A DNA stretch of 64,000 bases from positions 1 to 64,000 of the forward strand of contig CAUJCT010000030.1 in NCBI GenBank assembly GCA_963169345.1, read 5' to 3'. A program made the position numbers and the translations under genes. Shown here piece after piece: positions 1 through 64,000 of this stretch; position 1 is the stretch's first letter; every line of letters starts with the position of its first letter. The notes beneath the pieces were generated by a model. The model had not been told where the DNA came from. It searched no databases and worked only from the letters and a program-made list of their open reading frames with translations. Source of the DNA: Bacteroidota bacterium. GTDB lineage: Bacteria; Bacteroidota; Bacteroidia; NS11-12g; UBA955.

Positions 1-115
1 GAAAAACAAAATGAGCGTAATCAATGCGATAAGGAATAAACTGATTCATAGAATTTTTGCTTGCGTTAACCAAAATAGAATGTTTGAAAAAAATTATCAA
101 CCACGACTTGTTTGA
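1..115 (+). CDS. IS110-family transposase, C-terminal fragment
   Basis: The frame is open from the left edge of the window and stops at TGA 113-115, so only about the last 37 residues are visible. They contain NAIRNKLIHRIFACVNQNR followed by EKNY, which I recognise as the very C-terminus of IS110-type transposases (DEDD/RuvC-like N-domain, serine C-domain; the catalytic parts lie outside the window). IS110 elements usually lack terminal inverted repeats and target duplications, so I cannot place the element's end. The last 19 bases overlap the 3' end of the opposite-strand membrane protein gene. The rest of the element may be intact or a remnant; this cannot be judged here. Confidence 0.65.
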   Translation, partial: KNKMSVINAIRNKLIHRIFACVNQNRMFEKNYQPRLV

Positions 116-534
116 ATCATAGAAATCGATTCAGCTTCCCCCTCGCCGTAACTTTTATGTGCTTTCGCTGCCAGCATCAACAATATCCCTATAATGAAAA
201 TAGAGCCAGTGATTTCGAGTAAGAGGACACCGAGTTCGAAGTTGTCGATGCGAATAAAAAAGAGCCAGATGGAGTAGCCTATAATGAGCAGAGAAAGACT
301 ATAAACAATGATACCCGCGGCTTTTAGTCGACCGAATATGGCCATGACCAATGTCAAACCAAGCACCCAGCAAAATCCTGAAACCAGCAATTGATAAGCA
401 CCCGGCCAATGTAAAGTTTTAAAAACAAAGCCTATTAAATAAATCGGCATCCCCGCAATAGTCAGTCGACGAATCAACTTCCATCTGTCTTGTTTCATTT
501 CTGGTGCATCTAGGATATCTTGGTTTTGGTTCAT
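97..534 (-). CDS. GldL-like four-helix membrane protein
   Basis: A 145-residue integral membrane protein with four hydrophobic segments at about 24-43, 47-67, 72-93 and 102-122. The end of the first helix carries FKTLHWPGA, which matches the short K-x-x-HWPGA signature at the start of GldL, the inner-membrane motor protein of gliding and type IX secretion. It lacks the long cytoplasmic domain of GldL, so it is better read as a small GldL-N-terminal-like protein of unknown role. Its last residues (QTSRG) are encoded within the 3' end of the transposase gene on the other strand, so the native C-terminus may have been replaced by IS sequence. A near-consensus TAAATTG lies just upstream of its ATG. 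Confidence 0.6.
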   Translation of the reverse strand: MNQNQDILDAPEMKQDRWKLIRRLTIAGMPIYLIGFVFKTLHWPGAYQLLVSGFCWVLGLTLVMAIFGRLKAAGIIVYSLSLLIIGYSIWLFFIRIDNFELGVLLLEITGSIFIIGILLMLAAKAHKSYGEGEAESISMIQTSRG

Positions 535-567
535 GGATGCAATTTAGTGGAAAATAATTAAAAAGAT

Positions 568-672
568 TTAGATCGCAGAACGAGGGTAGAACACGCAAAA
601 CACGCAGAAAGGTGAGCCCGTCCCGTCTTATACGGGAGCATTTGACGCGGCAATGGGTTTGCTTACGCAAAC
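568..672 (-). repeat. Composite hairpin element, copy 1
   Basis: First copy of a dispersed intergenic element, read on the minus strand. It has a GTTTGC-GTAA-GCAAAC hairpin (657-672), a TTGCC...GGCA-type motif containing GCGTCAAA, an optional CCCGT...ACGGG hairpin (622-636), and a tail rich in CGCAGAA/ACACGC words that ends near the GldL-like gene start. A second CCCGTA/TACGGG inverted repeat follows at 680-711. The gap 535-827 holds no credible gene. Confidence 0.7.
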
Positions 673-751
673 GGAATTCGTCCCGTAAGATTAGGTATCG
701 GGATACGGGACTTGGAATACGGATAAACATAAGGAGTGTCGGCAAGCTCTA

Positions 752-783
752 CGACTTAACGACTTAACAACTTAACGACTTAA
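752..783 (+). repeat. Octamer array, 4 units of 8 bp
   Basis: Four contiguous 8-bp units, CGACTTAA, CGACTTAA, CAACTTAA and CGACTTAA, directly upstream of the dapD promoter. The same octamer set recurs at 7750-7781, 7935-7958 and 12305-12344. Confidence 0.85.
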
Positions 784-804
784 CTTCCCTTCATCTTTTC
801 CCCT

Positions 805-812
805 TATCTTTG
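805..812 (+). promoter_or_regulatory. Bacteroidota -7 box for dapD
   Basis: TATCTTTG matches TAnnTTTG and lies 15 bases before the ATG at 828. No clear -33 TTTG is seen; the octamer array occupies that place. Confidence 0.65.
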
Positions 813-827
813 CCCTATTATTTTATT

Positions 828-1658
828 ATGATAGATACTCAGAATCTTAGATCCATTATTGAAGCGGCCTGGGACAACCGTGAGCTGCTTAAAGAAGCCA
901 ATACTCAGACAGCAGTGCGTGCACTCATCGAATCTTTAGATAAAGGTCAGGTACGTGTAGCCGAACCTAAAGCCGATGGCAGTGGCTGGCAAGTCAATGA
1001 GTGGGTGAAGAAAGGTGTGATTCTCTATTTCCCTATTCAGAATATCGAAACGGATAACATAGGTCCGTATGAAATCTGTGATAAAATTCCGCTGAAAAAA
1101 GATTACGCTTCTCAGGGTGTGAGAGCCGTTATGGGCTCTGTTGCCCGTTATGGTGCATTCATCAACAAAGGGGTAATTCTTATGCCAGGTTTTGTGAATA
1201 TTGGTGCTTATGTGGATAGCGGCACTATGGTAGATACCTGGGCGACTGTAGGCAGTTGTGCCCAGATTGGCAAAAATGTGCACCTTAGTGGTGGCGTTGG
1301 AATTGGTGGTGTTTTAGAGCCTGTTCAAGCTGCTCCGGTTATCATCGAAGACGATTGCTTCATCGGTTCAAGATGTATCGTTGTAGAAGGTGCTCACATT
1401 GGCAAAGAAGCTGTTTTAGGTGCTGGTGTGACTATCACTATGTCAACTAAAATTATTGATGTTACAGGACCAGAACCTGTGACTTATAAAGGTTATGTAC
1501 CTGAGAGAAGCGTGGTCATTCCGGGCTCGCATGAGAAAGAATTCCCAGCCGGTAAATACCATGTGCCTTGTGCGCTCATCATTGGAAAACGCAAGCCTAG
1601 CACTGATCTGAAAACATCTCTCAATGATGCTTTGAGAGATTTTAATGTTGCAGTTTGA
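828..1658 (+). CDS. dapD: 2,3,4,5-tetrahydropyridine-2,6-dicarboxylate N-succinyltransferase
   Basis: DapD transfers succinyl from succinyl-CoA to tetrahydrodipicolinate in the succinylase branch of lysine/meso-diaminopimelate synthesis (cytoplasm). The 276-residue product has the usual family length. An N-terminal helical domain is followed by a left-handed beta-helix of hexapeptide repeats at roughly residues 105-210 (NIGAYVDSG, GGVGIGGVLEP, IGSRCIVVEGAHIG, LGAGVTIT) and a C-terminal segment ending near KTSLNDALRDF. I start it at ATG 828 (MIDTQNLRS) because the -7 box ends at 812; the frame upstream only offers a TTG inside that box. Its stop codon overlaps the ATG of the next gene (TGATG), indicating one transcript. 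Confidence 0.95.
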   Translation: MIDTQNLRSIIEAAWDNRELLKEANTQTAVRALIESLDKGQVRVAEPKADGSGWQVNEWVKKGVILYFPIQNIETDNIGPYEICDKIPLKKDYASQGVRAVMGSVARYGAFINKGVILMPGFVNIGAYVDSGTMVDTWATVGSCAQIGKNVHLSGGVGIGGVLEPVQAAPVIIEDDCFIGSRCIVVEGAHIGKEAVLGAGVTITMSTKIIDVTGPEPVTYKGYVPERSVVIPGSHEKEFPAGKYHVPCALIIGKRKPSTDLKTSLNDALRDFNVAV

Positions 1659-2746
1659 TGAAAATCGGATACGACGCCAAGCGGTATTTTCACAACAAAA
1701 CGGGACTCGGTAATTACAGTCGCGACTTAGTGAATGCCGTTATAGCATCACATCCTGAAGATCAGTTTTTCTTATTCGATACCAAACCTCAGATTGAAGG
1801 TTTAGCTCCCAATACCATTGCTGTTCCGCCTGGAAATGGCATTCCATTTTTATCGACCAGCTTTTTGTGGCGACCCTATTTCATGCGTCGTGAAATGGCG
1901 AAATATATGTTGGATGTTTTTCATGGTTTAAGCAATGAATTGCCATTTGGAAAATACCCAACCGCTATTAAAAAAATCGTGACCATACACGATGTTATTT
2001 TCAAACACTACCCCGAACATTATCCGGCCTTCGATCGTTTTGTATACGACAAAAAAACGGGGCATGCTGTAAAGATTGCAGACAGAATCATTGCCACCAG
2101 TAAAACCACCGCAGATGATTTAATTCAGTTTTATGATGCTGATGCTTCAAAATTGCATGTGGTTTATCAGTCATGCGGAGATGCACATCGCCAGCAATAC
2201 GACAATTTAGCCATAACTGTTTTCAGAAATCAACATCAGATTCCTGAAAACAGTTTCTTATACCTCAGCAGTTTCCAGACACGTAAAAATCACTTACAGT
2301 TGCTCAAGGCTTTTGCTTTGTACAAAGGCACTTACAAACTGGTCTTAGCCGGCAAACCCGGAGAAACATTAAGTACTTGTAAACAATACATTCAGGACAA
2401 TCAACTGAGCAATAAAGTAGTGATTTTAGAAAGCCTGGAAAACAAAGATTTGCCATTGCTTTACAGAGCTTGTTCTGCATTTGTTTATCCGAGTATGATA
2501 GAGGGATTTGGAATTCCATTGATTGAAGCGGCACAGGCGGGCATACCAATAGCGGTGAATGATGTCAATATCTTCAGAGAACTGGCACCTGAGGGCAGTT
2601 TGTATTTCAAAGCAGGAGATGTGCAGCATTTCGCTTTGCAATTAGAGGCATTAAGTCGAGAACCAAAAAGAGATTACAGCAGTTTTCTAAAAGCATTTGA
2701 ACCAACTGAGCAAGCGAATGCGGTTTATGAGTTGTATCGTTTTTGA
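1658..2746 (+). CDS. Glycosyltransferase family 4 (GT-B)
   Basis: A 362-residue cytoplasmic or peripheral GT-B glycosyltransferase. The N-terminal Rossmann half carries the typical TGLGNYSRDLV loop (about residue 15-25). The C-terminal half has the donor-site signature SMIEGFGIPLIEAAQAGIP with the E-x7-E arrangement, preceded by FQTRKNHLQLLKAF, as in GT4 mannosyl- and galactosyl-type transferases. The acceptor and sugar cannot be named from sequence. The ATG at 1658 shares one base with the dapD stop, so the two are almost certainly co-transcribed although no metabolic link is obvious. The gene ends just before a long repeat-filled gap. Confidence 0.85.
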   Translation: MKIGYDAKRYFHNKTGLGNYSRDLVNAVIASHPEDQFFLFDTKPQIEGLAPNTIAVPPGNGIPFLSTSFLWRPYFMRREMAKYMLDVFHGLSNELPFGKYPTAIKKIVTIHDVIFKHYPEHYPAFDRFVYDKKTGHAVKIADRIIATSKTTADDLIQFYDADASKLHVVYQSCGDAHRQQYDNLAITVFRNQHQIPENSFLYLSSFQTRKNHLQLLKAFALYKGTYKLVLAGKPGETLSTCKQYIQDNQLSNKVVILESLENKDLPLLYRACSAFVYPSMIEGFGIPLIEAAQAGIPIAVNDVNIFRELAPEGSLYFKAGDVQHFALQLEALSREPKRDYSSFLKAFEPTEQANAVYELYRF

Positions 2747-2764
2747 ATTCCGTTTTGTGTTCCG

Positions 2765-2887
2765 TTAGTAGAACGCAGAACTGGGAAAGAACACGCAAAA
2801 CACGCAGAAAGGATTGTTGCCTTTGACACGGCAGGGTTTGCTTGCGCAAACTGGAACGCACGGAAAGAGGTTAAGTCTTTAAGTTGT
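2765..2887 (-). repeat. Composite hairpin element, copy 2
   Basis: Read on the minus strand: octamer-like units (CAACTTAA, AGACTTAA), CCTCTTTCCGTG, the hairpin GTTTGC-GCAA-GCAAAC (2836-2851), a TGCC-GTGTCAAA-GGCA stem, then a TTCTGCG-rich tail ending at TTCTAC. This is one of the most complete copies and shows the module order clearly. Confidence 0.75.
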
Positions 2888-2969
2888 AGGATTATCAATA
2901 AACTTGAAGCTTTTGTACAATATGAAGATATATACACGAAGCTCCGTGGACTTAATAACTTAAAATTTT

Positions 2970-3015
2970 CCGAAATCTATCAGCGATAATCCCTCCGCTT
3001 AATGCGGATAGTTCG
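2970..3015 (-). repeat. 46-bp repeat with TCCGC/GCGGA hairpin, copy 1
   Basis: CCGAAATCTATC... through the hairpin TCCGC-TTAAT-GCGGA to GATAGTTCG. An inverted, nearly identical 45-bp copy lies at 12176-12220. Both sit next to a short AACGCAGATAGCGCAGAA-like stretch (3079-3108 and 12095-12113). Confidence 0.7.
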
Positions 3016-3125
3016 CTAAACTTTGTTTAAATAATAACATAGAATTAATACGGCATCTTATACATCCTTGAATTACATATTCTGCGCTATCTGCGTTAAA
3101 AAAACGGACCAGAGGCGGATTGGGA

Positions 3126-3225
3126 GGTAGAACGCAGAACTGGGAAAGAACACGCAAAACACTCAGAAAGGGTTGTGCCCTTTGATACGGCAATTGGTTT
3201 GCTTGCGCAAACAAAATACGCAGAA
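3126..3225 (-). repeat. Composite hairpin element, copy 3
   Basis: Same modules as copy 2 in the same orientation: hairpin GTTTGC-GCAA-GCAAAC (3197-3212), GCC...GTATCAAA...GGC stem, and a tail with GTTCTTTCCCAGTTCTGCG that matches copy 2 almost base for base. The gap 2747-3518 holds only these repeats; short open frames inside it follow the repeats and are not genes. Confidence 0.75.
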
Positions 3226-3318
3226 AATGGCAGAATACTCTGAAGGGGTTCAATGCAGTTATGCCTTAATAAATTAAGAAAAACACAATTAAAATTCTGC
3301 GGTATCTGCTTTAAAATG

Positions 3319-3447
3319 TCCTAAACATAATAAGATGAAAAACTGTTGACTTCCACTACACTATCAGCGACATCTGCCGGTATCCTGCAAAGCAGGTATG
3401 CCGTTCCCAAATCGAAAAAAACAAGAGAATTAAAAATAAAATTCTGT
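3319..3447 (+). repeat. 120-bp repeat with CGGTAT hairpin, copy 1
   Basis: A stretch of about 125 bp sharing most positions with 5403-5530. The best-conserved part is GACATCTGCCGGTATCCTGC, followed by an inverted arm GCAGGTATGCCG, so the centre can fold into a hairpin. Adjacent to a GTGCAGTTCTGCGT word in both copies. Confidence 0.65.
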
Positions 3448-3518
3448 GCAGTTCTGCGTTAAAAAAAGGGTCTCTTTATTAGACATGCATCGCCAGGTAA
3501 ACCAACGCCCATATTTAC

Positions 3519-4382
3519 TCAGACTATAGACGCCAGCAGTCCTCCAGTATGAATACACAAAACCTTATGATGCCCCTCAATCACCCCCAACTTGATCAAA
3601 TCATCCAAAGCCATTAACATTTTACCTGTATAAACAGCTTCAGTCTTAATACCGGTTTCACCATAAAAATCTTTTATGAATTGCATCAACTCATCATCCG
3701 ATTTAGCATACTTGCCTCTGTGGTAGTCGTGCAAAATTTGATAGTATTGAGTGTTATAAGGGGCCAGTTTCTTATCTAAATCAAAATTGTTTTTTAGCGA
3801 ACTGATGCCCAATACTTTTGTAGGTAAAGTTCTCCTCTCAATTTCAGCAACAATACCCTCCATCGTAGTGCCTGTACCCATTGAAAGCACAATAAAATCG
3901 TAGGTCTTGCTTAAATCATCCAGAATCTCTGCGCAACCAGGCAATGCCATTGGATGATCCCCTCCTTCTGAAACAAACAGAGCTTTATCCGAATCAGGAA
4001 AATGTGTCTGGAACAAAGCTTCTTTATTTCTGAAATCAGTTCGGTTAACATGTATCAGTTGCATACCGTTTTCAATGCATAACGATTCGTAATGATTGAG
4101 CGCTCTTTCTTCGTCACCTCTGACGAAACCAACAGTTTGTATTCCGAAGTAATGTCCGGCAAAGGCCGTCGCTACTAAGTGATTGCTGTAGGCTCCGCCA
4201 AATGTCACCAATTGTTTGAACCCATTCTCCTGTGCATATTGAATGATGTATTTGAGTTTACGCCACTTGTTTCCTGAAACTATGGGGTGAATCAAATCAT
4301 CGCGTAGCAAATCGAATTCAAAACCATTGCCAATTAAACTTGTACGAATGGTATCCACACGACTGCTTTGAAAGGGAAACAT
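3519..4382 (-). CDS. PLP-dependent D-cysteine desulfhydrase / ACC deaminase family enzyme
   Basis: A 287-residue fold-type II PLP enzyme. The Schiff-base lysine is expected at K39 in SGNKWRKLKY, and the family phosphate-binding/substrate loop GGAYSNH follows at about 74-80. The GTGTTMEG stretch supplies the second phosphate contact. Members deaminate D-cysteine (to pyruvate, sulfide, ammonia) or 1-aminocyclopropane-1-carboxylate; sequence alone does not decide which. I start at ATG 4382 (MFPFQSS) because a perfect -7 box ends four bases upstream and family members begin at this point; the longer frame would run into the promoter. It stands alone between repeat-rich DNA and a divergent lipase gene. 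Confidence 0.85.
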   Translation of the reverse strand: MFPFQSSRVDTIRTSLIGNGFEFDLLRDDLIHPIVSGNKWRKLKYIIQYAQENGFKQLVTFGGAYSNHLVATAFAGHYFGIQTVGFVRGDEERALNHYESLCIENGMQLIHVNRTDFRNKEALFQTHFPDSDKALFVSEGGDHPMALPGCAEILDDLSKTYDFIVLSMGTGTTMEGIVAEIERRTLPTKVLGISSLKNNFDLDKKLAPYNTQYYQILHDYHRGKYAKSDDELMQFIKDFYGETGIKTEAVYTGKMLMALDDLIKLGVIEGHHKVLCIHTGGLLASIV

Positions 4383-4386
4383 ATTG

Positions 4387-4394
4387 CAAAGGTA
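4387..4394 (-). promoter_or_regulatory. -7 box, desulfhydrase-like gene
   Basis: TACCTTTG on the minus strand, then CAAT, then the ATG. Only four bases separate box and start codon, so the mRNA would be leaderless or nearly so. Confidence 0.7.
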
Positions 4395-4500
4395 TAATTT
4401 ATATTGATTCACTCCCCTTCAATTAATGAAAGACAAAAATGGCGGATAAAGAGAATTCCTAAGATGATATTAATTACATCCGTACATAATAATTTATACT

Positions 4501-4508
4501 TAAATTTG
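4501..4508 (+). promoter_or_regulatory. -7 box, patatin gene
   Basis: TAAATTTG, ten bases before the ATG at 4519. Confidence 0.65.
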
Positions 4509-4518
4509 TCCTTACATC

Positions 4519-5289
4519 ATGCAGCAAAAAATAGGATTAACACTATCGGGTGGAGGGGCAAGAGGCATTGCTCATCTTGGCGTGATAAAAGCCTTGCAGG
4601 AAATGAGAATTGGCATAGACAGAATTGCCGGAACCAGTGCAGGTGCAATAATTGGCGCATTTGTATCCGCGGGATTTAAAACCGACGAAATTTTAAAAAT
4701 AGCCAAAGAGAAAACCTTTTTTGGTTTCTCCAACTTATTGATAGGCAAACCCGGCTTATTCGACATGAAAACATTCGAAGAAGTTTACAAAGCATATTTT
4801 CCTCATAATGCCATTGAAAAACTACCTATTCCCCTTACCATAGTTGCAACCGATATTGTAAATGGAGAAGTCAAATATTTTGATCAGGGTGATTTGAACC
4901 AGGCATTAAAAGCTTCCTCTTGTGTCCCATTGGTATTTCAGCCAGTCAAGTACGATGGCACTATATTATTGGATGGAGGAATTTTAAACAATTTTCCAAT
5001 TGAACCTTTAAAAGGCAATTGCGATAAAATCATCGGTGTTCATGTCAATTCACTGAGTAAGAATTTCAACGAAGTACACATGAAAGATTTGCTAGACAGA
5101 AGCTTCCACTTCGCATTAAATAAAGACGTATTGGAAAAATCGATAAAATGCGATGTTTTTATAGAGCCTCCAAACATGAGTCGATTTGGCATGTTTGACA
5201 TGAGCAAGTTAGATGAGATGTTTGAATTTGCATACACCTTCACAAAAGGCATAGAGGAAGACATCTTGAAAGGTTTGGGGACCGAGTAA
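4519..5289 (+). CDS. Patatin-like phospholipase (RssA/NTE type)
   Basis: A 256-residue serine hydrolase with all patatin landmarks: the oxyanion loop SGGGARG (10-16), the nucleophile elbow GTSAG with Ser40, and the dyad aspartate D152 in LDGGILNNFP. No signal peptide or membrane anchor is visible, so it is probably a cytoplasmic or peripheral acylhydrolase of the RssA/NTE subgroup; the lipid substrate is unknown. The gene is transcribed alone from its own promoter, divergent from the PLP enzyme, and is followed by a 560-bp repeat-filled gap. Confidence 0.88.
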   Translation: MQQKIGLTLSGGGARGIAHLGVIKALQEMRIGIDRIAGTSAGAIIGAFVSAGFKTDEILKIAKEKTFFGFSNLLIGKPGLFDMKTFEEVYKAYFPHNAIEKLPIPLTIVATDIVNGEVKYFDQGDLNQALKASSCVPLVFQPVKYDGTILLDGGILNNFPIEPLKGNCDKIIGVHVNSLSKNFNEVHMKDLLDRSFHFALNKDVLEKSIKCDVFIEPPNMSRFGMFDMSKLDEMFEFAYTFTKGIEEDILKGLGTE

Positions 5290-5402
5290 TTTGCTATTCA
5301 ATTGTCCCCTCTTTCTCTTAACGCAGATATCGCAGACTTTTATTAATTGGTTATCATACACATTACAAAAAAATAATTCTGTGCAGTTCTGCGTCAAAAA
5401 AA

Positions 5403-5530
5403 GCCCCAAACATTAAAGTTGAAATACTGTTGCTTTGCACTAAACTATCAACGACATCTGCCGGTATCCTGCAAAGCTGGTATACCGTCCCTACATCGAA
5501 AAAACAACACATTAAAAATTACATTTTCTG
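5403..5530 (+). repeat. 120-bp repeat with CGGTAT hairpin, copy 2
   Basis: Second copy of the repeat at 3319-3447, same orientation. Here the inverted arms read CGGTATCC and GGTATACCG around TGCAAAGCT; differences from copy 1 partly keep the stem paired. Confidence 0.65.
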
Positions 5531-5571
5531 TGTGATCCGTGTGTTCTTTCTTAGTTCTGTGATCTACCTCT
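5523..5571 (+). repeat. Tail module of the composite element, isolated copy
   Basis: About 50 bp (CATTTTCTGTGTGATCCGTG ... GTGATCTACCTC) that is repeated almost exactly at 5726-5774. Only the CTGCG/GTGTTC tail of the composite element is present. Confidence 0.7.
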
Positions 5572-5587
5572 GTATCCACCGCGAAAC

Positions 5588-5775
5588 AATTCAGCTATTC
5601 AGCTATTCAACAGCGAAGCGATTCAGCCTTTCCCTTCCGTGTCTTCTGCCCGTTTCTGCGCATTTAGTTGCTTTAGCAACCGCCGCGTCAAAGTCTAGTA
5701 TCCCGTATCATACGTGACGGGATTACATTTTCTGCGTGATCCGTGTGTTCTTTCTTAGTTCTGTGATCTACCTCC
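5588..5775 (+). repeat. Octamer array plus composite element, copy 4
   Basis: Starts with five in-phase 8-bp units (AATTCAGC, TATTCAGC, TATTCAAC, AGCGAAGC, GATTCAGC; 5588-5627). The hairpin variant GTTGC-TTTA-GCAAC (5667-5680) and CCGCGTCAAAG follow. A TCCCGT...ACGGGA inverted repeat (5701-5722) and the tail to CTACCTCC complete it. Confidence 0.7.
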
Positions 5776-5791
5776 TTATCTACTTCGATAC

Positions 5792-5847
5792 GACTCAGCA
5801 ATTTAGCTTTTCAGCAGCGAAGCGACTCAGCCTTTCCTTCAACTCAA
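5792..5847 (+). repeat. Octamer array, 7 units of 8 bp
   Basis: GACTCAGC, AATTTAGC, TTTTCAGC, AGCGAAGC, GACTCAGC, CTTTCCTT and CAACTCAA follow each other without a gap, ending four bases before the stop codon of the minus-strand cyclase gene. Both octamer types (ending AGC and ending AA) occur in this one array. Confidence 0.75.
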
Positions 5848-5850
5848 CCT

Positions 5851-6831
5851 TTAGTAATTCCTCACCACATGCATCAATGTATGACCAACCGCTTTTAATG
5901 TGTTGCGATCAATTGCATCCATATTATCATCGTGTGTATGCCAATATTTACCGAAATGAGATTCAGTAGATGGGTCGGTATCGATGATATCAATCATTGG
6001 AATTTTAGTAGCTTTCATTACATAGAAATGGTCGTCGGTAACAGCTCCTCTTTGAAAGGATTTAAAATATTTGGCATAGCCTAAGTTATTGGCCGTATTC
6101 CATACTTTAGCCAGAAAATTTGGCGCCATAGACATGCTGTAACCTTCGAAACCAAACAAGGCATTTGGAGCACCAACCATATCCAGCAAGATACCAAAAT
6201 CGGCCTTGTAACCAGGGATGTGCAGATTATTGCCCCAGCTTTGCGAACCCAGACAAAAACTGTTCTCTACGGAACCTGAATTATCACCCCAGTCTTCGGC
6301 GTCGAAGAAGATAATATCTACACCAATATCTTCATTTTGCTTTTTAAGTTGCGCCGCCACTTCCATTAACACACCAACACCACTGGCACCATCATTGGCT
6401 CCCAGAATAGGTTTGTTCGCATCTTTATCATCCTGATCTGCAAATGGACGAGTATCCCAGTGGGCACATAATAAAATTCTGCGTGTCGCTTTCGGATTAA
6501 AAACAGCAATAATATTTTGAACCGGTATAGTTTTACCATCGTAGGTTTTGGCACTGGCAACAGGAAGATAAACAGTATCCGCTTTACTTCGCATAAACTT
6601 AACCAGGTACTGGTAACAAGCTGCCCAGCCTTTGCTACCAGGGTATCTTGGACCGAAGTCGACCTGCGCTTTGACATACTCATAAGCACTATCCATATCG
6701 AAGTCGGCCTGCACTTCTTGTTTATCAATTGCCGGAGTATCAGCTGTATTTTCAACAGAATCCTTCTTAGTGTCACTATTATTACAAGCGACTGCAAAAA
6801 GCATTATTGGTAATAGCCATTTTAATTGCAT
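5851..6831 (-). CDS. Type II glutaminyl cyclase-like M28 lipoprotein
   Basis: A 326-residue predicted lipoprotein: signal sequence with lipobox ending at Cys16 (LFAVAC). The rest is an M28 alpha/beta hydrolase with AHWDTRPFAD (about 123-132), zinc ligand D147 in GANDGASG, E179 in DAEDWG, and a C-terminal histidine in HTHDDNMD. These signatures match the single-zinc glutaminyl-peptide cyclotransferases of Bacteroidota (as in Porphyromonas QC), which close N-terminal glutamine to pyroglutamate on exported proteins after signal-peptide cleavage. An aminopeptidase of the same family is the alternative. Start ATG 6831 lies four bases after a perfect -7 box. Confidence 0.82.
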   Translation of the reverse strand: MQLKWLLPIMLFAVACNNSDTKKDSVENTADTPAIDKQEVQADFDMDSAYEYVKAQVDFGPRYPGSKGWAACYQYLVKFMRSKADTVYLPVASAKTYDGKTIPVQNIIAVFNPKATRRILLCAHWDTRPFADQDDKDANKPILGANDGASGVGVLMEVAAQLKKQNEDIGVDIIFFDAEDWGDNSGSVENSFCLGSQSWGNNLHIPGYKADFGILLDMVGAPNALFGFEGYSMSMAPNFLAKVWNTANNLGYAKYFKSFQRGAVTDDHFYVMKATKIPMIDIIDTDPSTESHFGKYWHTHDDNMDAIDRNTLKAVGHTLMHVVRNY

Positions 6832-6835
6832 AGTG

Positions 6836-6843
6836 CAAAGATA
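6836..6843 (-). promoter_or_regulatory. -7 box, glutaminyl cyclase gene
   Basis: TATCTTTG on the minus strand, then CACT, then ATG: a four-base spacing that leaves no room for a leader. Confidence 0.7.
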
Positions 6844-6962
6844 AAGGAAAGCAGAATAGAGTAAAACAGCAGAATCGCGCACCTGCTATTGTGAAACAAA
6901 ACGAGTATTATAAAATTACAAAACAGATACTTCGGAACTTTACATCAACATCTACCGCAAGA

Positions 6963-7529
6963 CTAAAACTGTCTAAACATGATATGCTTACCTTCAATAA
7001 CGGCTTCCAGCTTAGGCATTGTAAACTCTGTTTTGTAGACATGATTAGCGGCGTCCTTCTTAGTAAATTTCATGAAGCCGCTTGCATCTTCTTCGTAATA
7101 GATATCGGTATCGGCAGAATCCAATGCGGCATCATAACCAATCATCAATTCCATATCACCAAGTTTCATAGCATCTTCAGATGTAAAAACGAAATCATAG
7201 TTACTATCTTTTGGAGGCTCAACATCCGAGTAAAAATAAGCTAAGAGAACATCCCCTTTGCCTGTAACTCCTGTAATTTCGTAATTGTCGTGAAATATTT
7301 TAAGTCCGGAAGAGGCGTATAAAAGGCTGTACTCATAGAGATGGTCATTATAAAATCTTCCCCAGACAGTATCTACACTAACAAAAAACTGAGTCAAAGG
7401 CATTTTTTTCCCATCATAGGTGACATAACCACTATTGGTGTTATTATTTGGTGTGTTGTCGTCTTCTTTTTTCTTTTTACAAGAAGCTATTAAAAGCACC
7501 AGAATCGAAAATAAAATTAGATTTTTCAT
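6963..7529 (-). CDS. Lipoprotein of unknown function, paralogue A
   Basis: A 188-residue predicted lipoprotein (lipobox at about LIASC17, then a lysine-rich and asparagine-rich linker). I do not recognise a named family. It is clearly related to the lipoprotein at 11450-12007. Both have VTYDGK/VTYNGE near residue 37, a QFF motif, EYSLLY/EYTLFY, ITG.TGKGDVL in the middle, and a region with YxxxDxxxxxxDxxxY in the C-terminal half. Probably an all-beta surface or periplasmic protein. It lies upstream of the cyclase gene on the same strand, 131 bp away; the cyclase has its own promoter. Confidence 0.7.
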   Translation of the reverse strand: MKNLILFSILVLLIASCKKKKEDDNTPNNNTNSGYVTYDGKKMPLTQFFVSVDTVWGRFYNDHLYEYSLLYASSGLKIFHDNYEITGVTGKGDVLLAYFYSDVEPPKDSNYDFVFTSEDAMKLGDMELMIGYDAALDSADTDIYYEEDASGFMKFTKKDAANHVYKTEFTMPKLEAVIEGKHIMFRQF

Positions 7530-7574
7530 ATTGTTTTTCTGACTGCAAGTTAAGTTTTTTTATTAATTATTCAT

Positions 7575-7695
7575 CAACTCAATCTCCTACTTTTCCGTGC
7601 CTTCCGTTTGCGTAAGCAAACCCCTGCCGTGTCAATCCCGTAAGTACGGGACATTTTTTTCTGCGTATTCAGCGTGTTCTTTCTTTGTTCTGCGT
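7575..7695 (+). repeat. Composite hairpin element, copy 5
   Basis: Begins near CAACTCAA, then CTTTTCCGTG, the hairpin GTTTGC-GTAA-GCAAAC (7606-7621), TGCCGTGTCAA, the optional TCCCGTA-AG-TACGGGA hairpin (7636-7651) and the TTCTGCG tail. Confidence 0.75.
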
Positions 7696-7749
7696 TCTAA
7701 TTCCCCTCAACTCCCCATTCCAAAATCATCAAACCAACCTTAATCCCCA

Positions 7750-7895
7750 CGACTTAACAACTCAACGACTTAACGACTCAACATCCTTCCGCGAATTCCA
7801 GTTTGCGCCAGCAAACCACTGCCGTGTCAAAAGCCACATCTTTTTCTGCGTGTTCAGCGTGTTCGGCCTTAGTTCTGCGTTCCACCTCCCCTCAA
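7750..7895 (+). repeat. Octamer array plus composite element, copy 6
   Basis: Four 8-bp units (CGACTTAA, CAACTCAA, CGACTTAA, CGACTCAA; 7750-7781) lead straight into CATCCTTCCGCG and the hairpin GTTTGC-GCCA-GCAAAC (7801-7816). TGCCGTGTCAAA and the TTCTGCGTG tail ending in CCACCTCCCC follow. Order and orientation match copies 4 and 9. Confidence 0.78.
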
Positions 7896-7934
7896 CTCCC
7901 CATTCCAAAATCATCAAACCAACCTTAATCCCCA

Positions 7935-8037
7935 CGACTTAACAACTCAACGACTTAACAGCGAAGCTTCTACCGCGACACAATTCAGCAATTCAGCCTT
8001 TCAGCTTTTCAGCCTTTCAACCTTTCAGCTTTTCAGC
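7935..8037 (+). repeat. Octamer arrays upstream of the DPP IV gene
   Basis: Three units (CGACTTAA, CAACTCAA, CGACTTAA; 7935-7958) are followed by AGCGAAGC and then, from 7982, seven perfect-phase units ending in TTCAGC or TTCAAC. The arrays end ten bases before the -7 box. The whole gap 7530-8060 is repeat sequence without a gene. Confidence 0.8.
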
Positions 8038-8046
8038 ATTTACTCC

Positions 8047-8054
8047 TATATTTG
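8047..8054 (+). promoter_or_regulatory. -7 box, DPP IV gene
   Basis: TATATTTG followed by CCGTAA and the ATG at 8061. The -33 region falls inside the octamer array. Confidence 0.65.
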
Positions 8055-8060
8055 CCGTAA

Positions 8061-10232
8061 ATGAACTTCAAGAGAATTATACTCGCTTTTACTTTGGTGG
8101 CTGCTTATGCCTTCTCCGTTCAAGCTCAGGGCTCTAAATACCTGACCATGGAAGATGCCATCATGATGTCAGAGAAAGAAACCAAAAAATCACTTAAACC
8201 TCAGACGCTGATTGGACTGAACTGGTTACCAGGTGGAAGTAAATACTCTTACATAAAAGTTGGCACTCCAAGCAAATTGCATATCACTGATGTTGAAACC
8301 GGCAAAGTAGACAGCAGTGTCAGTTTAGACGATGTGAATGCAGCAGCAAAAGCTTACAAAAGCACCTATGAATTCAAAACTTTCCCAGCATTTGAATGGG
8401 TAGATAATGACAATTTTAAAGTATACAAAGGCGGAGAATTCCTTCTATTCAACATATCAGCAAAAGCTTTTCGCAGTTTAATCAGTATTTCAAAAAATGC
8501 TGAGTTTTTAGAACAGGGTCCGGGCTTTGTCAATTTTGCTTATATAGAAAACAACAATCTGTTTATAGCAGGACCAGATGGTGTAAAACAAATCACTACC
8601 GATGGTGGCAAAGGTATCGTATATGGTCAGTCAGTGCACAGAAATGAATTTGGCATTACTAAAGGTTTATTCTGGAGCAATTCAGGTAATAAACTGGCTT
8701 TCTACCGAATGGATGAATCGATGGTAACAGATTATGCCATATACGATAATTCTAAAATGCCAGCAGGTATTACCAATATTAAGTATCCAATTGCAGGAGC
8801 AAAAAGTCATCATGTTACTTTAGGTGTTTATGATTTAAAAACAGGTAAAACAGTCTATATGGAAACCGGTGAACCAAAAGAGCAATATCTCACCAATATT
8901 ACCTGGGCACCTGAAGAAGATTTCATCTATATAGCTATTGTCAATCGCGGGCAAAACCAGTGTTTCGTTAATCGTTACAATGTTGAAAATGGTGTTTTGG
9001 ACAAAATACTTTTTGAAGAGCGCGATGAAAAATATGTAGAACCACAACATGGTATTTTATTTCTGAGCAACGAAACAAATAAGTTCATCTGGCAAAGTGA
9101 GAGAGACGGATTTAATCATTTGTATTTATACAATACCAGTGGTAAAATGATTAGACAACTAACTTTGGGGAAATGGATGGTTACCAATTTGCTGGGCGTC
9201 GACCCTCGCGGCGAATTTGTGTATTTCGAATCCACTAAAGAAAGTCCGATTGAAAGACATATTTACAGAGTAAACATAGACAATGGAGAAATTAAAAAAT
9301 TGAGCAATGAAGCGGGTACACACAGTGCCATGTTCAATTCTCAATTCACATATTTCCTCAATTCGTTTAACAGTTTAACGGTACCTAAGCGCATCACTTT
9401 AAAAGACCGCAAAGGTGAGAACTTAAGGATATTGCTTGAGTCGACTAATCCTTTGTCAGAATACAAACTTGGTGAAACCAGTATTATTCCCATTTTGCAC
9501 GATAACAATGTACTTTACTCGAGGATGATATTGCCACCTGATTTTGACAAAACCAAAAAGTATCCTGTAGTCGTTTACGTTTATGGTGGTCCACATGCAC
9601 AAATGGTTACCAATACCTGGCTGGGTGGAAGTAATTTGTGGATGCAGTTAATGGCTCAGAAAGGATATATTGTGTTTACTGTAGATGGAAGAGGTTCAGC
9701 CAATCGTGGTCATGCTTTCGAAAGTGCAGTACACAGACAATTAGGCGTACTTGAAATGGCCGATCAAATGGCGGGAGTAAACTACCTTAAAAATCTGTCG
9801 TATGTTGATGCTAACAGAATAGGGGTTCATGGCTGGAGCTTTGGAGGTTTTATGACCACAACATTAATGACCAAACAACCTGGAATATTTAAGGTTGGTG
9901 TTGCCGGTGGACCTGTTATTGACTGGGCATTATATGAAATCATGTACACCGAACGTTACATGGATACCCCTGAAGAAAATCCTGAAGGTTATAAAAACGC
10001 CAATCTTTTAAATTATGTCAACAGTTTGCAAGACAAATTGCTGATGATACATGGTTGTGATGATGATGTGGTATTGTGGCAGCACAGTTTGTTGTATTGC
10101 AAAGCCGCTGTTGATGGCAACAACACCTATCTTGATTACTTTGTCTATCCGGGGCACAAGCACAATGTTCTGGGAAGAGACAGAGTGCATCTGATGCAAA
10201 AGATTACAGAGTATATTTTAGAAAACCTCTAA
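8061..10232 (+). CDS. Dipeptidyl peptidase IV (S9B)
   Basis: A 723-residue exported serine exopeptidase that releases X-Pro or X-Ala dipeptides from peptide N-termini in the periplasm. It has a cleavable signal peptide (about 1-22, ending VQAQ), an N-terminal eight-bladed beta-propeller (about 50-480), and a C-terminal alpha/beta hydrolase. The triad is Ser593 in GWSFGG, Asp668 in HGCDDDVV and His701 in GHKHNV, at spacings typical of DPP IV. Length and layout match other Bacteroidota DPP IV proteins used in peptide feeding. Its stop codon directly abuts the stop of the convergent DUF4286 gene, with no intervening base and no visible terminator. Confidence 0.93.
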   Translation: MNFKRIILAFTLVAAYAFSVQAQGSKYLTMEDAIMMSEKETKKSLKPQTLIGLNWLPGGSKYSYIKVGTPSKLHITDVETGKVDSSVSLDDVNAAAKAYKSTYEFKTFPAFEWVDNDNFKVYKGGEFLLFNISAKAFRSLISISKNAEFLEQGPGFVNFAYIENNNLFIAGPDGVKQITTDGGKGIVYGQSVHRNEFGITKGLFWSNSGNKLAFYRMDESMVTDYAIYDNSKMPAGITNIKYPIAGAKSHHVTLGVYDLKTGKTVYMETGEPKEQYLTNITWAPEEDFIYIAIVNRGQNQCFVNRYNVENGVLDKILFEERDEKYVEPQHGILFLSNETNKFIWQSERDGFNHLYLYNTSGKMIRQLTLGKWMVTNLLGVDPRGEFVYFESTKESPIERHIYRVNIDNGEIKKLSNEAGTHSAMFNSQFTYFLNSFNSLTVPKRITLKDRKGENLRILLESTNPLSEYKLGETSIIPILHDNNVLYSRMILPPDFDKTKKYPVVVYVYGGPHAQMVTNTWLGGSNLWMQLMAQKGYIVFTVDGRGSANRGHAFESAVHRQLGVLEMADQMAGVNYLKNLSYVDANRIGVHGWSFGGFMTTTLMTKQPGIFKVGVAGGPVIDWALYEIMYTERYMDTPEENPEGYKNANLLNYVNSLQDKLLMIHGCDDDVVLWQHSLLYCKAAVDGNNTYLDYFVYPGHKHNVLGRDRVHLMQKITEYILENL

Positions 10233-10538
10233 TTATACCTCCTCGAGTAAAGTGCGGAAGGCCAGCACTTGATCACCAAATTTAAGAAAAGTCTTTTCTC
10301 TCAACGCCGGAGCAAATCGGGCAATATAGTCTTCATAATCTTCGAGGTTTTGACAATAATACTGAATGGCATAATTGACCCCTTCATTATCTTCAACGAC
10401 TGTCAGGAGTTTAAGCATTTTGAAACCGGTAAATTTTTCAGTTGCAATCACTTCCGGAATATGTGTATGTTTCATCCAGTGCACCCATTCTTCTTCAATA
10501 GCCAAAGGTATATTACATGTTACGTTGTAGATAATCAT
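10233..10538 (-). CDS. DUF4286 family protein
   Basis: A 101-residue soluble protein that I recognise as DUF4286: MIIYNVT start, a central HWMKHTHIPEVIATEKFTGF segment and the C-terminal FLKFGDQVLAFRTLLEEV. The fold is likely a ferredoxin-like alpha/beta (dimeric barrel type) and its function is unknown. I start at ATG 10538 because the conserved family N-terminus begins there; the longer frame adds eight residues with no family match. Convergent with, and touching, the DPP IV gene. Confidence 0.75.
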   Translation of the reverse strand: MIIYNVTCNIPLAIEEEWVHWMKHTHIPEVIATEKFTGFKMLKLLTVVEDNEGVNYAIQYYCQNLEDYEDYIARFAPALREKTFLKFGDQVLAFRTLLEEV

Positions 10539-10599
10539 CCTGCAAATCAAGTCTAAAACCATAAATATTGCAAAATAGTTTAGACATTATGATCCTCTA

Positions 10600-10690
10600 G
10601 TAGATCGCAGAATTAAGCTGAACACGCCGATCACACTGAACAATTTTGAACTTTGACGCGGCAAGTGATTTGCTTACGCAAATGGAATTC
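10600..10690 (-). repeat. Composite hairpin element, copy 7 (diverged)
   Basis: Minus-strand orientation. The hairpin reads ATTTGC-GTAA-GCAAAT (10668-10683): an A-T pair replaces the usual outer G-C pair, a change on both arms that keeps the stem. GCCGCGTCAAAG and a degraded ACGC/GCAGAA tail follow. Confidence 0.65.
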
Positions 10691-10769
10691 ACAGAATGCT
10701 TGAAACAGATTTAATTTTAAAAAAACGTTTATAAATGTTTAATATATGACTTAGTTTCAAAGTCAGTAA

Positions 10770-10777
10770 TAGTTTTG
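10770..10777 (+). promoter_or_regulatory. -7 box, GxxExxY gene
   Basis: TAGTTTTG, then TTGA, then ATG 10782. Confidence 0.6.
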
Positions 10778-10781
10778 TTGA

Positions 10782-11210
10782 ATGGAAAATCAGTTTACAG
10801 AAAATCAAGATGAAATAGAGAATCAAATATCTTATAAAATAAGAAAAGCCATATTTGAAGTACTAAAAGTTCTTGGTCCCGGACTGTTAGAAAGCATATA
10901 TGAAGAAGCATTATACAGAGAACTTATGGACATGGGGTTAGAGGTTAAAAGGCAGCAAAAATTAAATGTAATTTACAAGAACAATTTGCTAGATTTATAT
11001 TTCAGAGTTGATTTGATAGTAGAGGATAAAGTCATTATTGAAATAAAGTCTATTGATCAAATATTGGATGTTCATAAAAGCCAGGTATTAACTTACTTAA
11101 AATTATCAGGCATACCTCTTGGGATTCTTGTCAACTTTAACACAAATTTTCTTAGAGACAATGAGAACATATTCAGATTTATTCTCACAAAAAAACACAC
11201 TTCAAAATAG
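10782..11210 (+). CDS. GxxExxY protein (PD-(D/E)XK nuclease-like)
   Basis: A 142-residue protein with the signature GPGLLESIYEEAL (G-x2-E-x2-Y) near residue 35. A PD-(D/E)XK-type core follows: VDLIVEDKVIIEIKS contains the aspartate and the E-x-K pair expected of a nuclease active site. VHKSQVLTYLKLSG and the GILVNFN strand complete the fold. The family is widespread and often patchily distributed, but its biological role is, to my knowledge, not established. It is a single-gene island with composite repeats on both sides, in the part of the window that carries the repeats and the IS fragment. An accessory origin is possible. Confidence 0.85.
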   Translation: MENQFTENQDEIENQISYKIRKAIFEVLKVLGPGLLESIYEEALYRELMDMGLEVKRQQKLNVIYKNNLLDLYFRVDLIVEDKVIIEIKSIDQILDVHKSQVLTYLKLSGIPLGILVNFNTNFLRDNENIFRFILTKKHTSK

Positions 11211-11239
11211 CATTTCTTAAAAATCTCATAGGACTCGCG

Positions 11240-11376
11240 ACACTTTCCGCGTCTTCCGTTTGCGCCAGCAAACTTTTCCGTGCATTCTGTTTGCGCAAGC
11301 AAACCACTGTCGTGTCAAAGGCAATAAATATTTCTGCGTATTCTGCGTTTTCTCTCCCATTTCTGTGATCTACCTC
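11240..11376 (+). repeat. Composite hairpin element, copy 8 (doubled hairpin)
   Basis: Two hairpins in tandem, GTTTGC-GCCA-GCAAAC (11258-11273) and GTTTGC-GCAA-GCAAAC (11289-11304), each preceded by a TTCCG or TTCTG word, then TGTCGTGTCAAAGGCA and the TTCTGCG tail to CTACCTCCC. The hairpin module was duplicated in this copy. Confidence 0.75.
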
Positions 11377-11425
11377 CCTAAACTACCCCTTCCAGAATCC
11401 CCCTTGGATTTACAAACTTATTTAT

Positions 11426-11433
11426 TAAATTTG
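11426..11433 (+). promoter_or_regulatory. -7 box, lipoprotein paralogue B
   Basis: TAAATTTG, 16 bases before ATG 11450. Confidence 0.6.
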
Positions 11434-11449
11434 CTTATCTATCCACGCT

Positions 11450-12007
11450 ATGAAACTCAAAAATCTGCTATGGCTGCTGCCGCTTTCATTTATTCTGTCT
11501 TGCAGCAAGACACCAGTCAATCCCAATACTGCTGGACCAGGAAGCAACTTTGTTACATACAACGGCGAAACATATAAATTCTCTCAATTTTTCATGTTAG
11601 CGGATACGCATACTTTCTATTACTCCGCTTATAATGTCATTGAGTACACTTTGTTTTATTGTTCTCCAGGCGTCACAATTGAATACGACTCCACAGGCAT
11701 TACAGGAGGTACCGGCAAAGGAGATGTTTTGGTTGTGTTCATGACCGGTCAGGGTTTTCCATTACCAAAAAGTTATTTTTCCATGAACACCTATTCGTTT
11801 AATGTTATAGATGAAATATACCTTTACAAAGGTTATGACTTCGATTTAGATATGGCTGATGAAGAGTATGATTTTTCTGATTTAGAATATGGATATTTAA
11901 AAGTTGACCCAAGCAGATCTGTAAAAAACTCATACAAAATGGATTTGAAATTCGGAAGTTTAAATGGAAGATTTGAAGGTGTTCATACAGTAATAAGAGT
12001 GCAATAG
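11450..12007 (+). CDS. Lipoprotein of unknown function, paralogue B
   Basis: A 185-residue predicted lipoprotein (signal sequence MKLKNLLWLLPLSFILSC, Cys18). It belongs to no family I can name but is a paralogue of 6963-7529. Shared landmarks are VTYNGE, QFF, EYTLFY, the central ITGGTGKGDVL and an acidic, tyrosine-rich C-terminal half with a DLDMADEEYDF stretch that could bind metal. Both genes stand alone and lie beside copies of the intergenic repeat. Together they look like a small, probably lineage-specific family of exported beta-rich proteins. Confidence 0.7.
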   Translation: MKLKNLLWLLPLSFILSCSKTPVNPNTAGPGSNFVTYNGETYKFSQFFMLADTHTFYYSAYNVIEYTLFYCSPGVTIEYDSTGITGGTGKGDVLVVFMTGQGFPLPKSYFSMNTYSFNVIDEIYLYKGYDFDLDMADEEYDFSDLEYGYLKVDPSRSVKNSYKMDLKFGSLNGRFEGVHTVIRVQ

Positions 12008-12175
12008 TCTTTAGACTTAGAAAGGATAAAAAGACAATTCTCTATTTGCGTTTTCCATTTGGGTTTATACTTCTTTAATGCTGCCCCTTTTTTTTAACGC
12101 AGATAGCGCAGAAAAGAAGCATTATGATTTATAAGATTTCATTATATTTATATGCTTAGTTTTCTGTCTCGTTTT

Positions 12176-12220
12176 CGAACTATCCGCATTAAGCGGAGGG
12201 ATTTCACAGATAGTTTTCGG
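12176..12220 (+). repeat. 46-bp repeat with TCCGC/GCGGA hairpin, copy 2
   Basis: Inverted copy of 2970-3015: CGAACTATCCGC-ATTAA-GCGGAGGGATTTCACAGATAG with the same hairpin. It sits between lipoprotein B and composite copy 9. Confidence 0.7.
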
Positions 12221-12304
12221 TAATATTATAAGATTTCTGGGCTGGAGAGCTTTATCCATAAATCTGCCAAAATAACTAAAGCATTAAGTTATCGATAAGC
12301 CCAT

Positions 12305-12476
12305 CGACTTAACATCTTAACGACTTAACAACTTAACAACTTAACCTCTTTCCGTGTGTTCCAGTTTGCGCAAGCAAACCCTGCCGTGTCAAAGGCTCCC
12401 GTATAAGACGGGACAGGAATAAATTTTCCGCGTGTTTTGCGCTTTCTTCTCCCAGTTCTGCGTTCCACCTCCCCTA
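12305..12476 (+). repeat. Octamer array plus composite element, copy 9
   Basis: Five in-phase octamers (CGACTTAA, CATCTTAA, CGACTTAA, CAACTTAA, CAACTTAA; 12305-12344), CCTCTTTCCGTG, hairpin GTTTGC-GCAA-GCAAAC (12364-12379), TGCCGTGTCAAAGGC, the optional CCCGT...ACGGG hairpin (12398-12412), and the tail ending CCACCTCCCC. This is the most complete copy and the last one in the window. The gap 12008-12491 holds no gene. Confidence 0.8.
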
Positions 12477-12491
12477 GCTACCTCCCCTAAC

Positions 12492-12878
12492 TCAATTCAT
12501 CACCCAAGGCAAAACCATATTAAACTCCGGTATTTCCACATCAAACGGATCAAAACCCGGTAAAGTCTGAAAGACATACAAACCTTTCATTTTACCAAAG
12601 CCTGTTTTTAATAAACACCCCGAGTAATATTCATAAGCCTGACCCGGTTCCAGAATTGGTTGCTCGCCGACAACACCTTCTCCTTCTACATAACGGTTCT
12701 GACCATTGCTGTCTGTTATAAGCCACTTTCGGGATAATAACTGAACCGTATGCTCCGAATTATTAACGATACTTACATGATAGGTAAAGAAAAATTCATT
12801 CAGGTCGATATTGCTTTGCAACTCGCTGAACGAAGACTTTACTTTTACTTGTATATTTTTAGTTATCGAAGGTGTCAT
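12492..12878 (-). CDS. apaG: ApaG domain protein
   Basis: A 128-residue fibronectin-III-like beta-sandwich protein covering the whole ApaG family. Visible landmarks are FFTYHVSIVNNSEHTVQLLSRKW, the glycine-rich VEGEGVVGEQPILEPG loop, and YYSGCLLKTGFGKMKGLY. ApaG proteins are small cytoplasmic proteins linked genetically to Co2+ resistance and Mg2+ efflux in enterobacteria; the biochemical function remains unclear. I use ATG 12878; a GTG one codon upstream is possible. The gene is monocistronic, with a repeat element at its 3' side and the efflux operon divergent from its 5' side. Confidence 0.9.
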   Translation of the reverse strand: MTPSITKNIQVKVKSSFSELQSNIDLNEFFFTYHVSIVNNSEHTVQLLSRKWLITDSNGQNRYVEGEGVVGEQPILEPGQAYEYYSGCLLKTGFGKMKGLYVFQTLPGFDPFDVEIPEFNMVLPWVMN

Positions 12879-13099
12879 CACATTTTAGACATGCAATTAT
12901 AACCATTAAACTTCGCCTCTTATTAAAGACATATTCACAAATTAAAGACAAAACGCATACTAAAATGTGCGTCATGAAAACATTTATTTTACCAAAACAA
13001 CCCCTAATGAATAAATACTATTTATCCCAATTAGATTAAGAAAATCACTCAAATACAATCTATTAAACGGCCAATTTTTAACTTTCGTCGGAAGACTCG

Positions 13100-13127
13100 G
13101 GAAACTTTGTAAATTATTTTTGTTTCC
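13100..13127. promoter_or_regulatory. Possible TetR operator overlapping the efflux promoter
   Basis: GGAAAC (13100-13105) and GTTTCC (13122-13127) form an inverted repeat with a 16-bp spacer spanning the -7 box TATTTTTG (13115-13122). Size and position suit a TetR-family operator for autoregulation of the operon that follows. Six-base arms alone are weak evidence. Confidence 0.35.
13115..13122 (+). promoter_or_regulatory. -7 box, efflux operon
   Basis: TATTTTTG, about 40 bases upstream of the TetR ATG at 13163. This is one of the longer leaders in the window. Confidence 0.55.
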
Positions 13128-13162
13128 AAAGTTTTTGGTGTTATTTCGCGGCCGAATTCGCT

Positions 13163-13777
13163 ATGCTTGAGAAAATTTGTAATTCGAGTGAAAAGTTGTT
13201 TATGCGCTACGGCATCAAAAGTATCACCATGGATGATGTGGCTAAGGAACTTGGCATCTCTAAAAAAACCGTGTATCAATATGTCAGCGATAAGGACGAT
13301 TTGGTTAAAAAAACCATGCTCTTGCACATTCAGTCTATGGACCTGGTATGTATGAGAGTTTTTAAATCGGAAGAAAACGCCATTCTTCAAATTTTAAAAA
13401 TTGCTGAAATGATGATTTCTATTCACAAGGAAATGAATCCGAGTTTACTTTTCGATTTGCGCAAATTTCATCCTGAAACATACGAAATGTACACCGCCCA
13501 CAGAGAGAACACTTTTTACAAAGAATTAATAGACAATTTGAGACTGGGTATCAGTCAGAAACTATACAGAGACAATATCAACACAACTGTAACCGCTGGT
13601 TTTTACATGACTTTAATTGAATCCTGCATTTCAACTGAAATTACAGCTCTGGCCAATTTGAGTTTTGCGGAAAAATACAATTTTGCCATCGATTACCACC
13701 TTCAGGCTATTTGCACTGAAAAAGGTTTGGAATTCATAAAAAATTACAGAAATAAATCTACATCCATCAATAAATAA
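13163..13777 (+). CDS. TetR-family transcriptional regulator of the RND operon
   Basis: A 204-residue regulator. The N-terminal TetR helix-turn-helix is clear: ITMDDVAKELGISKKTVYQY at about 20-40 and SDKDDLVKK after it. The C-terminal ligand domain is variable and includes helix-forming stretches with no recognisable ligand signature. It is the first gene of an operon with a TolC-like channel (16-bp gap), a membrane fusion lipoprotein and an RND pump. It is therefore probably a local repressor relieved by a pump substrate. The inverted repeat across its promoter would fit autoregulation, which I infer and cannot show. Confidence 0.85.
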   Translation: MLEKICNSSEKLFMRYGIKSITMDDVAKELGISKKTVYQYVSDKDDLVKKTMLLHIQSMDLVCMRVFKSEENAILQILKIAEMMISIHKEMNPSLLFDLRKFHPETYEMYTAHRENTFYKELIDNLRLGISQKLYRDNINTTVTAGFYMTLIESCISTEITALANLSFAEKYNFAIDYHLQAICTEKGLEFIKNYRNKSTSINK

Positions 13778-13793
13778 CGGACTAACAACTAAC

Positions 13794-15176
13794 ATGTACC
13801 CCCTAATCACCACACACAAACAGAACTTCAGGCTTCTGAACATGGGTAACAGATTCCTGATTGCAATTGTATTGTCTTTGTTGAGCAATAATGCCAGGGC
13901 AATGGAGTCAACTAAATCAGACTCCATGAGCATGAGCATTGCACAAGCACTGGAATTTGCAATTTCTAACAACACAAGTGTTAAAAATGCTTATGCCGAT
14001 CTTGAAATTTCTCATCAGACTGTCAAAGAGGTAACCTCTATGGGAATACCTCAGGTAAGAGGATCCATCTCTTTTCAGGATGCGATCAGAAAGCAGGTTT
14101 TCGTATTCCCGATCAATAATGTTGCTACACCTATCCGTGTAGGTAACACTTATACGACTGCCGCAGCTATCAACGTCAACTGGCTTATGCTCGATGGCAC
14201 TTATTTCCTCGGTTTAAAATCAGCCAAACAATTTACTGACCTATCCAGAAAATTAGCCAGCAAAACAGAAACAGATGTCAAAATTGATGTCGCTAAAGCC
14301 TACTTAATGTGTATCATAACTAAAGAAAACATTAGTTTGATCAGCTCAACCTACAACACTTTGAATCAAACCTACGAACAGGTTGTTGCTCTTAACAAAG
14401 AAGGTTTTGCCGAATCACTGGAAGTGGATAGACTTAAACTACAGCTTAATAATCTTTCCATCAGCAAACAGAAACTTGAAGACCAGTTTGAAATTCTTTT
14501 AGGTTTACTGAAAAGCAAAATGGGTATGGAGCAAGATGTGCCACTTAAGCTAACCGATGATATCAAAACTTTAAATGATAAGTTGATGGACATCAATACC
14601 AAAGCTGAAGCTGACCTTAATGCCCGTACAGATTATCAGGTTTTAAAACAGCAACTGACATTAAACAAGCTGAATGTTCAGAGATATAAATTTGCCAAGT
14701 ACCCTAATTTAGTTGGTGCTTTCACCTATCAGCAAAGTAATTTTGGTGAAACTATCGACTACAGCAGAAAGAACTGGTATGACAACGCATTTTTTGCTCT
14801 TCAGTTAAACATCCCAATTTTCTCAGGTTTTGGAAATGATGCAAAAATCCAGACAGCTAAAATTGAACAGATGAAAACTGAGAACACAATTAAGAATGTA
14901 GAAAATCTGATCACTCTCGAAGTCAATCAAAACAGACTGAGATATCTGAGAGCGCTGGACATGGTTAACCAACAGTTGGAAAACCTGCAACTGGCTACCA
15001 AAATCCTCAACATTACAACTATCAAATACAAAGAAGGCATAGGCAGCAATCTCGAATTGATTACCGCTAACCAGGACCTTAAAAACAGTCAAACCAATTA
15101 CCTCAATGCCATATACGATTTGCTTGTCGCCAAAATCGATTATCTGGTTTCAATAGGACAACCAATTAAACTTTAA
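13794..15176 (+). CDS. TolC-family outer-membrane efflux protein
   Basis: A 460-residue outer-membrane factor. After an export signal (hydrophobic stretch FLIAIVLSLLSNNARA) it carries two copies of the OEP repeat. The first begins SIAQALEFAISNNTSVKNAYADLEIS, with a second helical coiled-coil hairpin in the C-terminal half (LEVNQNRLRYLRALDMVNQQ, ELITANQDLKNSQTNYLNA). Trimers form a channel through the outer membrane that docks on the membrane fusion protein encoded next. ATG 13794 leaves a 20-residue n-region; ATG 13842 (MGNRFLIA) gives a more ordinary signal peptide and may be the true start. Confidence 0.9.
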   Translation: MYPLITTHKQNFRLLNMGNRFLIAIVLSLLSNNARAMESTKSDSMSMSIAQALEFAISNNTSVKNAYADLEISHQTVKEVTSMGIPQVRGSISFQDAIRKQVFVFPINNVATPIRVGNTYTTAAAINVNWLMLDGTYFLGLKSAKQFTDLSRKLASKTETDVKIDVAKAYLMCIITKENISLISSTYNTLNQTYEQVVALNKEGFAESLEVDRLKLQLNNLSISKQKLEDQFEILLGLLKSKMGMEQDVPLKLTDDIKTLNDKLMDINTKAEADLNARTDYQVLKQQLTLNKLNVQRYKFAKYPNLVGAFTYQQSNFGETIDYSRKNWYDNAFFALQLNIPIFSGFGNDAKIQTAKIEQMKTENTIKNVENLITLEVNQNRLRYLRALDMVNQQLENLQLATKILNITTIKYKEGIGSNLELITANQDLKNSQTNYLNAIYDLLVAKIDYLVSIGQPIKL

Positions 15177-15200
15177 TACGAACATACAGACACCCCTTTT

Positions 15201-16328
15201 ATGAAAAACTTTTTCATTATATCCATTATCACAACCAGCATCCTCATCACTTCTTGCGGTGGTAAAGGAGGCACACTCGATCTTAAAAAAGCAGAACTTG
15301 CCTCTCTTAAATCTAAAGCCAAAGAAATCAACGATAAAATTGCTACTTTAGAAAAAGAAATTGCCAAACTCGAACCAGCTAAAAAAGCATTGGCTCCAAC
15401 AGAAATTGTAACTACCGAAATCGAAGCAGTCAATTTCAAAACTTATATTGACGTACAAGGTCATGTAGATGCTGAAGAAAACGTTTCCATCTCTACTCAA
15501 ATGCCGGGCATGATTACAAGAATCAATGTAAAACCAGGCGATGAAGTCAGAAAAGGCCAGATATTGGCAGAAACTGATATCAATGCATTGCAACAGCAGA
15601 TTTCTGATTTGGAAACCAATTTATCATTAGCTAAACAAGCCTACCAAAAACAGGAAAATCTTTGGAAACAAAATATCGGCACAGAAATGCAATATCTGCA
15701 AGCCAAAACTTCCAAAGAAAGTCTGGAAAAAAAGATGAGCGCTATGCAAGAACAAGTGCGCATGAGTAAAATCATCTCTCCAATTAATGGAACTGTAGAT
15801 GCTGTCAATATCAAATTGGCACAAATGGTTTCACCAGGTATGCCAGCTATCAGTGTTGTTAATTTCTCTAACCTGACAGTAAAGGCTGATTTAGCTGAAA
15901 GCTACGCCAGCAGAGTTAAAACCGGCAACAATGTCACCATTTTCTTCCCGGATATCAATGATTCTATGACAGCAAAAATTCACTATGCTTCAAGAGCCAT
16001 CGACCCTCTGAAAAGAACTTTTTATGTTGAAATTAAACTGCCAAACAACAGCAAATTCCATCCTAACATGGTTGCCAAGTTAAAAATCAATGATTACTCC
16101 AGCAGCAAACCAGTTATTACTGTGCCAATCAAATTCATTCAGAAAACCGAAAACCAGTCATTCGTTTTAGTGGAAGAAAATGGTGTAGCAGTAAAAAAAG
16201 AAATTACCATTGCCAAAGAATACAACGGCATGGCTGAGATATCTAATGGCTTGAATGCCGGCGATAAACTGATCATCGAAGGATACGATATGATCAACCC
16301 TGGCGATAAAGTTATCCTTAAAAAATAA
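15201..16328 (+). CDS. RND efflux periplasmic adaptor lipoprotein
   Basis: A 375-residue membrane fusion protein (HlyD/AcrA family). The signal sequence ends in a lipobox (ILITSC19GG), so it is anchored by lipid. A short N-terminal coiled coil (LDLKKAELASLKSKAKEIND region, about 27-60) precedes the usual lipoyl half (GMITRINVKPGDEVRKGQIL), an alpha-hairpin (about 135-190), the second lipoyl half (KIISPINGTVDAVNIKLAQ) and the beta-barrel and membrane-proximal domains. It bridges the RND pump and the TolC-like channel. The gene lies 24 bp after the channel gene and 33 bp before the pump gene. Confidence 0.92.
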   Translation: MKNFFIISIITTSILITSCGGKGGTLDLKKAELASLKSKAKEINDKIATLEKEIAKLEPAKKALAPTEIVTTEIEAVNFKTYIDVQGHVDAEENVSISTQMPGMITRINVKPGDEVRKGQILAETDINALQQQISDLETNLSLAKQAYQKQENLWKQNIGTEMQYLQAKTSKESLEKKMSAMQEQVRMSKIISPINGTVDAVNIKLAQMVSPGMPAISVVNFSNLTVKADLAESYASRVKTGNNVTIFFPDINDSMTAKIHYASRAIDPLKRTFYVEIKLPNNSKFHPNMVAKLKINDYSSSKPVITVPIKFIQKTENQSFVLVEENGVAVKKEITIAKEYNGMAEISNGLNAGDKLIIEGYDMINPGDKVILKK

Positions 16329-16361
16329 TCAACGGAAAAAACTCAATTAAGAGCTATTTTT

Positions 16362-19300
16362 ATGTCCGAAAAATTTAAAGAATTTAAACCCTCCAGTTGG
16401 GCAATTGACAATAAGGTAACCATTTATCTTATTACAATTTTCCTGTCTATAGCAGGTATAATGACCTATAAGGCTTTGCCAAAGGAAAATTTCCCTGATA
16501 TCACAGTTCCTACCATTTTCATCAGCACTGTCAATGGTGGTAACTCTCCTACTAATATCGAAAATACGATTACCCGTCCAATTGAAAAACGCCTTAAAGC
16601 CATTTCCGGTGTTAAGAAGTTTACTTCAACTTCCATGCAGGACCTTTCAGTTATCGTTGTCGAATTCCATACAGATATTGACGTTAGTGTTGCTAAACAA
16701 AAAGTAAAAGACGCAGTTGACGAAGCTCGTGGTGATATGCCGGCTACGCTTACAAGAGAGCCAATGATTAAGGAAATTGCTTTCTCCGAAATTCCTATCA
16801 TGTATATCAACGTTGCTGGTAATTACAGCTTGAGTCAATTGAAAAAATATGCAGATGACCTCAGTGACAGAATTGAAGGTTTAAGTGAAATCAATGAAGT
16901 ACAAATTGTTGGTGCGCTCGAACGCGAAATTCAGGTAAATATTGATGTATACAAGCTTCAAGCTGCTCAGTTAACCATCGGTGATATTCAAAGAGCCATT
17001 GGCTCCGAAAACCTTACCATTACTGGTGGTAACGTGCCTATCAACGGCATGAAACCAACGCTGAGTATTAAGAGCGAATTCAAAAATCCAAAAGAAATCG
17101 AAAACATCATTGTTGCTTCTCAAACGGGTGCCAAATTGTTTATTAAAGATGTGGCAACTGTCATCGATGGCTTTAAAGATCAAGAAAGTTATTCGAGCAG
17201 TAATGGAAAAAATGTTATAACATTAAACATCATCAAACGTTCAGGCGAAAACCTCATTGAAGCATCTGAAAAAATTCAGAAAATTATCTCTGAGATGAAA
17301 TCTGAAGAATTCCCTGAAGGTTTGGATTTAACTGTGAGTGGCGACCAGAGTCAGCAAACAAAAACCATGTTGCACGACCTGATCAACACCATCATCATAG
17401 GTTTCATACTTGTAACAATTGTATTGATGTTCTTCATGGGTATTACCAATGCATTGTTCGTTGCCCTCTCTGTTCCTTTATCGATGTTCATTGCCTTCCT
17501 GGTGATGCCTAGTATCGATTTCTCTTTCAACATGATTGTACTCTTCTCATTTATCCTCGCATTGGGTATAGTAGTGGATGACGCGATTGTTGTTATTGAA
17601 AATACGCACCGATTGTTTGGCGATGGTAAACGCGATATAAAAACCGCTGCTAAAATGGCTGTTGGTGAAGTGTTCATGCCAGTATTGTCTGGAACAATCA
17701 CAACATTGGCACCGTTTATTCCATTGGCATTCTGGACCGGTATTATCGGTAAATTTATGTATTTCCTGCCGGTGACACTGATTATATCTCTACTTGCTTC
17801 CTTGTTTGTAGCTTATATCATCAACCCTGTTTTTGCTGTCGACTTTATGAAAACTAAAGAAGAGGAAAACAAGGAACATGGAAAAATCACCAAGAAGGCC
17901 GGATTACAATTAATCATTTATGCTTTAATAGTTATCGTAGCTTATATCAATGGCAGTTATGGTGTAGGTAACTTCGTTATCTTCCTGGCTTTATTCCTTG
18001 TTTTAAGCAGATTGTGGTTATACAAAGTCATTAACTACTGGCAGGAAAAAGCCTGGCCTGGATTTATCAATGGCTATACTAAAGTATTGGAATGGTGTTT
18101 AAGAAAACCATGGAGACCTTTACTTTATGTCATTATCATGTTCTTCGTTTCTATTTTCTTCTTTGTTGCAAGAAGTCCGAAAGTGGTGTTCTTCCCTGAT
18201 GGCGACCCGGGCAATATATATGTCTATGTGAAATTGCCTGAAGGTACCGACCCTGCTGTCACCAATCAGATGATGCGCAAAGTGGAAGAGAAAGTTTACT
18301 CTGTTATCGGACGCAATAACCCAATAGTTGAATCTATGATCAGTAACGTTACAATCGGCGTTACCGACCCTCAGGACGGCGACCAGAATTCGTACCCTAA
18401 CAAAGGTAAAATTGCTATCGGATTTGTTGAATTTGCTAAAAGAAATGGTGAATCAACAACTGACTATCTGAAAAAACTTCAGAACCTGAAATGGGATTTA
18501 CCTGCTGCTGAAATTGTGGTCAATAAAGAACAAAACGGACCACCAACACCTAAACCAATAAGTATCGAAATTATTGGTGAAGACTTTGGTGAGCTTACTC
18601 AAAATGCCGACAGACTTAAAAAGTTTTTGACTGATGCCAATATAGATGGTGTTGCCGGCATGAAGTCTGACTTTGTAAGTAACAAACCTGAAATTGTGTT
18701 TGATATTGACAGAGAAAGAGCTTTGAGAGAAGGTATCTCCACTGCACAATTGGCCATGGAAATAAGAAGCGCTGTATACGGAACTGAAGCATCAAAATTC
18801 AGAGATGTGGACGATGAATATCCGATTCAGTTGAGATATGAAGCCAGTCAGCGTGTAGATATAGAAACCATCCGCAATATGAAAATCACTTACAGAGATA
18901 TGAATATGGGTGGTATGGTTAGAAGTGTGCCTATATCTTCTCTTTGTAATATACGTTACGATTATACCTATGCTGGTATCAAGCGTAAAAACAACAAAAG
19001 AGTAATCACCATTTCTTCAGATGTTGAAGAAGGATATAACCCAAATGAAGTGGTTGCTGCTGTTCAGGCTAAAATGGAAAACTTCAAGTCTACCGGCAAT
19101 GTACTGGTTAAATTCTCAGGTGACCAGGAAGAACAAATGGAAACCATGAGTTTCTTAGGAAACGCTATGCTCACTGCTATCGGCCTCATGTTGCTGGTAT
19201 TGGTAGGATTGTTCAACTCATTGGGTAAACCATTGATTATACTTTCTGAAATCGTTTTCAGTATCATTGGTGTACTTTTAGGTGTGGCGATTTTCAAGAT

Positions 19301-19826
19301 GGACATGAGTATTGTTATGACCGGTATTGGAATCGTAGCATTGGGAGGTATAGTGGTGCGAAATGGTATCTTGCTTGTTGAGTTCGCCGAATTTGCCCGA
19401 GAAGGTGGTATGAGTTTGTATGAGGCAACTCTCGAAGCTGGCCGCACTCGTATGACTCCGGTTATTTTGACCGCTGCTGCTGCTATACTCGGTTTGATTC
19501 CGCTTGCTGTTGGTTTGAATATCAATTTCGAAACTCTGTTCTCCGAACTGGACCCTAAAATCTTCTTCGGTGGTGACAGTGTTGCTTTCTTTGGACCATT
19601 GAGCTGGACCATGATCTTCGGTTTGTTCTTTGCTACTGCTTTGACATTGCTGTTGATTCCATCCATGTACCTGATTACTGAACGTTTGAAGAGAAAATCT
19701 CAAATTATTCTGCAACACTTTGACTTGCCTAAAGTCTGTGCTTATATCCCATTCCTTGTCATGATTCTTCAATTAATCTTGAAAATCAGAGGCAAAAAAT
19801 TAGATATCGGCGACCTCGACCATTAA
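16362..19826 (+). CDS. RND transporter permease (AcrB/HAE-1 type) with extra membrane segments
   Basis: A 1154-residue inner-membrane proton/drug antiporter. It shows TM1 after WAIDNKVTIYL, two periplasmic porter regions, and the TM4 relay GIVVDDAIVVIENTHR with the paired aspartates needed for proton coupling. The C-terminal half ends in the TM10-12 block GIVALGGIVVRNGILLVEF. It is about 100 residues longer than E. coli AcrB. Part of the excess is an added charged loop plus two hydrophobic stretches at roughly 512-528 and 534-552, between the usual TM6 and TM7, which suggests two additional membrane passes. Substrates are unknown. A strong terminator follows at 19852-19886. Confidence 0.92.
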   Translation: MSEKFKEFKPSSWAIDNKVTIYLITIFLSIAGIMTYKALPKENFPDITVPTIFISTVNGGNSPTNIENTITRPIEKRLKAISGVKKFTSTSMQDLSVIVVEFHTDIDVSVAKQKVKDAVDEARGDMPATLTREPMIKEIAFSEIPIMYINVAGNYSLSQLKKYADDLSDRIEGLSEINEVQIVGALEREIQVNIDVYKLQAAQLTIGDIQRAIGSENLTITGGNVPINGMKPTLSIKSEFKNPKEIENIIVASQTGAKLFIKDVATVIDGFKDQESYSSSNGKNVITLNIIKRSGENLIEASEKIQKIISEMKSEEFPEGLDLTVSGDQSQQTKTMLHDLINTIIIGFILVTIVLMFFMGITNALFVALSVPLSMFIAFLVMPSIDFSFNMIVLFSFILALGIVVDDAIVVIENTHRLFGDGKRDIKTAAKMAVGEVFMPVLSGTITTLAPFIPLAFWTGIIGKFMYFLPVTLIISLLASLFVAYIINPVFAVDFMKTKEEENKEHGKITKKAGLQLIIYALIVIVAYINGSYGVGNFVIFLALFLVLSRLWLYKVINYWQEKAWPGFINGYTKVLEWCLRKPWRPLLYVIIMFFVSIFFFVARSPKVVFFPDGDPGNIYVYVKLPEGTDPAVTNQMMRKVEEKVYSVIGRNNPIVESMISNVTIGVTDPQDGDQNSYPNKGKIAIGFVEFAKRNGESTTDYLKKLQNLKWDLPAAEIVVNKEQNGPPTPKPISIEIIGEDFGELTQNADRLKKFLTDANIDGVAGMKSDFVSNKPEIVFDIDRERALREGISTAQLAMEIRSAVYGTEASKFRDVDDEYPIQLRYEASQRVDIETIRNMKITYRDMNMGGMVRSVPISSLCNIRYDYTYAGIKRKNNKRVITISSDVEEGYNPNEVVAAVQAKMENFKSTGNVLVKFSGDQEEQMETMSFLGNAMLTAIGLMLLVLVGLFNSLGKPLIILSEIVFSIIGVLLGVAIFKMDMSIVMTGIGIVALGGIVVRNGILLVEFAEFAREGGMSLYEATLEAGRTRMTPVILTAAAAILGLIPLAVGLNINFETLFSELDPKIFFGGDSVAFFGPLSWTMIFGLFFATALTLLLIPSMYLITERLKRKSQIILQHFDLPKVCAYIPFLVMILQLILKIRGKKLDIGDLDH

Positions 19827-19851
19827 GCTGTTCACTGACAATTGTATATTG

Positions 19852-19886
19852 AAAAACCCTGGAATGATTCATTTCAGGGTTTTTTC
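19852..19886 (+). terminator. Rho-independent terminator of the RND operon
   Basis: AAAAACCCTGGAATGA pairs with TCATTTCAGGGTTTTT (one G-T wobble), followed by more T residues. It ends 31 bases before the start codon at 19918. Confidence 0.88.
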
Positions 19887-19917
19887 TTTTATCAAACAGA
19901 ATTGCTATCATTGCAGT

Positions 19918-21078
19918 ATGCGTCTAAGTCTATTCTGCCTGCTGCTCATATCATCCTATGCATTGAAGGCCCAGAACATCATTCTTGGAGCTGAAAGAAC
20001 CAATGAATATCTTCCAGACTTAAAAGGCAAAAAAGTCGCTCTTGTAGTGAATCACACCAGCATGATTGGCAAAATACATCTGGTAGACAGTTTGCTAAAA
20101 CTTGGAATAAAAATCCAAACTATTTTTGCTCCTGAACATGGATTCAGAGGCAATGTAAGTGCGGGAAATACTGTCAGCAATGGTAAAGATGATAAGACGG
20201 GCATAAAAATAATCTCACTATACGGCAATCATAAAAAACCCTATCCTGATGATTTAAAAGGCATCGACCAGGTTGTCTTCGATATCCAGGATGTTGGGGT
20301 GCGTTTTTACACCTATATCAGCACCATGCATTACGTTATGGAGGCTTGTGCCGAACAAAAAATACCCTTTATGGTACTCGACAGACCGAATCCAAACGGG
20401 CATTATGTAGATGGTCCGGTTTTAGATACCAATTTCAGAAGCTTTGTAGGCATGCATCCAATTCCGATTGTACATGGTTGTACAGTAGGAGAACTGGCGA
20501 CTATGATTAACGGTCAAGGATGGTTAAGTAAAGGGCAACAATGCAATTTAAAGGTTATTACGTGTAAAAACTACAACCACCATACGCCCTATATTTTACC
20601 AATTCGGCCATCGCCCAATCTTCAATCTCAGAGTGCTATTTATCTATATCCGTCAATCTGTTTGTTTGAGGGCACAACCATAAGTTTGGGACAGGGAACA
20701 GACAAACCTTATCAATGTTTTGGGTCACCTGCTTTTGATTGGGGCAATTTAAATTTCACACCAGTGAGCATCAAGGGAGTAGCAGAAAAACCAAAGTCGC
20801 TGGGTATTCCATGTGTAGGCTTCGATTTAACCTGGTATGGGAATAACAGAGCCTGGGATGAAGCGGAAATTAACCTCAACTGGTTGATTATGTCCTACCG
20901 CTTAAGTAAAAATCAGACTCAGTTCTTCAGTGATTTTTTCGACAAACTAGCAGGGAACAATATTTTGAGACAGCAGATAAAAAATGGGAAATCGGCTATA
21001 GAAATAAAGGCGAGCTGGCAGGCTGATCTGGATAAATATCTGATAATGCGCAGGCCGTATTTACTGTATGAGCTTTAA
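19918..21078 (+). CDS. Exo-beta-N-acetylmuramidase NamZ-like (DUF1343)
   Basis: A 386-residue exported protein with signal peptide MRLSLFCLLLISSYALKAQ. The rest is the DUF1343 family, whose characterised member NamZ (GH171) removes non-reducing terminal MurNAc from peptidoglycan fragments. Conserved parts include LVVNHTSMIG, IFAPEHGFRG with the likely catalytic glutamate, FDIQDVGVRFYTY, VLDRPNPNG and LGQGTDKPYQCFG. Role: cell-wall turnover or recycling in the periplasm. I use ATG 19918 because the longer frame would begin inside the terminator stem and the signal peptide starts here. TATCATTG, a one-base variant of the -7 box, lies four bases upstream. Confidence 0.88.
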   Translation: MRLSLFCLLLISSYALKAQNIILGAERTNEYLPDLKGKKVALVVNHTSMIGKIHLVDSLLKLGIKIQTIFAPEHGFRGNVSAGNTVSNGKDDKTGIKIISLYGNHKKPYPDDLKGIDQVVFDIQDVGVRFYTYISTMHYVMEACAEQKIPFMVLDRPNPNGHYVDGPVLDTNFRSFVGMHPIPIVHGCTVGELATMINGQGWLSKGQQCNLKVITCKNYNHHTPYILPIRPSPNLQSQSAIYLYPSICLFEGTTISLGQGTDKPYQCFGSPAFDWGNLNFTPVSIKGVAEKPKSLGIPCVGFDLTWYGNNRAWDEAEINLNWLIMSYRLSKNQTQFFSDFFDKLAGNNILRQQIKNGKSAIEIKASWQADLDKYLIMRRPYLLYEL

Positions 21079-21157
21079 CTAATTTTTCCTTAAATTTGCA
21101 CAAATGGGCAGATTTGGGGGATAATTTCTACCTGAGCCTATAAAAAAATCAAAAAAA

Positions 21158-21190
21158 TTTGGATTATTGGGAAATTAGTTCCTACCTTTG
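21158..21190 (+). promoter_or_regulatory. Promoter of the rpmB-rpmG operon
   Basis: TTTG at 21158-21161, 21 bases, then TACCTTTG at 21183-21190. This is the best match in the window to the complete Bacteroidota promoter (TTTG, 19-21 bp, TAnnTTTG), as expected for a ribosomal protein operon. Confidence 0.85.
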
Positions 21191-21210
21191 CACTCCCAAT
21201 TTTTAAAATC

Positions 21211-21444
21211 ATGGCAAGAGTTTGTGATCTAACCGGAAAAAAAGCTTTGAAAGGCAACAATGTGTCTCACTCGAACCGCAAGACAAAGCGCAGGTTCTAT
21301 GCAAATTTGCAGGAAAAGAGATTTTACATCCCTGAAACTGGCGAGTGGATCACTTTGAAAGTGTCAACTTCAGCCATCAGAACAATTAACAAAATCGGTA
21401 TTACCGAAGCTTTAAACAGAGTATTTAAAAAAGGCACCATTTAA
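21211..21444 (+). CDS. rpmB: 50S ribosomal protein L28
   Basis: A 77-residue bL28. MARVCDLTGKKALKGNNVSH, the RRFYANLQ segment and LKVSTSAIRTINKIG are characteristic. It has a single cysteine, so it is the zinc-free form. First gene of an operon with rpmG and the DUF4295 gene, an arrangement common in Bacteroidota. It follows a consensus promoter. Confidence 0.96.
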   Translation: MARVCDLTGKKALKGNNVSHSNRKTKRRFYANLQEKRFYIPETGEWITLKVSTSAIRTINKIGITEALNRVFKKGTI

Positions 21445-21457
21445 TCGTTAAGACATC

Positions 21458-21640
21458 ATGGCAAAGAAAGGCAATCGCATACAGGTTATTTTGGAATGCA
21501 CAGAGCAAAAGAACACAGATGTTCCAGGCATGAGCAGATACATTACAACCAAAAATAAGAAAAACACAACTGAAAGGATTGAATTGAAAAAATACAACCC
21601 TTTCATGAAAAAAGTAACCGTTCACAAAGAAATTAAATAA
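21458..21640 (+). CDS. rpmG: 50S ribosomal protein L33
   Basis: A 60-residue bL33: [30 protein letters not shown] and [15 protein letters not shown]. Only one cysteine is left where zinc-binding L33 has two CxxC pairs, so this is the zinc-independent type. It sits 13 bp after rpmB. Confidence 0.95.
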
Positions 21641-21649
21641 TAAAAGACC

Positions 21650-21799
21650 ATGGCAAAAAAGGTAGTTGCAACCCTGAAAAAAGAAGGAGAAGGCAAAGAC
21701 TTCGTTAAGGTGTTCAAAGCTGTTAAATCTAAAAACGGCGCATATTCTTTCAAAGAGGATATCATCAGCGGAGAAGAGGCTAAAACCTACTTTAAATAA
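21650..21799 (+). CDS. DUF4295 small ribosome-associated protein
   Basis: A 49-residue basic protein starting MAKKVVATLKKEGEG and ending ISGEEAKTYFK, ten bases after rpmG. It matches the DUF4295 family, which is found in Bacteroidota directly after rpmG. From memory, a new large-subunit protein named bL38 was reported in Flavobacterium ribosomes, and this family may be that protein; I am not certain of the match. The rpmB-rpmG position supports a ribosomal role in any case. A terminator follows at once. Confidence 0.85.
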   Translation: MAKKVVATLKKEGEGKDFVKVFKAVKSKNGAYSFKEDIISGEEAKTYFK

Positions 21800-21821
21800 A
21801 AAGATATTTTTTAGGAAATCA

Positions 21822-21845
21822 GCCTCCGGAAACGGGGGCTTTTTT
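21822..21845 (+). terminator. Terminator after the rpmB-rpmG-DUF4295 unit
   Basis: GCCTCCG-GAAA-CGGGGGC with one T-G wobble, then TTTTTT. It separates the ribosomal genes from ftsY at 21866. Confidence 0.88.
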
Positions 21846-21865
21846 GTTCATTAGACCAAACGTGT

Positions 21866-22831
21866 ATGTCCATATTCGACTTCTTCAAAAAAGACAAGAA
21901 TACCAACCAGTCCCCTGAAAAATCTGCCGGCCTCGAAAAAACCAAAGAGTCTTTCTTTGGAAAACTTACTAAAGCTCTGGCAGGTAGGTCTACTATCGAT
22001 AATTCTTTCCTTGATGAACTTGAAGAAATTCTAATTACCAGTGATGTAGGCGTCGAAACTACTGTACGCATCATCAATCGCGTCGAAGACAGAGTCAAAC
22101 GCGATAAATACATTAACTCCAACGAACTCCATATCCTGCTAAGAGACGAAATCAGTCTCATGCTGACCGAAAATAAGAAAACTCCAGATGTGGATTTTAA
22201 CCTCAATGGCGCAGCAAAACCTTATGTTCTTATGGTGGTCGGTGTTAATGGTGTTGGCAAAACCACTACCATTGGTAAACTGGCTCATAAATTTAAACAA
22301 AATGGCAAAAAAGTGCTGCTGGCTGCTGGTGATACCTTCAGAGCAGGCGCTGTCGACCAACTCGAAATATGGAGCAAAAGAGTTGGTTGTGATTTTCTCT
22401 CTCATGGCATGCACACCGACCCTTCTGCTGTTGCTTATGATGCTGTAGAAAAAGCAAAAAAAGAAGACTATGATATTGTTATAATTGATACCGCAGGCCG
22501 TTTACACAATAAAATCAATCTCATGAATGAATTGAGTAAAATCAAACGTGTCATGAGTAAAGTGATAGATTCTGCTCCTCACGACGTTATGCTGGTGCTG
22601 GATGCTTCAACCGGTCAAAATGCATTCGAACAAGCCAAACACTTTACTGCTGCTACTGAAGTGAGTTCGCTCGCTTTAACAAAACTGGATGGCACTGCTA
22701 AAGGTGGCGTCGTTCTAGGTATCAGCGACCAGTTTAAAATTCCGGTTCGTTACATTGGCGTTGGTGAAGGCATCGAGGATCTTAGAATTTTCAATGCCTC
22801 CGAATTCGTCAACTCACTTTTTGAAGTGTGA
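21866..22831 (+). CDS. ftsY: Signal recognition particle receptor FtsY
   Basis: A 321-residue SRP GTPase that delivers ribosome-nascent chain complexes to the Sec translocon. It has the N-domain helical bundle (about 1-100) and the G-domain with GVNGVGKTTTIGKLA, DTFRAGAVDQL, DTAGRLHNK, TKLDGTAKGG and the closing GVGEGIEDLRIFN. The long acidic A-domain of enterobacterial FtsY is missing; a short lysine-rich start (FDFFKKDKNT) remains. rimO begins four bases after its stop codon, so ftsY, rimO and bshC probably form one unit. Confidence 0.96.
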   Translation: MSIFDFFKKDKNTNQSPEKSAGLEKTKESFFGKLTKALAGRSTIDNSFLDELEEILITSDVGVETTVRIINRVEDRVKRDKYINSNELHILLRDEISLMLTENKKTPDVDFNLNGAAKPYVLMVVGVNGVGKTTTIGKLAHKFKQNGKKVLLAAGDTFRAGAVDQLEIWSKRVGCDFLSHGMHTDPSAVAYDAVEKAKKEDYDIVIIDTAGRLHNKINLMNELSKIKRVMSKVIDSAPHDVMLVLDASTGQNAFEQAKHFTAATEVSSLALTKLDGTAKGGVVLGISDQFKIPVRYIGVGEGIEDLRIFNASEFVNSLFEV

Positions 22832-22834
22832 TCC

Positions 22835-24145
22835 ATGAAGACAAAATCACTCAAACCAAACAAAATTAACATCGTTACTCTGGGTTGTAGTAAAAACCTT
22901 GTTGATAGCGAAGTCCTGCTCAGTCAGCTAAAAGGCAATGACATGGACGCTACCCACGAATCCGAAAAAGATGATGCCAATATTATCATCGTCAATACCT
23001 GCGGATTTATTGATAATGCAAAACAAGAAAGCATAGACACCATCCTGCAATACGTAGGTGAAAAAGAAGCCGGTAACATTGATAAACTTTATGTTACAGG
23101 TTGCTTGTCTCACAGATATAAAGACGAACTTGAAAATGAAATACCTCAGGTAGATGCTTACTTCGGCACTCTTGAATTGCCAAATCTACTCAAAACACTT
23201 GGCGCTGATTACAAACACGAATTGATTGGCGAACGTTTAACTACAACACCACAACATTACTCCTATCTAAAAATAAGTGAAGGCTGCAATCGCCCATGCT
23301 CGTTTTGCGCCATACCGCTTATGAGAGGTCAACATGTCAGCAAATCCATAGAACAAATTGTAACCGAAGCTGAAAATCTGGTCAAAAATGGCACTAAAGA
23401 AATCATGCTGATTGCTCAGGATAGTACTTATTACGGCCTCGACCTGTATGGTGAACGCAAACTGAAAGACTTACTTGAAAATCTTTCTGAAGTTAAAGGT
23501 TTGGAATGGATACGTCTTCATTATGCATTTCCTTCACAGTTCCCCGAAGATATTTTGCCTGTGATGGCTTCTAAACCGAACATTTGCAAATATCTTGATA
23601 TCCCCGTTCAACATATTTCTGATAATGTTCTGAAACTGATGAGACGCGGCATTACCAGAAGAAGAACCTACGAATTACTCAACAAAATTCGTGAAGAAGT
23701 GCCTGGTATTACACTGCGAACAACCATACTTGTCGGACATCCCGGAGAAACTGAACAGGATTTCGAAGAACTCAAACAATTTGTCAGCGATTTTGAATTC
23801 GACAGATTGGGTGTGTTTACATATTCTCACGAAGAAAACACTCATGCTCATACATTAGTAGATGATGTACCGGCCGAAGTGAAACAGGCCAGGGCAGAAG
23901 AATTAATGGCACTTCAGGAAGAAATTTCAATGAAAAAAAATCAGGAGAAAATAGGTAAGACATTTAAAGTGCTGTTCGACCGTAAAGAAGGCAATTACTT
24001 TGTTGGTCGTACTGAAGCCGATTCCCCTGAAGTTGACAACGAAGTTCTGGTAAATGCCAAAGAGAATTTTGTGAGGTTAGGAGATTTTGCGAATATTGTA
24101 ATCACCGAAGCCGAATCATTCGACTTAATGGGACAACTAGCCTAA
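22835..24145 (+). CDS. rimO: Ribosomal protein S12 methylthiotransferase RimO
   Basis: A 436-residue radical SAM enzyme that adds a methylthio group to an aspartate of ribosomal protein S12. Domains in order are the N-terminal MTTase domain with three cluster cysteines (LGCSKNLVDSE, VNTCGFID, TGCLSHR), the radical SAM core with CNRPCSFC, and a C-terminal TRAM domain (about 375-436). The CSKN motif and length favour RimO over MiaB. It overlaps the next gene by one base (TAATG). Confidence 0.95.
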   Translation: MKTKSLKPNKINIVTLGCSKNLVDSEVLLSQLKGNDMDATHESEKDDANIIIVNTCGFIDNAKQESIDTILQYVGEKEAGNIDKLYVTGCLSHRYKDELENEIPQVDAYFGTLELPNLLKTLGADYKHELIGERLTTTPQHYSYLKISEGCNRPCSFCAIPLMRGQHVSKSIEQIVTEAENLVKNGTKEIMLIAQDSTYYGLDLYGERKLKDLLENLSEVKGLEWIRLHYAFPSQFPEDILPVMASKPNICKYLDIPVQHISDNVLKLMRRGITRRRTYELLNKIREEVPGITLRTTILVGHPGETEQDFEELKQFVSDFEFDRLGVFTYSHEENTHAHTLVDDVPAEVKQARAEELMALQEEISMKKNQEKIGKTFKVLFDRKEGNYFVGRTEADSPEVDNEVLVNAKENFVRLGDFANIVITEAESFDLMGQLA

Positions 24146-25731
24146 TGCAATTCAAACTTAGCGAAACCGGCATGCTTTCATCGACAAGTAAAGCTTTTGT
24201 CGAGAGAGATCAAAACTTAATTAATATACTTGGTGAGACGCATCCCTATTGGCATCCTGAAAAAGCCATACAGCTCAAAGCCGACTTTAGTCAAGATAAA
24301 AGAACGGTTCTTGCGGATACATTAACAAGCTGTTATAATGCAATTGCCAAGCAAGAGTTTGTACATCCAAAGGTTTTAGAAAACATTGAATCGCTTCGTA
24401 ATTCAAATACCTATACTGTAACGACCGGTCAGCAATTACATCTGTTCATAGGTCCGGCATTTGTTATTTATAAAATACTTTCAGTAGTTCATCATTGTGA
24501 TAAATTCGCCAAACAATTTCCAGATAAGAAATTTGTTCCGGTATATTGGATGGCATCAGAAGACCACGACTTCGATGAAATAAAAAGCAGCACTTTATTC
24601 AAAAAAACTTTTGTTTGGCAAACAGAATCCGGTGGGGCATGCGGAAGATTGAAAACAGATAGTGTTAACGATGTTATCGAAGCTATCAAATCAGAAATCA
24701 ATCTCGATGAAAGACAATTGAAATTAATGGATGAGATGGCGCAGATTTACAATACGTCTCATAACCTTTCGGAAGCCACTCGTCGTATCATCAACAAATT
24801 TTTTGGAGAATATGGCGTAATTGTGATGGATGGCGACTTGCCAGTTTTCAAAGCACAATTCAAAACAGTCATTAAAAATGATTTGTTTAACAACAGCAAT
24901 CAGGAAGCTTTTCATGAAGTAAGCAATCAACTTGAAGAGACAGGATTAAGCACACAATTGCACGGTAGACTAATCAACTTGTTTTACCTGAACGGAAATA
25001 CAAGAAAGAGAATAGTAAAGGAAAATGAGCACTATCTGGTTAAAGACGGACAAGAAAACTGGACAGAAGAAGAGCTCAGCCTGGAGGTAGAAAATCATCC
25101 TGAAAGATTTAGTCCAAATGCAATGCTTCGTCCCTTGTATCAGGAGACCATATTACCCAACATAGCCTACATAGGCGGAAATGCAGAAATCACCTATTGG
25201 ATACAGTTACATAAAACTATGTCTATCAACGGATTAACTCCGCCAAGCTTAATATTGCGCCCAAGCGTGTGGATAACTCCGTCAAAAATCACCCAATGGT
25301 TGGAAAAACGAGGCATTAGTCCTTTAAAAGTGTTAATAACCCGCAATAAAGCTGATTTACTCAATTTGATACAAACGGAATCTACTGGAATTGAGCAAGA
25401 AACGAGCGACTTTATCAAATTGAGAGAGAGAATACAATCAATTGTGGCTCAAAACATTAGTAAAGAATTGAAAGGATTGGTAGAGGCTGGAAAACAATAT
25501 GAAAAATCTTTAAAGGGAATAGAAAAATCATTGATAGAATTTCAAATTGAGAAAAACTCAAAAGAGATGGACAAGCTCGAAGAAATAAGAGATACATATC
25601 TCAATATCAACAACATACAAGAACGAAAAATGGATAGTTTAGAATTGTTGATAAAGTTCGAAACTGTAGTATTTTCAATAAACTCAGCAGTTTGTCTAGA
25701 TAATTCAAATGGATGGATTATCAACCTATAA
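24145..25731 (+). CDS. bshC: Bacillithiol biosynthesis cysteine-adding enzyme BshC
   Basis: A 528-residue cytoplasmic protein of the BshC family, which joins cysteine to glucosaminyl-malate as the last step of bacillithiol synthesis. Family landmarks are VTTGQQLHLFIGPAF, FVPVYWMASEDHDFDEI, AMLRPLYQETILPNIAYIGG and a long C-terminal coiled coil (about 425-495). It implies that bacillithiol is the low-molecular-weight thiol of this organism; bshA and bshB are not in the window. ATG overlaps the rimO stop. Confidence 0.93.
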   Translation: MQFKLSETGMLSSTSKAFVERDQNLINILGETHPYWHPEKAIQLKADFSQDKRTVLADTLTSCYNAIAKQEFVHPKVLENIESLRNSNTYTVTTGQQLHLFIGPAFVIYKILSVVHHCDKFAKQFPDKKFVPVYWMASEDHDFDEIKSSTLFKKTFVWQTESGGACGRLKTDSVNDVIEAIKSEINLDERQLKLMDEMAQIYNTSHNLSEATRRIINKFFGEYGVIVMDGDLPVFKAQFKTVIKNDLFNNSNQEAFHEVSNQLEETGLSTQLHGRLINLFYLNGNTRKRIVKENEHYLVKDGQENWTEEELSLEVENHPERFSPNAMLRPLYQETILPNIAYIGGNAEITYWIQLHKTMSINGLTPPSLILRPSVWITPSKITQWLEKRGISPLKVLITRNKADLLNLIQTESTGIEQETSDFIKLRERIQSIVAQNISKELKGLVEAGKQYEKSLKGIEKSLIEFQIEKNSKEMDKLEEIRDTYLNINNIQERKMDSLELLIKFETVVFSINSAVCLDNSNGWIINL

Positions 25732-25798
25732 TCGGCTGAATTATTGACACTTACAACTATCTTTTGCATCATTTTCAAATAAATTTCGTTGAATATCA

Positions 25799-25829
25799 TT
25801 GTTTTTTGTGCAAACAATGTGTATTTTTG
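25799..25829 (+). promoter_or_regulatory. Promoter of the OmpA-like gene
   Basis: TTG at 25799-25801, 20 bases, then TATTTTTG at 25822-25829. The ATG used (25859) lies 29 bases further, so the frame extending upstream to 25799 cannot be translated from this transcript. Confidence 0.65.
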
Positions 25830-25858
25830 CGCCACATATATTGAAAAATCATTTCAAA

Positions 25859-27349
25859 ATGAAAATACTCAAAATGACAATTTTAAGCTTATGTTTGGTT
25901 TCATTATCAGCATTTGCTCAATCCTCAGATTCTACCTGGAAGCGTCATCCATACGCTAAAAACCAATGGGTAGATGGTAAAACAACCGACTCTGGACAAA
26001 GTTTACAAAATTCGTATTTCATGGACAGAAGAGCCAAAAAATGGACCGCTGGTTTATTGGCTGGTACTTCAGTTTTCTATGGTGATGCCGACAAGAAACA
26101 ACTTGGCTGGTCATTCGCTCCTTTCGTGAAGTATTCAGTTTCTCAAACTTTTGCAATCAGAGCTGAATTTGACTACTCTAAGCTCAGAGGTCAAAGAGAC
26201 TTGCAAAACCCTACTCTCTTCAAGGATAATTTCAAGTTTACAAGTAAAGTTCAGGAATGGAACATCCAGGGTATGTTTACTTTAGGTAACATCTCTTTCT
26301 TGCGTCCATTGCGTAAAACTCAAATGTATTTGTTCGCCGGTGTTGGTCAGGCTACTTACAAATCTGAAGCTAACTTCATCGACCAGAGATTGTTTCTGGG
26401 TGATTACTATTTGACTTCTTATTTCGGTACTGGTACACCAAATCCAAATCTTGGTAAAGCTGTTACTGAAAAATTTGAAGACAGAAAATTCATGATCCCT
26501 TACGGTATCGGTTTCAAACATTACTTAAGCCGTAGTTTCGACTTAGGTCTTGAATACCGCCAGTCATGGTTGAGAAGTGATGATATCGACGTTTACAATA
26601 CTGCTATCTGGCAAAACAGATGGTTCGATTCTTACGCTTTCATCCGCGCCAGCTTAGGTTATAAATTTGGTTCTAAAAATGTTCAACACTACGATTGGTT
26701 GAGCCCGGTAGAATCTATCTACGACCAAATCGCTGATATTAAAAAGAAAACCGATTGCCTTGGTGTTGACGATGATAACGACCACGTTTCTAACTGCTTC
26801 GACCAAGATAACAAAACTCCGGATTCTTGTATGGTATATGGTAACGGTATGGCTGTTGACTCAGATATGGACGGTGTTCCAGATTGCCAGGACCAGGAGC
26901 CTTTCACTGATAAAGGTGCTACTGTTGACCCTGTAACAGGTGCTGCAATTGATAGCGATGGTGATGGTATTCCTGACCACAGAGACCGTGAGTTGAACTC
27001 TTCTCCAGGTGCTTTGGTTGATGGCAATGGTATCGAAATCAAATTGTGCTGCAACTGCGATAACATTATGTTCCCTCCTATCACAATCAGCAGCAGCTGC
27101 TTGACTAAAGAGGTGAAAGCTATGCTTTATCAGGTTGTTGACAAAATGAAACAATGCCCAGACAAGAAATTGGTAATCAACGGACCTGCTGGTAAGAGCT
27201 CTAAATACAATGCTGCTACTAACACCCGTTGCGTAGATGAAATCGTGAAATTCCTGGTTGAAAAATTCGGTATCTCCCGCGATAGAATCATTACCAACTA
27301 CACTGCTGGTACTGAAAGCAAAAATACTATCGAACTGAAAATTCAGTAA
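25859..27349 (+). CDS. OmpA-family outer-membrane protein with TSP3 repeats
   Basis: A 496-residue outer-membrane protein with signal peptide MKILKMTILSLCLVSLSAFAQ. The parts in order are an N-terminal beta-barrel domain (about 50-290), calcium-binding thrombospondin type 3-like repeats (DDDNDHVSNCFDQD, DSDMDGVPDCQDQEP, DSDGDGIPDHRDRE; about 300-380), a cysteine cluster (CCNCD), and a C-terminal OmpA/MotB-like domain (about 405-496). That domain keeps the fold pattern (KKLVINGPAG, RCVDEIVKFLVEKFGISRDRI) but not a clear peptidoglycan-binding ND...R motif. Base composition suggests high expression. A strong terminator follows. Confidence 0.85.
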   Translation: MKILKMTILSLCLVSLSAFAQSSDSTWKRHPYAKNQWVDGKTTDSGQSLQNSYFMDRRAKKWTAGLLAGTSVFYGDADKKQLGWSFAPFVKYSVSQTFAIRAEFDYSKLRGQRDLQNPTLFKDNFKFTSKVQEWNIQGMFTLGNISFLRPLRKTQMYLFAGVGQATYKSEANFIDQRLFLGDYYLTSYFGTGTPNPNLGKAVTEKFEDRKFMIPYGIGFKHYLSRSFDLGLEYRQSWLRSDDIDVYNTAIWQNRWFDSYAFIRASLGYKFGSKNVQHYDWLSPVESIYDQIADIKKKTDCLGVDDDNDHVSNCFDQDNKTPDSCMVYGNGMAVDSDMDGVPDCQDQEPFTDKGATVDPVTGAAIDSDGDGIPDHRDRELNSSPGALVDGNGIEIKLCCNCDNIMFPPITISSSCLTKEVKAMLYQVVDKMKQCPDKKLVINGPAGKSSKYNAATNTRCVDEIVKFLVEKFGISRDRIITNYTAGTESKNTIELKIQ

Positions 27350-27373
27350 GATTGAATTGAAATGATATTCACT

Positions 27374-27402
27374 AAAGGCCTTTCTTCGGAGAGGCCTTTT
27401 TT
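27374..27402 (+). terminator. Terminator after the OmpA-like gene
   Basis: AAAGGCCTTTC-TTCG-GAGAGGCCTTT, one wobble pair, a stable UUCG-type loop, then a T run. Confidence 0.9.
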
Positions 27403-27507
27403 ATTTTATCTGTTTTCCTGGTGATCTGCTATTAAAACACTGCCCATTAAAAGAAATAAGTCTATGTCCTTTATAGCTTTCTCAGCCCCGCTGGCTTACT
27501 AAATTAA

Positions 27508-28167
27508 TTATCGGGTAATATTGGCCCCTTTGAGATAGAAAGGTTCGTATGTAGAAAGATTGACAAACTCTTTCTTGTTATAAGATTCTAGTGCAAGTTC
27601 AGTTAGAAAACCTGCTTCAGGAAATTGATTGTATATAGGGAATCCCAGAATGCCTTCTGTCTTTTTAGCCCCATCACCACAAATTAATACAGTTTGCCCG
27701 CTTATTAGGCCCGGTATAAACTCAGGCTCTGTGACAATGCCATTAGCAACAGTTCCCAACATTTTTAATTCCTTATCAAATAAACAGTGATAAACCTCCA
27801 TTCTTCTGGCATCTATCATGGGCCAGTATATATCTGCAGCTTGCTTTCTTGCGGCGTCCCAGGCTAAGGCTTTAAGCGTACTGACAGCTATTAATGGGAT
27901 GTTTAATGCAAAACAAATTCCTTTAGCTGTGCTGCTTCCTATTCTTAATCCGGTATAAGAACCAGGACCATCACTAATAGCAAGTGCATTCATTTCCGAA
28001 AGTTTAATACCTGCCTCTTGGCAGCACTGGTTGATCATGCCCATTAAAACTTCCGCATGATTTTGAATTTTATCAGACTTTACTTCGGTTATATACCCAT
28101 TGTTATAAATGGCTACCGAGCATATCTGAGAAGAAGTTTCAAGACAAAGTATTCTGATTTCAGGCAT
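27508..28167 (-). CDS. tsaB: tRNA threonylcarbamoyladenosine biosynthesis protein TsaB
   Basis: A 219-residue ASKHA-fold protein that partners TsaD in making t6A37 on ANN-decoding tRNAs. Characteristic parts are ILCLETSSQICSVAI, HAEVLMGMINQ, ISDGPGSYTGLRIGSSTAKG and MIDARRMEVYHCLFD. The start codon lies within the last eight bases of the DUF4175 gene, so the two are translated from one transcript. Confidence 0.93.
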   Translation of the reverse strand: MPEIRILCLETSSQICSVAIYNNGYITEVKSDKIQNHAEVLMGMINQCCQEAGIKLSEMNALAISDGPGSYTGLRIGSSTAKGICFALNIPLIAVSTLKALAWDAARKQAADIYWPMIDARRMEVYHCLFDKELKMLGTVANGIVTEPEFIPGLISGQTVLICGDGAKKTEGILGFPIYNQFPEAGFLTELALESYNKKEFVNLSTYEPFYLKGANITR

Positions 28168-31100
28168 TTCCTAACTTCTGAAAATAAACTCTAACTCTGT
28201 CTTTATAGTATGGAGATAACTCATTGGGAACGCTTCGCAACAATTCCATTTCACGTGCCTTCTTTTCGAGATACTCTTTAATTGCTGGAGGCATTTCTCT
28301 GTTAATCTCCTTGGCTTTTTCAGCTTCTCTTTGATTATCCATTTCCTGTTCACGCTCTGCTTTTTCGTGTTCAAGCATACGTGTTTCAATTTCCTGCATT
28401 CTGCGCATGGTTTCCGGAGTAATTTGTTTATTCACCAAATCCCTCTCTATTTGCTCCATCAGTTGCCTGGTTTTTTCCAAATCACCCAAAGCGCCAGGTT
28501 TACCCTGATCTTTTAATTCCTTCTGCAAACGCTCCAACTCTCTTCTGATAGCTTCCTGTTGTGCGGCTATTTTAGCATACATTTCAGAAGTGGGATTTTT
28601 ACCCATCTCTTTACCCTTTTGCATTTGCTGCAATTGCTTGCTCAATTCATTTTGCATTTGCTGTAAACTCTTCATCCCATTCGGTTTGTTACCACCTTGC
28701 TTTCCGCCTTTCTTTTTACCCGGATTATTACATTGTGAGTTATTCTGACCTTTCTTCTCTTTCAAACTCTCCTGCATATTTTTCAATGACTCACTGAGCA
28801 TCAATGCCAGGTTATTCAGGCTTGTCATCACATATTGCTGATTTGACACCCCGCGGGAAACATGAACTTTACTAAAATCTTCAATTGCTTCATTCATGTA
28901 ATAATTGACGTTAGCAATTTCTTTATTGACGAAACTTTGAATTTGAATTTGTCTTTTACTTAATGCTAACAAAGAATCCTCGACCATTTTTGCACTCTCC
29001 TTTAACTTTTGTTGTTTAGCACTTAACTCTACATATTTAGGACTATAGTAACGATTCTCCTTCATTTTATTCATCAAATCCTCTTGTTGAATACTCAATT
29101 CAATCAGGTTCTCCAGAATCTGACGCAGGGTGTAATAATCTTCTTCATCTTGTTTTTCCTGAGCTTTCTGAAGCGATTGTTTCATTTTACCTGCGAGTTC
29201 ATCCATTTTATCAGCAGCTTTTTGCTGTTTGCTGCCTGCTTTTTTATTGTTCTTACTGGCAATATCCTCAGAACTTTCATCCATATTTTGCTGAATTTCC
29301 TGTTGATCCTGTTCAGTATTTTGCAAATCCAATGGAGTTTCTAGTGCTTTATTTTTTTCTTCAGTCTCCTTTATTTCTTTCTTTAAATCTTCAAATTTCT
29401 TATTCAACTCTTCCTGTTGTTTCATCAAAGACTCTTTTGATTCGGATTTCTCCATTGTCTTTTTAGCGAGTTCTCTCTGTTCCTCAGCAAGTTTATTCAA
29501 AGCATCACTTTGTTCATTGATTTTCTTCTCAATTTCAAATTGCTTAAATTGTTCTAAACTACGGTCCAATTCCTTTTTAATCTCCTCATTACTTAATTTC
29601 ATCTTGTCCAACTGATTCTGAAGTCCCTCTTTGTTCTGCTGCTTGAGCATCTCCTCCATCTTCTTCATCATCTCTTTCATTTCCGGACTTAGCAGTTCAT
29701 TTATTAGTTTATTGAGTTCTTCTTGTTTTTTAAGCAATTCCTGAGCTAAGGGATCTAACTGATTTTGTTTTTCATTCAGTTCTTGATTTTCTTTCTTAAT
29801 CTCTTCAAGTTTTTGTTCAAGTTTCTTTTGCTCTGAAATAAAATCTTTGACTTTCTGTTGTTGTTGCCAGTCCATGTTATCGCTTTCCATCAGATCGCGT
29901 TTAAGGTCGCTGCCTTTCTTTTGCATAGACTCAATGTCCTTCATTACTTCAGCCATTTTGCTTTTCAAAGCTCTGTTTCCGCTTTCCGACTCAGCTCTTA
30001 ATTCTTTTTCACTTGGTGCTGCACTTCTAAACACCTGGCTTTTACTTGACTTTTTACCATTGACAGCATCGTTATCCCAAACCTCAAAGTAATACTCCAG
30101 CTGATCCCCGTCTTTATTACCCAAAGTGCGTAAATCCACCATATAATAAAAGATTTCGTCTGTGCTTCTACCCATAGTAACGGGCAAATATTTCAGAGCT
30201 TGTCCTGCACTTACACTTCTATAAACAAAATTGAGTTTACTTAATCCATAATCGTCATCTGCTTTACCATAAAAATAAATAATGAAAGGGTTAATTGAAT
30301 CCTTCTTTTGTTCAGCAGCAATTCCAGGGTATCGGTCAGGAATCGTTTGAATAAAATAACGAATGGTATCTTTATTTCTGATATGCCTGTTTTGAAGCGT
30401 AATCTGATAATTGATATTATCATTGACTTTAGCCTTAACTGTAAAAACATTTTCCGCTTTTTCGACAAGAGCACCAACTTTATCAAATGCGAATCCTAAA
30501 GATTCAACATCTTTAGTTGTAAAATGCCATTCAACAGAAGTGCCTTCAGGAATGGTAAAGTCCCCAATATTGCTGAGAGTTTCGTCTTTTCTGTTAGTAT
30601 ATGCCGGATAATTCAGGCTGACTTTAAAATTGAGAAGAGTAGGATTAGGTAGAACTTCAAGTACATACTGTTCAGAGTTGTACTCTCCATCTGTAAAATG
30701 GAAAATGTGGTTACTGGTTAAATTGTTTAATGTGTAAGAAAATTTGTTCTTACCAGTGCTTTCCAATTTAATTAAATGCTTGTCCAGTTCGACAAACAGA
30801 GTAGCCGGTAAAGATTTACCTTTCAACTCCACTTCGATTGTATAATCTGTGTTTTTAGGCACTTTGAGCCCCTTATTCACCAAATGAAAAGTGTATGGAG
30901 CTTCTTTAGCAAAGTGTTGATCGTACTGAAGAATTCTCTCAGCCGGTTTTGTAATCATACTGCTCTGAAAGACTAAAATACCGAAGAGAATCAACATAGG
31001 GAACAAAGTATATTTACCATACTTTTTCGCCGACTCCTTTAAATCAACTGCATTTGCAAATCTGAAAGGAGACATGGTATTGATTCTTTGCTGAACACTG

Positions 31101-31480
31101 GCAAGTAAAAGTTCGTTACTTGAATTATGAGATTGCGATTCGAGTTGAAGCGTATTGAGGAGTTTGTCTTTTATTTCAGGAAAGTGGGTACCAATAATTG
31201 TAGAAGCCTTTTCATAGGAGATAATTTTTCCAATTCCCATGCGGTTCATCAGAGGAATGATCATGTATCTTCCAATAATGACAACTGAAAACAGAATGAA
31301 AGAGAAAAAAAGGAAAGACCGCATCCCCGAGCCAAAATGTCCGAAGTACTCCATCAGGCTGGCTATTAGGAAAAAAGCGAGAACACCACCAGAGCCGAGA
31401 AGGAGTCCTTGAAGGAAGCGATTGAAATAGTACTTCCTGATGAACTCGTCAAGTTTGGATCTTAATAGAGAATTGTTCAT
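28160..31480 (-). CDS. DUF4175 family giant coiled-coil membrane protein
   Basis: A 1106-residue protein of the DUF4175 type, of unknown function. It has two N-terminal transmembrane helices (about 23-46 and 54-76), a third hydrophobic segment near 155-172, and a beta-rich extracytoplasmic region (about 200-480). Two very long Gln/Glu/Lys-rich coiled coils follow (about 490-800 and 930-1080), separated by helices and a KGGKQGGNKP-type linker. Members occur widely in Bacteroidota. The arrangement (membrane anchor, Ig-like part, coiled-coil rods) suggests a scaffold, which is inference. tsaB overlaps its 3' end. Confidence 0.8.
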   Translation of the reverse strand: MNNSLLRSKLDEFIRKYYFNRFLQGLLLGSGGVLAFFLIASLMEYFGHFGSGMRSFLFFSFILFSVVIIGRYMIIPLMNRMGIGKIISYEKASTIIGTHFPEIKDKLLNTLQLESQSHNSSNELLLASVQQRINTMSPFRFANAVDLKESAKKYGKYTLFPMLILFGILVFQSSMITKPAERILQYDQHFAKEAPYTFHLVNKGLKVPKNTDYTIEVELKGKSLPATLFVELDKHLIKLESTGKNKFSYTLNNLTSNHIFHFTDGEYNSEQYVLEVLPNPTLLNFKVSLNYPAYTNRKDETLSNIGDFTIPEGTSVEWHFTTKDVESLGFAFDKVGALVEKAENVFTVKAKVNDNINYQITLQNRHIRNKDTIRYFIQTIPDRYPGIAAEQKKDSINPFIIYFYGKADDDYGLSKLNFVYRSVSAGQALKYLPVTMGRSTDEIFYYMVDLRTLGNKDGDQLEYYFEVWDNDAVNGKKSSKSQVFRSAAPSEKELRAESESGNRALKSKMAEVMKDIESMQKKGSDLKRDLMESDNMDWQQQQKVKDFISEQKKLEQKLEEIKKENQELNEKQNQLDPLAQELLKKQEELNKLINELLSPEMKEMMKKMEEMLKQQNKEGLQNQLDKMKLSNEEIKKELDRSLEQFKQFEIEKKINEQSDALNKLAEEQRELAKKTMEKSESKESLMKQQEELNKKFEDLKKEIKETEEKNKALETPLDLQNTEQDQQEIQQNMDESSEDIASKNNKKAGSKQQKAADKMDELAGKMKQSLQKAQEKQDEEDYYTLRQILENLIELSIQQEDLMNKMKENRYYSPKYVELSAKQQKLKESAKMVEDSLLALSKRQIQIQSFVNKEIANVNYYMNEAIEDFSKVHVSRGVSNQQYVMTSLNNLALMLSESLKNMQESLKEKKGQNNSQCNNPGKKKGGKQGGNKPNGMKSLQQMQNELSKQLQQMQKGKEMGKNPTSEMYAKIAAQQEAIRRELERLQKELKDQGKPGALGDLEKTRQLMEQIERDLVNKQITPETMRRMQEIETRMLEHEKAEREQEMDNQREAEKAKEINREMPPAIKEYLEKKAREMELLRSVPNELSPYYKDRVRVYFQKLGNA

Positions 31481-31503
31481 ATCGTCAGGTTTCCTTGTTT
31501 AGA

Positions 31504-31511
31504 CAAATATA
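31504..31511 (-). promoter_or_regulatory. -7 box, DUF4175-tsaB operon
   Basis: TATATTTG on the minus strand, 23 bases before the ATG at 31480. Confidence 0.65.
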
Positions 31512-31599
31512 ACGCAATCTTTTGATGTTTGTTATTGGTTTCGCAATTTTTTGACAAAACTGTGTTTAGCTCGGTGAAATATGGAAATTGGAATCAGAA

Positions 31600-31765
31600 T
31601 GGATTTTTTTTAACGTAATACACCCTGCTAGGGTATTAAAAATTAAAACAATTCAAATTTTCGAAATACCATTCGAAAAAAATACCTGTTCACTTATAAA
31701 AAATAATCCGGTTTTCCGTGAAGTCCCATTGGATTTTTGGTTTCTTTTTTATAAAAGATATTTGA
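31600..31765 (-). repeat. Diverged inverted copy of the 172-bp repeat
   Basis: Holds ACCCTGCTAGGGT (31622-31634), the reverse complement of the palindromic core of the units at 31931-32327, and GAAGTCCCATTGG (31720-31732), which matches GGAGTCCTATTGG of the unit read in reverse. The spacing core-to-motif is 86 bases here and 85 in the intact unit, so this is a collinear but decayed inverted copy. Confidence 0.65.
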
Positions 31766-31865
31766 TCGAATTAGTGATTTGAACGACTCAAATTGAAAAT
31801 GTGGAAATGATAAAAGTATATTTAAAAGTTGTACTATTTCTTTATTAAAAATACAAGTACATATT

Positions 31866-31930
31866 ACTGAAACGTGTTATTTTTCTTATGAGGAAGCAGA
31901 AAATTTTGTGTGAGGTAATCACAATAACCG
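31866..31930 (+). repeat. Diverged direct partial copy of the 172-bp repeat
   Basis: ACTGAAAC at 31866-31873 followed by AGCAGAAAATTTT and ending 58 bases later at the next core arm. The intact unit has ACTGAAAC, AGCAGAAAACTTTT and the same 58-base distance. It appears to be an older unit of the tandem array. Confidence 0.55.
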
Positions 31931-32327
31931 AATTATTTTAATTCCAGATACCCTAGCAGGGTATTTCAAATTAAAATAATTCCAACACTCCCTTTATTCC
32001 ATATCCGGATTTTAAACGAAATTACCAATAGAACTCCACTGAAACCAATCAATTTTCTATTGTATAAGCAGAAAACTTTTTGAATTGAAATTGAAGATTG
32101 GGAATTATTTTAATTCCAGATACCCTAGCAGGGTGATTCGTATTAAAATAATTCCAACACTCCCTTAATTCCATATCCGGTTTTTAAACGAAATTACCAA
32201 TAGGACTCCACTGAAACCAATCAATTTTCTATTGTATAAGCAGAAAACTTTTTGAATTGAAATTGAAAATTGGGAATTATTTTAATTCCCGATACCCTAG
32301 CAGGGTGATTCGTATTAAAATAATTCC
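31931..32327 (+). repeat. 172-bp tandem repeat with nested palindromes (2.3 units)
   Basis: Two full units (31931-32102 and 32103-32274) and the start of a third (32275-32327), period exactly 172. Each begins with a nested palindrome. The outer arms are GGAATTATTTTAAT and ATTAAAATAATTCC (14 bp in units 2 and 3, slightly shorter in unit 1) and the inner arms are ACCCT-AGC-AGGGT (31950-31962, 32122-32134, 32294-32306). The linker, about 120 bp, is AT-rich and nearly identical between units. The gap 31481-32415 has no credible gene. Confidence 0.9.
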
Positions 32328-32368
32328 GGTGTTTCAGATTAAAAATACCACCTCCCCTCACCTTCCTC

Positions 32369-32399
32369 TTGACTTTGGCCCTATTTTTGGTTAACTTTG
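32369..32399 (+). promoter_or_regulatory. Promoter of the thioredoxin-like gene
   Basis: TTG at 32369-32371, 20 bases, TAACTTTG at 32392-32399, 16 bases before the ATG at 32416. It starts 42 bases after the palindromic repeat ends. Confidence 0.7.
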
Positions 32400-32415
32400 T
32401 ATAAATATTTTTATT

Positions 32416-32970
32416 ATGCTTCGTAAAATTTTGTTCCTGTCCCTAATTAGCACATTAGCCATTGGAATTAGTTCCTATACTTATATCAACTCGCAACCTA
32501 AACCAGCTAAAAAATCGGCTAAAAAATCCAGCAAAAGCAAAAAGGCTGCATCAGGTGAAACTTCCACTGAAAGTGCAAACAAAATCACCTGGTACAACAT
32601 GACCGAAGGCTACGCAAAAGCTAAAAAAGAAAAAAAAGTACTTATTGTTGACGTCTATACAGACTGGTGCTACTGGTGTAAAGTAATGGATCGCCAAACT
32701 TATGAAAATAAGACTATAGTTAATAAGATGAAAGAATACGCAGTTGCCGTGAAATTCAATCCTGAAGTCAATGGTAACCATACCGTGAATGGTCAAACGC
32801 TCAGCTCTGATCAACTTGGTATCTACCTTAACAAAGGTTCAAGAATCCCCGGATATCCAAATACTTTTATGTGGAAAGACCTTACCAATAGCAGTAAAAT
32901 TGAATCTTACTCCGGTTACCTGGATACAACCGTATTCAATATCTACCTCAACAAGATGATCCAACAATAG
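32416..32970 (+). CDS. Exported thioredoxin-like protein (CYWC)
   Basis: A 184-residue protein with an N-terminal signal peptide or anchor (ILFLSLISTLAIGISSYTY). A lysine/serine-rich linker (about 27-55, AKKSAKKSSKSKKAA) leads to a thioredoxin fold of the Thioredoxin_7/DsbD-gamma-like kind with the redox motif WCYWC (about 88-92) and a cis-proline region PGYPNTF (about 152-158). Likely a periplasmic or membrane-tethered thiol reductase or oxidase; substrates are unknown. rlmD starts 12 bases downstream on the same strand. Confidence 0.82.
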   Translation: MLRKILFLSLISTLAIGISSYTYINSQPKPAKKSAKKSSKSKKAASGETSTESANKITWYNMTEGYAKAKKEKKVLIVDVYTDWCYWCKVMDRQTYENKTIVNKMKEYAVAVKFNPEVNGNHTVNGQTLSSDQLGIYLNKGSRIPGYPNTFMWKDLTNSSKIESYSGYLDTTVFNIYLNKMIQQ

Positions 32971-32982
32971 TCGCCTCGCATC

Positions 32983-34386
32983 TTGTCTAATAAAAGAAAA
33001 TTCAAACCCTTTGTCATCGAGTCAGTTGCTATTGAAACGGCCGCAGCCGAAGGTAAAGCTATTGCACGCCATGATGGTAAAGTCATTTTTATACCTCTCG
33101 CCGCGCCCGGTGATGTAGCAGACATACTTGTCAACAAGCAAAAGAAAAGCTACGCCGAAGCCCAACTCATTCACTTACACAAAGCATCCGAAAACCGTGT
33201 CTCTCCAAAATGCGTTCATTTCGGTAAATGTGGTGGATGTAAATGGCAACACCTGAACTACAAAGCGCAGCTTGAACTAAAATCAAGTCAGGTAAAAGAT
33301 GACCTTCAACGAATCGCTAAAGTTGAAGTTGAAGAATTTCAGGAAATTCTTGGCTGCCAAAATATCTACAACTATAGAAACAAACTCGAATTTACTTTTA
33401 GCAACAAAGCTTGGGAAGAACATTTCGATAAGGAAAACCCCAAACGTTTACCAGCATTAGGTTTCCATATTCCTGGCATGTTCGATAAAGTACTCGACCT
33501 CGAAATTTGCCACCTCGCACCCGAAATGGCCAATACCATCAGGGATAAAGTCAAACATAAAGCTATTGAACTTGGAATGACTTTCTATGACATTCGAGAA
33601 CAACATGGCATGTTGCGCAATCTAATGCTAAGAAGTAACAGCAAAGGCGAATGGATGCTTGTTCTTGTTCTGGGAACCAATGATGTTTCTATTCCTGAAA
33701 AATTGTTTCCGGCTTTAATGACCGAACTACCTGCTGTAACTGAATGGTGTTATGTCATTAACGAAAAGAAAAATGACACTTGGAGCGATTTAGAAGTTCA
33801 TACTTTTAAAGGCAAAGGCTATCTAATTGAAACTTTAGAAGAACTTCAATTTAAAATTCGTCCTCAGTCCTTCTTTCAAACCAATATCCAGCAAGCACTC
33901 GAACTCTACAGAATAACCAGAGAATTTGCAGATCTTAAAGGCCATGAAAATGTATATGACCTGTATACAGGTACTGGCTCGATTGCGCAATTTGTAGCTA
34001 AAAAAGCAGGTTTCGTTACAGGTATTGAATTTGTTGATGCAGCTATCAAAGACGCTAAAGAAAATGCCGAATTGAATCAAATCAACAATACCGCATTTTA
34101 CGCCGGTGACATGAAGCTTGTTTTAAATGATGAATTGATTTCAAAACATGGCAAACCTGAAGTCATCATAACCGACCCACCAAGAGACGGCATGCATCCT
34201 GATGTGGTAGCTAAAATCAAAGAATTATTGCCTGAAAAAATTGTTTATGTCAGTTGCAATCCCGCTACTCAGGCACGCGATATTGCCTTGCTGGCCGACC
34301 AATATGCTGTAAAAAAAGTGAGGGCTGTAGATATGTTCCCTCATACTCATCACGTAGAATCAGTCGCTTTACTTATAAAGAAATAG
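32983..34386 (+). CDS. rlmD: 23S rRNA (uracil-C5)-methyltransferase RlmD/RumA family
   Basis: A 467-residue SAM-dependent RNA m5U methyltransferase. Domains are a TRAM domain (about 12-68), an iron-sulfur site (CVHFGKCGGCKWQHL plus a downstream cysteine) and the catalytic Rossmann domain. That domain has DLYTGTGSIAQF, the DPPRDGMHP motif and the nucleophile cysteine in VSCNPATQARD. The start is a TTG at 32983 (then SNKRKFKP): no ATG exists near the family N-terminus. Its last 14 bases overlap the 3' end of the convergent CAP-domain gene. Confidence 0.88.
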   Translation: MSNKRKFKPFVIESVAIETAAAEGKAIARHDGKVIFIPLAAPGDVADILVNKQKKSYAEAQLIHLHKASENRVSPKCVHFGKCGGCKWQHLNYKAQLELKSSQVKDDLQRIAKVEVEEFQEILGCQNIYNYRNKLEFTFSNKAWEEHFDKENPKRLPALGFHIPGMFDKVLDLEICHLAPEMANTIRDKVKHKAIELGMTFYDIREQHGMLRNLMLRSNSKGEWMLVLVLGTNDVSIPEKLFPALMTELPAVTEWCYVINEKKNDTWSDLEVHTFKGKGYLIETLEELQFKIRPQSFFQTNIQQALELYRITREFADLKGHENVYDLYTGTGSIAQFVAKKAGFVTGIEFVDAAIKDAKENAELNQINNTAFYAGDMKLVLNDELISKHGKPEVIITDPPRDGMHPDVVAKIKELLPEKIVYVSCNPATQARDIALLADQYAVKKVRAVDMFPHTHHVESVALLIKK

Positions 34387-35458
34387 CCAATGGCGTAATT
34401 GTATAGGTAAATGTTTTTGTTACAGGTTTACCAGTGCCATACGCCGGAGCAATGACTTTACTAATTTTGATTGTATAGGTTTTATTAACCTGTATTTCAG
34501 AATCGATATTCCAAACCAGAGTATTGATTGCATAACCAATTGCTGGCTTTTCCTTACTCAATTTAACAGCTTTCCCATTTACACTTACACTTACCTGAGC
34601 ATTTGCAAAATCAGCATTCTGTAGCGAGAATGACCAACGTCGGTAAATCAGATTTTTAGGAAAATATCCGGCAGCCGGCCAAGCAACAAAATGTGTATCT
34701 TTATATAAACCGTCACCTAATCCGGATGCATTTATGTTTTCAGTATCAATCACGTACAGACACATCGCTTTATCCGTTGAGCCAAAACCAAACACATCAT
34801 TTGAAGGATTTAAAATCCAGCGCCTGTGCCCAACTGCAGCATTGCTTCCTTCATTCTCTGCCATCTGCCCGTTTAAAGCCTCTATGAACCCGTACCCATA
34901 GGATAAATTACTCTTTCGAGCTGCTTCATCTACATATTTGCTGTAACATTTCATGTTCGACTTTGGATCATGTGTTAAAGTATTATTGACATGCATGAAA
35001 TGGGCTGTCATCTGTGCTTTATCGCTCAGACTTGTATTTAAAGTACAAGAATCAGAAACACCTGCCAACCTCCTGTAGTAGTTTAACCTTGCTATGAATC
35101 TGTTAACTGCAAATTTTGACAGCTTGCCTTCCTGACAATTGATACCCGGTGCGGTAACATACATTGAAACTCCCTTGGGAATAGTATCTCTTAATACACT
35201 ATATTGATAATCTTTAATGATGTATTCTTTATGTAAATTCAATATTCCAATATCTGTAGGGTAAAGCTTAATTGCCTTTTTATAGACACGTGCAAATCCT
35301 CTGAAATTATTCTTTTCTAACAATAGCTTTAACTCCTTTTTAAATTTATCAGGATTATTGGTATCAATTGTCACTCTTACCATCGGACCCTGGCTTATCT
35401 TATAAGTAAATCCCAGGACCAGAGTCAATACAACAGACACTATCAGAACATTCCTCAT
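34373..35458 (-). CDS. Exported CAP-domain (SCP/PR-1-like) protein
   Basis: A 361-residue protein with an N-terminal signal or anchor (MRNVLIVSVVLTLVLGFTYK). A linker with helices about 35-90 leads to a CAP domain (about 115-260). Its hallmarks are FIARLNYYRRLAGV, KAQMTAHFMHVNNTLTHDP with the conserved His, and AENEGSNAAVGHRRWILNP. A beta-sandwich tail (about 270-361) with VTKTFTYTI follows. CAP proteins are secreted and their activity in bacteria is mostly unknown. I use ATG 35458, 28 bases after the stop of the M1 peptidase gene, so the two are probably co-transcribed. Confidence 0.78.
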   Translation of the reverse strand: MRNVLIVSVVLTLVLGFTYKISQGPMVRVTIDTNNPDKFKKELKLLLEKNNFRGFARVYKKAIKLYPTDIGILNLHKEYIIKDYQYSVLRDTIPKGVSMYVTAPGINCQEGKLSKFAVNRFIARLNYYRRLAGVSDSCTLNTSLSDKAQMTAHFMHVNNTLTHDPKSNMKCYSKYVDEAARKSNLSYGYGFIEALNGQMAENEGSNAAVGHRRWILNPSNDVFGFGSTDKAMCLYVIDTENINASGLGDGLYKDTHFVAWPAAGYFPKNLIYRRWSFSLQNADFANAQVSVSVNGKAVKLSKEKPAIGYAINTLVWNIDSEIQVNKTYTIKISKVIAPAYGTGKPVTKTFTYTITPLAISL

Positions 35459-35486
35459 TACTTTTTCAACGTATATTTTGGAGAAA

Positions 35487-37349
35487 TTATTTTGCAAACA
35501 ACAACTCTCTGATTGTGTTTCTAGAAACAGCATGGTAACCTTTTTCGGCGCGATTGAATATACGTTTGGCTTGTTCCAATCCTTCGGGTGTTTTAGTCAA
35601 TGCTTCGTAGATTGGTTCAAGAAATTTTCTTCTTCCCACAGTCATCAGATATTGTTCCATATAAGGTTCAGCTGCTTTATATCCATTTTTAATACAAAGA
35701 AGATACCAATCACATTGTATTTCACTGTTGGTAGATTTGGATAAACCATAAGTTGTATCCAGTTCCTGCATCAGCGACTTCACCGAATCAGGATTGAAGT
35801 GTCTAAGCAAGTGCATCCAATGTTGTGTAGTAAATCTGCTTGTATCAAGAGATTTCAAACTACTGTCTCTTTGAATTTTAACAATCATAGCATCTATTCG
35901 CTCTATTTCCTTACTCTTAATTTTTGGACAAGAAGAAGGTAAACCAATTGCATAAATCCATTCTTCCAGATTTGGTTTAATCTTTGGCCACTTAGACATG
36001 TGATTATTAAAATAAGCAATAAATTCCTCTGTAGTGACGGTCTTCCATTTAAAATGATTGAAATACGCGTTTAGAAAATCATCAAATATCTTTCTGCCAT
36101 AAAGTCCTTCCAGATATTTCAGGAACATTGCACCCTTTACATAAGCAATATCCGAAACTCCATCATCAGGATTGCGGCCTTTAAGACTCAACTTAAGCTT
36201 TGTATCTCCGGGCGCTGTTGCCATCATAGATTCGAGTGTGTGTTCTAATTCACCGACACTGATTGACATTAACATATCCGCATAATCTTTACCGTAAATT
36301 TTCTCCATTATCCGGTCTTCGAAATACACTGTAAATCCTTCATTCAGCCAGAAATCATCCCATGTGCGATTGGTTACCAGATTGCCGCTCCAGCTATGTG
36401 CCAGTTCATGTGCAACCAATGACACAAGACTTTTATCACCCGCAATGATTGTAGGAGTTGCAAATGTCAATCTTGGATTTTCCATACCTCCAAACGGAAA
36501 GCTTGGTGGCAATACAAGTATATCGTAACGGCCCCAGGCGTACTCTCCATATAATTCTCCTGCTGCTGAAATCATTTTAGGAAGATCAACAAACTCTTTT
36601 GCTGCCTTATCTAACATTTCCGGTTCGGCAAACACACCACAATTTTCTCCCAGACTTTTAAATTGAATATTACCAACAGCAAGTGCCAGCAAATAACTTG
36701 GAATAGGTTGTGGCATATCAAAATGATATTTACCCAAAGAGTTCTTTTTAAAATTGTTAGACGCACTCATCAAAGGCAGATACTGCTTATCACAAGTAAT
36801 ATCAGCCGAATAAGTAAACCTGACTGCCGGTACATCCATGCAGGGCACCCAGGTTCTGGCTAATATTGCCTGGCTTTGAGTGAATAAAAATGGATGCTTT
36901 TTACCTAAAGTCTGCTCTGGAGACAGCCACATCAAAGCTTCTGCTTCCGGATCTGTATGGTAGTAGACTGCTACTTTCTTGGTACCTTTTGCCAAATCTA
37001 TAACCAATGCCCGCCCCAGTATTTTATCTTCATCGCCCAAACTCCATGCAGTTGATACAGAATCTTCAAGTTTCACGTCTTCAATCTCCAATTGTTTGGT
37101 ATCTAAAATCAAAAAATGGCAATTTGAGGGGTTATTGATCTCCAAAACCACTTTACCCTTAAGTTTTTTATGTTCAAAATCGACACTTAAATCCAAATGC
37201 AGGTGTTTTAACTCGATTGAGTCATAATTGGAATAAGTATGGTTAACCGGCTGTAGCTTTGGCATTTTGTCAATTTGCTTGTGCTTACATGAGTTGCTGA
37301 AAATGAGCAATATCGATAAACAAAGAAGTCCTATAGAATATTTATACAT
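35487..37349 (-). CDS. M1 family aminopeptidase lipoprotein (LTA4 hydrolase-like)
   Basis: A 620-residue zinc aminopeptidase carrying a lipoprotein signal (LLIFSNSC21KH). It follows the M1 layout: N-terminal beta-saddle domain, GGMENPRLTFATP exopeptidase loop, HELAHSWSGNLVTNRTWDDFWLNEG (HExxH and the third ligand E 18 residues on) and a C-terminal helical domain with HFKWKTVTTEEF. The subfamily resembles leukotriene A4 hydrolase and aminopeptidase B rather than PepN. Probably trims peptides in the periplasm or at the cell surface. First gene of an operon with the CAP protein; TACCTTTG lies ten bases upstream. Confidence 0.9.
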   Translation of the reverse strand: MYKYSIGLLCLSILLIFSNSCKHKQIDKMPKLQPVNHTYSNYDSIELKHLHLDLSVDFEHKKLKGKVVLEINNPSNCHFLILDTKQLEIEDVKLEDSVSTAWSLGDEDKILGRALVIDLAKGTKKVAVYYHTDPEAEALMWLSPEQTLGKKHPFLFTQSQAILARTWVPCMDVPAVRFTYSADITCDKQYLPLMSASNNFKKNSLGKYHFDMPQPIPSYLLALAVGNIQFKSLGENCGVFAEPEMLDKAAKEFVDLPKMISAAGELYGEYAWGRYDILVLPPSFPFGGMENPRLTFATPTIIAGDKSLVSLVAHELAHSWSGNLVTNRTWDDFWLNEGFTVYFEDRIMEKIYGKDYADMLMSISVGELEHTLESMMATAPGDTKLKLSLKGRNPDDGVSDIAYVKGAMFLKYLEGLYGRKIFDDFLNAYFNHFKWKTVTTEEFIAYFNNHMSKWPKIKPNLEEWIYAIGLPSSCPKIKSKEIERIDAMIVKIQRDSSLKSLDTSRFTTQHWMHLLRHFNPDSVKSLMQELDTTYGLSKSTNSEIQCDWYLLCIKNGYKAAEPYMEQYLMTVGRRKFLEPIYEALTKTPEGLEQAKRIFNRAEKGYHAVSRNTIRELLFAK

Positions 37350-37358
37350 GTCAATTCA

Positions 37359-37366
37359 CAAAGGTA
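37359..37366 (-). promoter_or_regulatory. -7 box, M1 peptidase operon
   Basis: TACCTTTG on the minus strand, nine bases before the ATG at 37349. Confidence 0.65.
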
Positions 37367-37408
37367 ATACTTGCGAAAAAACAATTACAAAAATATCGAC
37401 GATTTTAC

Positions 37409-37416
37409 TACATTTG
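37409..37416 (+). promoter_or_regulatory. -7 box, DUF4468-like gene
   Basis: TACATTTG. It shows that the frame upstream of 37416 (open to 37371) is not translated. Confidence 0.6.
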
Positions 37417-37484
37417 CCCTTCATAAAAAAAATTGGTACTCTATTTGTAATAAGATGAGCCGAGATACGTTACTATACACAACG

Positions 37485-38243
37485 ATGAGAAGTTTACTTT
37501 TAGTTGCTTTCACTTCACTATTCATGAGTGCTATTGCACAACCTGGAAGCGATCCTTTTGGTACGGAATACAATTTTGACTCTACGTCTTACTCAGATTC
37601 TTCATTTTCTGAGTCTGTCGTTACAACTTCCGGCCCCGACCCATCCATGATGCCAACTACCTATAAAAAGTATGAGCGTTTCAAACCGCCAATGGATACC
37701 ATTACGGATTTGATCACTTATATAGGTGTTGTCCCATTTACACCTCTTGAAAATGATGTATACGATGGAGGTACAATTGACTCCCTTTACTGGAGAGCCA
37801 AGCTCTATCTGATGAAAAAATACATCAAAGATTACAGACAATCCAAAAACCCTAAAGATAACGTCTTTCCGAAGGATATTTTAGTTGAAGACTTTAAACC
37901 GGATGGTGAAAATGGACGTATTATCATTCGCCCTACCGTTCCTCTCTACGTTAGGACTAACGAATTCACCAAACAACAATGGGGAACTATCACTTTTAAA
38001 ATTGAAATTCGGGTGAAAGAGGAAAAATACAAATATAAATTCACCAATTTCGTTCATAATACAGTTGAAAAAGGAACGGAAAAGCCTATTAAAACCTATG
38101 TTGAGTATTATTCCAACACCACAAGAGGATTTAAAGGTACCGACCAGATTTTAATTGCCATCGATCGAATGGTGAAAGAAATCATCAAAGAACTTGCTGT
38201 CATTATGCGTGACCCTGTCGTTCTTGATCCAGACGATTTTTAA
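37485..38243 (+). CDS. Exported DUF4468-like protein
   Basis: A 252-residue protein with signal peptide MRSLLLVAFTSLFMSAIAQ and a low-complexity Ser/Thr/Asp stretch (about 25-55). The folded part has PPMDTITDLITYIGVV, DSLYWRAKLYLMKKYIKD and two later strands (GRIIIRPTVPLYV, QWGTITFKIEIRVKEEKYKYKFTNF). This order (leading strand, helix with Y-x-R-A, then paired strands ending Y-x-x-T-x-F) resembles DUF4468/TBP-like-fold proteins of Bacteroidota; the assignment is tentative. An in-frame ATG at 37455 is an alternative start. Divergent from the M1 peptidase, followed by a strong terminator. Confidence 0.65.
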   Translation: MRSLLLVAFTSLFMSAIAQPGSDPFGTEYNFDSTSYSDSSFSESVVTTSGPDPSMMPTTYKKYERFKPPMDTITDLITYIGVVPFTPLENDVYDGGTIDSLYWRAKLYLMKKYIKDYRQSKNPKDNVFPKDILVEDFKPDGENGRIIIRPTVPLYVRTNEFTKQQWGTITFKIEIRVKEEKYKYKFTNFVHNTVEKGTEKPIKTYVEYYSNTTRGFKGTDQILIAIDRMVKEIIKELAVIMRDPVVLDPDDF

Positions 38244-38265
38244 TATTTAATATAAATACATTTTG

Positions 38266-38293
38266 AAAAGGGCTCCTGACGGGAGCCTTTTTT
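38266..38293 (+). terminator. Terminator after the DUF4468-like gene
   Basis: AAAAGGGCTCC-TGACG-GGAGCCTTTTTT. Its T run meets the 3' end of the convergent DUF4834 gene and it may act on both strands. Confidence 0.85.
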
Positions 38294-38498
38294 ATTTTAC
38301 CTCCTCGTAGTCTATATACTCACCCTCTCCATCATCCTTGCTCTTACTATTGTTCGAACTACGGGCGTTCATATCTCGGTTCATTTCCTCCATTTTTTCA
38401 TGCATATTCTGCTGTGTCTTCTTTACAGAAAGCATCATGCGTATAATCTGCCAAATAGCGTAAATGATTAAAATTTTAAATAGAAACCTGAGTAACAT
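38292..38498 (-). CDS. DUF4834 small membrane protein
   Basis: A 68-residue protein: one N-terminal transmembrane helix (LRFLFKILIIYAIWQIIRMM), a short charged helix, and a C-terminal GEYIDYEEVK. The helix plus the terminal G-E-Y-x-D-Y-E motif is typical of DUF4834, a small Bacteroidota family of unknown function. It lies downstream of menF but has its own promoter, which overlaps the menF stop region. Confidence 0.75.
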   Translation of the reverse strand: MLLRFLFKILIIYAIWQIIRMMLSVKKTQQNMHEKMEEMNRDMNARSSNNSKSKDDGEGEYIDYEEVK

Positions 38499-38514
38499 GA
38501 ATTGGAATTTGTTG

Positions 38515-38522
38515 CAAAATTA
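38515..38522 (-). promoter_or_regulatory. -7 box, DUF4834 gene
   Basis: TAATTTTG on the minus strand with a TTG 19 bases upstream, inside the 3' end of menF; 16 bases before the ATG at 38498. Confidence 0.6.
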
Positions 38523-38524
38523 GT

Positions 38525-39478
38525 TCATTTCAACCATTGAGCAATGGTCTGCATTTTATTCTCCGTCTCCTGGAATTCATCCTCTGCCTGGCTCAATGCA
38601 TTAACCCCTGCTCCTGCAAAGAGTTTGTAATGTCCATCATAAATTTCAGCACATCTTAAATTGACGAACAACTCAAAATTTCCGTTGGCGTAAACCGGTC
38701 CAAGATACCCACTGTAATAAGCTCGGTCCATCCCTTCTGATTGCTGCAAAAAATCCAAAGCTTTTTGATATGGCAAACCACAAACTGCAGGAGTAGGATG
38801 TAGCGATTCTGTTAATGCCAAATCCTCTGACAATCCTTTTGATTTTAATTGAAACCCGGTGCTCAAATGCTCTACCGGACCTGCTTTGCGCGGTATGGTT
38901 GGCATCTGAATAAATTCGTATTCCAGTTCCTTCAATTTGCTGGTGATATAGCGAACTATATGTAAATGCTCTATACTTTCCTTATCCGAATAAACGCCAT
39001 GTGTCAAAGTACCTCCCAATGCTTCTGTTTTCAATGTATCTCCCTCCCTAACCATTAAGGTTTCAGGACTTGCTCCTATCATGATTATTCCATTAAAATG
39101 AAACATGTAAACAAAAGCTTTTTCATAGTGGGATAATAATTGCTCGAACAGCTCAGCAGGCTGAATCATTGATTCAATCAACTTCTGTCTCGCTGGTACA
39201 AGCTTTTCGAATTCTCCCTCTTGAATTTTCTCAATACACAAGTCTACCAACTTTCGATAGTCCACCAAATTGACTTGTTGAACTTGTCCCGGTTTCCAGG
39301 TACTTACACATGATTTAACTTCTGAAACCCCTACTGGCTTAATTTTACCCTGAATTCGATCAATATCAAGTTTAGGATTAAAACCTCTGATAACAAAGCT
39401 ATCCAGCCCGCTTGAATCCTGCTGAATTTGCAGTACCTGAGACTGATTGGGCAATCTGAAAAAAACCTGATTATTCAC
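38525..39478 (-). CDS. menF: Isochorismate synthase
   Basis: A 317-residue chorismate-binding enzyme. The catalytic core is complete: VPARQKLIES, FHFNGIIMIGASPETLMVREG, TEALGGTLTHG, LHPTPAVCGLPYQKAL, YYSGYLGPV and FAGAGVNALSQAEDEFQETENK. The last block carries the Mg-binding glutamates. It is shorter than many MenF or EntC proteins because the N-terminal part is reduced. Role: chorismate to isochorismate, first step of menaquinone synthesis. The start is a GTG whose G is the last base of the upstream stop (TAGTG), so it is translationally coupled to the thioesterase gene. Confidence 0.88.
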   Translation of the reverse strand: MNNQVFFRLPNQSQVLQIQQDSSGLDSFVIRGFNPKLDIDRIQGKIKPVGVSEVKSCVSTWKPGQVQQVNLVDYRKLVDLCIEKIQEGEFEKLVPARQKLIESMIQPAELFEQLLSHYEKAFVYMFHFNGIIMIGASPETLMVREGDTLKTEALGGTLTHGVYSDKESIEHLHIVRYITSKLKELEYEFIQMPTIPRKAGPVEHLSTGFQLKSKGLSEDLALTESLHPTPAVCGLPYQKALDFLQQSEGMDRAYYSGYLGPVYANGNFELFVNLRCAEIYDGHYKLFAGAGVNALSQAEDEFQETENKMQTIAQWLK

Positions 39479-39912
39479 TAGTCTCTTGACTTAACAGCCA
39501 TCGTTAACCGACTGATATGCGCCAGTTTGCCATCTTCCGTTTCTATTCTTATTTCCCAAACCTGGGTAGTAGTACCAATGTGAATTGGACGCGTAATAGC
39601 ATAAACCCAATTGCCTTCCATAACCGGGCGCAAGTGATTGCCGTTCAAATCCAGGCCAAGTGCCACATACTTTGTTCGGTCAAAAACCAGGTTAGCAGCC
39701 ATACTTCCAACACATTCAGACATTGCCAGACTTGCTCCACCGTTTAACATTCTCAGGGGTTGCACTGTTCTTTCATTTACAGGCATCTTCGCTTTTAAGA
39801 AATCTTCTCCTAACTCAATAAACTCTATTCCCAAATATTCTACCATGGTATTTCTACAGTAGTCATTGAGCCAATCTAAGCGTATATTTGCAGGATCGTA
39901 GAATATGGACAT
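39478..39912 (-). CDS. Hotdog-fold thioesterase, probable DHNA-CoA hydrolase
   Basis: A 144-residue PaaI/YdiI-type hotdog thioesterase: NTMVEYLGIEFIELGEDFLKAKMPVN, then PLRMLNGGASLAMSECVGSMAAN with the catalytic acid E, and GNHLRPVMEGNWVYAI. The overlap with menF supports action on 1,4-dihydroxy-2-naphthoyl-CoA in menaquinone synthesis (the MenI step); substrate is inferred from context. I start at ATG 39912 (MSIFYDPAN). A -7-like box TATCTTCG lies about 20 bases upstream, inside the coding start of the divergent gene; the two start codons overlap head to head. Confidence 0.82.
   Translation of the reverse strand: MSIFYDPANIRLDWLNDYCRNTMVEYLGIEFIELGEDFLKAKMPVNERTVQPLRMLNGGASLAMSECVGSMAANLVFDRTKYVALGLDLNGNHLRPVMEGNWVYAITRPIHIGTTTQVWEIRIETEDGKLAHISRLTMAVKSRD
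39883..39890 (+). promoter_or_regulatory. -7 box, histidine phosphatase gene
   Basis: TATATTTG, 14 bases before ATG 39905. It lies inside the first codons of the thioesterase gene on the other strand. Confidence 0.6.
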
Positions 39913-40549
39913 TATTACGGAATTTAAAGGCGCGAAGATAAGAAAAACCATTCATTTGATTAGACATGGACAAACTGACTTCAATAAACAAGGTATCATT
40001 CAAGGCAGTGGAATTGACAGCGACCTGAATGAAACCGGAAGATGGCAAGCCTCCAGATTTTATGAGTTCTATAAAGAACAAAATTACCATCATATTTACA
40101 CCTCAAAACTCAAAAGAGCCATTCAAAGTGTTGAGGGTTTTATCGACAAAGGCATTGGACATACTCCACTCGAAGAATTTAATGAAATTAACTGGGGCAT
40201 TATGGAAGGACGAAGAAGTAGTCCTGAAACGGCTTTGATGTATGATAAAATTATCAGACAATGGAGTAATGGTGATGTGAATTCTGCTATTGATGAGGGA
40301 GAAACGCCTTTGGAAATGTATGAAAGACAGGCGAAAGGCATGCAACTATTGATGTCAAAAACTAACGAAGAGCACGTTTTAATTTGCATGCATGGCAGGG
40401 CATTAAGGAGCTTTTTATGCCTTTTGACAGGTGTACCTCTTAAAGAAATGGAAAGATGGCAACACGACAATTTATGTCTGTATGAACTGGAATACAATGG
40501 TCGTCATTTTGATATCATAAAAGCAAATGACCGAACACATTTACTCTAA
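39905..40549 (+). CDS. Histidine phosphatase (phosphoglycerate mutase family)
   Basis: A 214-residue protein with the phosphohistidine signature LIRHGQTDFNKQG near residue 18, the acid-base glutamate in EFNEINWGIMEGR, and the second catalytic histidine in LICMHGRALRSF. Members include cofactor-dependent mutases and phosphatases of sugar phosphates or cobalamin precursors; the substrate cannot be told here. Its 5' end overlaps the thioesterase gene by 8 bp head to head. Its last four bases overlap the 3' end of rodA (tail to tail). Confidence 0.85.
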   Translation: MDIITEFKGAKIRKTIHLIRHGQTDFNKQGIIQGSGIDSDLNETGRWQASRFYEFYKEQNYHHIYTSKLKRAIQSVEGFIDKGIGHTPLEEFNEINWGIMEGRRSSPETALMYDKIIRQWSNGDVNSAIDEGETPLEMYERQAKGMQLLMSKTNEEHVLICMHGRALRSFLCLLTGVPLKEMERWQHDNLCLYELEYNGRHFDIIKANDRTHLL

Positions 40550-41883
40550 TACAATCTTGAAATTTCGTTGATGCGATTGGCATCTAGCTTTAAGAATGTA
40601 AACAACAACATACTAAAACTTATTAGCGAAGAACCTCCATAACTCATAAATGGAAGCGGTATACCTATTACAGGTAATACCCCAATGGCCATTCCAATAT
40701 TGATAAAAAAGTGAAAGAAAATAATGGATCCTGTGCAATAGCCAAATACCCGTGAAAATATATTCTTTTGCCTTTCAGCCAGGAAAAAAATCCGACCTAT
40801 AAAAACCAGGTACACGATCAAAAAGATTGTCGAACCAACAAAACCCCACTCCTCTCCGACTGTGCAGAAGATAAAATCCGTATGTTGTTCAGGTACAAGT
40901 TTAGCTTTGGTTTGAGTACCATTGTTAAATCCGTTGCCAAACCATCTGCCTGCTCCAATACTGATTTTTGATTGTCTGACATTATAACTGTAGTCACGCT
41001 TCGATTCACTCTTTTTCTCGTCTGCTTTCTTTTCAAACTTAAAAAAGCTAAAACCCTTTTGCTTATTGACGTAGTATTCATCAACATCCTGATTTAATGT
41101 TACCAGTATTCTTTGTTGTTGGTGGGGCTTTAAAATTTTCGAAAAGGCGAAATCTAATCCAATAGTATAAACAGTAGAAGCCAGAAAAATAAGCACTGAA
41201 ACAAAAACCAATTGTTTCTGCTTTCTGAAAAAATAAAAGATGGCTCCTAAAACAACCAATAAAAACAACAGTATGTACCAGGATGGTATCAAGATTGTCA
41301 ACACAAAAATTGTAATCAGATAAAATCCTAATACCAACCACCAGCCAGAAAGGCCTTCTCTGAACAGCACAAGAATAAAACAGGTAAATACCAATGCAGA
41401 ACCTGTGTCATTCTGTAATAAAGTTAAAAGCATTGGCAGTAAAATGATACCAAAACAAATCAGCTGATTGCGTTTGCCTTCAAACTTAATATCAAATGTC
41501 CCAAGGAATTTTGCCAAAGCCAGAGCAGTTGCATACTTTGCAAATTCACTGGGCTGTAGTTTAAAAGCACCTATTTTAAACCAGGCCTGAGCCCCTTTGT
41601 TAAATGACCCTGTTGCCAGCAATACCAAAAGCATCCCAATAATGATGACATAAATACCGTAAGCAGAAAAATTAAAAAACTTGTAATCTGTCAGGAGTAT
41701 TAAAAATACAACAATTGCACTGATTGAAATCCAAATAACCTGCTTGCCATATTCTTTAGAAAAATCGAGACTTAAAGGTTCATCCAATCCACTGTTAGCT
41801 GAATATATATTCATCGCTCCAAACAACACTATAATGATGTAAAGAATTACACTCAACCAATCGATATGTATTTTTTCTTCCAA
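40546..41883 (-). CDS. rodA: Rod shape-determining peptidoglycan polymerase RodA
   Basis: A 445-residue SEDS-family glycosyltransferase with about ten transmembrane helices. SEDS motifs are visible: QPSEFAKYATALALAKFL, LLTLLQNDTGSALVF with the catalytic Asp, and the C-terminal block GIPLPFMSYGGSSLI. A charged cytoplasmic or periplasmic insertion (DEKKSESKRDYSYN) precedes the large loop SIGAGRWFGNGFNNG. It pairs with PBP2 (mrdA, one base upstream) in the elongasome. Last gene of the mreBCD-mrdA-rodA operon. Confidence 0.95.
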   Translation of the reverse strand: MEEKIHIDWLSVILYIIIVLFGAMNIYSANSGLDEPLSLDFSKEYGKQVIWISISAIVVFLILLTDYKFFNFSAYGIYVIIIGMLLVLLATGSFNKGAQAWFKIGAFKLQPSEFAKYATALALAKFLGTFDIKFEGKRNQLICFGIILLPMLLTLLQNDTGSALVFTCFILVLFREGLSGWWLVLGFYLITIFVLTILIPSWYILLFLLVVLGAIFYFFRKQKQLVFVSVLIFLASTVYTIGLDFAFSKILKPHQQQRILVTLNQDVDEYYVNKQKGFSFFKFEKKADEKKSESKRDYSYNVRQSKISIGAGRWFGNGFNNGTQTKAKLVPEQHTDFIFCTVGEEWGFVGSTIFLIVYLVFIGRIFFLAERQKNIFSRVFGYCTGSIIFFHFFINIGMAIGVLPVIGIPLPFMSYGGSSLISFSMLLFTFLKLDANRINEISRLY

Positions 41884-41884
41884 A

Positions 41885-43753
41885 TTATTTAGGTTTATTA
41901 GCTAAGGCTTTCAATGAATCTGATGCACTGATTTTAGCACCGGTTAAATTAGCAGTTAACATTCGTTTTTGCATTTCAGGTTTGCTACTAGGTGCTGTCT
42001 TATCTGTAGCCAGATAGCGTTCTATCAGCAAATTGGCAATAGGTGCTGCATAGTCTGCTCCATAACCGCCATTCTCAACGATGCAACATATAGCAATTTT
42101 TGGATTATGCCTTGGTGCAAAAGCTATAAATATAGAGTGGTCTTTACCATGAGGATTTTGTGCTGTTCCTGTTTTACCGCATATTTCAATGCCTGTAATT
42201 CCAGTTCTTCCTGCTGTACCTCCAGGGATACAAACTTTTGCCATACCGGCAATAACTGAATCAAAGTGCCTTCTGTCTATTAGTGTATAGTGCTTTTTCT
42301 TAAAATCATCCGGTACAATATTTTTATCTCCGATTGTTCGTATAACATGTGGTGTAAAGTAATAGCCTCTGTTGGCTAAAATGGCAGCAACATTGGCCAT
42401 TTGCAAAGGAGTCAAACCAATTTCTCCTTGTCCAATCGATATTGAAACCACATTGGAAGATCTCCAGTTTTTACCAAATACACGCTCAAAATAATTTGAT
42501 TTCTTCACTATTCCTGAAGACTCTTCAGGTAAATCAATTCCGGTTTTCACACCAATTCCAAAACTGTTTAAGTACTTTGTCCATTGAGTGTAGGCCGCCT
42601 GAACACTTGGATACTTTGGATTGTCTAAAACACTTCTGTAAACATAACAGTAATAAGCATTACAACTTTTGGCAATGCTATTTTCCAAATCCAGCGGTGA
42701 AGCATGCGGGTGACAACCAACAGTTATTGAACCCATGTGATAACCACCATGACAAGGATATCGCGTAGCCGGTGTCAATACACCTTCCTGTAATGCTATT
42801 AATGCCTGAACTGTTTTAAAAGTTGAGCCAGGTGGATATGGTGCTTTTAAGGCACGATTAAAAAGTGGCTTACTCGGGTCTAATAACAATGCACTGAAGT
42901 TTCTGTTTCTTTGCTGACCTACAAGCAGATTTGGGTCGTAATTCGGATTATTAATCAAACATAAAACTTCTCCGGTACCTGGTTCTATGGCAACAATTGA
43001 GCCTGTCTTATTTGCAAGCAACTGTTCACCGTATACCTGCAAATCCAAATCTACAGAAGAAATAATGTTTTCTCCTGCAGTTGGCAAACTGTCAAATTTA
43101 CCTCCGGCAAAACTGCCCTGTGTTTTACTGAACTTATCAACCAATACTACTTTCTTTCCCTTTATACCACGCAGAAAAGTTTCGTAAGATTTCTCCAGCC
43201 CGGTAATCCCTTTGATATCACCTGGCTTGTAGTACTTATCTTTTTCAAGTTCTCTTTCATTGACTTCACCCATATAACCTAATAAGTGAGCTGCTCCATT
43301 GATGTTATATCTTCTGTCAATTTTTGTTTCAATATAAAATGCAGGAAACTGGTACAACACTTCCTGTAATCGGGTGTATAAATGAAATGGCAGGTTTTTG
43401 TAAATTACAGATGCTTCCCTGGGATTGTAACGAGCTGCTTTCTTAAGGCGCTTATTAAATTCGGTTGTGTCAATCATTAATTCTTTGCAGAGAGCCGCTT
43501 TATCAAAATCTTTAGCTTTCTGAGGCACAACCATTAAATCATAACTGGCATCGTTATATACAAGCAATTTTCCATAACGATCTACAATTGTCCCACGGGC
43601 AGGATAAATTGTTATCTCGTTAGAACCATAAGCCTGTGCTTTGTAATAATTAGAAGTGTCTATTATCTGCAAAAAAAACAAACGGGTAATGAAAATGATT
43701 CCGACAAGAACCAATGCACCAAGAAACACATATAACCTGTTGCTCTTTTCCAT
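41885..43753 (-). CDS. mrdA: Penicillin-binding protein 2
   Basis: A 622-residue class B transpeptidase. An N-terminal transmembrane helix (LYVFLGALVLVGIIFITRLFF) and the pedestal domain (YPARGTIVDRYGKLL) precede the transpeptidase domain, which has all three motifs: SxxK in PPGSTFK, SxN in SCN and KTG in CGKTGTAQNP. It cross-links lateral wall peptidoglycan together with RodA. It lies three bases after mreD and one base before rodA. Confidence 0.96.
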   Translation of the reverse strand: MEKSNRLYVFLGALVLVGIIFITRLFFLQIIDTSNYYKAQAYGSNEITIYPARGTIVDRYGKLLVYNDASYDLMVVPQKAKDFDKAALCKELMIDTTEFNKRLKKAARYNPREASVIYKNLPFHLYTRLQEVLYQFPAFYIETKIDRRYNINGAAHLLGYMGEVNERELEKDKYYKPGDIKGITGLEKSYETFLRGIKGKKVVLVDKFSKTQGSFAGGKFDSLPTAGENIISSVDLDLQVYGEQLLANKTGSIVAIEPGTGEVLCLINNPNYDPNLLVGQQRNRNFSALLLDPSKPLFNRALKAPYPPGSTFKTVQALIALQEGVLTPATRYPCHGGYHMGSITVGCHPHASPLDLENSIAKSCNAYYCYVYRSVLDNPKYPSVQAAYTQWTKYLNSFGIGVKTGIDLPEESSGIVKKSNYFERVFGKNWRSSNVVSISIGQGEIGLTPLQMANVAAILANRGYYFTPHVIRTIGDKNIVPDDFKKKHYTLIDRRHFDSVIAGMAKVCIPGGTAGRTGITGIEICGKTGTAQNPHGKDHSIFIAFAPRHNPKIAICCIVENGGYGADYAAPIANLLIERYLATDKTAPSSKPEMQKRMLTANLTGAKISASDSLKALANKPK

Positions 43754-43756
43754 AAC

Positions 43757-44287
43757 CTAGTTGCGTGCAGGTTTATAGAGTAAATTTTCAAATATCAATA
43801 CCAGAAAAAATGTAATGACTGTGCTGCTGATAAACGCTGGCATCAGTCTGGTAAAAAAGTTGCGACCGAATGATTCTAAAAACAAATAGAGAAAATGATA
43901 AATCGCAATAAAAGTGAGGAAATAGGTCCATTTCCAGTTGGCTCCTTTTTTGGATGTCCAGATTTGATTTTCTTCATCGCGCGCTGCAATGACATTCTCA
44001 ACTTCTTTAGTGGCATAATACCTGACATACCCTACAAATGTACTGACAGCAGAGTGCACACCCCAACATTCGAAATTGATATCAAATATAAAACCTGCAA
44101 GAAATGACACAAAAATCATCCAGGTATGCGACATGGAAGCAGGCAGAAATAACAAGAACATAATAATCAGTTGTGGTTGCACCAAAAAAGAATATGTATT
44201 TCCAATAAACAGGTTTTTCAATATAAACTCCTGTACCAGTAGTACAAATATGTATAACCCCAGATATTTAAGAATACTGACAATCAT
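43757..44287 (-). CDS. mreD: Rod shape-determining protein MreD
   Basis: A 176-residue membrane protein with about five hydrophobic helices. The N-terminal YIFVLLVQEFILKNLF, the LIIMFLLFLPASM segment and the FLAGFIFDINFECWGVHSA motif match Bacteroidota MreD. A charged loop (AARDEENQIWTSKKGANWK region) separates the halves. Start overlaps the mreC stop by four bases (ATGA). Confidence 0.88.
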   Translation of the reverse strand: MIVSILKYLGLYIFVLLVQEFILKNLFIGNTYSFLVQPQLIIMFLLFLPASMSHTWMIFVSFLAGFIFDINFECWGVHSAVSTFVGYVRYYATKEVENVIAARDEENQIWTSKKGANWKWTYFLTFIAIYHFLYLFLESFGRNFFTRLMPAFISSTVITFFLVLIFENLLYKPARN

Positions 44288-45135
44288 TTGGTCTTCTTCT
44301 GCTGTTCTTCAACCTTCTTTTCAAGCTTATCAATTTCATCCTTAAACATATCAATGACGACATAAACATTTTGAATTTTACCGAAATTCACTGCAGAACG
44401 AACTTTGATACGGTAGTAAGTTTCCTTTGAATTTTTTTCAATTCTTTCAATTATTCCAATTGGTATATTTTCAGGAAAATTCTTTGAATACGGACTGGTT
44501 ACAATGTGGTAACCTACTTTTAAGGGCTCATATTTATTTATCTCTTTTAATTCAAGATAATTTGGATCTTTACCATCCCATACTATTGTGCCACGGGTAT
44601 AATTGAGCTCTTTTATTTTTGGCACCAGTTTAAATCCATTAATATTTAAAACAGACGATGCGATAGCATAGTTTTCGGACACTTCAGTAATTGTACCAAC
44701 AATACCATCAGGACTAAAAACACCCATTCCAATTTGAACACCCGAACTGGTGCCTCTGTTAATGGTTATGAAGTTGTTTTGCCGATTTGTAGAATTAGTG
44801 ATTACCTGTGCTGGATAATACTTATAGCGCTGCTTGTATATCGTATCGTTCACTTCGAACACAGCTTTAGATTCAACTACATAATTAGATTTAAGCTGTC
44901 TTCTCAATTCAAGATTCTCATTAAACAAAGCCTGATTTTTATCAAATAGAGCGAAATAATCAAAAATAGAATTATTGGCTTCGTGCATTTTAGAGCTCAA
45001 TGTGCGCGTATTGGCGTAATAAAATGAAGATTGATAAGAGTTAAATCGAATGATAGCAACGATAGACAATATTTCAAGCAGTAGAAACAAAAGGACATGA
45101 GACTTGCTTCTTAAGTACTTGAATATGGAATTCAT
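44284..45135 (-). CDS. mreC: Rod shape-determining protein MreC
   Basis: A 283-residue bitopic protein with an N-terminal membrane helix (HVLLFLLLEILSIVAIIRF) and a dimerising coiled coil (about 55-90). The two MreC beta-barrel domains follow: AQVITNSTNRQNNFITINRG, GIVGTITEVSENYA, VSPDGI-type turns. The C-terminus ends in an unusual charged helix (DEIDKLEKKVEEQQKKTK), which I have not seen as a family-wide feature. It links MreB to the PBP2-RodA pair. Confidence 0.92.
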   Translation of the reverse strand: MNSIFKYLRSKSHVLLFLLLEILSIVAIIRFNSYQSSFYYANTRTLSSKMHEANNSIFDYFALFDKNQALFNENLELRRQLKSNYVVESKAVFEVNDTIYKQRYKYYPAQVITNSTNRQNNFITINRGTSSGVQIGMGVFSPDGIVGTITEVSENYAIASSVLNINGFKLVPKIKELNYTRGTIVWDGKDPNYLELKEINKYEPLKVGYHIVTSPYSKNFPENIPIGIIERIEKNSKETYYRIKVRSAVNFGKIQNVYVVIDMFKDEIDKLEKKVEEQQKKTK

Positions 45136-45138
45136 TTA

Positions 45139-46164
45139 TCAGGAATTCATTAAAAACTTGAATTTGCCAATATTTTTCAATGCTATACCAGTGCCTCTTA
45201 CAACTGCACGAAGCGGGTCTTCGGCTATGTGCACGGGCAATTTGGTTTTAGCAGCCAGACGCTTATCAAGGCCTCTGAGCAAAGCACCACCGCCAGTCAG
45301 GTAGATACCTGTTTGATAAATATCTGCAGCTAATTCAGGTGGCGTATTTTCCAAAGCTTTTAAAATTGCTTCTTCCAATTTGACAATAGATTTATCAAGT
45401 GCGAGTGCAATTTCAGAATAAGACACAAATACCTGTTTAGGAATTCCTGTCATTAAGTCTCTGCCATAAACAGCATAATCTTCAGGCGGATTATCCAGTT
45501 CGGTTAAAGCTGAACCAACATTGATTTTTATTTTCTCAGCAGTACGTTCACCGCAAAGCAAATTATGCTGGCGCTTCATGTACTCAGAAATATCCATATT
45601 GAATTCGTCACCTGCAACACGAATTGATTGGTCGCAAACAATACCTCCAAGTGCAATAACGGCAATTTCACTTGTACCACCACCGATATCAATGACCATA
45701 TTACCCATTGGTTCAGTAACGTCAATACCAATACCAACAGCTGCGGCCATTGGTTCATGTATCATATAAACTTCTTTACCACCTGCCCTGTCGGCACTGT
45801 CTTTAACTGCGCGCTTTTCAACTTCTGTAATCCCGGAAGGTATACAAATGACCATTCTCAACTGAGGTGAAAATGTTTTTCCAGTCTTGTTTATTTTTTT
45901 AATCATCCCTCTGATCATGTGCTCCGCGGCCTGAAAATCCGCTATAACACCATCTTTCAAAGGACGTATTGTCTTAATATTGTCATTTTCCTTGCCATAC
46001 ATTTGCATGGCCTCATGACCAATAGCAATCACTTTTCCAGTGCTGCGCTCAATGGCAATTATGGATGGTTCGTCAACTACAACCTGATCTTTATGAATGA
46101 TAAGCGTGTTAGCCGTACCAAGGTCTATAGCCAACTCTTGTGTGAAAAAATTAAACCATCCCAT
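45139..46164 (-). CDS. mreB: Rod shape-determining actin homologue MreB
   Basis: A 341-residue bacterial actin with the start MGWFNFFTQELAIDLGTANTLI. Nucleotide-binding motifs are DLGTANT, GNMVIDIGGGTSEIAVIALGG and IYLTGGGALLRGL. The N-terminal amphipathic start for membrane binding is present. ATG 46164 gives the normal family length; the longer frame adds 18 unrelated residues. First gene of the mreB-mreC-mreD-mrdA-rodA operon, divergent from a TetR gene. Confidence 0.96.
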   Translation of the reverse strand: MGWFNFFTQELAIDLGTANTLIIHKDQVVVDEPSIIAIERSTGKVIAIGHEAMQMYGKENDNIKTIRPLKDGVIADFQAAEHMIRGMIKKINKTGKTFSPQLRMVICIPSGITEVEKRAVKDSADRAGGKEVYMIHEPMAAAVGIGIDVTEPMGNMVIDIGGGTSEIAVIALGGIVCDQSIRVAGDEFNMDISEYMKRQHNLLCGERTAEKIKINVGSALTELDNPPEDYAVYGRDLMTGIPKQVFVSYSEIALALDKSIVKLEEAILKALENTPPELAADIYQTGIYLTGGGALLRGLDKRLAAKTKLPVHIAEDPLRAVVRGTGIALKNIGKFKFLMNS

Positions 46165-46306
46165 CTTACTTTTATAAATGTGCTTTTTGCCCACGCAAAA
46201 TAAATATAAATTCATCAAAATTTAAGTAATTTCATACAAAAAAATAATTAAGTTTCCACAATAATCTTTTAATATTTGGCATTGTATTTGATGATAAATG
46301 TGAGAA

Positions 46307-46960
46307 ATGGAAACTCCAACAGAAACAAAAATTGAGAAAAGGAAACCTGGAAGGCCTTCTACTAATGATTCCAGACGTAAGGAAATCCTTGAGAAATCAA
46401 CGGAGTGTTTTATAAAATTTGGTTATAACAAAACGACTCTCGACGAAATAGGCGATGCTATTGGTTTCAATAAAGCTGCTTTGTATTACTATTTCAAAAA
46501 CAAGGAAGAACTCTTTATTCAAGTTGTCAATAATCAATTGACGATTGGCCTCAACAAAGTGCAGCACGATTTATCTGATATGCCGGATAACGATGTGAAA
46601 ATTTGCAAATATTTGTGGAACAGAACTCAAATTTATGCTAATCTCATTCGTTTAACCAGTTTGTCAAATGAAAACATCCTCGACCTGAACAATCCGTTCG
46701 AGGAAATTTACATGCCGTACAAAAAAGCTGAAGTCAAATACCTAAGCTCTATTCTATCTAAATTCGTTCAAAATAAAACGTCTAACGAAATTGATGAATT
46801 CTCTGAGCTGGTGCTTGATATGGTGAACTCTATGGGCCTGTCAGCTCTTTTGATTAGAAATTTGTCTAATCATACTCAGGTTCTCGAAAACCACAACGTT
46901 AAAAAAGAAACCATCGTAAAGATGTTGCTTAAGTCTTTCAATTGCAACGACTCTAAGTAA
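46307..46960 (+). CDS. TetR-family transcriptional regulator
   Basis: A 217-residue regulator with a basic, proline-rich N-terminal extension (KIEKRKPGRPSTNDSRRKEI). The TetR helix-turn-helix reads TLDEIGDAIGFNKAALYYYF and is followed by KNKEELF. The ligand-binding half shows no recognisable specificity. The KRKPGRP piece resembles an AT-hook and may add DNA contacts. It diverges from the mre operon with 142 bp between start codons, so it could regulate that operon or only itself; the sequence does not decide. Confidence 0.83.
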   Translation: METPTETKIEKRKPGRPSTNDSRRKEILEKSTECFIKFGYNKTTLDEIGDAIGFNKAALYYYFKNKEELFIQVVNNQLTIGLNKVQHDLSDMPDNDVKICKYLWNRTQIYANLIRLTSLSNENILDLNNPFEEIYMPYKKAEVKYLSSILSKFVQNKTSNEIDEFSELVLDMVNSMGLSALLIRNLSNHTQVLENHNVKKETIVKMLLKSFNCNDSK

Positions 46961-47005
46961 TAAGCCTTTTGTAAAATCCACGACAATAGTCGAAATTGCG
47001 AAACA

Positions 47006-47599
47006 ATGCTTTTGAGACTACTGCCGTGGATTTTTCTTTTTTCCTGCTCTCAGTTAACACCAACTGCTACTGAAAAATCTACAATTGGAATCGTTTCTCT
47101 CGAAGCAGAAAATACAATCCCAATGTCTTTGCTTTGTAAACAAATTGAAGACTTCTATAAATGTAAATGCGTTGTGCTCCCTCCTGCCAAAATGCCTCAA
47201 AATGCATTTAATCCGGAAAGAAACAGATACCGAGCCGACAGCATTCTAAATTTCCTGGATAGCGCTAGAAGTGATTCAATTGATATACTCATGGCTGTTA
47301 CCTCGTACGACATTTCCTGCACTGTTAAGAATCATAAAGATTGGGGGGTGTTTGGACTAGGAAGATGCCCTGGAAGATCCTGCGTGATTTCTGATTTCAG
47401 ATTGAAAAATAATGTATCCAATACAGTCAAATTGCAGCGACTAAAAAATGTTGCACTTCACGAAATTGGTCATAACTTTGGCCTCCCACATTGTGGCGAT
47501 ACACTTTGTCTCATGAAAGATGCTAAAGGTAAAATCAGCAATGTCGAAGGAACCAATCGCCAACTATGCAGCAGATGTCATGATAGAATCTTTGAATAA
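47006..47599 (+). CDS. Archaemetzincin-type zinc metalloprotease lipoprotein
   Basis: A 197-residue protein with a lipoprotein signal (LLPWIFLFSC14). The metzincin site is complete: HEIGHNFGLPH (H152, E153, H156, H162), then C163, C168-L-M170 and, 17 residues later, C188-x2-C191. This fits the archaemetzincin (M54) consensus exactly, including the second structural zinc site formed by the four cysteines. Archaemetzincins cleave basic or neutral peptides; known ones are mostly archaeal or vertebrate and cytosolic, whereas this one appears exported and lipid-anchored. Its last 20 bases overlap the next gene. Confidence 0.88.
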   Translation: MLLRLLPWIFLFSCSQLTPTATEKSTIGIVSLEAENTIPMSLLCKQIEDFYKCKCVVLPPAKMPQNAFNPERNRYRADSILNFLDSARSDSIDILMAVTSYDISCTVKNHKDWGVFGLGRCPGRSCVISDFRLKNNVSNTVKLQRLKNVALHEIGHNFGLPHCGDTLCLMKDAKGKISNVEGTNRQLCSRCHDRIFE

Positions 47600-48932
47600 A
47601 CTTCGATTGCTGATCTTTAACAAAAGATTCTCCTGGCTCATTCTGCTTGGCTGTATATTAATTTTTAATATTTCCCTTATTGTTTTCAAAGCTAATGATT
47701 CATTTTTATACACGCCGTCAATTTCAAAATTACTCTTTATACTCAATGCTATACTTGCATCTGCTTTTATCTATTCTGTCTATCTAAAATATCCAAAATT
47801 TGCTGGTTTATCTTTAACCCCTCCTATACAGATAACCCTTTTCACTATGGCATGGATAGCCCGCATCGCTTTGTCGAGATTAGGCCATAATTACGATTTT
47901 GAATCCTTTGAGATAGTTAGTGATCACATCCTTCAGGGTCAGAATTTCTATAAAGAAACCTCAAGATACAACTATGGACCAGTTTGGGCCTATCTGTGTG
48001 CTGGCATGAAATACTTATCTTCAATCGGTGGCGGCTATAATCCTGTATTGTTTCATAGTTACATGGCATCTCTGCTTTTTGTATTTGAACTATTACTTTT
48101 AAAAACCTTAAATCAATCAGGATATAATCAATTTAGTTTACTAATTGGCTTGTTCAATCCAATCAGCCTTATTTTAATCGGACACCATTCTCAATTCGAT
48201 GTAATGGCGCTAGCCTTAGGCTTTATAAGTATACGTCAATTGCAAAATGGCCGTGTTTTACAAGCATGCTTACTATTGGGTTTATCACTTTCAATTAAAC
48301 ATATTCTGGCTTTTCTCCCATTGTTATTTCTGTTTCGCAGCGACCTTTCCCTGAGTACTAAAATTAAGTTCCTGGTTCTGCCTCCATTGATTTTTGCTAT
48401 TGGTTTCTTGCCATTTATTAGTGCATGGCCTGAGATAAAAACCAATGTCATCGGCTATCAGCTCAATCATGGTCAAACGCTTATTTATAAACTTGGAGAA
48501 CTACTGTTTCCCAATTTCTTAACTGATTTTGAAAGCTTAAAGAATGTTCCGTTTGGCAGTTCTTACAAACCTCTTTGGCTAGGTTTAATTATAGCCATTG
48601 GATACAAAGCAAGGCACAGAAATCTGCTTGAATTAATCTTAATTTACCTTCTTACAATTTTGGCGTTTTCTCCTGCTATCAGTGAGCAATACTTCATCAT
48701 TGCAATGCCGGCTGTATTATATCTCCTCAACCACTGGTCATCATGGTTGTTCCTGCTGTCAGGCAGTTATTACCTGCAATTTGTTTCTCAGCACAACACC
48801 TCCAAATATTTCAATCTCTCACATCTGGGTTTTGATTTAAAATATGAATGGATAGCCATTGGCTTTGCACAAATTCAAATTTTAATGGCCTTGATGTTGC
48901 TGGTAATACTGAGAAAAAAAATCAAAGAATAG
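47580..48932 (+). CDS. Multi-pass membrane glycosyltransferase-like protein (GT-C type)
   Basis: A 450-residue integral membrane protein with about 11-12 hydrophobic helices. The first periplasmic loop carries DFESFEIVSDHILQGQNFY and RYNYGPVWAYLCAG. A later loop has LIGHHSQFDVMALALGF and SIKHILAFLPLLF. This pattern (acidic residues after TM1, then YGP and a polar H-x-Q-x-D motif) is typical of GT-C polyprenyl-phosphate-sugar-dependent mannosyl- or arabinosyl-type transferases (GT87/PIG-M-like). I start at ATG 47580, which overlaps the protease gene by 20 bases. Substrate unknown; the neighbouring wecB hints at surface glycans. Confidence 0.7.
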   Translation: MIESLNKLRLLIFNKRFSWLILLGCILIFNISLIVFKANDSFLYTPSISKLLFILNAILASAFIYSVYLKYPKFAGLSLTPPIQITLFTMAWIARIALSRLGHNYDFESFEIVSDHILQGQNFYKETSRYNYGPVWAYLCAGMKYLSSIGGGYNPVLFHSYMASLLFVFELLLLKTLNQSGYNQFSLLIGLFNPISLILIGHHSQFDVMALALGFISIRQLQNGRVLQACLLLGLSLSIKHILAFLPLLFLFRSDLSLSTKIKFLVLPPLIFAIGFLPFISAWPEIKTNVIGYQLNHGQTLIYKLGELLFPNFLTDFESLKNVPFGSSYKPLWLGLIIAIGYKARHRNLLELILIYLLTILAFSPAISEQYFIIAMPAVLYLLNHWSSWLFLLSGSYYLQFVSQHNTSKYFNLSHLGFDLKYEWIAIGFAQIQILMALMLLVILRKKIKE

Positions 48933-50013
48933 AATCTAATATCTTCAGAATCCTATCTGTACTTTTTCCATCCCATAAAGGAGGAATACCACCTTTCTTA
49001 AATGTTCCATTCTGGATTTTTTGAATTTCTGTTTCCAGATCTTTCAAAGTATATTGAACAAGCACATTACTTCCGATATCTATTGTACTTGGTCTTTCAG
49101 TATTATTTCGGAGTGTCAGGCATGGTATGCCTCTGTAAGTTGTTTCTTCTTGAATACCCCCACTGTCAGTCACCACAAATGCACTATCAGCGGTCAATTT
49201 CTGGAAGGCAAAATAATCCAAAGGCTCGCTGAATATAAGTCCATCCAGATTTTCAATTTTAGCCCACAAATCAAAGTCTTTAAGTTTTGCAACTGTTCGC
49301 GGATGTATAGGAAAAACCAGTTTATAATTAGAAGTGATACTCTTTATCATTTCTATCAAAACCTCAAGTCCCTCCTTTTTATCGACATTACTTGGTCTGT
49401 GCATGGTCATCAAAACATAAGTACCTTTTGTAAGGCCCATATCCGAAAGCACAGAGCTTTTTTGTACTTCTTCATCAAACTTCACCAGACTATCTATCAT
49501 TGTATTACCAACAAAATGAATATGCTCTTTTGGTTTGCCTTCAGTTTCAAGATGGCTGATACCACTTTGCTCTGTTACAAAGAACAAATCCGCAATTTCA
49601 TCAGTCAGAAGCCGGTTAATTTCTTCAGGCATATCCCTGTCAAAACTTCTGAGTCCACTTTCGAGATGTGCTACTTTAATTCCCATTTTGTTGCCAGTGA
49701 GTGCAGCGGCAAAAGTGCTGTTCACATCTCCGACAACCATCAGTAAATCAGGCTGATAATCCAGACAAACTTTTTCAAGACCAAGCATAACATTGGCCAT
49801 TTGAGTATTTGGTGTTCCCTGACCTATGTTCAACATAAAATCGGGTCTTAAATCAAACTGGTCGAAAAAAACCTGACTCATTTTTTGATCAAAATGTTGT
49901 CCGGTATGAACGAATTTGACTTCCAGATTAGGATGATTCCTGGCTACTTCTTTAAATCTGGTAACTTTAATAAAATTTGGTCGTGTTCCAACGACGATAA
50001 GTATTTTTTTCAA
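48922..50013 (-). CDS. wecB: UDP-N-acetylglucosamine 2-epimerase (non-hydrolysing)
   Basis: A 363-residue GT-B fold epimerase that interconverts UDP-GlcNAc and UDP-ManNAc for surface polysaccharides. Motifs: VGTRPNFIKVTRF at the start, FVHTGQHFDQKMS, HLESGLRSFDRDMPEEINR, HFVGNTMIDSL, MTMHRPSNVD and VTDSGGIQEE. The start is a TTG at 50013 followed by KKILIVVGTRP; no ATG fits the family N-terminus. Its 3' end overlaps the membrane glycosyltransferase gene by 11 bases. TAATTTTG lies about 22 bases upstream of the start. Confidence 0.93.
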   Translation of the reverse strand: MKKILIVVGTRPNFIKVTRFKEVARNHPNLEVKFVHTGQHFDQKMSQVFFDQFDLRPDFMLNIGQGTPNTQMANVMLGLEKVCLDYQPDLLMVVGDVNSTFAAALTGNKMGIKVAHLESGLRSFDRDMPEEINRLLTDEIADLFFVTEQSGISHLETEGKPKEHIHFVGNTMIDSLVKFDEEVQKSSVLSDMGLTKGTYVLMTMHRPSNVDKKEGLEVLIEMIKSITSNYKLVFPIHPRTVAKLKDFDLWAKIENLDGLIFSEPLDYFAFQKLTADSAFVVTDSGGIQEETTYRGIPCLTLRNNTERPSTIDIGSNVLVQYTLKDLETEIQKIQNGTFKKGGIPPLWDGKSTDRILKILDSIL

Positions 50014-50034
50014 TGAGGCTTGAAATTATTTGGG

Positions 50035-50042
50035 CAAAATTA
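50035..50042 (-). promoter_or_regulatory. -7 box, wecB
   Basis: TAATTTTG on the minus strand, followed by GCCC; 21 bases before the TTG start. Confidence 0.6.
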
Positions 50043-50085
50043 TGATAAATCGGGCTTCAAATATACAATTATCCGCAAATGGGCG

Positions 50086-50093
50086 TATTTTTG
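50086..50093 (+). promoter_or_regulatory. -7 box, adk-obg
   Basis: TATTTTTG, 31 bases before the ATG at 50125. It rules out the longer frame that opens at 50020. Confidence 0.65.
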
Positions 50094-50124
50094 CAGGCTT
50101 AGGTCAAAAAAAATAAAAGGTAAA

Positions 50125-50703
50125 ATGTTAAATATCGTTTTATTCGGCCCTCCGGGGGCAGGTAAAGGCACCCAGTCTGAAAAGCTCGTTGAAGCATTTA
50201 AACTGGTTCATTTGTCAACAGGTGATATTTTTAGATACAATATCAAAAACAACACTGAGTTGGGCTTGCTCGCCAAATCCTATATGGACAAAGGCAATCT
50301 GGTTCCGGATGAAGTCACAATCAATATGCTGGAAGCTGAGGTCAAAAAATATCCTGAAGCTAAAGGTTTTATATTTGATGGTTTTCCAAGAACAACTGCT
50401 CAAGCCATTGCTTTGGATAATTTCCTCGAATCGATGGGCACCTCCATCAGCCTGATGTTAGCTTTACAGGTTGATGAAGAAGAGTTAATCAAACGTTTGT
50501 TATTGAGAGGTCAGGATAGCGGAAGAGCCGATGATACAGACGAATCCATTATCCGCAACCGTATCAATGTTTACAATGAACAAACTGCTGTGGCTGCCGA
50601 TTTTTACAACAAACAAGGCAAATTTCACAGCATTAACGGCGTTGGCAGCAAAGAAGAGATTTTCGATCGCCTGAGTTCCGTAATAGTAGAAAAAAATCGT
50701 TAA
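50125..50703 (+). CDS. adk: Adenylate kinase
   Basis: A 192-residue kinase (ATP + AMP = 2 ADP). P-loop GPPGAGKGT at residues 8-16, AMP site STGDIFRYNI, FIFDGFPRTTAQA and RADDTDESIIRNRI. The LID is the short zinc-free form seen in Bacteroidota. ATG 50125 starts the family N-terminus (MLNIVLFGPPG). obg follows 28 bp downstream. Confidence 0.96.
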   Translation: MLNIVLFGPPGAGKGTQSEKLVEAFKLVHLSTGDIFRYNIKNNTELGLLAKSYMDKGNLVPDEVTINMLEAEVKKYPEAKGFIFDGFPRTTAQAIALDNFLESMGTSISLMLALQVDEEELIKRLLLRGQDSGRADDTDESIIRNRINVYNEQTAVAADFYNKQGKFHSINGVGSKEEIFDRLSSVIVEKNR

Positions 50704-50731
50704 TAGAGGAAGCTAATAGCTACTCTTATCC

Positions 50732-51739
50732 ATGTTGGAAAGTAACTTTATAGATTATGTCAAAATCTTTTTCCGTAGCGGAAAAGGAGGTAAAGGCAGT
50801 GCGCATTTTCATCGTGCCAAAGGATTGCCTAAAGGCGGACCTGATGGTGGTGATGGAGGAAAAGGTGGTGATATTCGATTAAGAGGTAATGCTCAGCTTT
50901 GGACTCTTTTGCACCTTAAATACCGCAAGCACATTCATGCTGCCAATGGCGAACCCGGTGGATCTGCTCTTTGTACAGGTGCTTCAGGTAAAAATGAAAT
51001 ACTCGAAGTACCATTGGGTACCATAGCCCGCGACGCTGAAACCGGCGAAATACTCCTCGAAATTACTCAGGATGGCGAGGAAAAAGTAGTCTACAAAGGT
51101 GGAAGAGGCGGCTTGGGAAATACCAATTTTAAAAACTCTACCAATCAAGCTCCTACTTACGCACAACCGGGAGAAGATGGTATTGAAGGCTGGATCATTC
51201 TCGAATTAAAAATATTGGCGGATGTCGGTCTGGTTGGATTTCCAAATGCCGGTAAATCAACATTGCTTTCTGTAGTATCTGCTGCAAAACCCGAAATCGC
51301 TAATTATCCCTTCACTACCCTGACCCCAAATCTGGGCATGGTGCAATACCGCGATTATCGCTCTTTTGTAATGGCAGATATCCCAGGTATTATCGAAGAT
51401 GCTCACTTAGGAAAAGGCCTCGGGCACCGATTCCTCAAACATATTGAAAGAAATGCCGTACTTCTGTTTTTAATTCCGGCAGATTCAAGTGATATTAAAA
51501 AAGAATACAAAATTCTTTTAAAAGAACTCGAACTTTTTAACCCTGAACTACTTGAAAAAGATCGCGTAGTAGCCATTACTAAATGTGATATGCTCGACGA
51601 GGAATTAATGACTTTGATGAAAAAAGATTTAAAATCATTAAATCCACTTTTTATTAGTGCAGTTACTGGTCTTAATATCCAAAAACTCAAGGACAAGCTT
51701 TGGGAAAAAATCAAACACACTAAAGAAGAATGGACTTAA
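50732..51739 (+). CDS. obg: Obg GTPase
   Basis: A 335-residue Obg/CgtA GTPase involved in 50S subunit maturation and stress control. The glycine-rich Obg domain ([32 protein letters not shown], about 1-158) precedes the G-domain with [38 protein letters not shown] and ITKCDM. The variable C-terminal domain is absent, as in many Bacteroidota. Ends before a bidirectional terminator. Confidence 0.95.
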
Positions 51740-51796
51740 TTTAGTTCATTTCATTTCAAACCATTTAACCCAAAAATAAATTCTATAACGCATAAA

Positions 51797-51820
51797 AAAA
51801 GCAGCCCTAAAGCTGCTTTT
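51797..51820. terminator. Bidirectional terminator between obg and the T9SS cargo gene
   Basis: AAAAGCAGC-CCTAAA-GCTGCTTTT. A and T runs on the two sides make it usable for both convergent genes. Confidence 0.85.
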
Positions 51821-51837
51821 CTAAAATTTATATTGTT

Positions 51838-52518
51838 CTATTCTTTAATGAATGTCTGAACTAAAACTTGCTTATCGGCAACCAATCGTATGGTAAATAA
51901 GCCGCTGGAAAGTGCCGAGATATCTATTGTTTTGCCTGCTTCATACTGGGTAGTCAAAACAACTCTGCCATTCAAGTCTAAAATTTCAATTTTTGCAGTA
52001 GCAAAAGTTGATTGAATTAATAGCTGGTCTTTGCCTGGATTAGGATAAACGAGGAATGAGCCAGCACTTTCATTATTTAAAGAAAGTTCCTTCCATGCCT
52101 GACAGATAATTACTACCTCAGAAAATTCAAGAGGATTATCAGCTCTGTAAAACTTAACAGTCATTGAACCATTTCCTCTTATGTTTTTAGGATAAAAGTG
52201 GAAAGACAAAACGCCGCTGTCATCACCCGAAATTTGAAAAGAACCCGTATCTTCCTGTGGTCCTCTACAACTGATAATATCGCAAACTGCCGAAGTCCAT
52301 TCAGCATCAGGTAATGTATTATCTGTTCTAACCCATTTAATGGTTTCACTTCCAATACCGGTATGTCTAACTTTAGTGTGTCCATAAACATCAGCAAAAC
52401 CTGATGAACTGGCAGCTACATAGCCATAAGCATAAAGCGTGTCATCATCAATTGTAAACTGGGCACTGGCCGCTACAGATGACAAAATTGTACAAAGTAG
52501 TAATATTCGTTTCAACAT
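51838..52518 (-). CDS. T9SS cargo protein with type A sorting domain
   Basis: A 226-residue secreted protein: signal peptide MLKRILLLCTILSSVAASAQ, a beta-rich middle of unknown function (about 20-145), and a typical type A C-terminal sorting domain (about 152-226). The sorting domain contains FLVYPNPGKDQLLIQS, KIEILDLNGRVV, IDISALSSGLFTIRL and a terminal QTFIKE. It is the direct evidence in this window that type IX secretion is used. The middle has a CDIISCRG cysteine pair but no recognisable enzyme. Confidence 0.87.
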   Translation of the reverse strand: MLKRILLLCTILSSVAASAQFTIDDDTLYAYGYVAASSSGFADVYGHTKVRHTGIGSETIKWVRTDNTLPDAEWTSAVCDIISCRGPQEDTGSFQISGDDSGVLSFHFYPKNIRGNGSMTVKFYRADNPLEFSEVVIICQAWKELSLNNESAGSFLVYPNPGKDQLLIQSTFATAKIEILDLNGRVVLTTQYEAGKTIDISALSSGLFTIRLVADKQVLVQTFIKE

Positions 52519-52522
52519 AATG

Positions 52523-52530
52523 CAAATGTA
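52523..52530 (-). promoter_or_regulatory. -7 box, T9SS cargo gene
   Basis: TACATTTG on the minus strand, CATT, then ATG: four-base spacing again. Confidence 0.7.
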
Positions 52531-52551
52531 ACAAAAAAATCAAATAATTGC

Positions 52552-53421
52552 TTATAATTTAATTTTAAAGCTGATATCCAGAGACTTAACAGAATGCGTC
52601 AACATACCTAAAGAGATAAAATCAACTCCTGTTTTGGCATATTCTTCAATATTATCTAAGGTAATACCGCCAGATGCCTCGGTTTCAACTCTTCCTGCTA
52701 TTAACTGCACTGCTTCAGCCACCCTTTCCGGACTATAATTATCCAGCATAATTCTCTGAATTGGCAATTCTTCAAGGGCTTGTTTGACTTCTTCCAGATT
52801 TCTTGTTTCAACTTCTATACCCAGATTGAGCTGATTGGCGTTTAAATACTCCTTTGCTTTTCGAATTGCATTCGATATGCCACCAACTACATCCACATGA
52901 TTATCCTTTAGCATAATCATATCAAATAATCCGAATCGGTGATTGTGTCCCCCGCCGGCCTTAACTGCCCATTTTTCCAATATTCTTAGATTTGGGGTCG
53001 TTTTCCTTGTATCCAACACTTTTGTAGGATTTGAACCAATTTTTTCGACAGCTTTAGAGGTGACGGTTGCAATTCCACTCAACCTTTGCATGATATTCAG
53101 CAGAAGTCGCTCGCTTTTCAGTAACCCTAATGCTTTGCCTTTTGCTTCAAAACCTATATCTCCAAATTTAACTTTTTCACCATCATTTATATAGGCCTGA
53201 ATTTCTATATCCGGATCATTTAAGCGAAGTATTGCAAACGCAATTGACATACCGGCAGCTACGCCTTCATCTTTAAATATCAATCTTGCTGTGCTTATTT
53301 TATCTTCACTGATACACGAAAGTGAAGAGTGATCGCCACCACGAATATCTTCCTTCAGCGCTTGTTGGATTATATTCAGGACCTCCGGTAACTGGCTGAT
53401 ATCTTCTAAATTTTGAACCAT
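52552..53421 (-). CDS. nadC: Nicotinate-nucleotide pyrophosphorylase
   Basis: A 289-residue quinolinate phosphoribosyltransferase (quinolinate + PRPP to NaMN, NAD synthesis). Landmarks: EDIRGGDHSS, LLNIMQRLSGIATVT, DTRKTTPNLRILEKWAVKAGGGHNHR, MIMLKDNH and ASGGITLDNIEEYAKTGVDFIS. The ATG is preceded at five bases by the stem of a strong hairpin (53426-53453), discussed separately. Confidence 0.95.
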   Translation of the reverse strand: MVQNLEDISQLPEVLNIIQQALKEDIRGGDHSSLSCISEDKISTARLIFKDEGVAAGMSIAFAILRLNDPDIEIQAYINDGEKVKFGDIGFEAKGKALGLLKSERLLLNIMQRLSGIATVTSKAVEKIGSNPTKVLDTRKTTPNLRILEKWAVKAGGGHNHRFGLFDMIMLKDNHVDVVGGISNAIRKAKEYLNANQLNLGIEVETRNLEEVKQALEELPIQRIMLDNYSPERVAEAVQLIAGRVETEASGGITLDNIEEYAKTGVDFISLGMLTHSVKSLDISFKIKL

Positions 53422-53425
53422 AAAA

Positions 53426-53453
53426 AAAGTACTGCAAATTAAAGCAGTACTTT
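53426..53453 (-). terminator. Terminator-like hairpin directly upstream of nadC
   Basis: On the minus strand AAAGTACTGC-TTTAATTT-GCAGTACTTT, then T residues running into the nadC ATG at 53421. A ten-bp perfect stem plus T run is a textbook terminator for the DUF4783 gene. Its loop and 3' arm contain TTAATTTG, close to a -7 box, at 53442-53435. Confidence 0.75.
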
Positions 53454-53544
53454 CAATTTAAACGAATTTATGTTTAGAACAAACTTATGTTTTTAACTTT
53501 TCTATTGCACCTGTTTACCGACGACATATAAAACATTTCAGGTA

Positions 53545-53919
53545 TTATGCCTGAGTTATTTTAAATTCATTAATCAGGAAAGTGCCCGCTTTATATGTAC
53601 CGGAAACAGATATTCTGAATGTACCATTTTTGGTCACCAGACTAATCACAATCATACTGTTGGTTGTACCATTCGTTTCGTGAGTTACTGTGGCTTTAAC
53701 CGGTGGATGATTTTTGAAAAAATTATCCAATACAATTTTAGCTTGTTCTTTTGTATTTACACCAGAAGAAGCTGGGGTCACCAACTCAATGCTCGAATTA
53801 AACATTTGAATTAATTCAGCAGTATTGGCTGTCTGTATTGCATTGGCAATCCTTGTACTTTCACTGGCTTTTGCAGTAAAGGCATACATAGCAATTATGG
53901 ATAATAATATAGTTTTCAT
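53545..53919 (-). CDS. DUF4783 exported protein
   Basis: A 124-residue protein with signal peptide MKTILLSIIAMYAFTAKA and an NTF2/SnoaL-like fold matching DUF4783. Landmarks: IANAIQTANTAELIQMFNSSIELVTP, KEQAKIVLDNFFKNHPP, then strands VTHETNGTTNSMIVISLVTKNGTFRISVSG. Function unknown. I use ATG 53919; the longer frame adds 12 residues before the signal peptide. In Bacteroidota this family is often found near nadC, as here. Confidence 0.8.
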   Translation of the reverse strand: MKTILLSIIAMYAFTAKASESTRIANAIQTANTAELIQMFNSSIELVTPASSGVNTKEQAKIVLDNFFKNHPPVKATVTHETNGTTNSMIVISLVTKNGTFRISVSGTYKAGTFLINEFKITQA

Positions 53920-53991
53920 TGCGTGATATGATAGATTTTGCACAAATCGTGCCAAAGGGATTTACATGTAGCGAATTTAAGCATCAAATTG

Positions 53992-56031
53992 TTATAAATG
54001 CTGGATTTTTTTGAGTCGTTTCTTCAAATCTTCAATCTGATCACGATATCGAGCTGCTTCAATAAACTCCATTTCCTTAGCTGCCTTCATCATACTTTTT
54101 TCAGACTCCTTAATGGCTTTTTCAAGTTCATCAATTCCCATATAGTCAAAAACAGGATCGGCTGCAACCGATAACTGTTCATCTTGTTTATACCCTCCGC
54201 TATCCAAATCACCTCGTTTAGCATCGGCAACACTGGTTTGATTCAATATCTGTTCTTTTGATTTGAGCACAGTAGTAGGTGTAATTCCGTGTAATGTGTT
54301 GTACGCCATTTGCTTCTCACGTCTGCGCTCAGTTTCCTCAATGGTCTTACGCATACTATCCGTCATTCTGTCGGCGTACATGATCACCTTACCATTCGAA
54401 TTTCTGGCTGCTCTGCCTATTGTTTGCACAAGACTGGTTACACTCCTTAAAAATCCTTCTTTATCAGCATCTAAGATAGCAACAAAGCTTACTTCCGGTA
54501 AATCCAACCCTTCTCTCAATAAATTGATACCTATTAATACATCTATTTTACCCAATCTCAAATCACGCAAAATCTCAACTCTGTCAAGTGTTTTCACTTC
54601 GCTGTGAATATAACTGCATTTGATACCCAGTCTTCCCATATACTTAGCTAACTCTTCACTCATGCGTTTGGTTAAAGTAGTCACTAAAACTCTTTCGCCT
54701 TTTTTCACACGTTCATCCACTTCATCTAACAGATCATCTACCTGGTTTGTGCAAGGTCTTACTTCAATTACCGGATCCAACAAACCAGTTGGTCTAATCA
54801 ACTGCTCAACCACGACACCTTCCGATTCACTGATTTCAAAATCTGCCGGTGTTGCACTCACATAAATGACCTGATTCACCAGTGAATGAAATTCTTCCCA
54901 TTTCAATGGTCTGTTATCCATAGCAGCAGGCAATCTGAATCCATAATCTACAAGATTAATTTTCCTGGCCCGGTCACCTCCATACATGGCTCTTATCTGT
55001 GGCATGCTGACATGACTTTCATCTACTACTAAAAGATAATCATCAGGGAAATAATCCAACAGACAAAACGGTCTTTCACCGGCTTGCCTTTTATCCATAT
55101 ATCTGCTGTAATTCTCAATACCACTGCAATAACCTAATTCACGCATCATCTCAAGATCGAAATTGACCCTTTCTTCCAATCTTCTTGCTTCTAAACCTTT
55201 ACCCTGCTGATTGAAAAACTCCATCTGAAGCACCAAATCATCCTGAATTTCGCGAATAGCTTGTTGCAATCTCTCTTTCGGTGAAACATATATATTTGCA
55301 GGATATATTGCTATGTCCTCCAGTTCTTCAATAATCTGACCACTTGCCGGGTCAAACGATTGTATCTCCTCTATCTCATTACCAAAAAATGAAATCCTGT
55401 ATCCATAATCATTGTAAGCTAAAAACACATCAACTGTATCTCCCTTCACTCTGAAATTTCCTCTTCTAAACTCATCTGTCGTTCTGCTGTATAAACTATC
55501 CACCAATCTGTGAAGCAAAGCATTTCTCGACATGACATTGCCTTTACTCAATCGGATAATACTATCCTGATAATCTTTTGGATTTCCTGCACCATAAATA
55601 CAACTAACCGAAGCAACTATTATCACATCCCTTCTTCCGCTCAGCAAAGTAGAAATGGTTTTTAGTCGCATCTTTTCTATTTCCTCATTGATAGCCAGGT
55701 CTTTTTCAATATAAGTGCCGGTAGTTGGAATAAATGCTTCCGGCTGATAGTAATCGTAATAACTGACAAAATACTCAACAGCACTCTCCGGAAAAAACTG
55801 CTTAAATTCACCATATAACTGCGCAACAAGAGTTTTGTTATGGCTTAATACTAAAACGGGTCTCTGAACCTGTTGAATTACGTTGGCTATTGTAAAGGTT
55901 TTACCACTTCCTGTAACACCAAGTAAGGTCTGGGAACGAATCTGTGATTCGAGTCCCTCAACCAATTGTCGAATGGCCTCCGGCTGGTCTCCGGTTGGCT
56001 TAAATGGTGAAGTAAGTTTGAAAGTTGACAC
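53992..56031 (-). CDS. uvrB: Excinuclease ABC subunit B
   Basis: A 679-residue helicase-like damage verifier of nucleotide excision repair. Walker A GVTGSGKT (about 39-46), the beta-hairpin region YYDYYQPEAFIPTTGTYIEK, ESHVSMPQ, helicase motifs (RVLVTTLTKRMSEELA, INLLREGLDLPEVSFVAILD, QTIGRAARN) and the C-terminal UVR motif binding UvrC (MEFIEAARYRDQIEDLKKRL). The start is a GTG (STFKLTSPFKP follows), four bases after TATCTTCG, a one-base variant of the -7 box. Confidence 0.97.
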   Translation of the reverse strand: MSTFKLTSPFKPTGDQPEAIRQLVEGLESQIRSQTLLGVTGSGKTFTIANVIQQVQRPVLVLSHNKTLVAQLYGEFKQFFPESAVEYFVSYYDYYQPEAFIPTTGTYIEKDLAINEEIEKMRLKTISTLLSGRRDVIIVASVSCIYGAGNPKDYQDSIIRLSKGNVMSRNALLHRLVDSLYSRTTDEFRRGNFRVKGDTVDVFLAYNDYGYRISFFGNEIEEIQSFDPASGQIIEELEDIAIYPANIYVSPKERLQQAIREIQDDLVLQMEFFNQQGKGLEARRLEERVNFDLEMMRELGYCSGIENYSRYMDKRQAGERPFCLLDYFPDDYLLVVDESHVSMPQIRAMYGGDRARKINLVDYGFRLPAAMDNRPLKWEEFHSLVNQVIYVSATPADFEISESEGVVVEQLIRPTGLLDPVIEVRPCTNQVDDLLDEVDERVKKGERVLVTTLTKRMSEELAKYMGRLGIKCSYIHSEVKTLDRVEILRDLRLGKIDVLIGINLLREGLDLPEVSFVAILDADKEGFLRSVTSLVQTIGRAARNSNGKVIMYADRMTDSMRKTIEETERRREKQMAYNTLHGITPTTVLKSKEQILNQTSVADAKRGDLDSGGYKQDEQLSVAADPVFDYMGIDELEKAIKESEKSMMKAAKEMEFIEAARYRDQIEDLKKRLKKIQHL

Positions 56032-56105
56032 AATACGAAGATAAATTATTCAACCTGAATTAAGAAGTAAAAAATGTAGAAAATTGAGGTAGAAATCGAT
56101 ATAAT

Positions 56106-57167
56106 TTAAGCTTGTTCAAGCCTGAATCTTTCTCTTCTAAATTCTGAATATCCCAGTGGGTTTTCTCTCATATTGTCCTCTTCATTGCGTTTATGGTAAA
56201 TATCTATAGCTTCGAAAATCGCGTTGGTTAAACTCAATGATGAAGCCATATTTTTACCTGCAATATCATATCCTGTGCCGTGATCGGGCGAGGTACGAAC
56301 AACAGGTAAACCGGCAGTGTAATTGACGCCATCTTCGAATGCCATCGATTTAAATGGTATCAATCCCTGGTCGTGATACATGGCCAACACCAGGTCAAAT
56401 TGTCTATAGGTTTTCATTCCAAAGAAACCATCTGCACTGTATGGACCAAAACAAAAAACACCAGCTTCCTGAGCTTCTTTTATAGCAGGCTCAATGATAT
56501 TGATTTCTTCAGTTCCCATTTTGCCATTTTCTCCATTATGAGGATTCAATCCAAGAACAGCAATCTTCGGTTTTACAATACCAAAATCACGCTTTAAACT
56601 CTCACTTGCAACTTTTAATTTTGACACAATGCCGTCTTTAGTAATCGACTTTGGTACTTCTATCAAAGGCAGATGCTCCGTCAATAATCCAACTTTTATA
56701 TCTTCGTTGTACAACACCATTAATGTGTCTTGTACTTCCAGCTTCCTGGCAATGTAACCTGTATGACCATTAAACCCTTCTACTTTAATAGAAGATTTAT
56801 CAATAGGGGCTGTAACCATACCATGTAACTTACCAGCCTTGGCATCCTGTAACATACGGTCAATGGCCATTAATGCTTCTTTCCCGGCAGCTTCCGAAGC
56901 CTGACCAAATTTCACTTCAAATGATTCCTGAGAACTGGCTATCAAATTCAACTGATGTCCTTTTATTTCTGAAATATCTCTGACAGCAACATAGACAGGC
57001 TTTTCCAAATTCAAGGTCTTCTTAACAAAAGCAAATGTCTTTGGATTGGCGTATAATACAGGAATACAATAATCATAAACCATAGGATGTTGAAGTATTT
57101 TAATAATTACTTCTAATCCAACACCATTCGGATCACCTTGAGAGATACCAATTATTGGTTTGTTCAT
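56106..57167 (-). CDS. pdxA: 4-hydroxythreonine-4-phosphate dehydrogenase
   Basis: A 353-residue NAD-dependent dehydrogenase of the DXP-dependent pyridoxal phosphate pathway. Landmarks: IGISQGDPNGVGLEVI, metal-binding histidines in GHTGYIA, AVLGLNPHNGENG and AMYHDQGLIPFK, then VNYTAGLPVVRTSPDHGTGYDIAGK. The C-terminus has a short extension rich in Arg and Glu. It starts two bases after the stop of the M17 aminopeptidase gene, so the two are co-transcribed. Confidence 0.95.
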   Translation of the reverse strand: MNKPIIGISQGDPNGVGLEVIIKILQHPMVYDYCIPVLYANPKTFAFVKKTLNLEKPVYVAVRDISEIKGHQLNLIASSQESFEVKFGQASEAAGKEALMAIDRMLQDAKAGKLHGMVTAPIDKSSIKVEGFNGHTGYIARKLEVQDTLMVLYNEDIKVGLLTEHLPLIEVPKSITKDGIVSKLKVASESLKRDFGIVKPKIAVLGLNPHNGENGKMGTEEINIIEPAIKEAQEAGVFCFGPYSADGFFGMKTYRQFDLVLAMYHDQGLIPFKSMAFEDGVNYTAGLPVVRTSPDHGTGYDIAGKNMASSLSLTNAIFEAIDIYHKRNEEDNMRENPLGYSEFRRERFRLEQA

Positions 57168-57169
57168 AT

Positions 57170-58600
57170 TTATTTTTTCTTAGTGGCTTGTTTACTTAAA
57201 AAATCAATCATCAATCTGACACCGACCCCTGTACCTCCTTTAGGTTTGTATGCATCAACACTATCGTTAAATGCCGGACCGGCTATATCAAAGTGCATCC
57301 ATGGATAGTCAGTGAAATGTTCCAAAAACTTTGCTGCACTTATCTGTCCTCCTTCTCCTTTTCCAAGATTAGTCATATCAGCAACTTCCGATTTCAATTC
57401 ATCAGCATATTCCTGCCAAAGCGGAAATTCTACCAATCTTTCGAAAACAGAATAACTGCTTTCAAATACCGACTGCTTTACACTATCATCAGCTGTACCC
57501 ATAACAGCTGTGGCATAACTGCCAATTGCTCTTACAGCTGCACCTGTCAATGTAGCAAAATCACAGACCAGTTCAGGTTTTAATTTTTTTGCAAAGTGCA
57601 ATGCATCTGCCAATATCAATCTGCCTTCTGCATCTGTATTCAAAATCTCTACAGTTGTGCCACTGTACATTGTGATGACATCACCGGGCGCATAACTGTT
57701 TTCACCTATCCAATTATCTGTTGCAGGAACCAGTCCAATGACATGAACTGGTAATTTTAATTTGGCAACGGCATTCATAACCCCAGCAACAACTGCAGCT
57801 CCTGCCATATCGCACTTCATGTGATCCATGCTGTTTGGTGTCGGTTTTAAACTTAATCCGCCTGTGTCATAAACGACACCTTTACCAACTAAAACATAAG
57901 GTTTTTTATTACTAGCATTCTTAGGTTTATACTCTAAAATATTGAATGTCGGAGGAATCTTACTTGCCCTGTTGACAGATAACAAACCACCCATTTTCTG
58001 TGCCGTTATTTTAGCTTCATTCCAAACTTCAACATCAAATCCGGCTTTCTTACCAATTTTTTTAAACTCTTCCGAAATCTGCAATGAATTTAAATGACTG
58101 AAAGGTTCATTAACAAGATCTCTTGCTAAACAAGTTGACTCTATAACAATATTCAGTTTTTCTATTTCTGAAACAGATACACCTTTTGATAGTATGCCAA
58201 TTTGTTTAAGAGAATTTTCCTTACTCTTTGTTTTATACTTTATAAATTTATAATTAGCCAGAGCCATCCCTTCAGCAAATGGTAATATCATTTCAGGATG
58301 CTGTGATTCGATACTGACACCTGACGCATGGTGTTCATTAAAAATACCACAAGCTTTAGCTCCGGCTTTTCTCATAGACTCCGACAACTCCCAGCCTTTT
58401 TTATCTTCATTGACAACATACAACTTAAGTTGACCATTGTGATGAAACAATACTTGCTGACGCTTCTGTTCCAAAGCCTCCTTAATTACAGGCAAATCGT
58501 GTTTGTCAATCCACTTGGATGTTTTCAAATCGCCTGCATCCAGCAATATTATTACCTGATCTTTTGCGTTTGACTTATTCAGTTGTTTTATTAGTGCCAT
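57170..58600 (-). CDS. M17 leucyl aminopeptidase
   Basis: A 476-residue cytosolic M17 peptidase. The metal and catalytic residues lie in VGKGVVYDTGGLSLKP, MKCDMAGAA and NTDAEGRLILADAL; the C-terminal catalytic domain also has FATLTGA and the late GTGVRL. The N-terminal macro-like domain is present but diverged. I start at ATG 58600 (MALIKQLNKS); a TTG ten codons upstream would overlap tyrS. The gap to tyrS is eight bases, so tyrS, this gene and pdxA look like one operon. Confidence 0.92.
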   Translation of the reverse strand: MALIKQLNKSNAKDQVIILLDAGDLKTSKWIDKHDLPVIKEALEQKRQQVLFHHNGQLKLYVVNEDKKGWELSESMRKAGAKACGIFNEHHASGVSIESQHPEMILPFAEGMALANYKFIKYKTKSKENSLKQIGILSKGVSVSEIEKLNIVIESTCLARDLVNEPFSHLNSLQISEEFKKIGKKAGFDVEVWNEAKITAQKMGGLLSVNRASKIPPTFNILEYKPKNASNKKPYVLVGKGVVYDTGGLSLKPTPNSMDHMKCDMAGAAVVAGVMNAVAKLKLPVHVIGLVPATDNWIGENSYAPGDVITMYSGTTVEILNTDAEGRLILADALHFAKKLKPELVCDFATLTGAAVRAIGSYATAVMGTADDSVKQSVFESSYSVFERLVEFPLWQEYADELKSEVADMTNLGKGEGGQISAAKFLEHFTDYPWMHFDIAGPAFNDSVDAYKPKGGTGVGVRLMIDFLSKQATKKK

Positions 58601-58608
58601 TTTAATAT

Positions 58609-59874
58609 TTATTCTATAATTACCAGACAATACTCTTTTTTACCTCTTTGAGCTAAAATATACTTTCCATTAATTAAATCAGTATTTCCTATCGTTAATC
58701 CCAAATCAGATACTTTTTCTCTGTTAATACTGATACCATTACCCTGAAGCATTTTTCGAGCTTCAGTTTTACTTGGCAACATATTGGTTTTTTCACTTAA
58801 AAAATCAATGATATTGATACCAGAATTTAACTCATCTTTCCCAATTTTTGCTTGTGGAACTCCTTCCATTGCACTGAGTAAAGTAGATTCATCTATCGTC
58901 GCCAGTTCACTTGCCGAGCCTTTACCAAACAGAATTTCAGTTGCTCTGATGGCTTTATCGTAGGCTTCCTGACCATGCACGCGAATTGTGACTTCCTTAG
59001 CAAGTTCTTTTTGCAATAAATGGGTTGGAATCGACTCAATTTCTTCTTTGGATTTTAAACTAAAAATTTTGATGTAATTCTTCACATCATCATCACTTGA
59101 TCTGATCCAAAACTGATAAAATGCATAAGGTGAAGTTCTTTTTGGATCGAGCCAGATATTACCACCTTCCGATTTACCAAACTTGGTTCCATCTGCCTTC
59201 TTGATTAATGGTGTTGTAAGTGCAAATGCTTCCCCTCCTTCCATTCTCCTGATCAGTTCAGTACCGGTCACGATATTTCCCCATTGATCGCTGCCACCCA
59301 TTTGCAATGCTATACCCTGATGTTTCCACAGGTAATAAAAATCGTATCCCTGAACCAATTGATAACTGAATTCTGTAAAAGACATCCCTGTTTCAAGACG
59401 CTTCTTTACCGAATCTTTTGCCATCATATAATTGACAGTGATATGCTTTCCGACATCTCTTATAAAATCTAGAAAAGTGAAGTTTTTAAACCAGTCATAG
59501 TTGTTGACTATTTCTGCGCTGTTCGCTCCACAATCGAAATCGAGGAATTTTTCCAGCTGTGCTTTCTGACAAGCCAGATTGTGTCTAAGAATATCTTCAT
59601 TCAAAAGATTGCGTTCAGCACTCTTACCACTTGGATCGCCCACCATTCCTGTTGCTCCTCCCACCAATGCAATTGGTTTATGTCCCGCATTTTGAAAATG
59701 CAGCAATGTCATAATTTGTACCATGTTACCAACACCGAGCGAATCTGCTGTTGGATCAAAACCTATGTAACCCTTTACCATACCCGAATTCAGTTTTTCT
59801 TCTGTTCCGGGCATAATGTCCTGAATCATATTTCTCCAGCGCAACTCTTCAATAAAATTCTTAGTATCCGACAT
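58609..59874 (-). CDS. tyrS: Tyrosyl-tRNA synthetase
   Basis: A 421-residue class I synthetase. Landmarks: [14 protein letters not shown] (the HIGH-like motif), [21 protein letters not shown], tyrosine site [26 protein letters not shown], the KMSKS equivalent KFGKSEGG, and a C-terminal S4 RNA-binding domain (about 345-421, [17 protein letters not shown]). First gene of the run tyrS, M17 peptidase, pdxA. Confidence 0.97.
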
Positions 59875-59905
59875 AGATTTTCTATAATTTTCTTCTTATG
59901 GCTTG

Positions 59906-59913
59906 CAAAGATA
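59906..59913 (-). promoter_or_regulatory. -7 box, tyrS operon
   Basis: TATCTTTG on the minus strand, 31 bases before the ATG at 59874. Confidence 0.65.
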
Positions 59914-60020
59914 AGCCAATTGCCATGAATTACTAAACCAACTGAAGGCAAGTTGATTTTTTGAATAAATTATAGGCCAGTGAATGTCATTACAGTTGAT
60001 AAAACCGGCTAATTTTATTC

Positions 60021-60028
60021 TATGTTTG
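60021..60028 (+). promoter_or_regulatory. -7 box, AcpH-like gene
   Basis: TATGTTTG, seven bases before ATG 60036, with a TTG 22 bases upstream (59996-59998). Confidence 0.6.
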
Positions 60029-60035
60029 CCAAAGC

Positions 60036-60680
60036 ATGAATTTCATTGCCCACTATCATTTCTACAGACAGGATGATAAATATTACAACCTGGGATTGGT
60101 CTTACCCGATTTGGTGAAAAATTTTTGTAAAATTCATCTAAGACCAAACAAACAATTTCAGCATCCACAATTGAGAGCACTTAACAATGGTAGTTTAATG
60201 CACTTAAGTTCCGATAAATTATTCCACAACTCCAATTTTTTCAGGCAATGTGAAGATTTATGCGGCTATTTGATGGATGCAAAAGCCAACTGGCCAAGAA
60301 AGTGGTTTCTTAATCATTTGCTGAGCGAAATATTGCTCGACCGTGTCATCATTGACAAAAACCCACAAATAGTTGATCAGTTTTATAAAGATATTGGCAG
60401 CGTTAATCACGAACAAGTAGAACTCTATTTAAAACTGAACGACATTCACAATTATCAGAATTTTACAACTGCTTTACAGAGGTTTGTCAATGTGGCGTTT
60501 ATTTTTGAATACAAACACAATGAAAAAATCATTTTGGCGTTAGGCAGGGTGTATTCAAGATTAGGAATAGCCTACGAATGGACAGACGCTGACAAAAATC
60601 ATCTATTGGAACACATCCCTATATTATTGAATTTCATAGAATTAGAATTAGATAAATTGGAAAAAGAACTAAAAAAATGA
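60036..60680 (+). CDS. ACP phosphodiesterase-like protein
   Basis: A 214-residue soluble helical protein. MNFIAHYHFYRQDDKYYNLGLVLPDLVKNF resembles the N-terminus of AcpH (MNxLAHxxL...GxxLxDFVKG), and the HLSSDKLFHNSNFF and HLLSEILLDRVI stretches correspond to the following helices. AcpH removes the 4'-phosphopantetheine arm from acyl carrier protein, but the match is distant and some metal ligands of HD-type enzymes are unclear, so the activity is uncertain. Its TGA overlaps an ATG at 60677, the first possible start of the next gene. Confidence 0.55.
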   Translation: MNFIAHYHFYRQDDKYYNLGLVLPDLVKNFCKIHLRPNKQFQHPQLRALNNGSLMHLSSDKLFHNSNFFRQCEDLCGYLMDAKANWPRKWFLNHLLSEILLDRVIIDKNPQIVDQFYKDIGSVNHEQVELYLKLNDIHNYQNFTTALQRFVNVAFIFEYKHNEKIILALGRVYSRLGIAYEWTDADKNHLLEHIPILLNFIELELDKLEKELKK

Positions 60681-60715
60681 TAAATCATTTAAAATTAAGA
60701 TATTTGCATAACAAT

Positions 60716-61828
60716 ATGAGATTAACCCTATCGGTTTTGGCAGTACTGATATACACAGTCGGTATAAATGGCCAAAATGCTACTAAATACAGTAATGAGT
60801 TTTTACAAATCGGCGTTGGTGCCCGTTCTTTAGGAATGGGAAGTTGTAATATTGCTTCTTCCAACGATGTGTACGCTGGTTACTGGAATCCTGCTGGTTT
60901 AATAGGCATTCAGGATAATGCACAAATCAGTTTAATGCACGCTTCCTATTTTGCTGGTATAGCTAATTACGATTATGGTGCCTGGGCTGCCCGTTCCGGC
61001 GATAAAGGTGCGATTGGAATCAGTTTAGTCAGATTTGGTGTGGATGGCATTGCCAATACTTTTGATCTTATCCGAAATGGTGAAATAGATTATACGCGTG
61101 TGACATCATTTAACACCACAGATTTCGCGGCTATCATTTCTTATGCTCAGACGGAAGACATCAGAAGCTTAGGCAAAACGGAGTTTTCATGGGGTGCCAA
61201 TATGAAACTCGTTACCCGTAAAGTCGGTCCTTTTGCAAAAGCTACCGGTTTTGGTTTTGATGTTGGTATAAAATTGAACAATGAAAAAAGAAACTGGACT
61301 GCCGGAGTTGTAATCAGAGACGCTACTTCCACTTTCAACAGTTGGAGATATACTTTTACCGATGCCCAAAAAGATGTACTGGCTGCTACTCAAAACGCCA
61401 TCCCAAAAAATACACTTGAAATCACACTACCCCGCATTCTCGGAGGTTTTGCTAAATATTGGGAAAACGACAAGTGGATGTTCTTGGCTGAGTCAAACCT
61501 AAATATAACAATGGACGGCAAAAGAAATACTTTGGTTAAAACCAATTTTGTCAGTCTTGATATAGCTTTAGGAGGAGAAATTACATATTCAGTGAGTGAT
61601 AAAAATCAAGTGTTTTTCAGAACAGGATTTAACAACTTTCAACAGTACACAAATAAAAACGGAAAAAGAGTCGCCTCAATTGCACCCAATGTTGGGATAG
61701 GCCTTCGTCTCGACCGTTTTACATTGGATTACGCCCTTACAAACTTAAGTGCAGTTGCTGGCTCAGGACCTTCATTGTACAGCAATATACTTTCTCTTAA
61801 ATACGCTATTAACCGGGACGTTAAATAG
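60716..61828 (+). CDS. PorV/PorQ-family outer-membrane protein
   Basis: A 370-residue outer-membrane beta-barrel of the FadL-like PorV/PorQ group. Signal peptide MRLTLSVLAVLIYTVGINGQ; then EFLQIGVGARSLGMGSCNIASS, YWNPAGLIGI and alternating strands to the end (GIGLRLDRFTLDYALTNL). PorV and PorQ work in type IX secretion, PorV as a shuttle for cargo; other members have unknown roles, so it is not assigned to a specific one. ATG 60677 (ATGA overlap with the preceding gene) is an alternative start that adds 13 residues before the signal peptide. Confidence 0.85.
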   Translation: MRLTLSVLAVLIYTVGINGQNATKYSNEFLQIGVGARSLGMGSCNIASSNDVYAGYWNPAGLIGIQDNAQISLMHASYFAGIANYDYGAWAARSGDKGAIGISLVRFGVDGIANTFDLIRNGEIDYTRVTSFNTTDFAAIISYAQTEDIRSLGKTEFSWGANMKLVTRKVGPFAKATGFGFDVGIKLNNEKRNWTAGVVIRDATSTFNSWRYTFTDAQKDVLAATQNAIPKNTLEITLPRILGGFAKYWENDKWMFLAESNLNITMDGKRNTLVKTNFVSLDIALGGEITYSVSDKNQVFFRTGFNNFQQYTNKNGKRVASIAPNVGIGLRLDRFTLDYALTNLSAVAGSGPSLYSNILSLKYAINRDVK

Positions 61829-61882
61829 ATTGTCTTTATATTTATTTGCTTGATTTAGATTGGCTTTTAAATGCCAATAGTC

Positions 61883-61890
61883 TAAATTTG
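61883..61890 (+). promoter_or_regulatory. -7 box, DUF6787 gene
   Basis: TAAATTTG, 12 bases before the GTG at 61903. It decides the start of that gene. Confidence 0.6.
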
Positions 61891-61902
61891 CAGCCCGAAA
61901 TC

Positions 61903-62199
61903 GTGTCATTTATAGATAAACTCAAAAAACGATGGCAAGTCACCAGTGCCTGGCAAGTCCTGATTATTCTGGTAGTTTTTGCCTGTACAGGTTATTCAAT
62001 TGTGCTGATCAAACATTTATTGGGTATCAAATCCGGCTCTGATAGCACAACCCGAATTTTATTCTACATTGCAGCTTTGCCTGTTTACAATGTACTGTTG
62101 CTGGTTTATGGCTTTATATTCGGACAATTCAATTTTTTTCTCAATTTCGAAAAACGATTCTTTTCAAGGATTGCCAATCTTTTTAAAAAGAAATCATGA
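61903..62199 (+). CDS. DUF6787 small membrane protein
   Basis: A 98-residue protein with a start (SFIDKLKKRWQVTSAWQ), two transmembrane helices (VLIILVVFACTGYSIVLI and ILFYIAALPVYNVLLLVYGFIF) and a C-terminal GQFNFFLNFEKRFFSRI. The L-K-K-R-W start and FGQF-x-FF-x-NFEK end match DUF6787, a Bacteroidota family of unknown function. No ATG fits: I use GTG 61903, placed just after a -7 box; the TTG further upstream (61846) would precede the promoter. Its stop overlaps the mrp start (ATGA). Confidence 0.78.
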   Translation: MSFIDKLKKRWQVTSAWQVLIILVVFACTGYSIVLIKHLLGIKSGSDSTTRILFYIAALPVYNVLLLVYGFIFGQFNFFLNFEKRFFSRIANLFKKKS

Positions 62200-63248
62200 G
62201 ACCAAGTAAAGAACAAATTCTTGATGCTTTAAAACATGTTGAAGATCCTGATTTTAAAAAGGACCTTGTTACTCTCAACATGATAAGAGATATCGTTACC
62301 GATGAAAACAGAGTTGCGTTCTCCGTTTACTTAACCACTCCTGCCTGCCCCATGAAGGATATGCTCGAAAATGCATGCAGAACAGCAATCGCACATTTCA
62401 TTTCACCTGAGCTTCAGGTAGACATCAAAATGACAGCTGATGTGCTAAGCGGCAAAAGGAAATCGGAAGTAATGCCAAATGTTAAAAACATCATCGCTGT
62501 TGGAAGTGGAAAAGGTGGTGTTGGTAAATCTACAATTTCGGCTGGTTTAGCGGCTACTTTAAGTCAATCCGGAGCAAAAGTAGGTTTGATGGATGCAGAT
62601 ATTTATGGCCCTTCCATCCCAATACTTTTTGGAGTCGAAAATACACCAATTGAAATGGACATGGTTGAAGGAAAGGAATTGATGAGACCGGTCATGGCCA
62701 ATGGCATTAAGTTATTTTCAATTGGATTCCTGTCCAAACCTAATGAGGCTGTTGTATGGAGAGGCCCAATGGTGTCTTCGGCATTAAAACAGTTTATGAA
62801 TGGTGTCAATTGGGGTGAACTCGATTACTTAATTATTGACTTGCCTCCGGGAACAGGAGATGTGCAGCTGACTTTAGTACAAAATTTACCATTGACAGGT
62901 GCTGTAATAGTAAGTACACCTCAGAAAATGGCTATAGCTGATGCGCGCAGAGCCTGTGCCATGTTTAAAATTCAAGGTGTGGATGTGCCGATTATGGGTA
63001 TAGTTGAAAACATGTCCTATTTTAGTCCTCCTGATCAGCCTGAAAAACAATACCGAATCTTTGGTGAAGGCGGTGTCGACCAACTGGCTAACGAATTTAA
63101 TATGCCTGTGATAGGACGTTTACCAATTCAAACTACACTCATGGAAGATGCCGATTCCGGTCATATACTTAATAAAGGAAATATTCGTATTTTTGCAGAC
63201 ATAGCTGGCAGATTGGTTCAACAAATTGCAATCGAAAGCACAAAATGA
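62196..63248 (+). CDS. Mrp/ApbC-type iron-sulfur carrier ATPase
   Basis: A 350-residue P-loop ATPase. An N-terminal MIP18/DUF59 domain (about 1-85, LKHVEDPDFKKDLVTLNMI, CPMKDML) is followed by the Mrp/NBP35 domain with VGSGKGGVGKST (about 103-114), MDADIYGPSIP, IIDLPPGTGDVQL and VENMSYF. The family loads Fe-S clusters onto apoproteins. The loop after ENMSYF (SPPDQPEKQYRIFG) has no CxxC pair, the site that bridges the cluster in the classical ApbC dimer. It is the middle of a tight DUF6787-mrp-nfu cluster with ATGA overlaps on both sides. Confidence 0.9.
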   Translation: MRPSKEQILDALKHVEDPDFKKDLVTLNMIRDIVTDENRVAFSVYLTTPACPMKDMLENACRTAIAHFISPELQVDIKMTADVLSGKRKSEVMPNVKNIIAVGSGKGGVGKSTISAGLAATLSQSGAKVGLMDADIYGPSIPILFGVENTPIEMDMVEGKELMRPVMANGIKLFSIGFLSKPNEAVVWRGPMVSSALKQFMNGVNWGELDYLIIDLPPGTGDVQLTLVQNLPLTGAVIVSTPQKMAIADARRACAMFKIQGVDVPIMGIVENMSYFSPPDQPEKQYRIFGEGGVDQLANEFNMPVIGRLPIQTTLMEDADSGHILNKGNIRIFADIAGRLVQQIAIESTK

Positions 63249-63487
63249 TTATGGCAGATTACAAGTTAAAAATTGAAGAAGCACTTGACTCCGTTCGACC
63301 ATTTTTAAAAATGGATGGAGGAGATGTTGAGTTTGTTGAAATGAACGCTAACAATGAAGTCATTTTGAAATTATTGGGTTCCTGCAATGGCTGTTCTATG
63401 AGTCACATGACCATGAAAGCCGGAATAGAAGAAGCCATCAAAAAAGTGCTGCCTGAAGTAACTTCAGTCATCGCAGTCAACGATTAA
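63245..63487 (+). CDS. NifU C-terminal (Nfu) domain protein
   Basis: An 80-residue Nfu-type scaffold: LDSVRPFLKMDGGDVEFVEM, then LLGSCNGCSMSHMTMKAGIEEAI with the CxxC that carries a [4Fe-4S] cluster between two subunits. Translationally coupled to the mrp-like gene (ATGA). The pair likely forms a cluster assembly/transfer unit; the Nfu cysteines could supply the cluster that the Mrp partner lacks a site for, which is inference. ATG at 63251 is an alternative start. Confidence 0.9.
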   Translation: MIMADYKLKIEEALDSVRPFLKMDGGDVEFVEMNANNEVILKLLGSCNGCSMSHMTMKAGIEEAIKKVLPEVTSVIAVND

Positions 63488-63495
63488 CAATTGTT

Positions 63496-64000
63496 TTAAT
63501 TTTGATGATAGCACGAACTGCATCTTGGTTCGTAATGCTGCGATTGTCCTATTAAAATCAGGACCTTATTCTCAGTCTTTCTATAGGTATATTCAGCATC
63601 CGAGCCACATTGAGCACATTTGGCTTTTAGATGATGTTTTTCCTCTGCCAGTTCAATTAAAGCTGGCATTAATCCAAATGGTCGCCCCAGATAATCTTTA
63701 TCTAAACCCGAAGCAACTACATGAACACCTCTTCCTAAAAATCGTTTTAAATCACTAAGAAAGACCTTGTCAAAAAACTGTGCTTCATCTATCGCAATCA
63801 GTCTGGTAAATGGTGTGATAAACTCACCAAGTTCAAATCCCTGATCATATATCAGACATTCGTGAGATTTACCATCATGTGTTGTAATTGTAGCTGCACC
63901 TGACCTGACATCCACTGCAGGTTTTATAACCACAAATTCACTCTGTTTAAAATTCAATTCACTCAGATGCTGAATTAATGCACTGGTCTTTCCAGCGAAC
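63496..64000 (-). CDS. tdk: Thymidine kinase (5' end beyond the window)
   Basis: The frame is open to the right edge; 167 residues are visible. They start inside the P-loop (FAGKTSALIQHL), then FVVIKPAVDVR, the Walker B-like IAIDEAQFF, VVASGLDKDYLGRPFG and a zinc ribbon with CAQCGSDAEYTYR and a final CSSCYHQN. Type II thymidine kinase phosphorylating deoxythymidine for salvage. Convergent with the nfu gene; eight bases separate the stops. Confidence 0.93.
   Translation of the reverse strand, partial: FAGKTSALIQHLSELNFKQSEFVVIKPAVDVRSGAATITTHDGKSHECLIYDQGFELGEFITPFTRLIAIDEAQFFDKVFLSDLKRFLGRGVHVVASGLDKDYLGRPFGLMPALIELAEEKHHLKAKCAQCGSDAEYTYRKTENKVLILIGQSQHYEPRCSSCYHQN

Follow-up and report, generated by a model that had tools for sequence, protein, structure and literature searches.

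Why does a gap between two divergently transcribed genes hold a block of repeated palindromes, and how did it come to be there? The block lies in a 64-kb stretch of DNA from a Bacteroidota genome, which we call the window when its whole length is meant, and the initial annotation considered it a possible partition or replication site, a structured RNA or a dead MITE. Here we suggest, with a probability of roughly 0.78, that it is a locus of non-autonomous REP-like repeats mobilised by a RAYT and amplified locally in tandem, the mobilisation being what we infer by analogy with known RAYT systems. REP/RAYT systems are best studied in gamma-proteobacteria, and the Bacteroidota branch of RAYTs has been described mainly by its atypical secondary structures. 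The present genome offers two RAYTs with repeat families of their own, a repeat unit of clear polarity, older and younger arrays and a comparison with an empty site. In a group that has been little studied, it opens the spread and amplification of such repeats to direct testing.

Structure of the repeat locus

Tandem Repeats Finder returned a period of 172 over 31930-32327 (2.3 copies, 96% matches, score 733), in agreement with the initial description of two full units and a partial third. The full units, 31930-32101 and 32102-32273, are 95% identical to each other, and a third palindrome comes after them at 32274-32327. The nested palindrome is present as described, with cores at 31622, 31950, 32122 and 32294, and the general form of this core, ACYYT-N3-ARRGT, has no site in the 64-kb window beyond these four. 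Both of the decayed copies that had been noticed upstream are real: the older direct partial copy at 31866 is 73% identical at a spacing of exactly 172 (unit profile E 1.8e-23), and the inverted, diverged copy is found by the same profile at E 8e-25.

Each unit consists of a spacer (S) and a 55-bp imperfect palindrome (P), and the order of parts in the locus is P'-S' ... S0-P-S1-P-S2-P. The inverted unit, on the minus strand, comprises a diverged palindrome P' (31602..31654, P profile 47 bits) and its spacer S' (31661..31764, S profile 36 bits). The direct array, on the plus strand, opens with the diverged and 5'-truncated spacer S0 (31836..31918, 26 bits) and continues through P1 (31930..31983, 52 bits), S1 (31990..32100, 73 bits), P2 (32101..32155, 55 bits) and S2 (32162..32272, 75 bits) to the terminal palindrome P3 (32273..32327, 56 bits). 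The proposal that old and young units stand side by side here is borne out, as the inverted unit and S0 are diverged and the inner units are near-identical; with this locus left out of the S profile, S0 scores 26.5 against 66.7 for S1 and 69.6 for S2. Just 3' of P3, on the same strand, a weak match to P profile positions 32-49 (32328..32349, 6.1 bits, E 0.048) is a candidate residual right half-palindrome.

The locus as insertion between two promoter regions

The flanking genes, which lie outside the element, are divergent as had been stated: a gene for 1106 aa at 28160..31480 on the minus strand, and a gene for a 184-aa protein, thioredoxin-like by sequence, at 32416..32970 on the plus strand. 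Each has an upstream block that is kept in sister species, namely a probable promoter of the left gene (31501..31556, minus strand, aligned to positions 30-85 of the G015 gap) and a promoter-like TTTG-N-TAACTTTG of the right gene (32374..32405, plus strand, 30/32 identical to G015). These blocks are 817 bp apart in the window and 19 bp apart in G015, and across nine genomes of the same genus the orthologous divergent gap measures only 137-230 bp. The alignment thus places about 800 bp of inserted DNA between two intact promoter regions in the window genome, relative to its sister species, whose gaps are too diverged from the window for target-site duplications to be read. Judged by the right-hand gene, G003 is the nearest relative, and its gap holds an unrelated insertion (L117:580-1400) in which an ORF of about 270 aa lies. 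As this insertion is a different one, insertions have entered the gap more than once.

The repeats themselves are restricted in their distribution. A search for the core and the array in relatives, as the initial annotation had proposed, gave no match in 38 related genomes, and the exact palindrome pattern is absent from 84,980 species (GTDB r220) and from IMG/VR, collections from which the window's own genome records may have been omitted.

A dispersed family of polar repeat units

In its own genome (a draft of 3.63 Mb in 59 contigs, 99.9% complete with 2.1% contamination) the block is one locus among many. A similarity search listed 100 matching places, and the nested-palindrome pattern with up to three mismatches gave 73 forward and 72 reverse matches, the same site being mostly matched on both strands, against 0 in the backwards control. 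Profile searches on stretches taken from the genome resolved 79 copies of P in 41 runs of 1 to 4 P each, numbers of copies and units that are lower bounds, as about twelve contig ends fall in or near repeats. Essentially all runs are intergenic. This scatter, together with the absence from sister species, argues against a role in partition or replication. The block was to be judged a plain MITE or REP if single copies turned up by the hundreds at scattered sites; the copies of P are indeed dispersed, yet about half of the runs are ordered direct S-P arrays.

The unit is polar, with S (about 110 bp) preceding P, and between loci it is homologous over its whole length, with conserved blocks in S that include CTTTATTGAAAC and CTTTTTGAATGGAAA. 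Within arrays the period of P is mostly 164-172 bp. Runs follow a regular order, (S)P...SP, in which P stands last in complete runs; there are two exceptions, a run truncated by a contig end and a run with a weak, probably spurious fragment of S. The 5' tetranucleotide of P is GGAG in 26/74 copies and otherwise varied, with GTAG or GTGG in 3/74.

As in the window, the first spacer of a run tends to be the more diverged one. With the full S profile this held in 14/14 runs, but that profile was made from inner units; with each locus left out it held in 11/15, strongly in six of them, the window included, so a claim that the first S is always more diverged had to be dropped in favour of a suggestive trend. 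Part of the divergence is 5' truncation. The trend suggests that inner units are not simply copied from the first unit. In 17/41 last palindromes, against 5/38 internal ones (p 0.006), the right arm has an extended A-run, complementary to the left arm, and these arms, with the possible half-palindrome after P3, would fit, if weakly, with units joined inside or next to P.

A RAYT gene bracketed by the palindrome

Four proteins of the genome show similarity to Y1 transposases. One of them, an HUH-tyrosine (HUH-Y1) transposase of 210 aa encoded on the minus strand of contig C48 (C48:22545-23177), is bracketed by inverted P, with a three-palindrome array at 22010-22392 (minus) on one side and a single palindrome at 23288-23337 (plus) on the other. 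By a rough estimate, the chance of finding P on both sides of such a gene is about 1e-4 over the four genes. The protein has the HUH motif NHIH and the tyrosine motif YIHYNP, and exceeds the Pfam Y1_Tnp cut-off. Its closest structure is PDB 4er8, the E. coli TnpA_REP bound to a REP hairpin, both by profile (E 1.4e-6) and by predicted fold (mean pLDDT 88; best hit at E 7.5e-8). Against the NCBIfam equivalog model REP_Tyr_transpos (NF047646) it scores E 1.6e-17 and 63.7 bits, under the curated cut-off of 80, a point that counts against the RAYT reading; all 12 of its 12 aligned relatives match the same model at E 0.001 or better. Two further Y1-like proteins of the genome may be alternative partners for P.

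A second RAYT (C34:26229-26840) is flanked by a palindrome of its own, ATTCAACCT-N3-AGGTTGAAT, with about 68 sites (L064, L091 and L096-L115 included), and this family is likewise built of S-P units, which recur in direct orientation about every 70-95 bp. There is thus one repeat family per RAYT, the first on both sides of the C48 gene and the second with the C34 gene. The S modules of the two families have ACTTTATTGAAAC in common (shuffle p 0.009 and 0.019), a 13-mer that occurs 13 times in the window genome and 0-2 times per relative.

We also surveyed the flanks of 80 RAYT loci, mostly from Bacteroidota, with windows 2 kb away as controls. Strong hairpins occurred in 73/150 RAYT-adjacent flanks against 5/135 control windows. 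The core taken from the array, ACCCT-N3-AGGGT, was found in 12/156 near and 0/135 far windows, and ACYYT-N3-ARRGT, a form chosen post hoc from these hairpins, in 29/156 near and 0/135 far windows. Because these core forms occur near RAYTs and in none of the far windows, the core of P is, judged by its sequence, of the kind that accompanies this enzyme family in Bacteroidota. The relatives of the RAYT and the form of the promoter point to Bacteroidota as the group to which the window genome belongs.

Inverted pairs, gene context and folding of the palindrome

Inverted pairs of units occur at three loci, namely in the window, at C20:39155/39483 with the same 328-bp spacing as in the window, and at C48:56970/57140, as well as around the RAYT gene. 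Such pairs are what would be expected of a classical MITE, that is, an inverted-repeat element moved by a DDE or other transposase, with the tandems produced by replication slippage and the RAYT not its mover; in addition, 19/41 runs do not belong to arrays with an inverted partner as well, as would be the case for debris. Most runs are direct only, however, and the lack of an inverted partner leaves them without terminal inverted repeats; we encountered no DDE element bearing such ends, and the core of P is typical of RAYT-flanking hairpins. We consider a classical MITE improbable, and of the dead MITE first proposed retain the mobile element, for which the data point to a RAYT-associated, REP-like one.

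The position of the repeats relative to genes could also suggest a function for the host. Most runs lie in divergent gaps, P often ends 40-160 bp from a start codon, and conservation within S and P is patterned, so that P might be a palindromic operator, and a transcription regulator or nucleoid protein might bind the promoter-near arrays at multiple sites, the link to the RAYT being incidental. Runs are found in co-directional gaps as well, though, and 6 lie in convergent ones; divergent gaps are larger gaps anyway, sister species keep the flanking genes and promoters without the family, and P brackets the RAYT gene. An apparent bias of orientation toward downstream promoters was set aside, as it was mostly due to divergent gaps, in which orientation cannot show, and in co-directional gaps the counts were 6 versus 2. 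A host role as a regulator array is possible and not supported, and as the origin of the family we regard it as quite improbable.

Transcription of S-P into a small RNA or attenuator, with the arrays as multi-copy RNA genes, would accord with the strong conservation of the S blocks and with the hairpin that P can form, but is hardly credible given that an Rfam scan gave no match, RNAalifold on units and spacers of both strands found no consensus fold of S, covariation at paired P positions did not exceed that of shuffles, and P folds about equally well on both strands. As DNA, the P hairpin likewise has no strand asymmetry (29/72, p 0.42).

A model for spread and array growth

Mobilisation by the RAYT, the reading we favour, can be laid out as a sequence of events. 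An older inverted pair, P'-S' ... S0-P, would first have sat between the two divergent promoters, and its right end would later have gained S-P units, joined head to tail. The C48-encoded RAYT would recognise the P hairpin in single-stranded DNA and, by cutting and rejoining beside P, disperse P and S-P units into intergenic DNA. Cleavage of a single strand at P is proposed here by analogy to the E. coli TnpA_REP (PMC8266576). Arrays might then lengthen as more units insert at P, or through unequal crossing-over or slippage among copies of P, a route that would keep inner units alike as edge units decay. Two features of the repeats run counter to this model in addition to the score of the enzyme: P has no GT[AG]G foot and exceeds usual REPs in length, and the runs have no replication-strand bias by GC skew (15/36), a check that had been put forward at the outset.

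A more specific version, which we think unlikely as it stands, is that the RAYT places S-P cassettes specifically at existing P hairpins. S would then be a functional half of the mobile cassette, units would be acquired by targeting and not by copying of a resident unit, and both RAYT systems would share the S module.

Relation to known systems

The survey of RAYT flanks fits what is reported of TnpA_REP subclass 2.6 (RAYT group 5), a Bacteroidetes group with atypical flanking secondary structures, copies of which are found elsewhere in the genome (Quentin et al. 2018, PMC6006769). As described there, its REPtrons resemble the present system in a Bacteroidota RAYT that carries the motifs NH[x]H and YIHxNP, in the pairing of each repeat family with a single RAYT gene, and in structures without a GT[AG]G foot, as in P. 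The likeness is one of motifs, with YIHYNP here and YIH[QN]NP there, and the S-P unit and direct arrays of the window family are not among the features of that description.

With the REPs and BIMEs of E. coli and its relatives (PMC8266576) the family shares dispersed intergenic palindromes in many copies, an imperfect stem with internal irregularity, frequent tandem copies and a cognate RAYT in single copy. It differs in the missing GTAG foot and in the direct S-P order with a long conserved spacer, in place of alternating REP and iREP; with its 55 bp, P sits around the upper limit of the size range reported for REPs, 20-50 nt. In Pseudomonas fluorescens SBW25 (PMC3116915), REPINs form inverted pairs, and tandem REPIN clusters consist of near-identical units including flanking sequence and lie beside cognate RAYTs, as here; in our family inverted doublets are a minority, and the units repeat in direct orientation at a period of about 170 bp. 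The array habit is not new in kind, since tandem REP units and RAYT-side clusters are known from Pseudomonas (PMC3116915). The family is set apart by the length and conservation of S, by the direct polarity of S-P, by a sequence specific to the species and by the absence of a GTAG foot. IS200/IS605 elements have the same HUH-Y1 enzyme fold and a hairpin as likely recognition element; unlike in these, no IS with paired left and right ends was found here, and the repeats far outnumber the transposase gene.

Insertions and exchanges at the repeats

The repeats explain many contig breaks of the assembly, and an IS110-like element (N-terminus VGIDCSKNELVCC, C-terminus LIYTLWKSNEKYDPES) targets them. 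Ends of this element, for which Pfam support is weak as the assembly holds fragments only, are found at six contig ends, always in the P/S linker (L030, L034, L041, L049, L054 and L062, on contigs C2, C15, C32, C43, C50 and C57). An apparently empty linker, AAACCCCTAAATCCGATTTCCTGTTTCC, is seen in the unit at C31:14883. IS110-type elements are known to insert specifically into REPs (PMC1525189).

In four units (C20:7572, C31:15080, C42:10323 and C48:56970; L035, L039, L048 and L052) the hairpin tip ACCCTAGCAGGGT is swapped for another hairpin, e.g., ACCCTAGTCCGCCTCAGGCGGAT. The idea that TCCGCCTSAGGCGGA is a second REP invading palindrome tips was rejected, as it is rare in the genome and in relatives lies inside unrelated hairpins. 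The hairpin TCCGCC-N2-AGGCGGA is rare in the genome, with about ten sites.

Two other kinds of repeat were noted. One, GGAACT-TCCGCC-N3-GGCGGA-GGATG-CGCTGAAAGATTCGCAGATGAT, is dispersed over C1:44114, C1:44440, C6:6157, C19:191200 and C27:146953 (L071-L074) and bears no relation to the S-P units. The other is an 8-bp unit, ACGACTTA / ACTTAACA, which forms short tandem repeats at three places in the window (751-784, 7749-7782 and 12305-12350).
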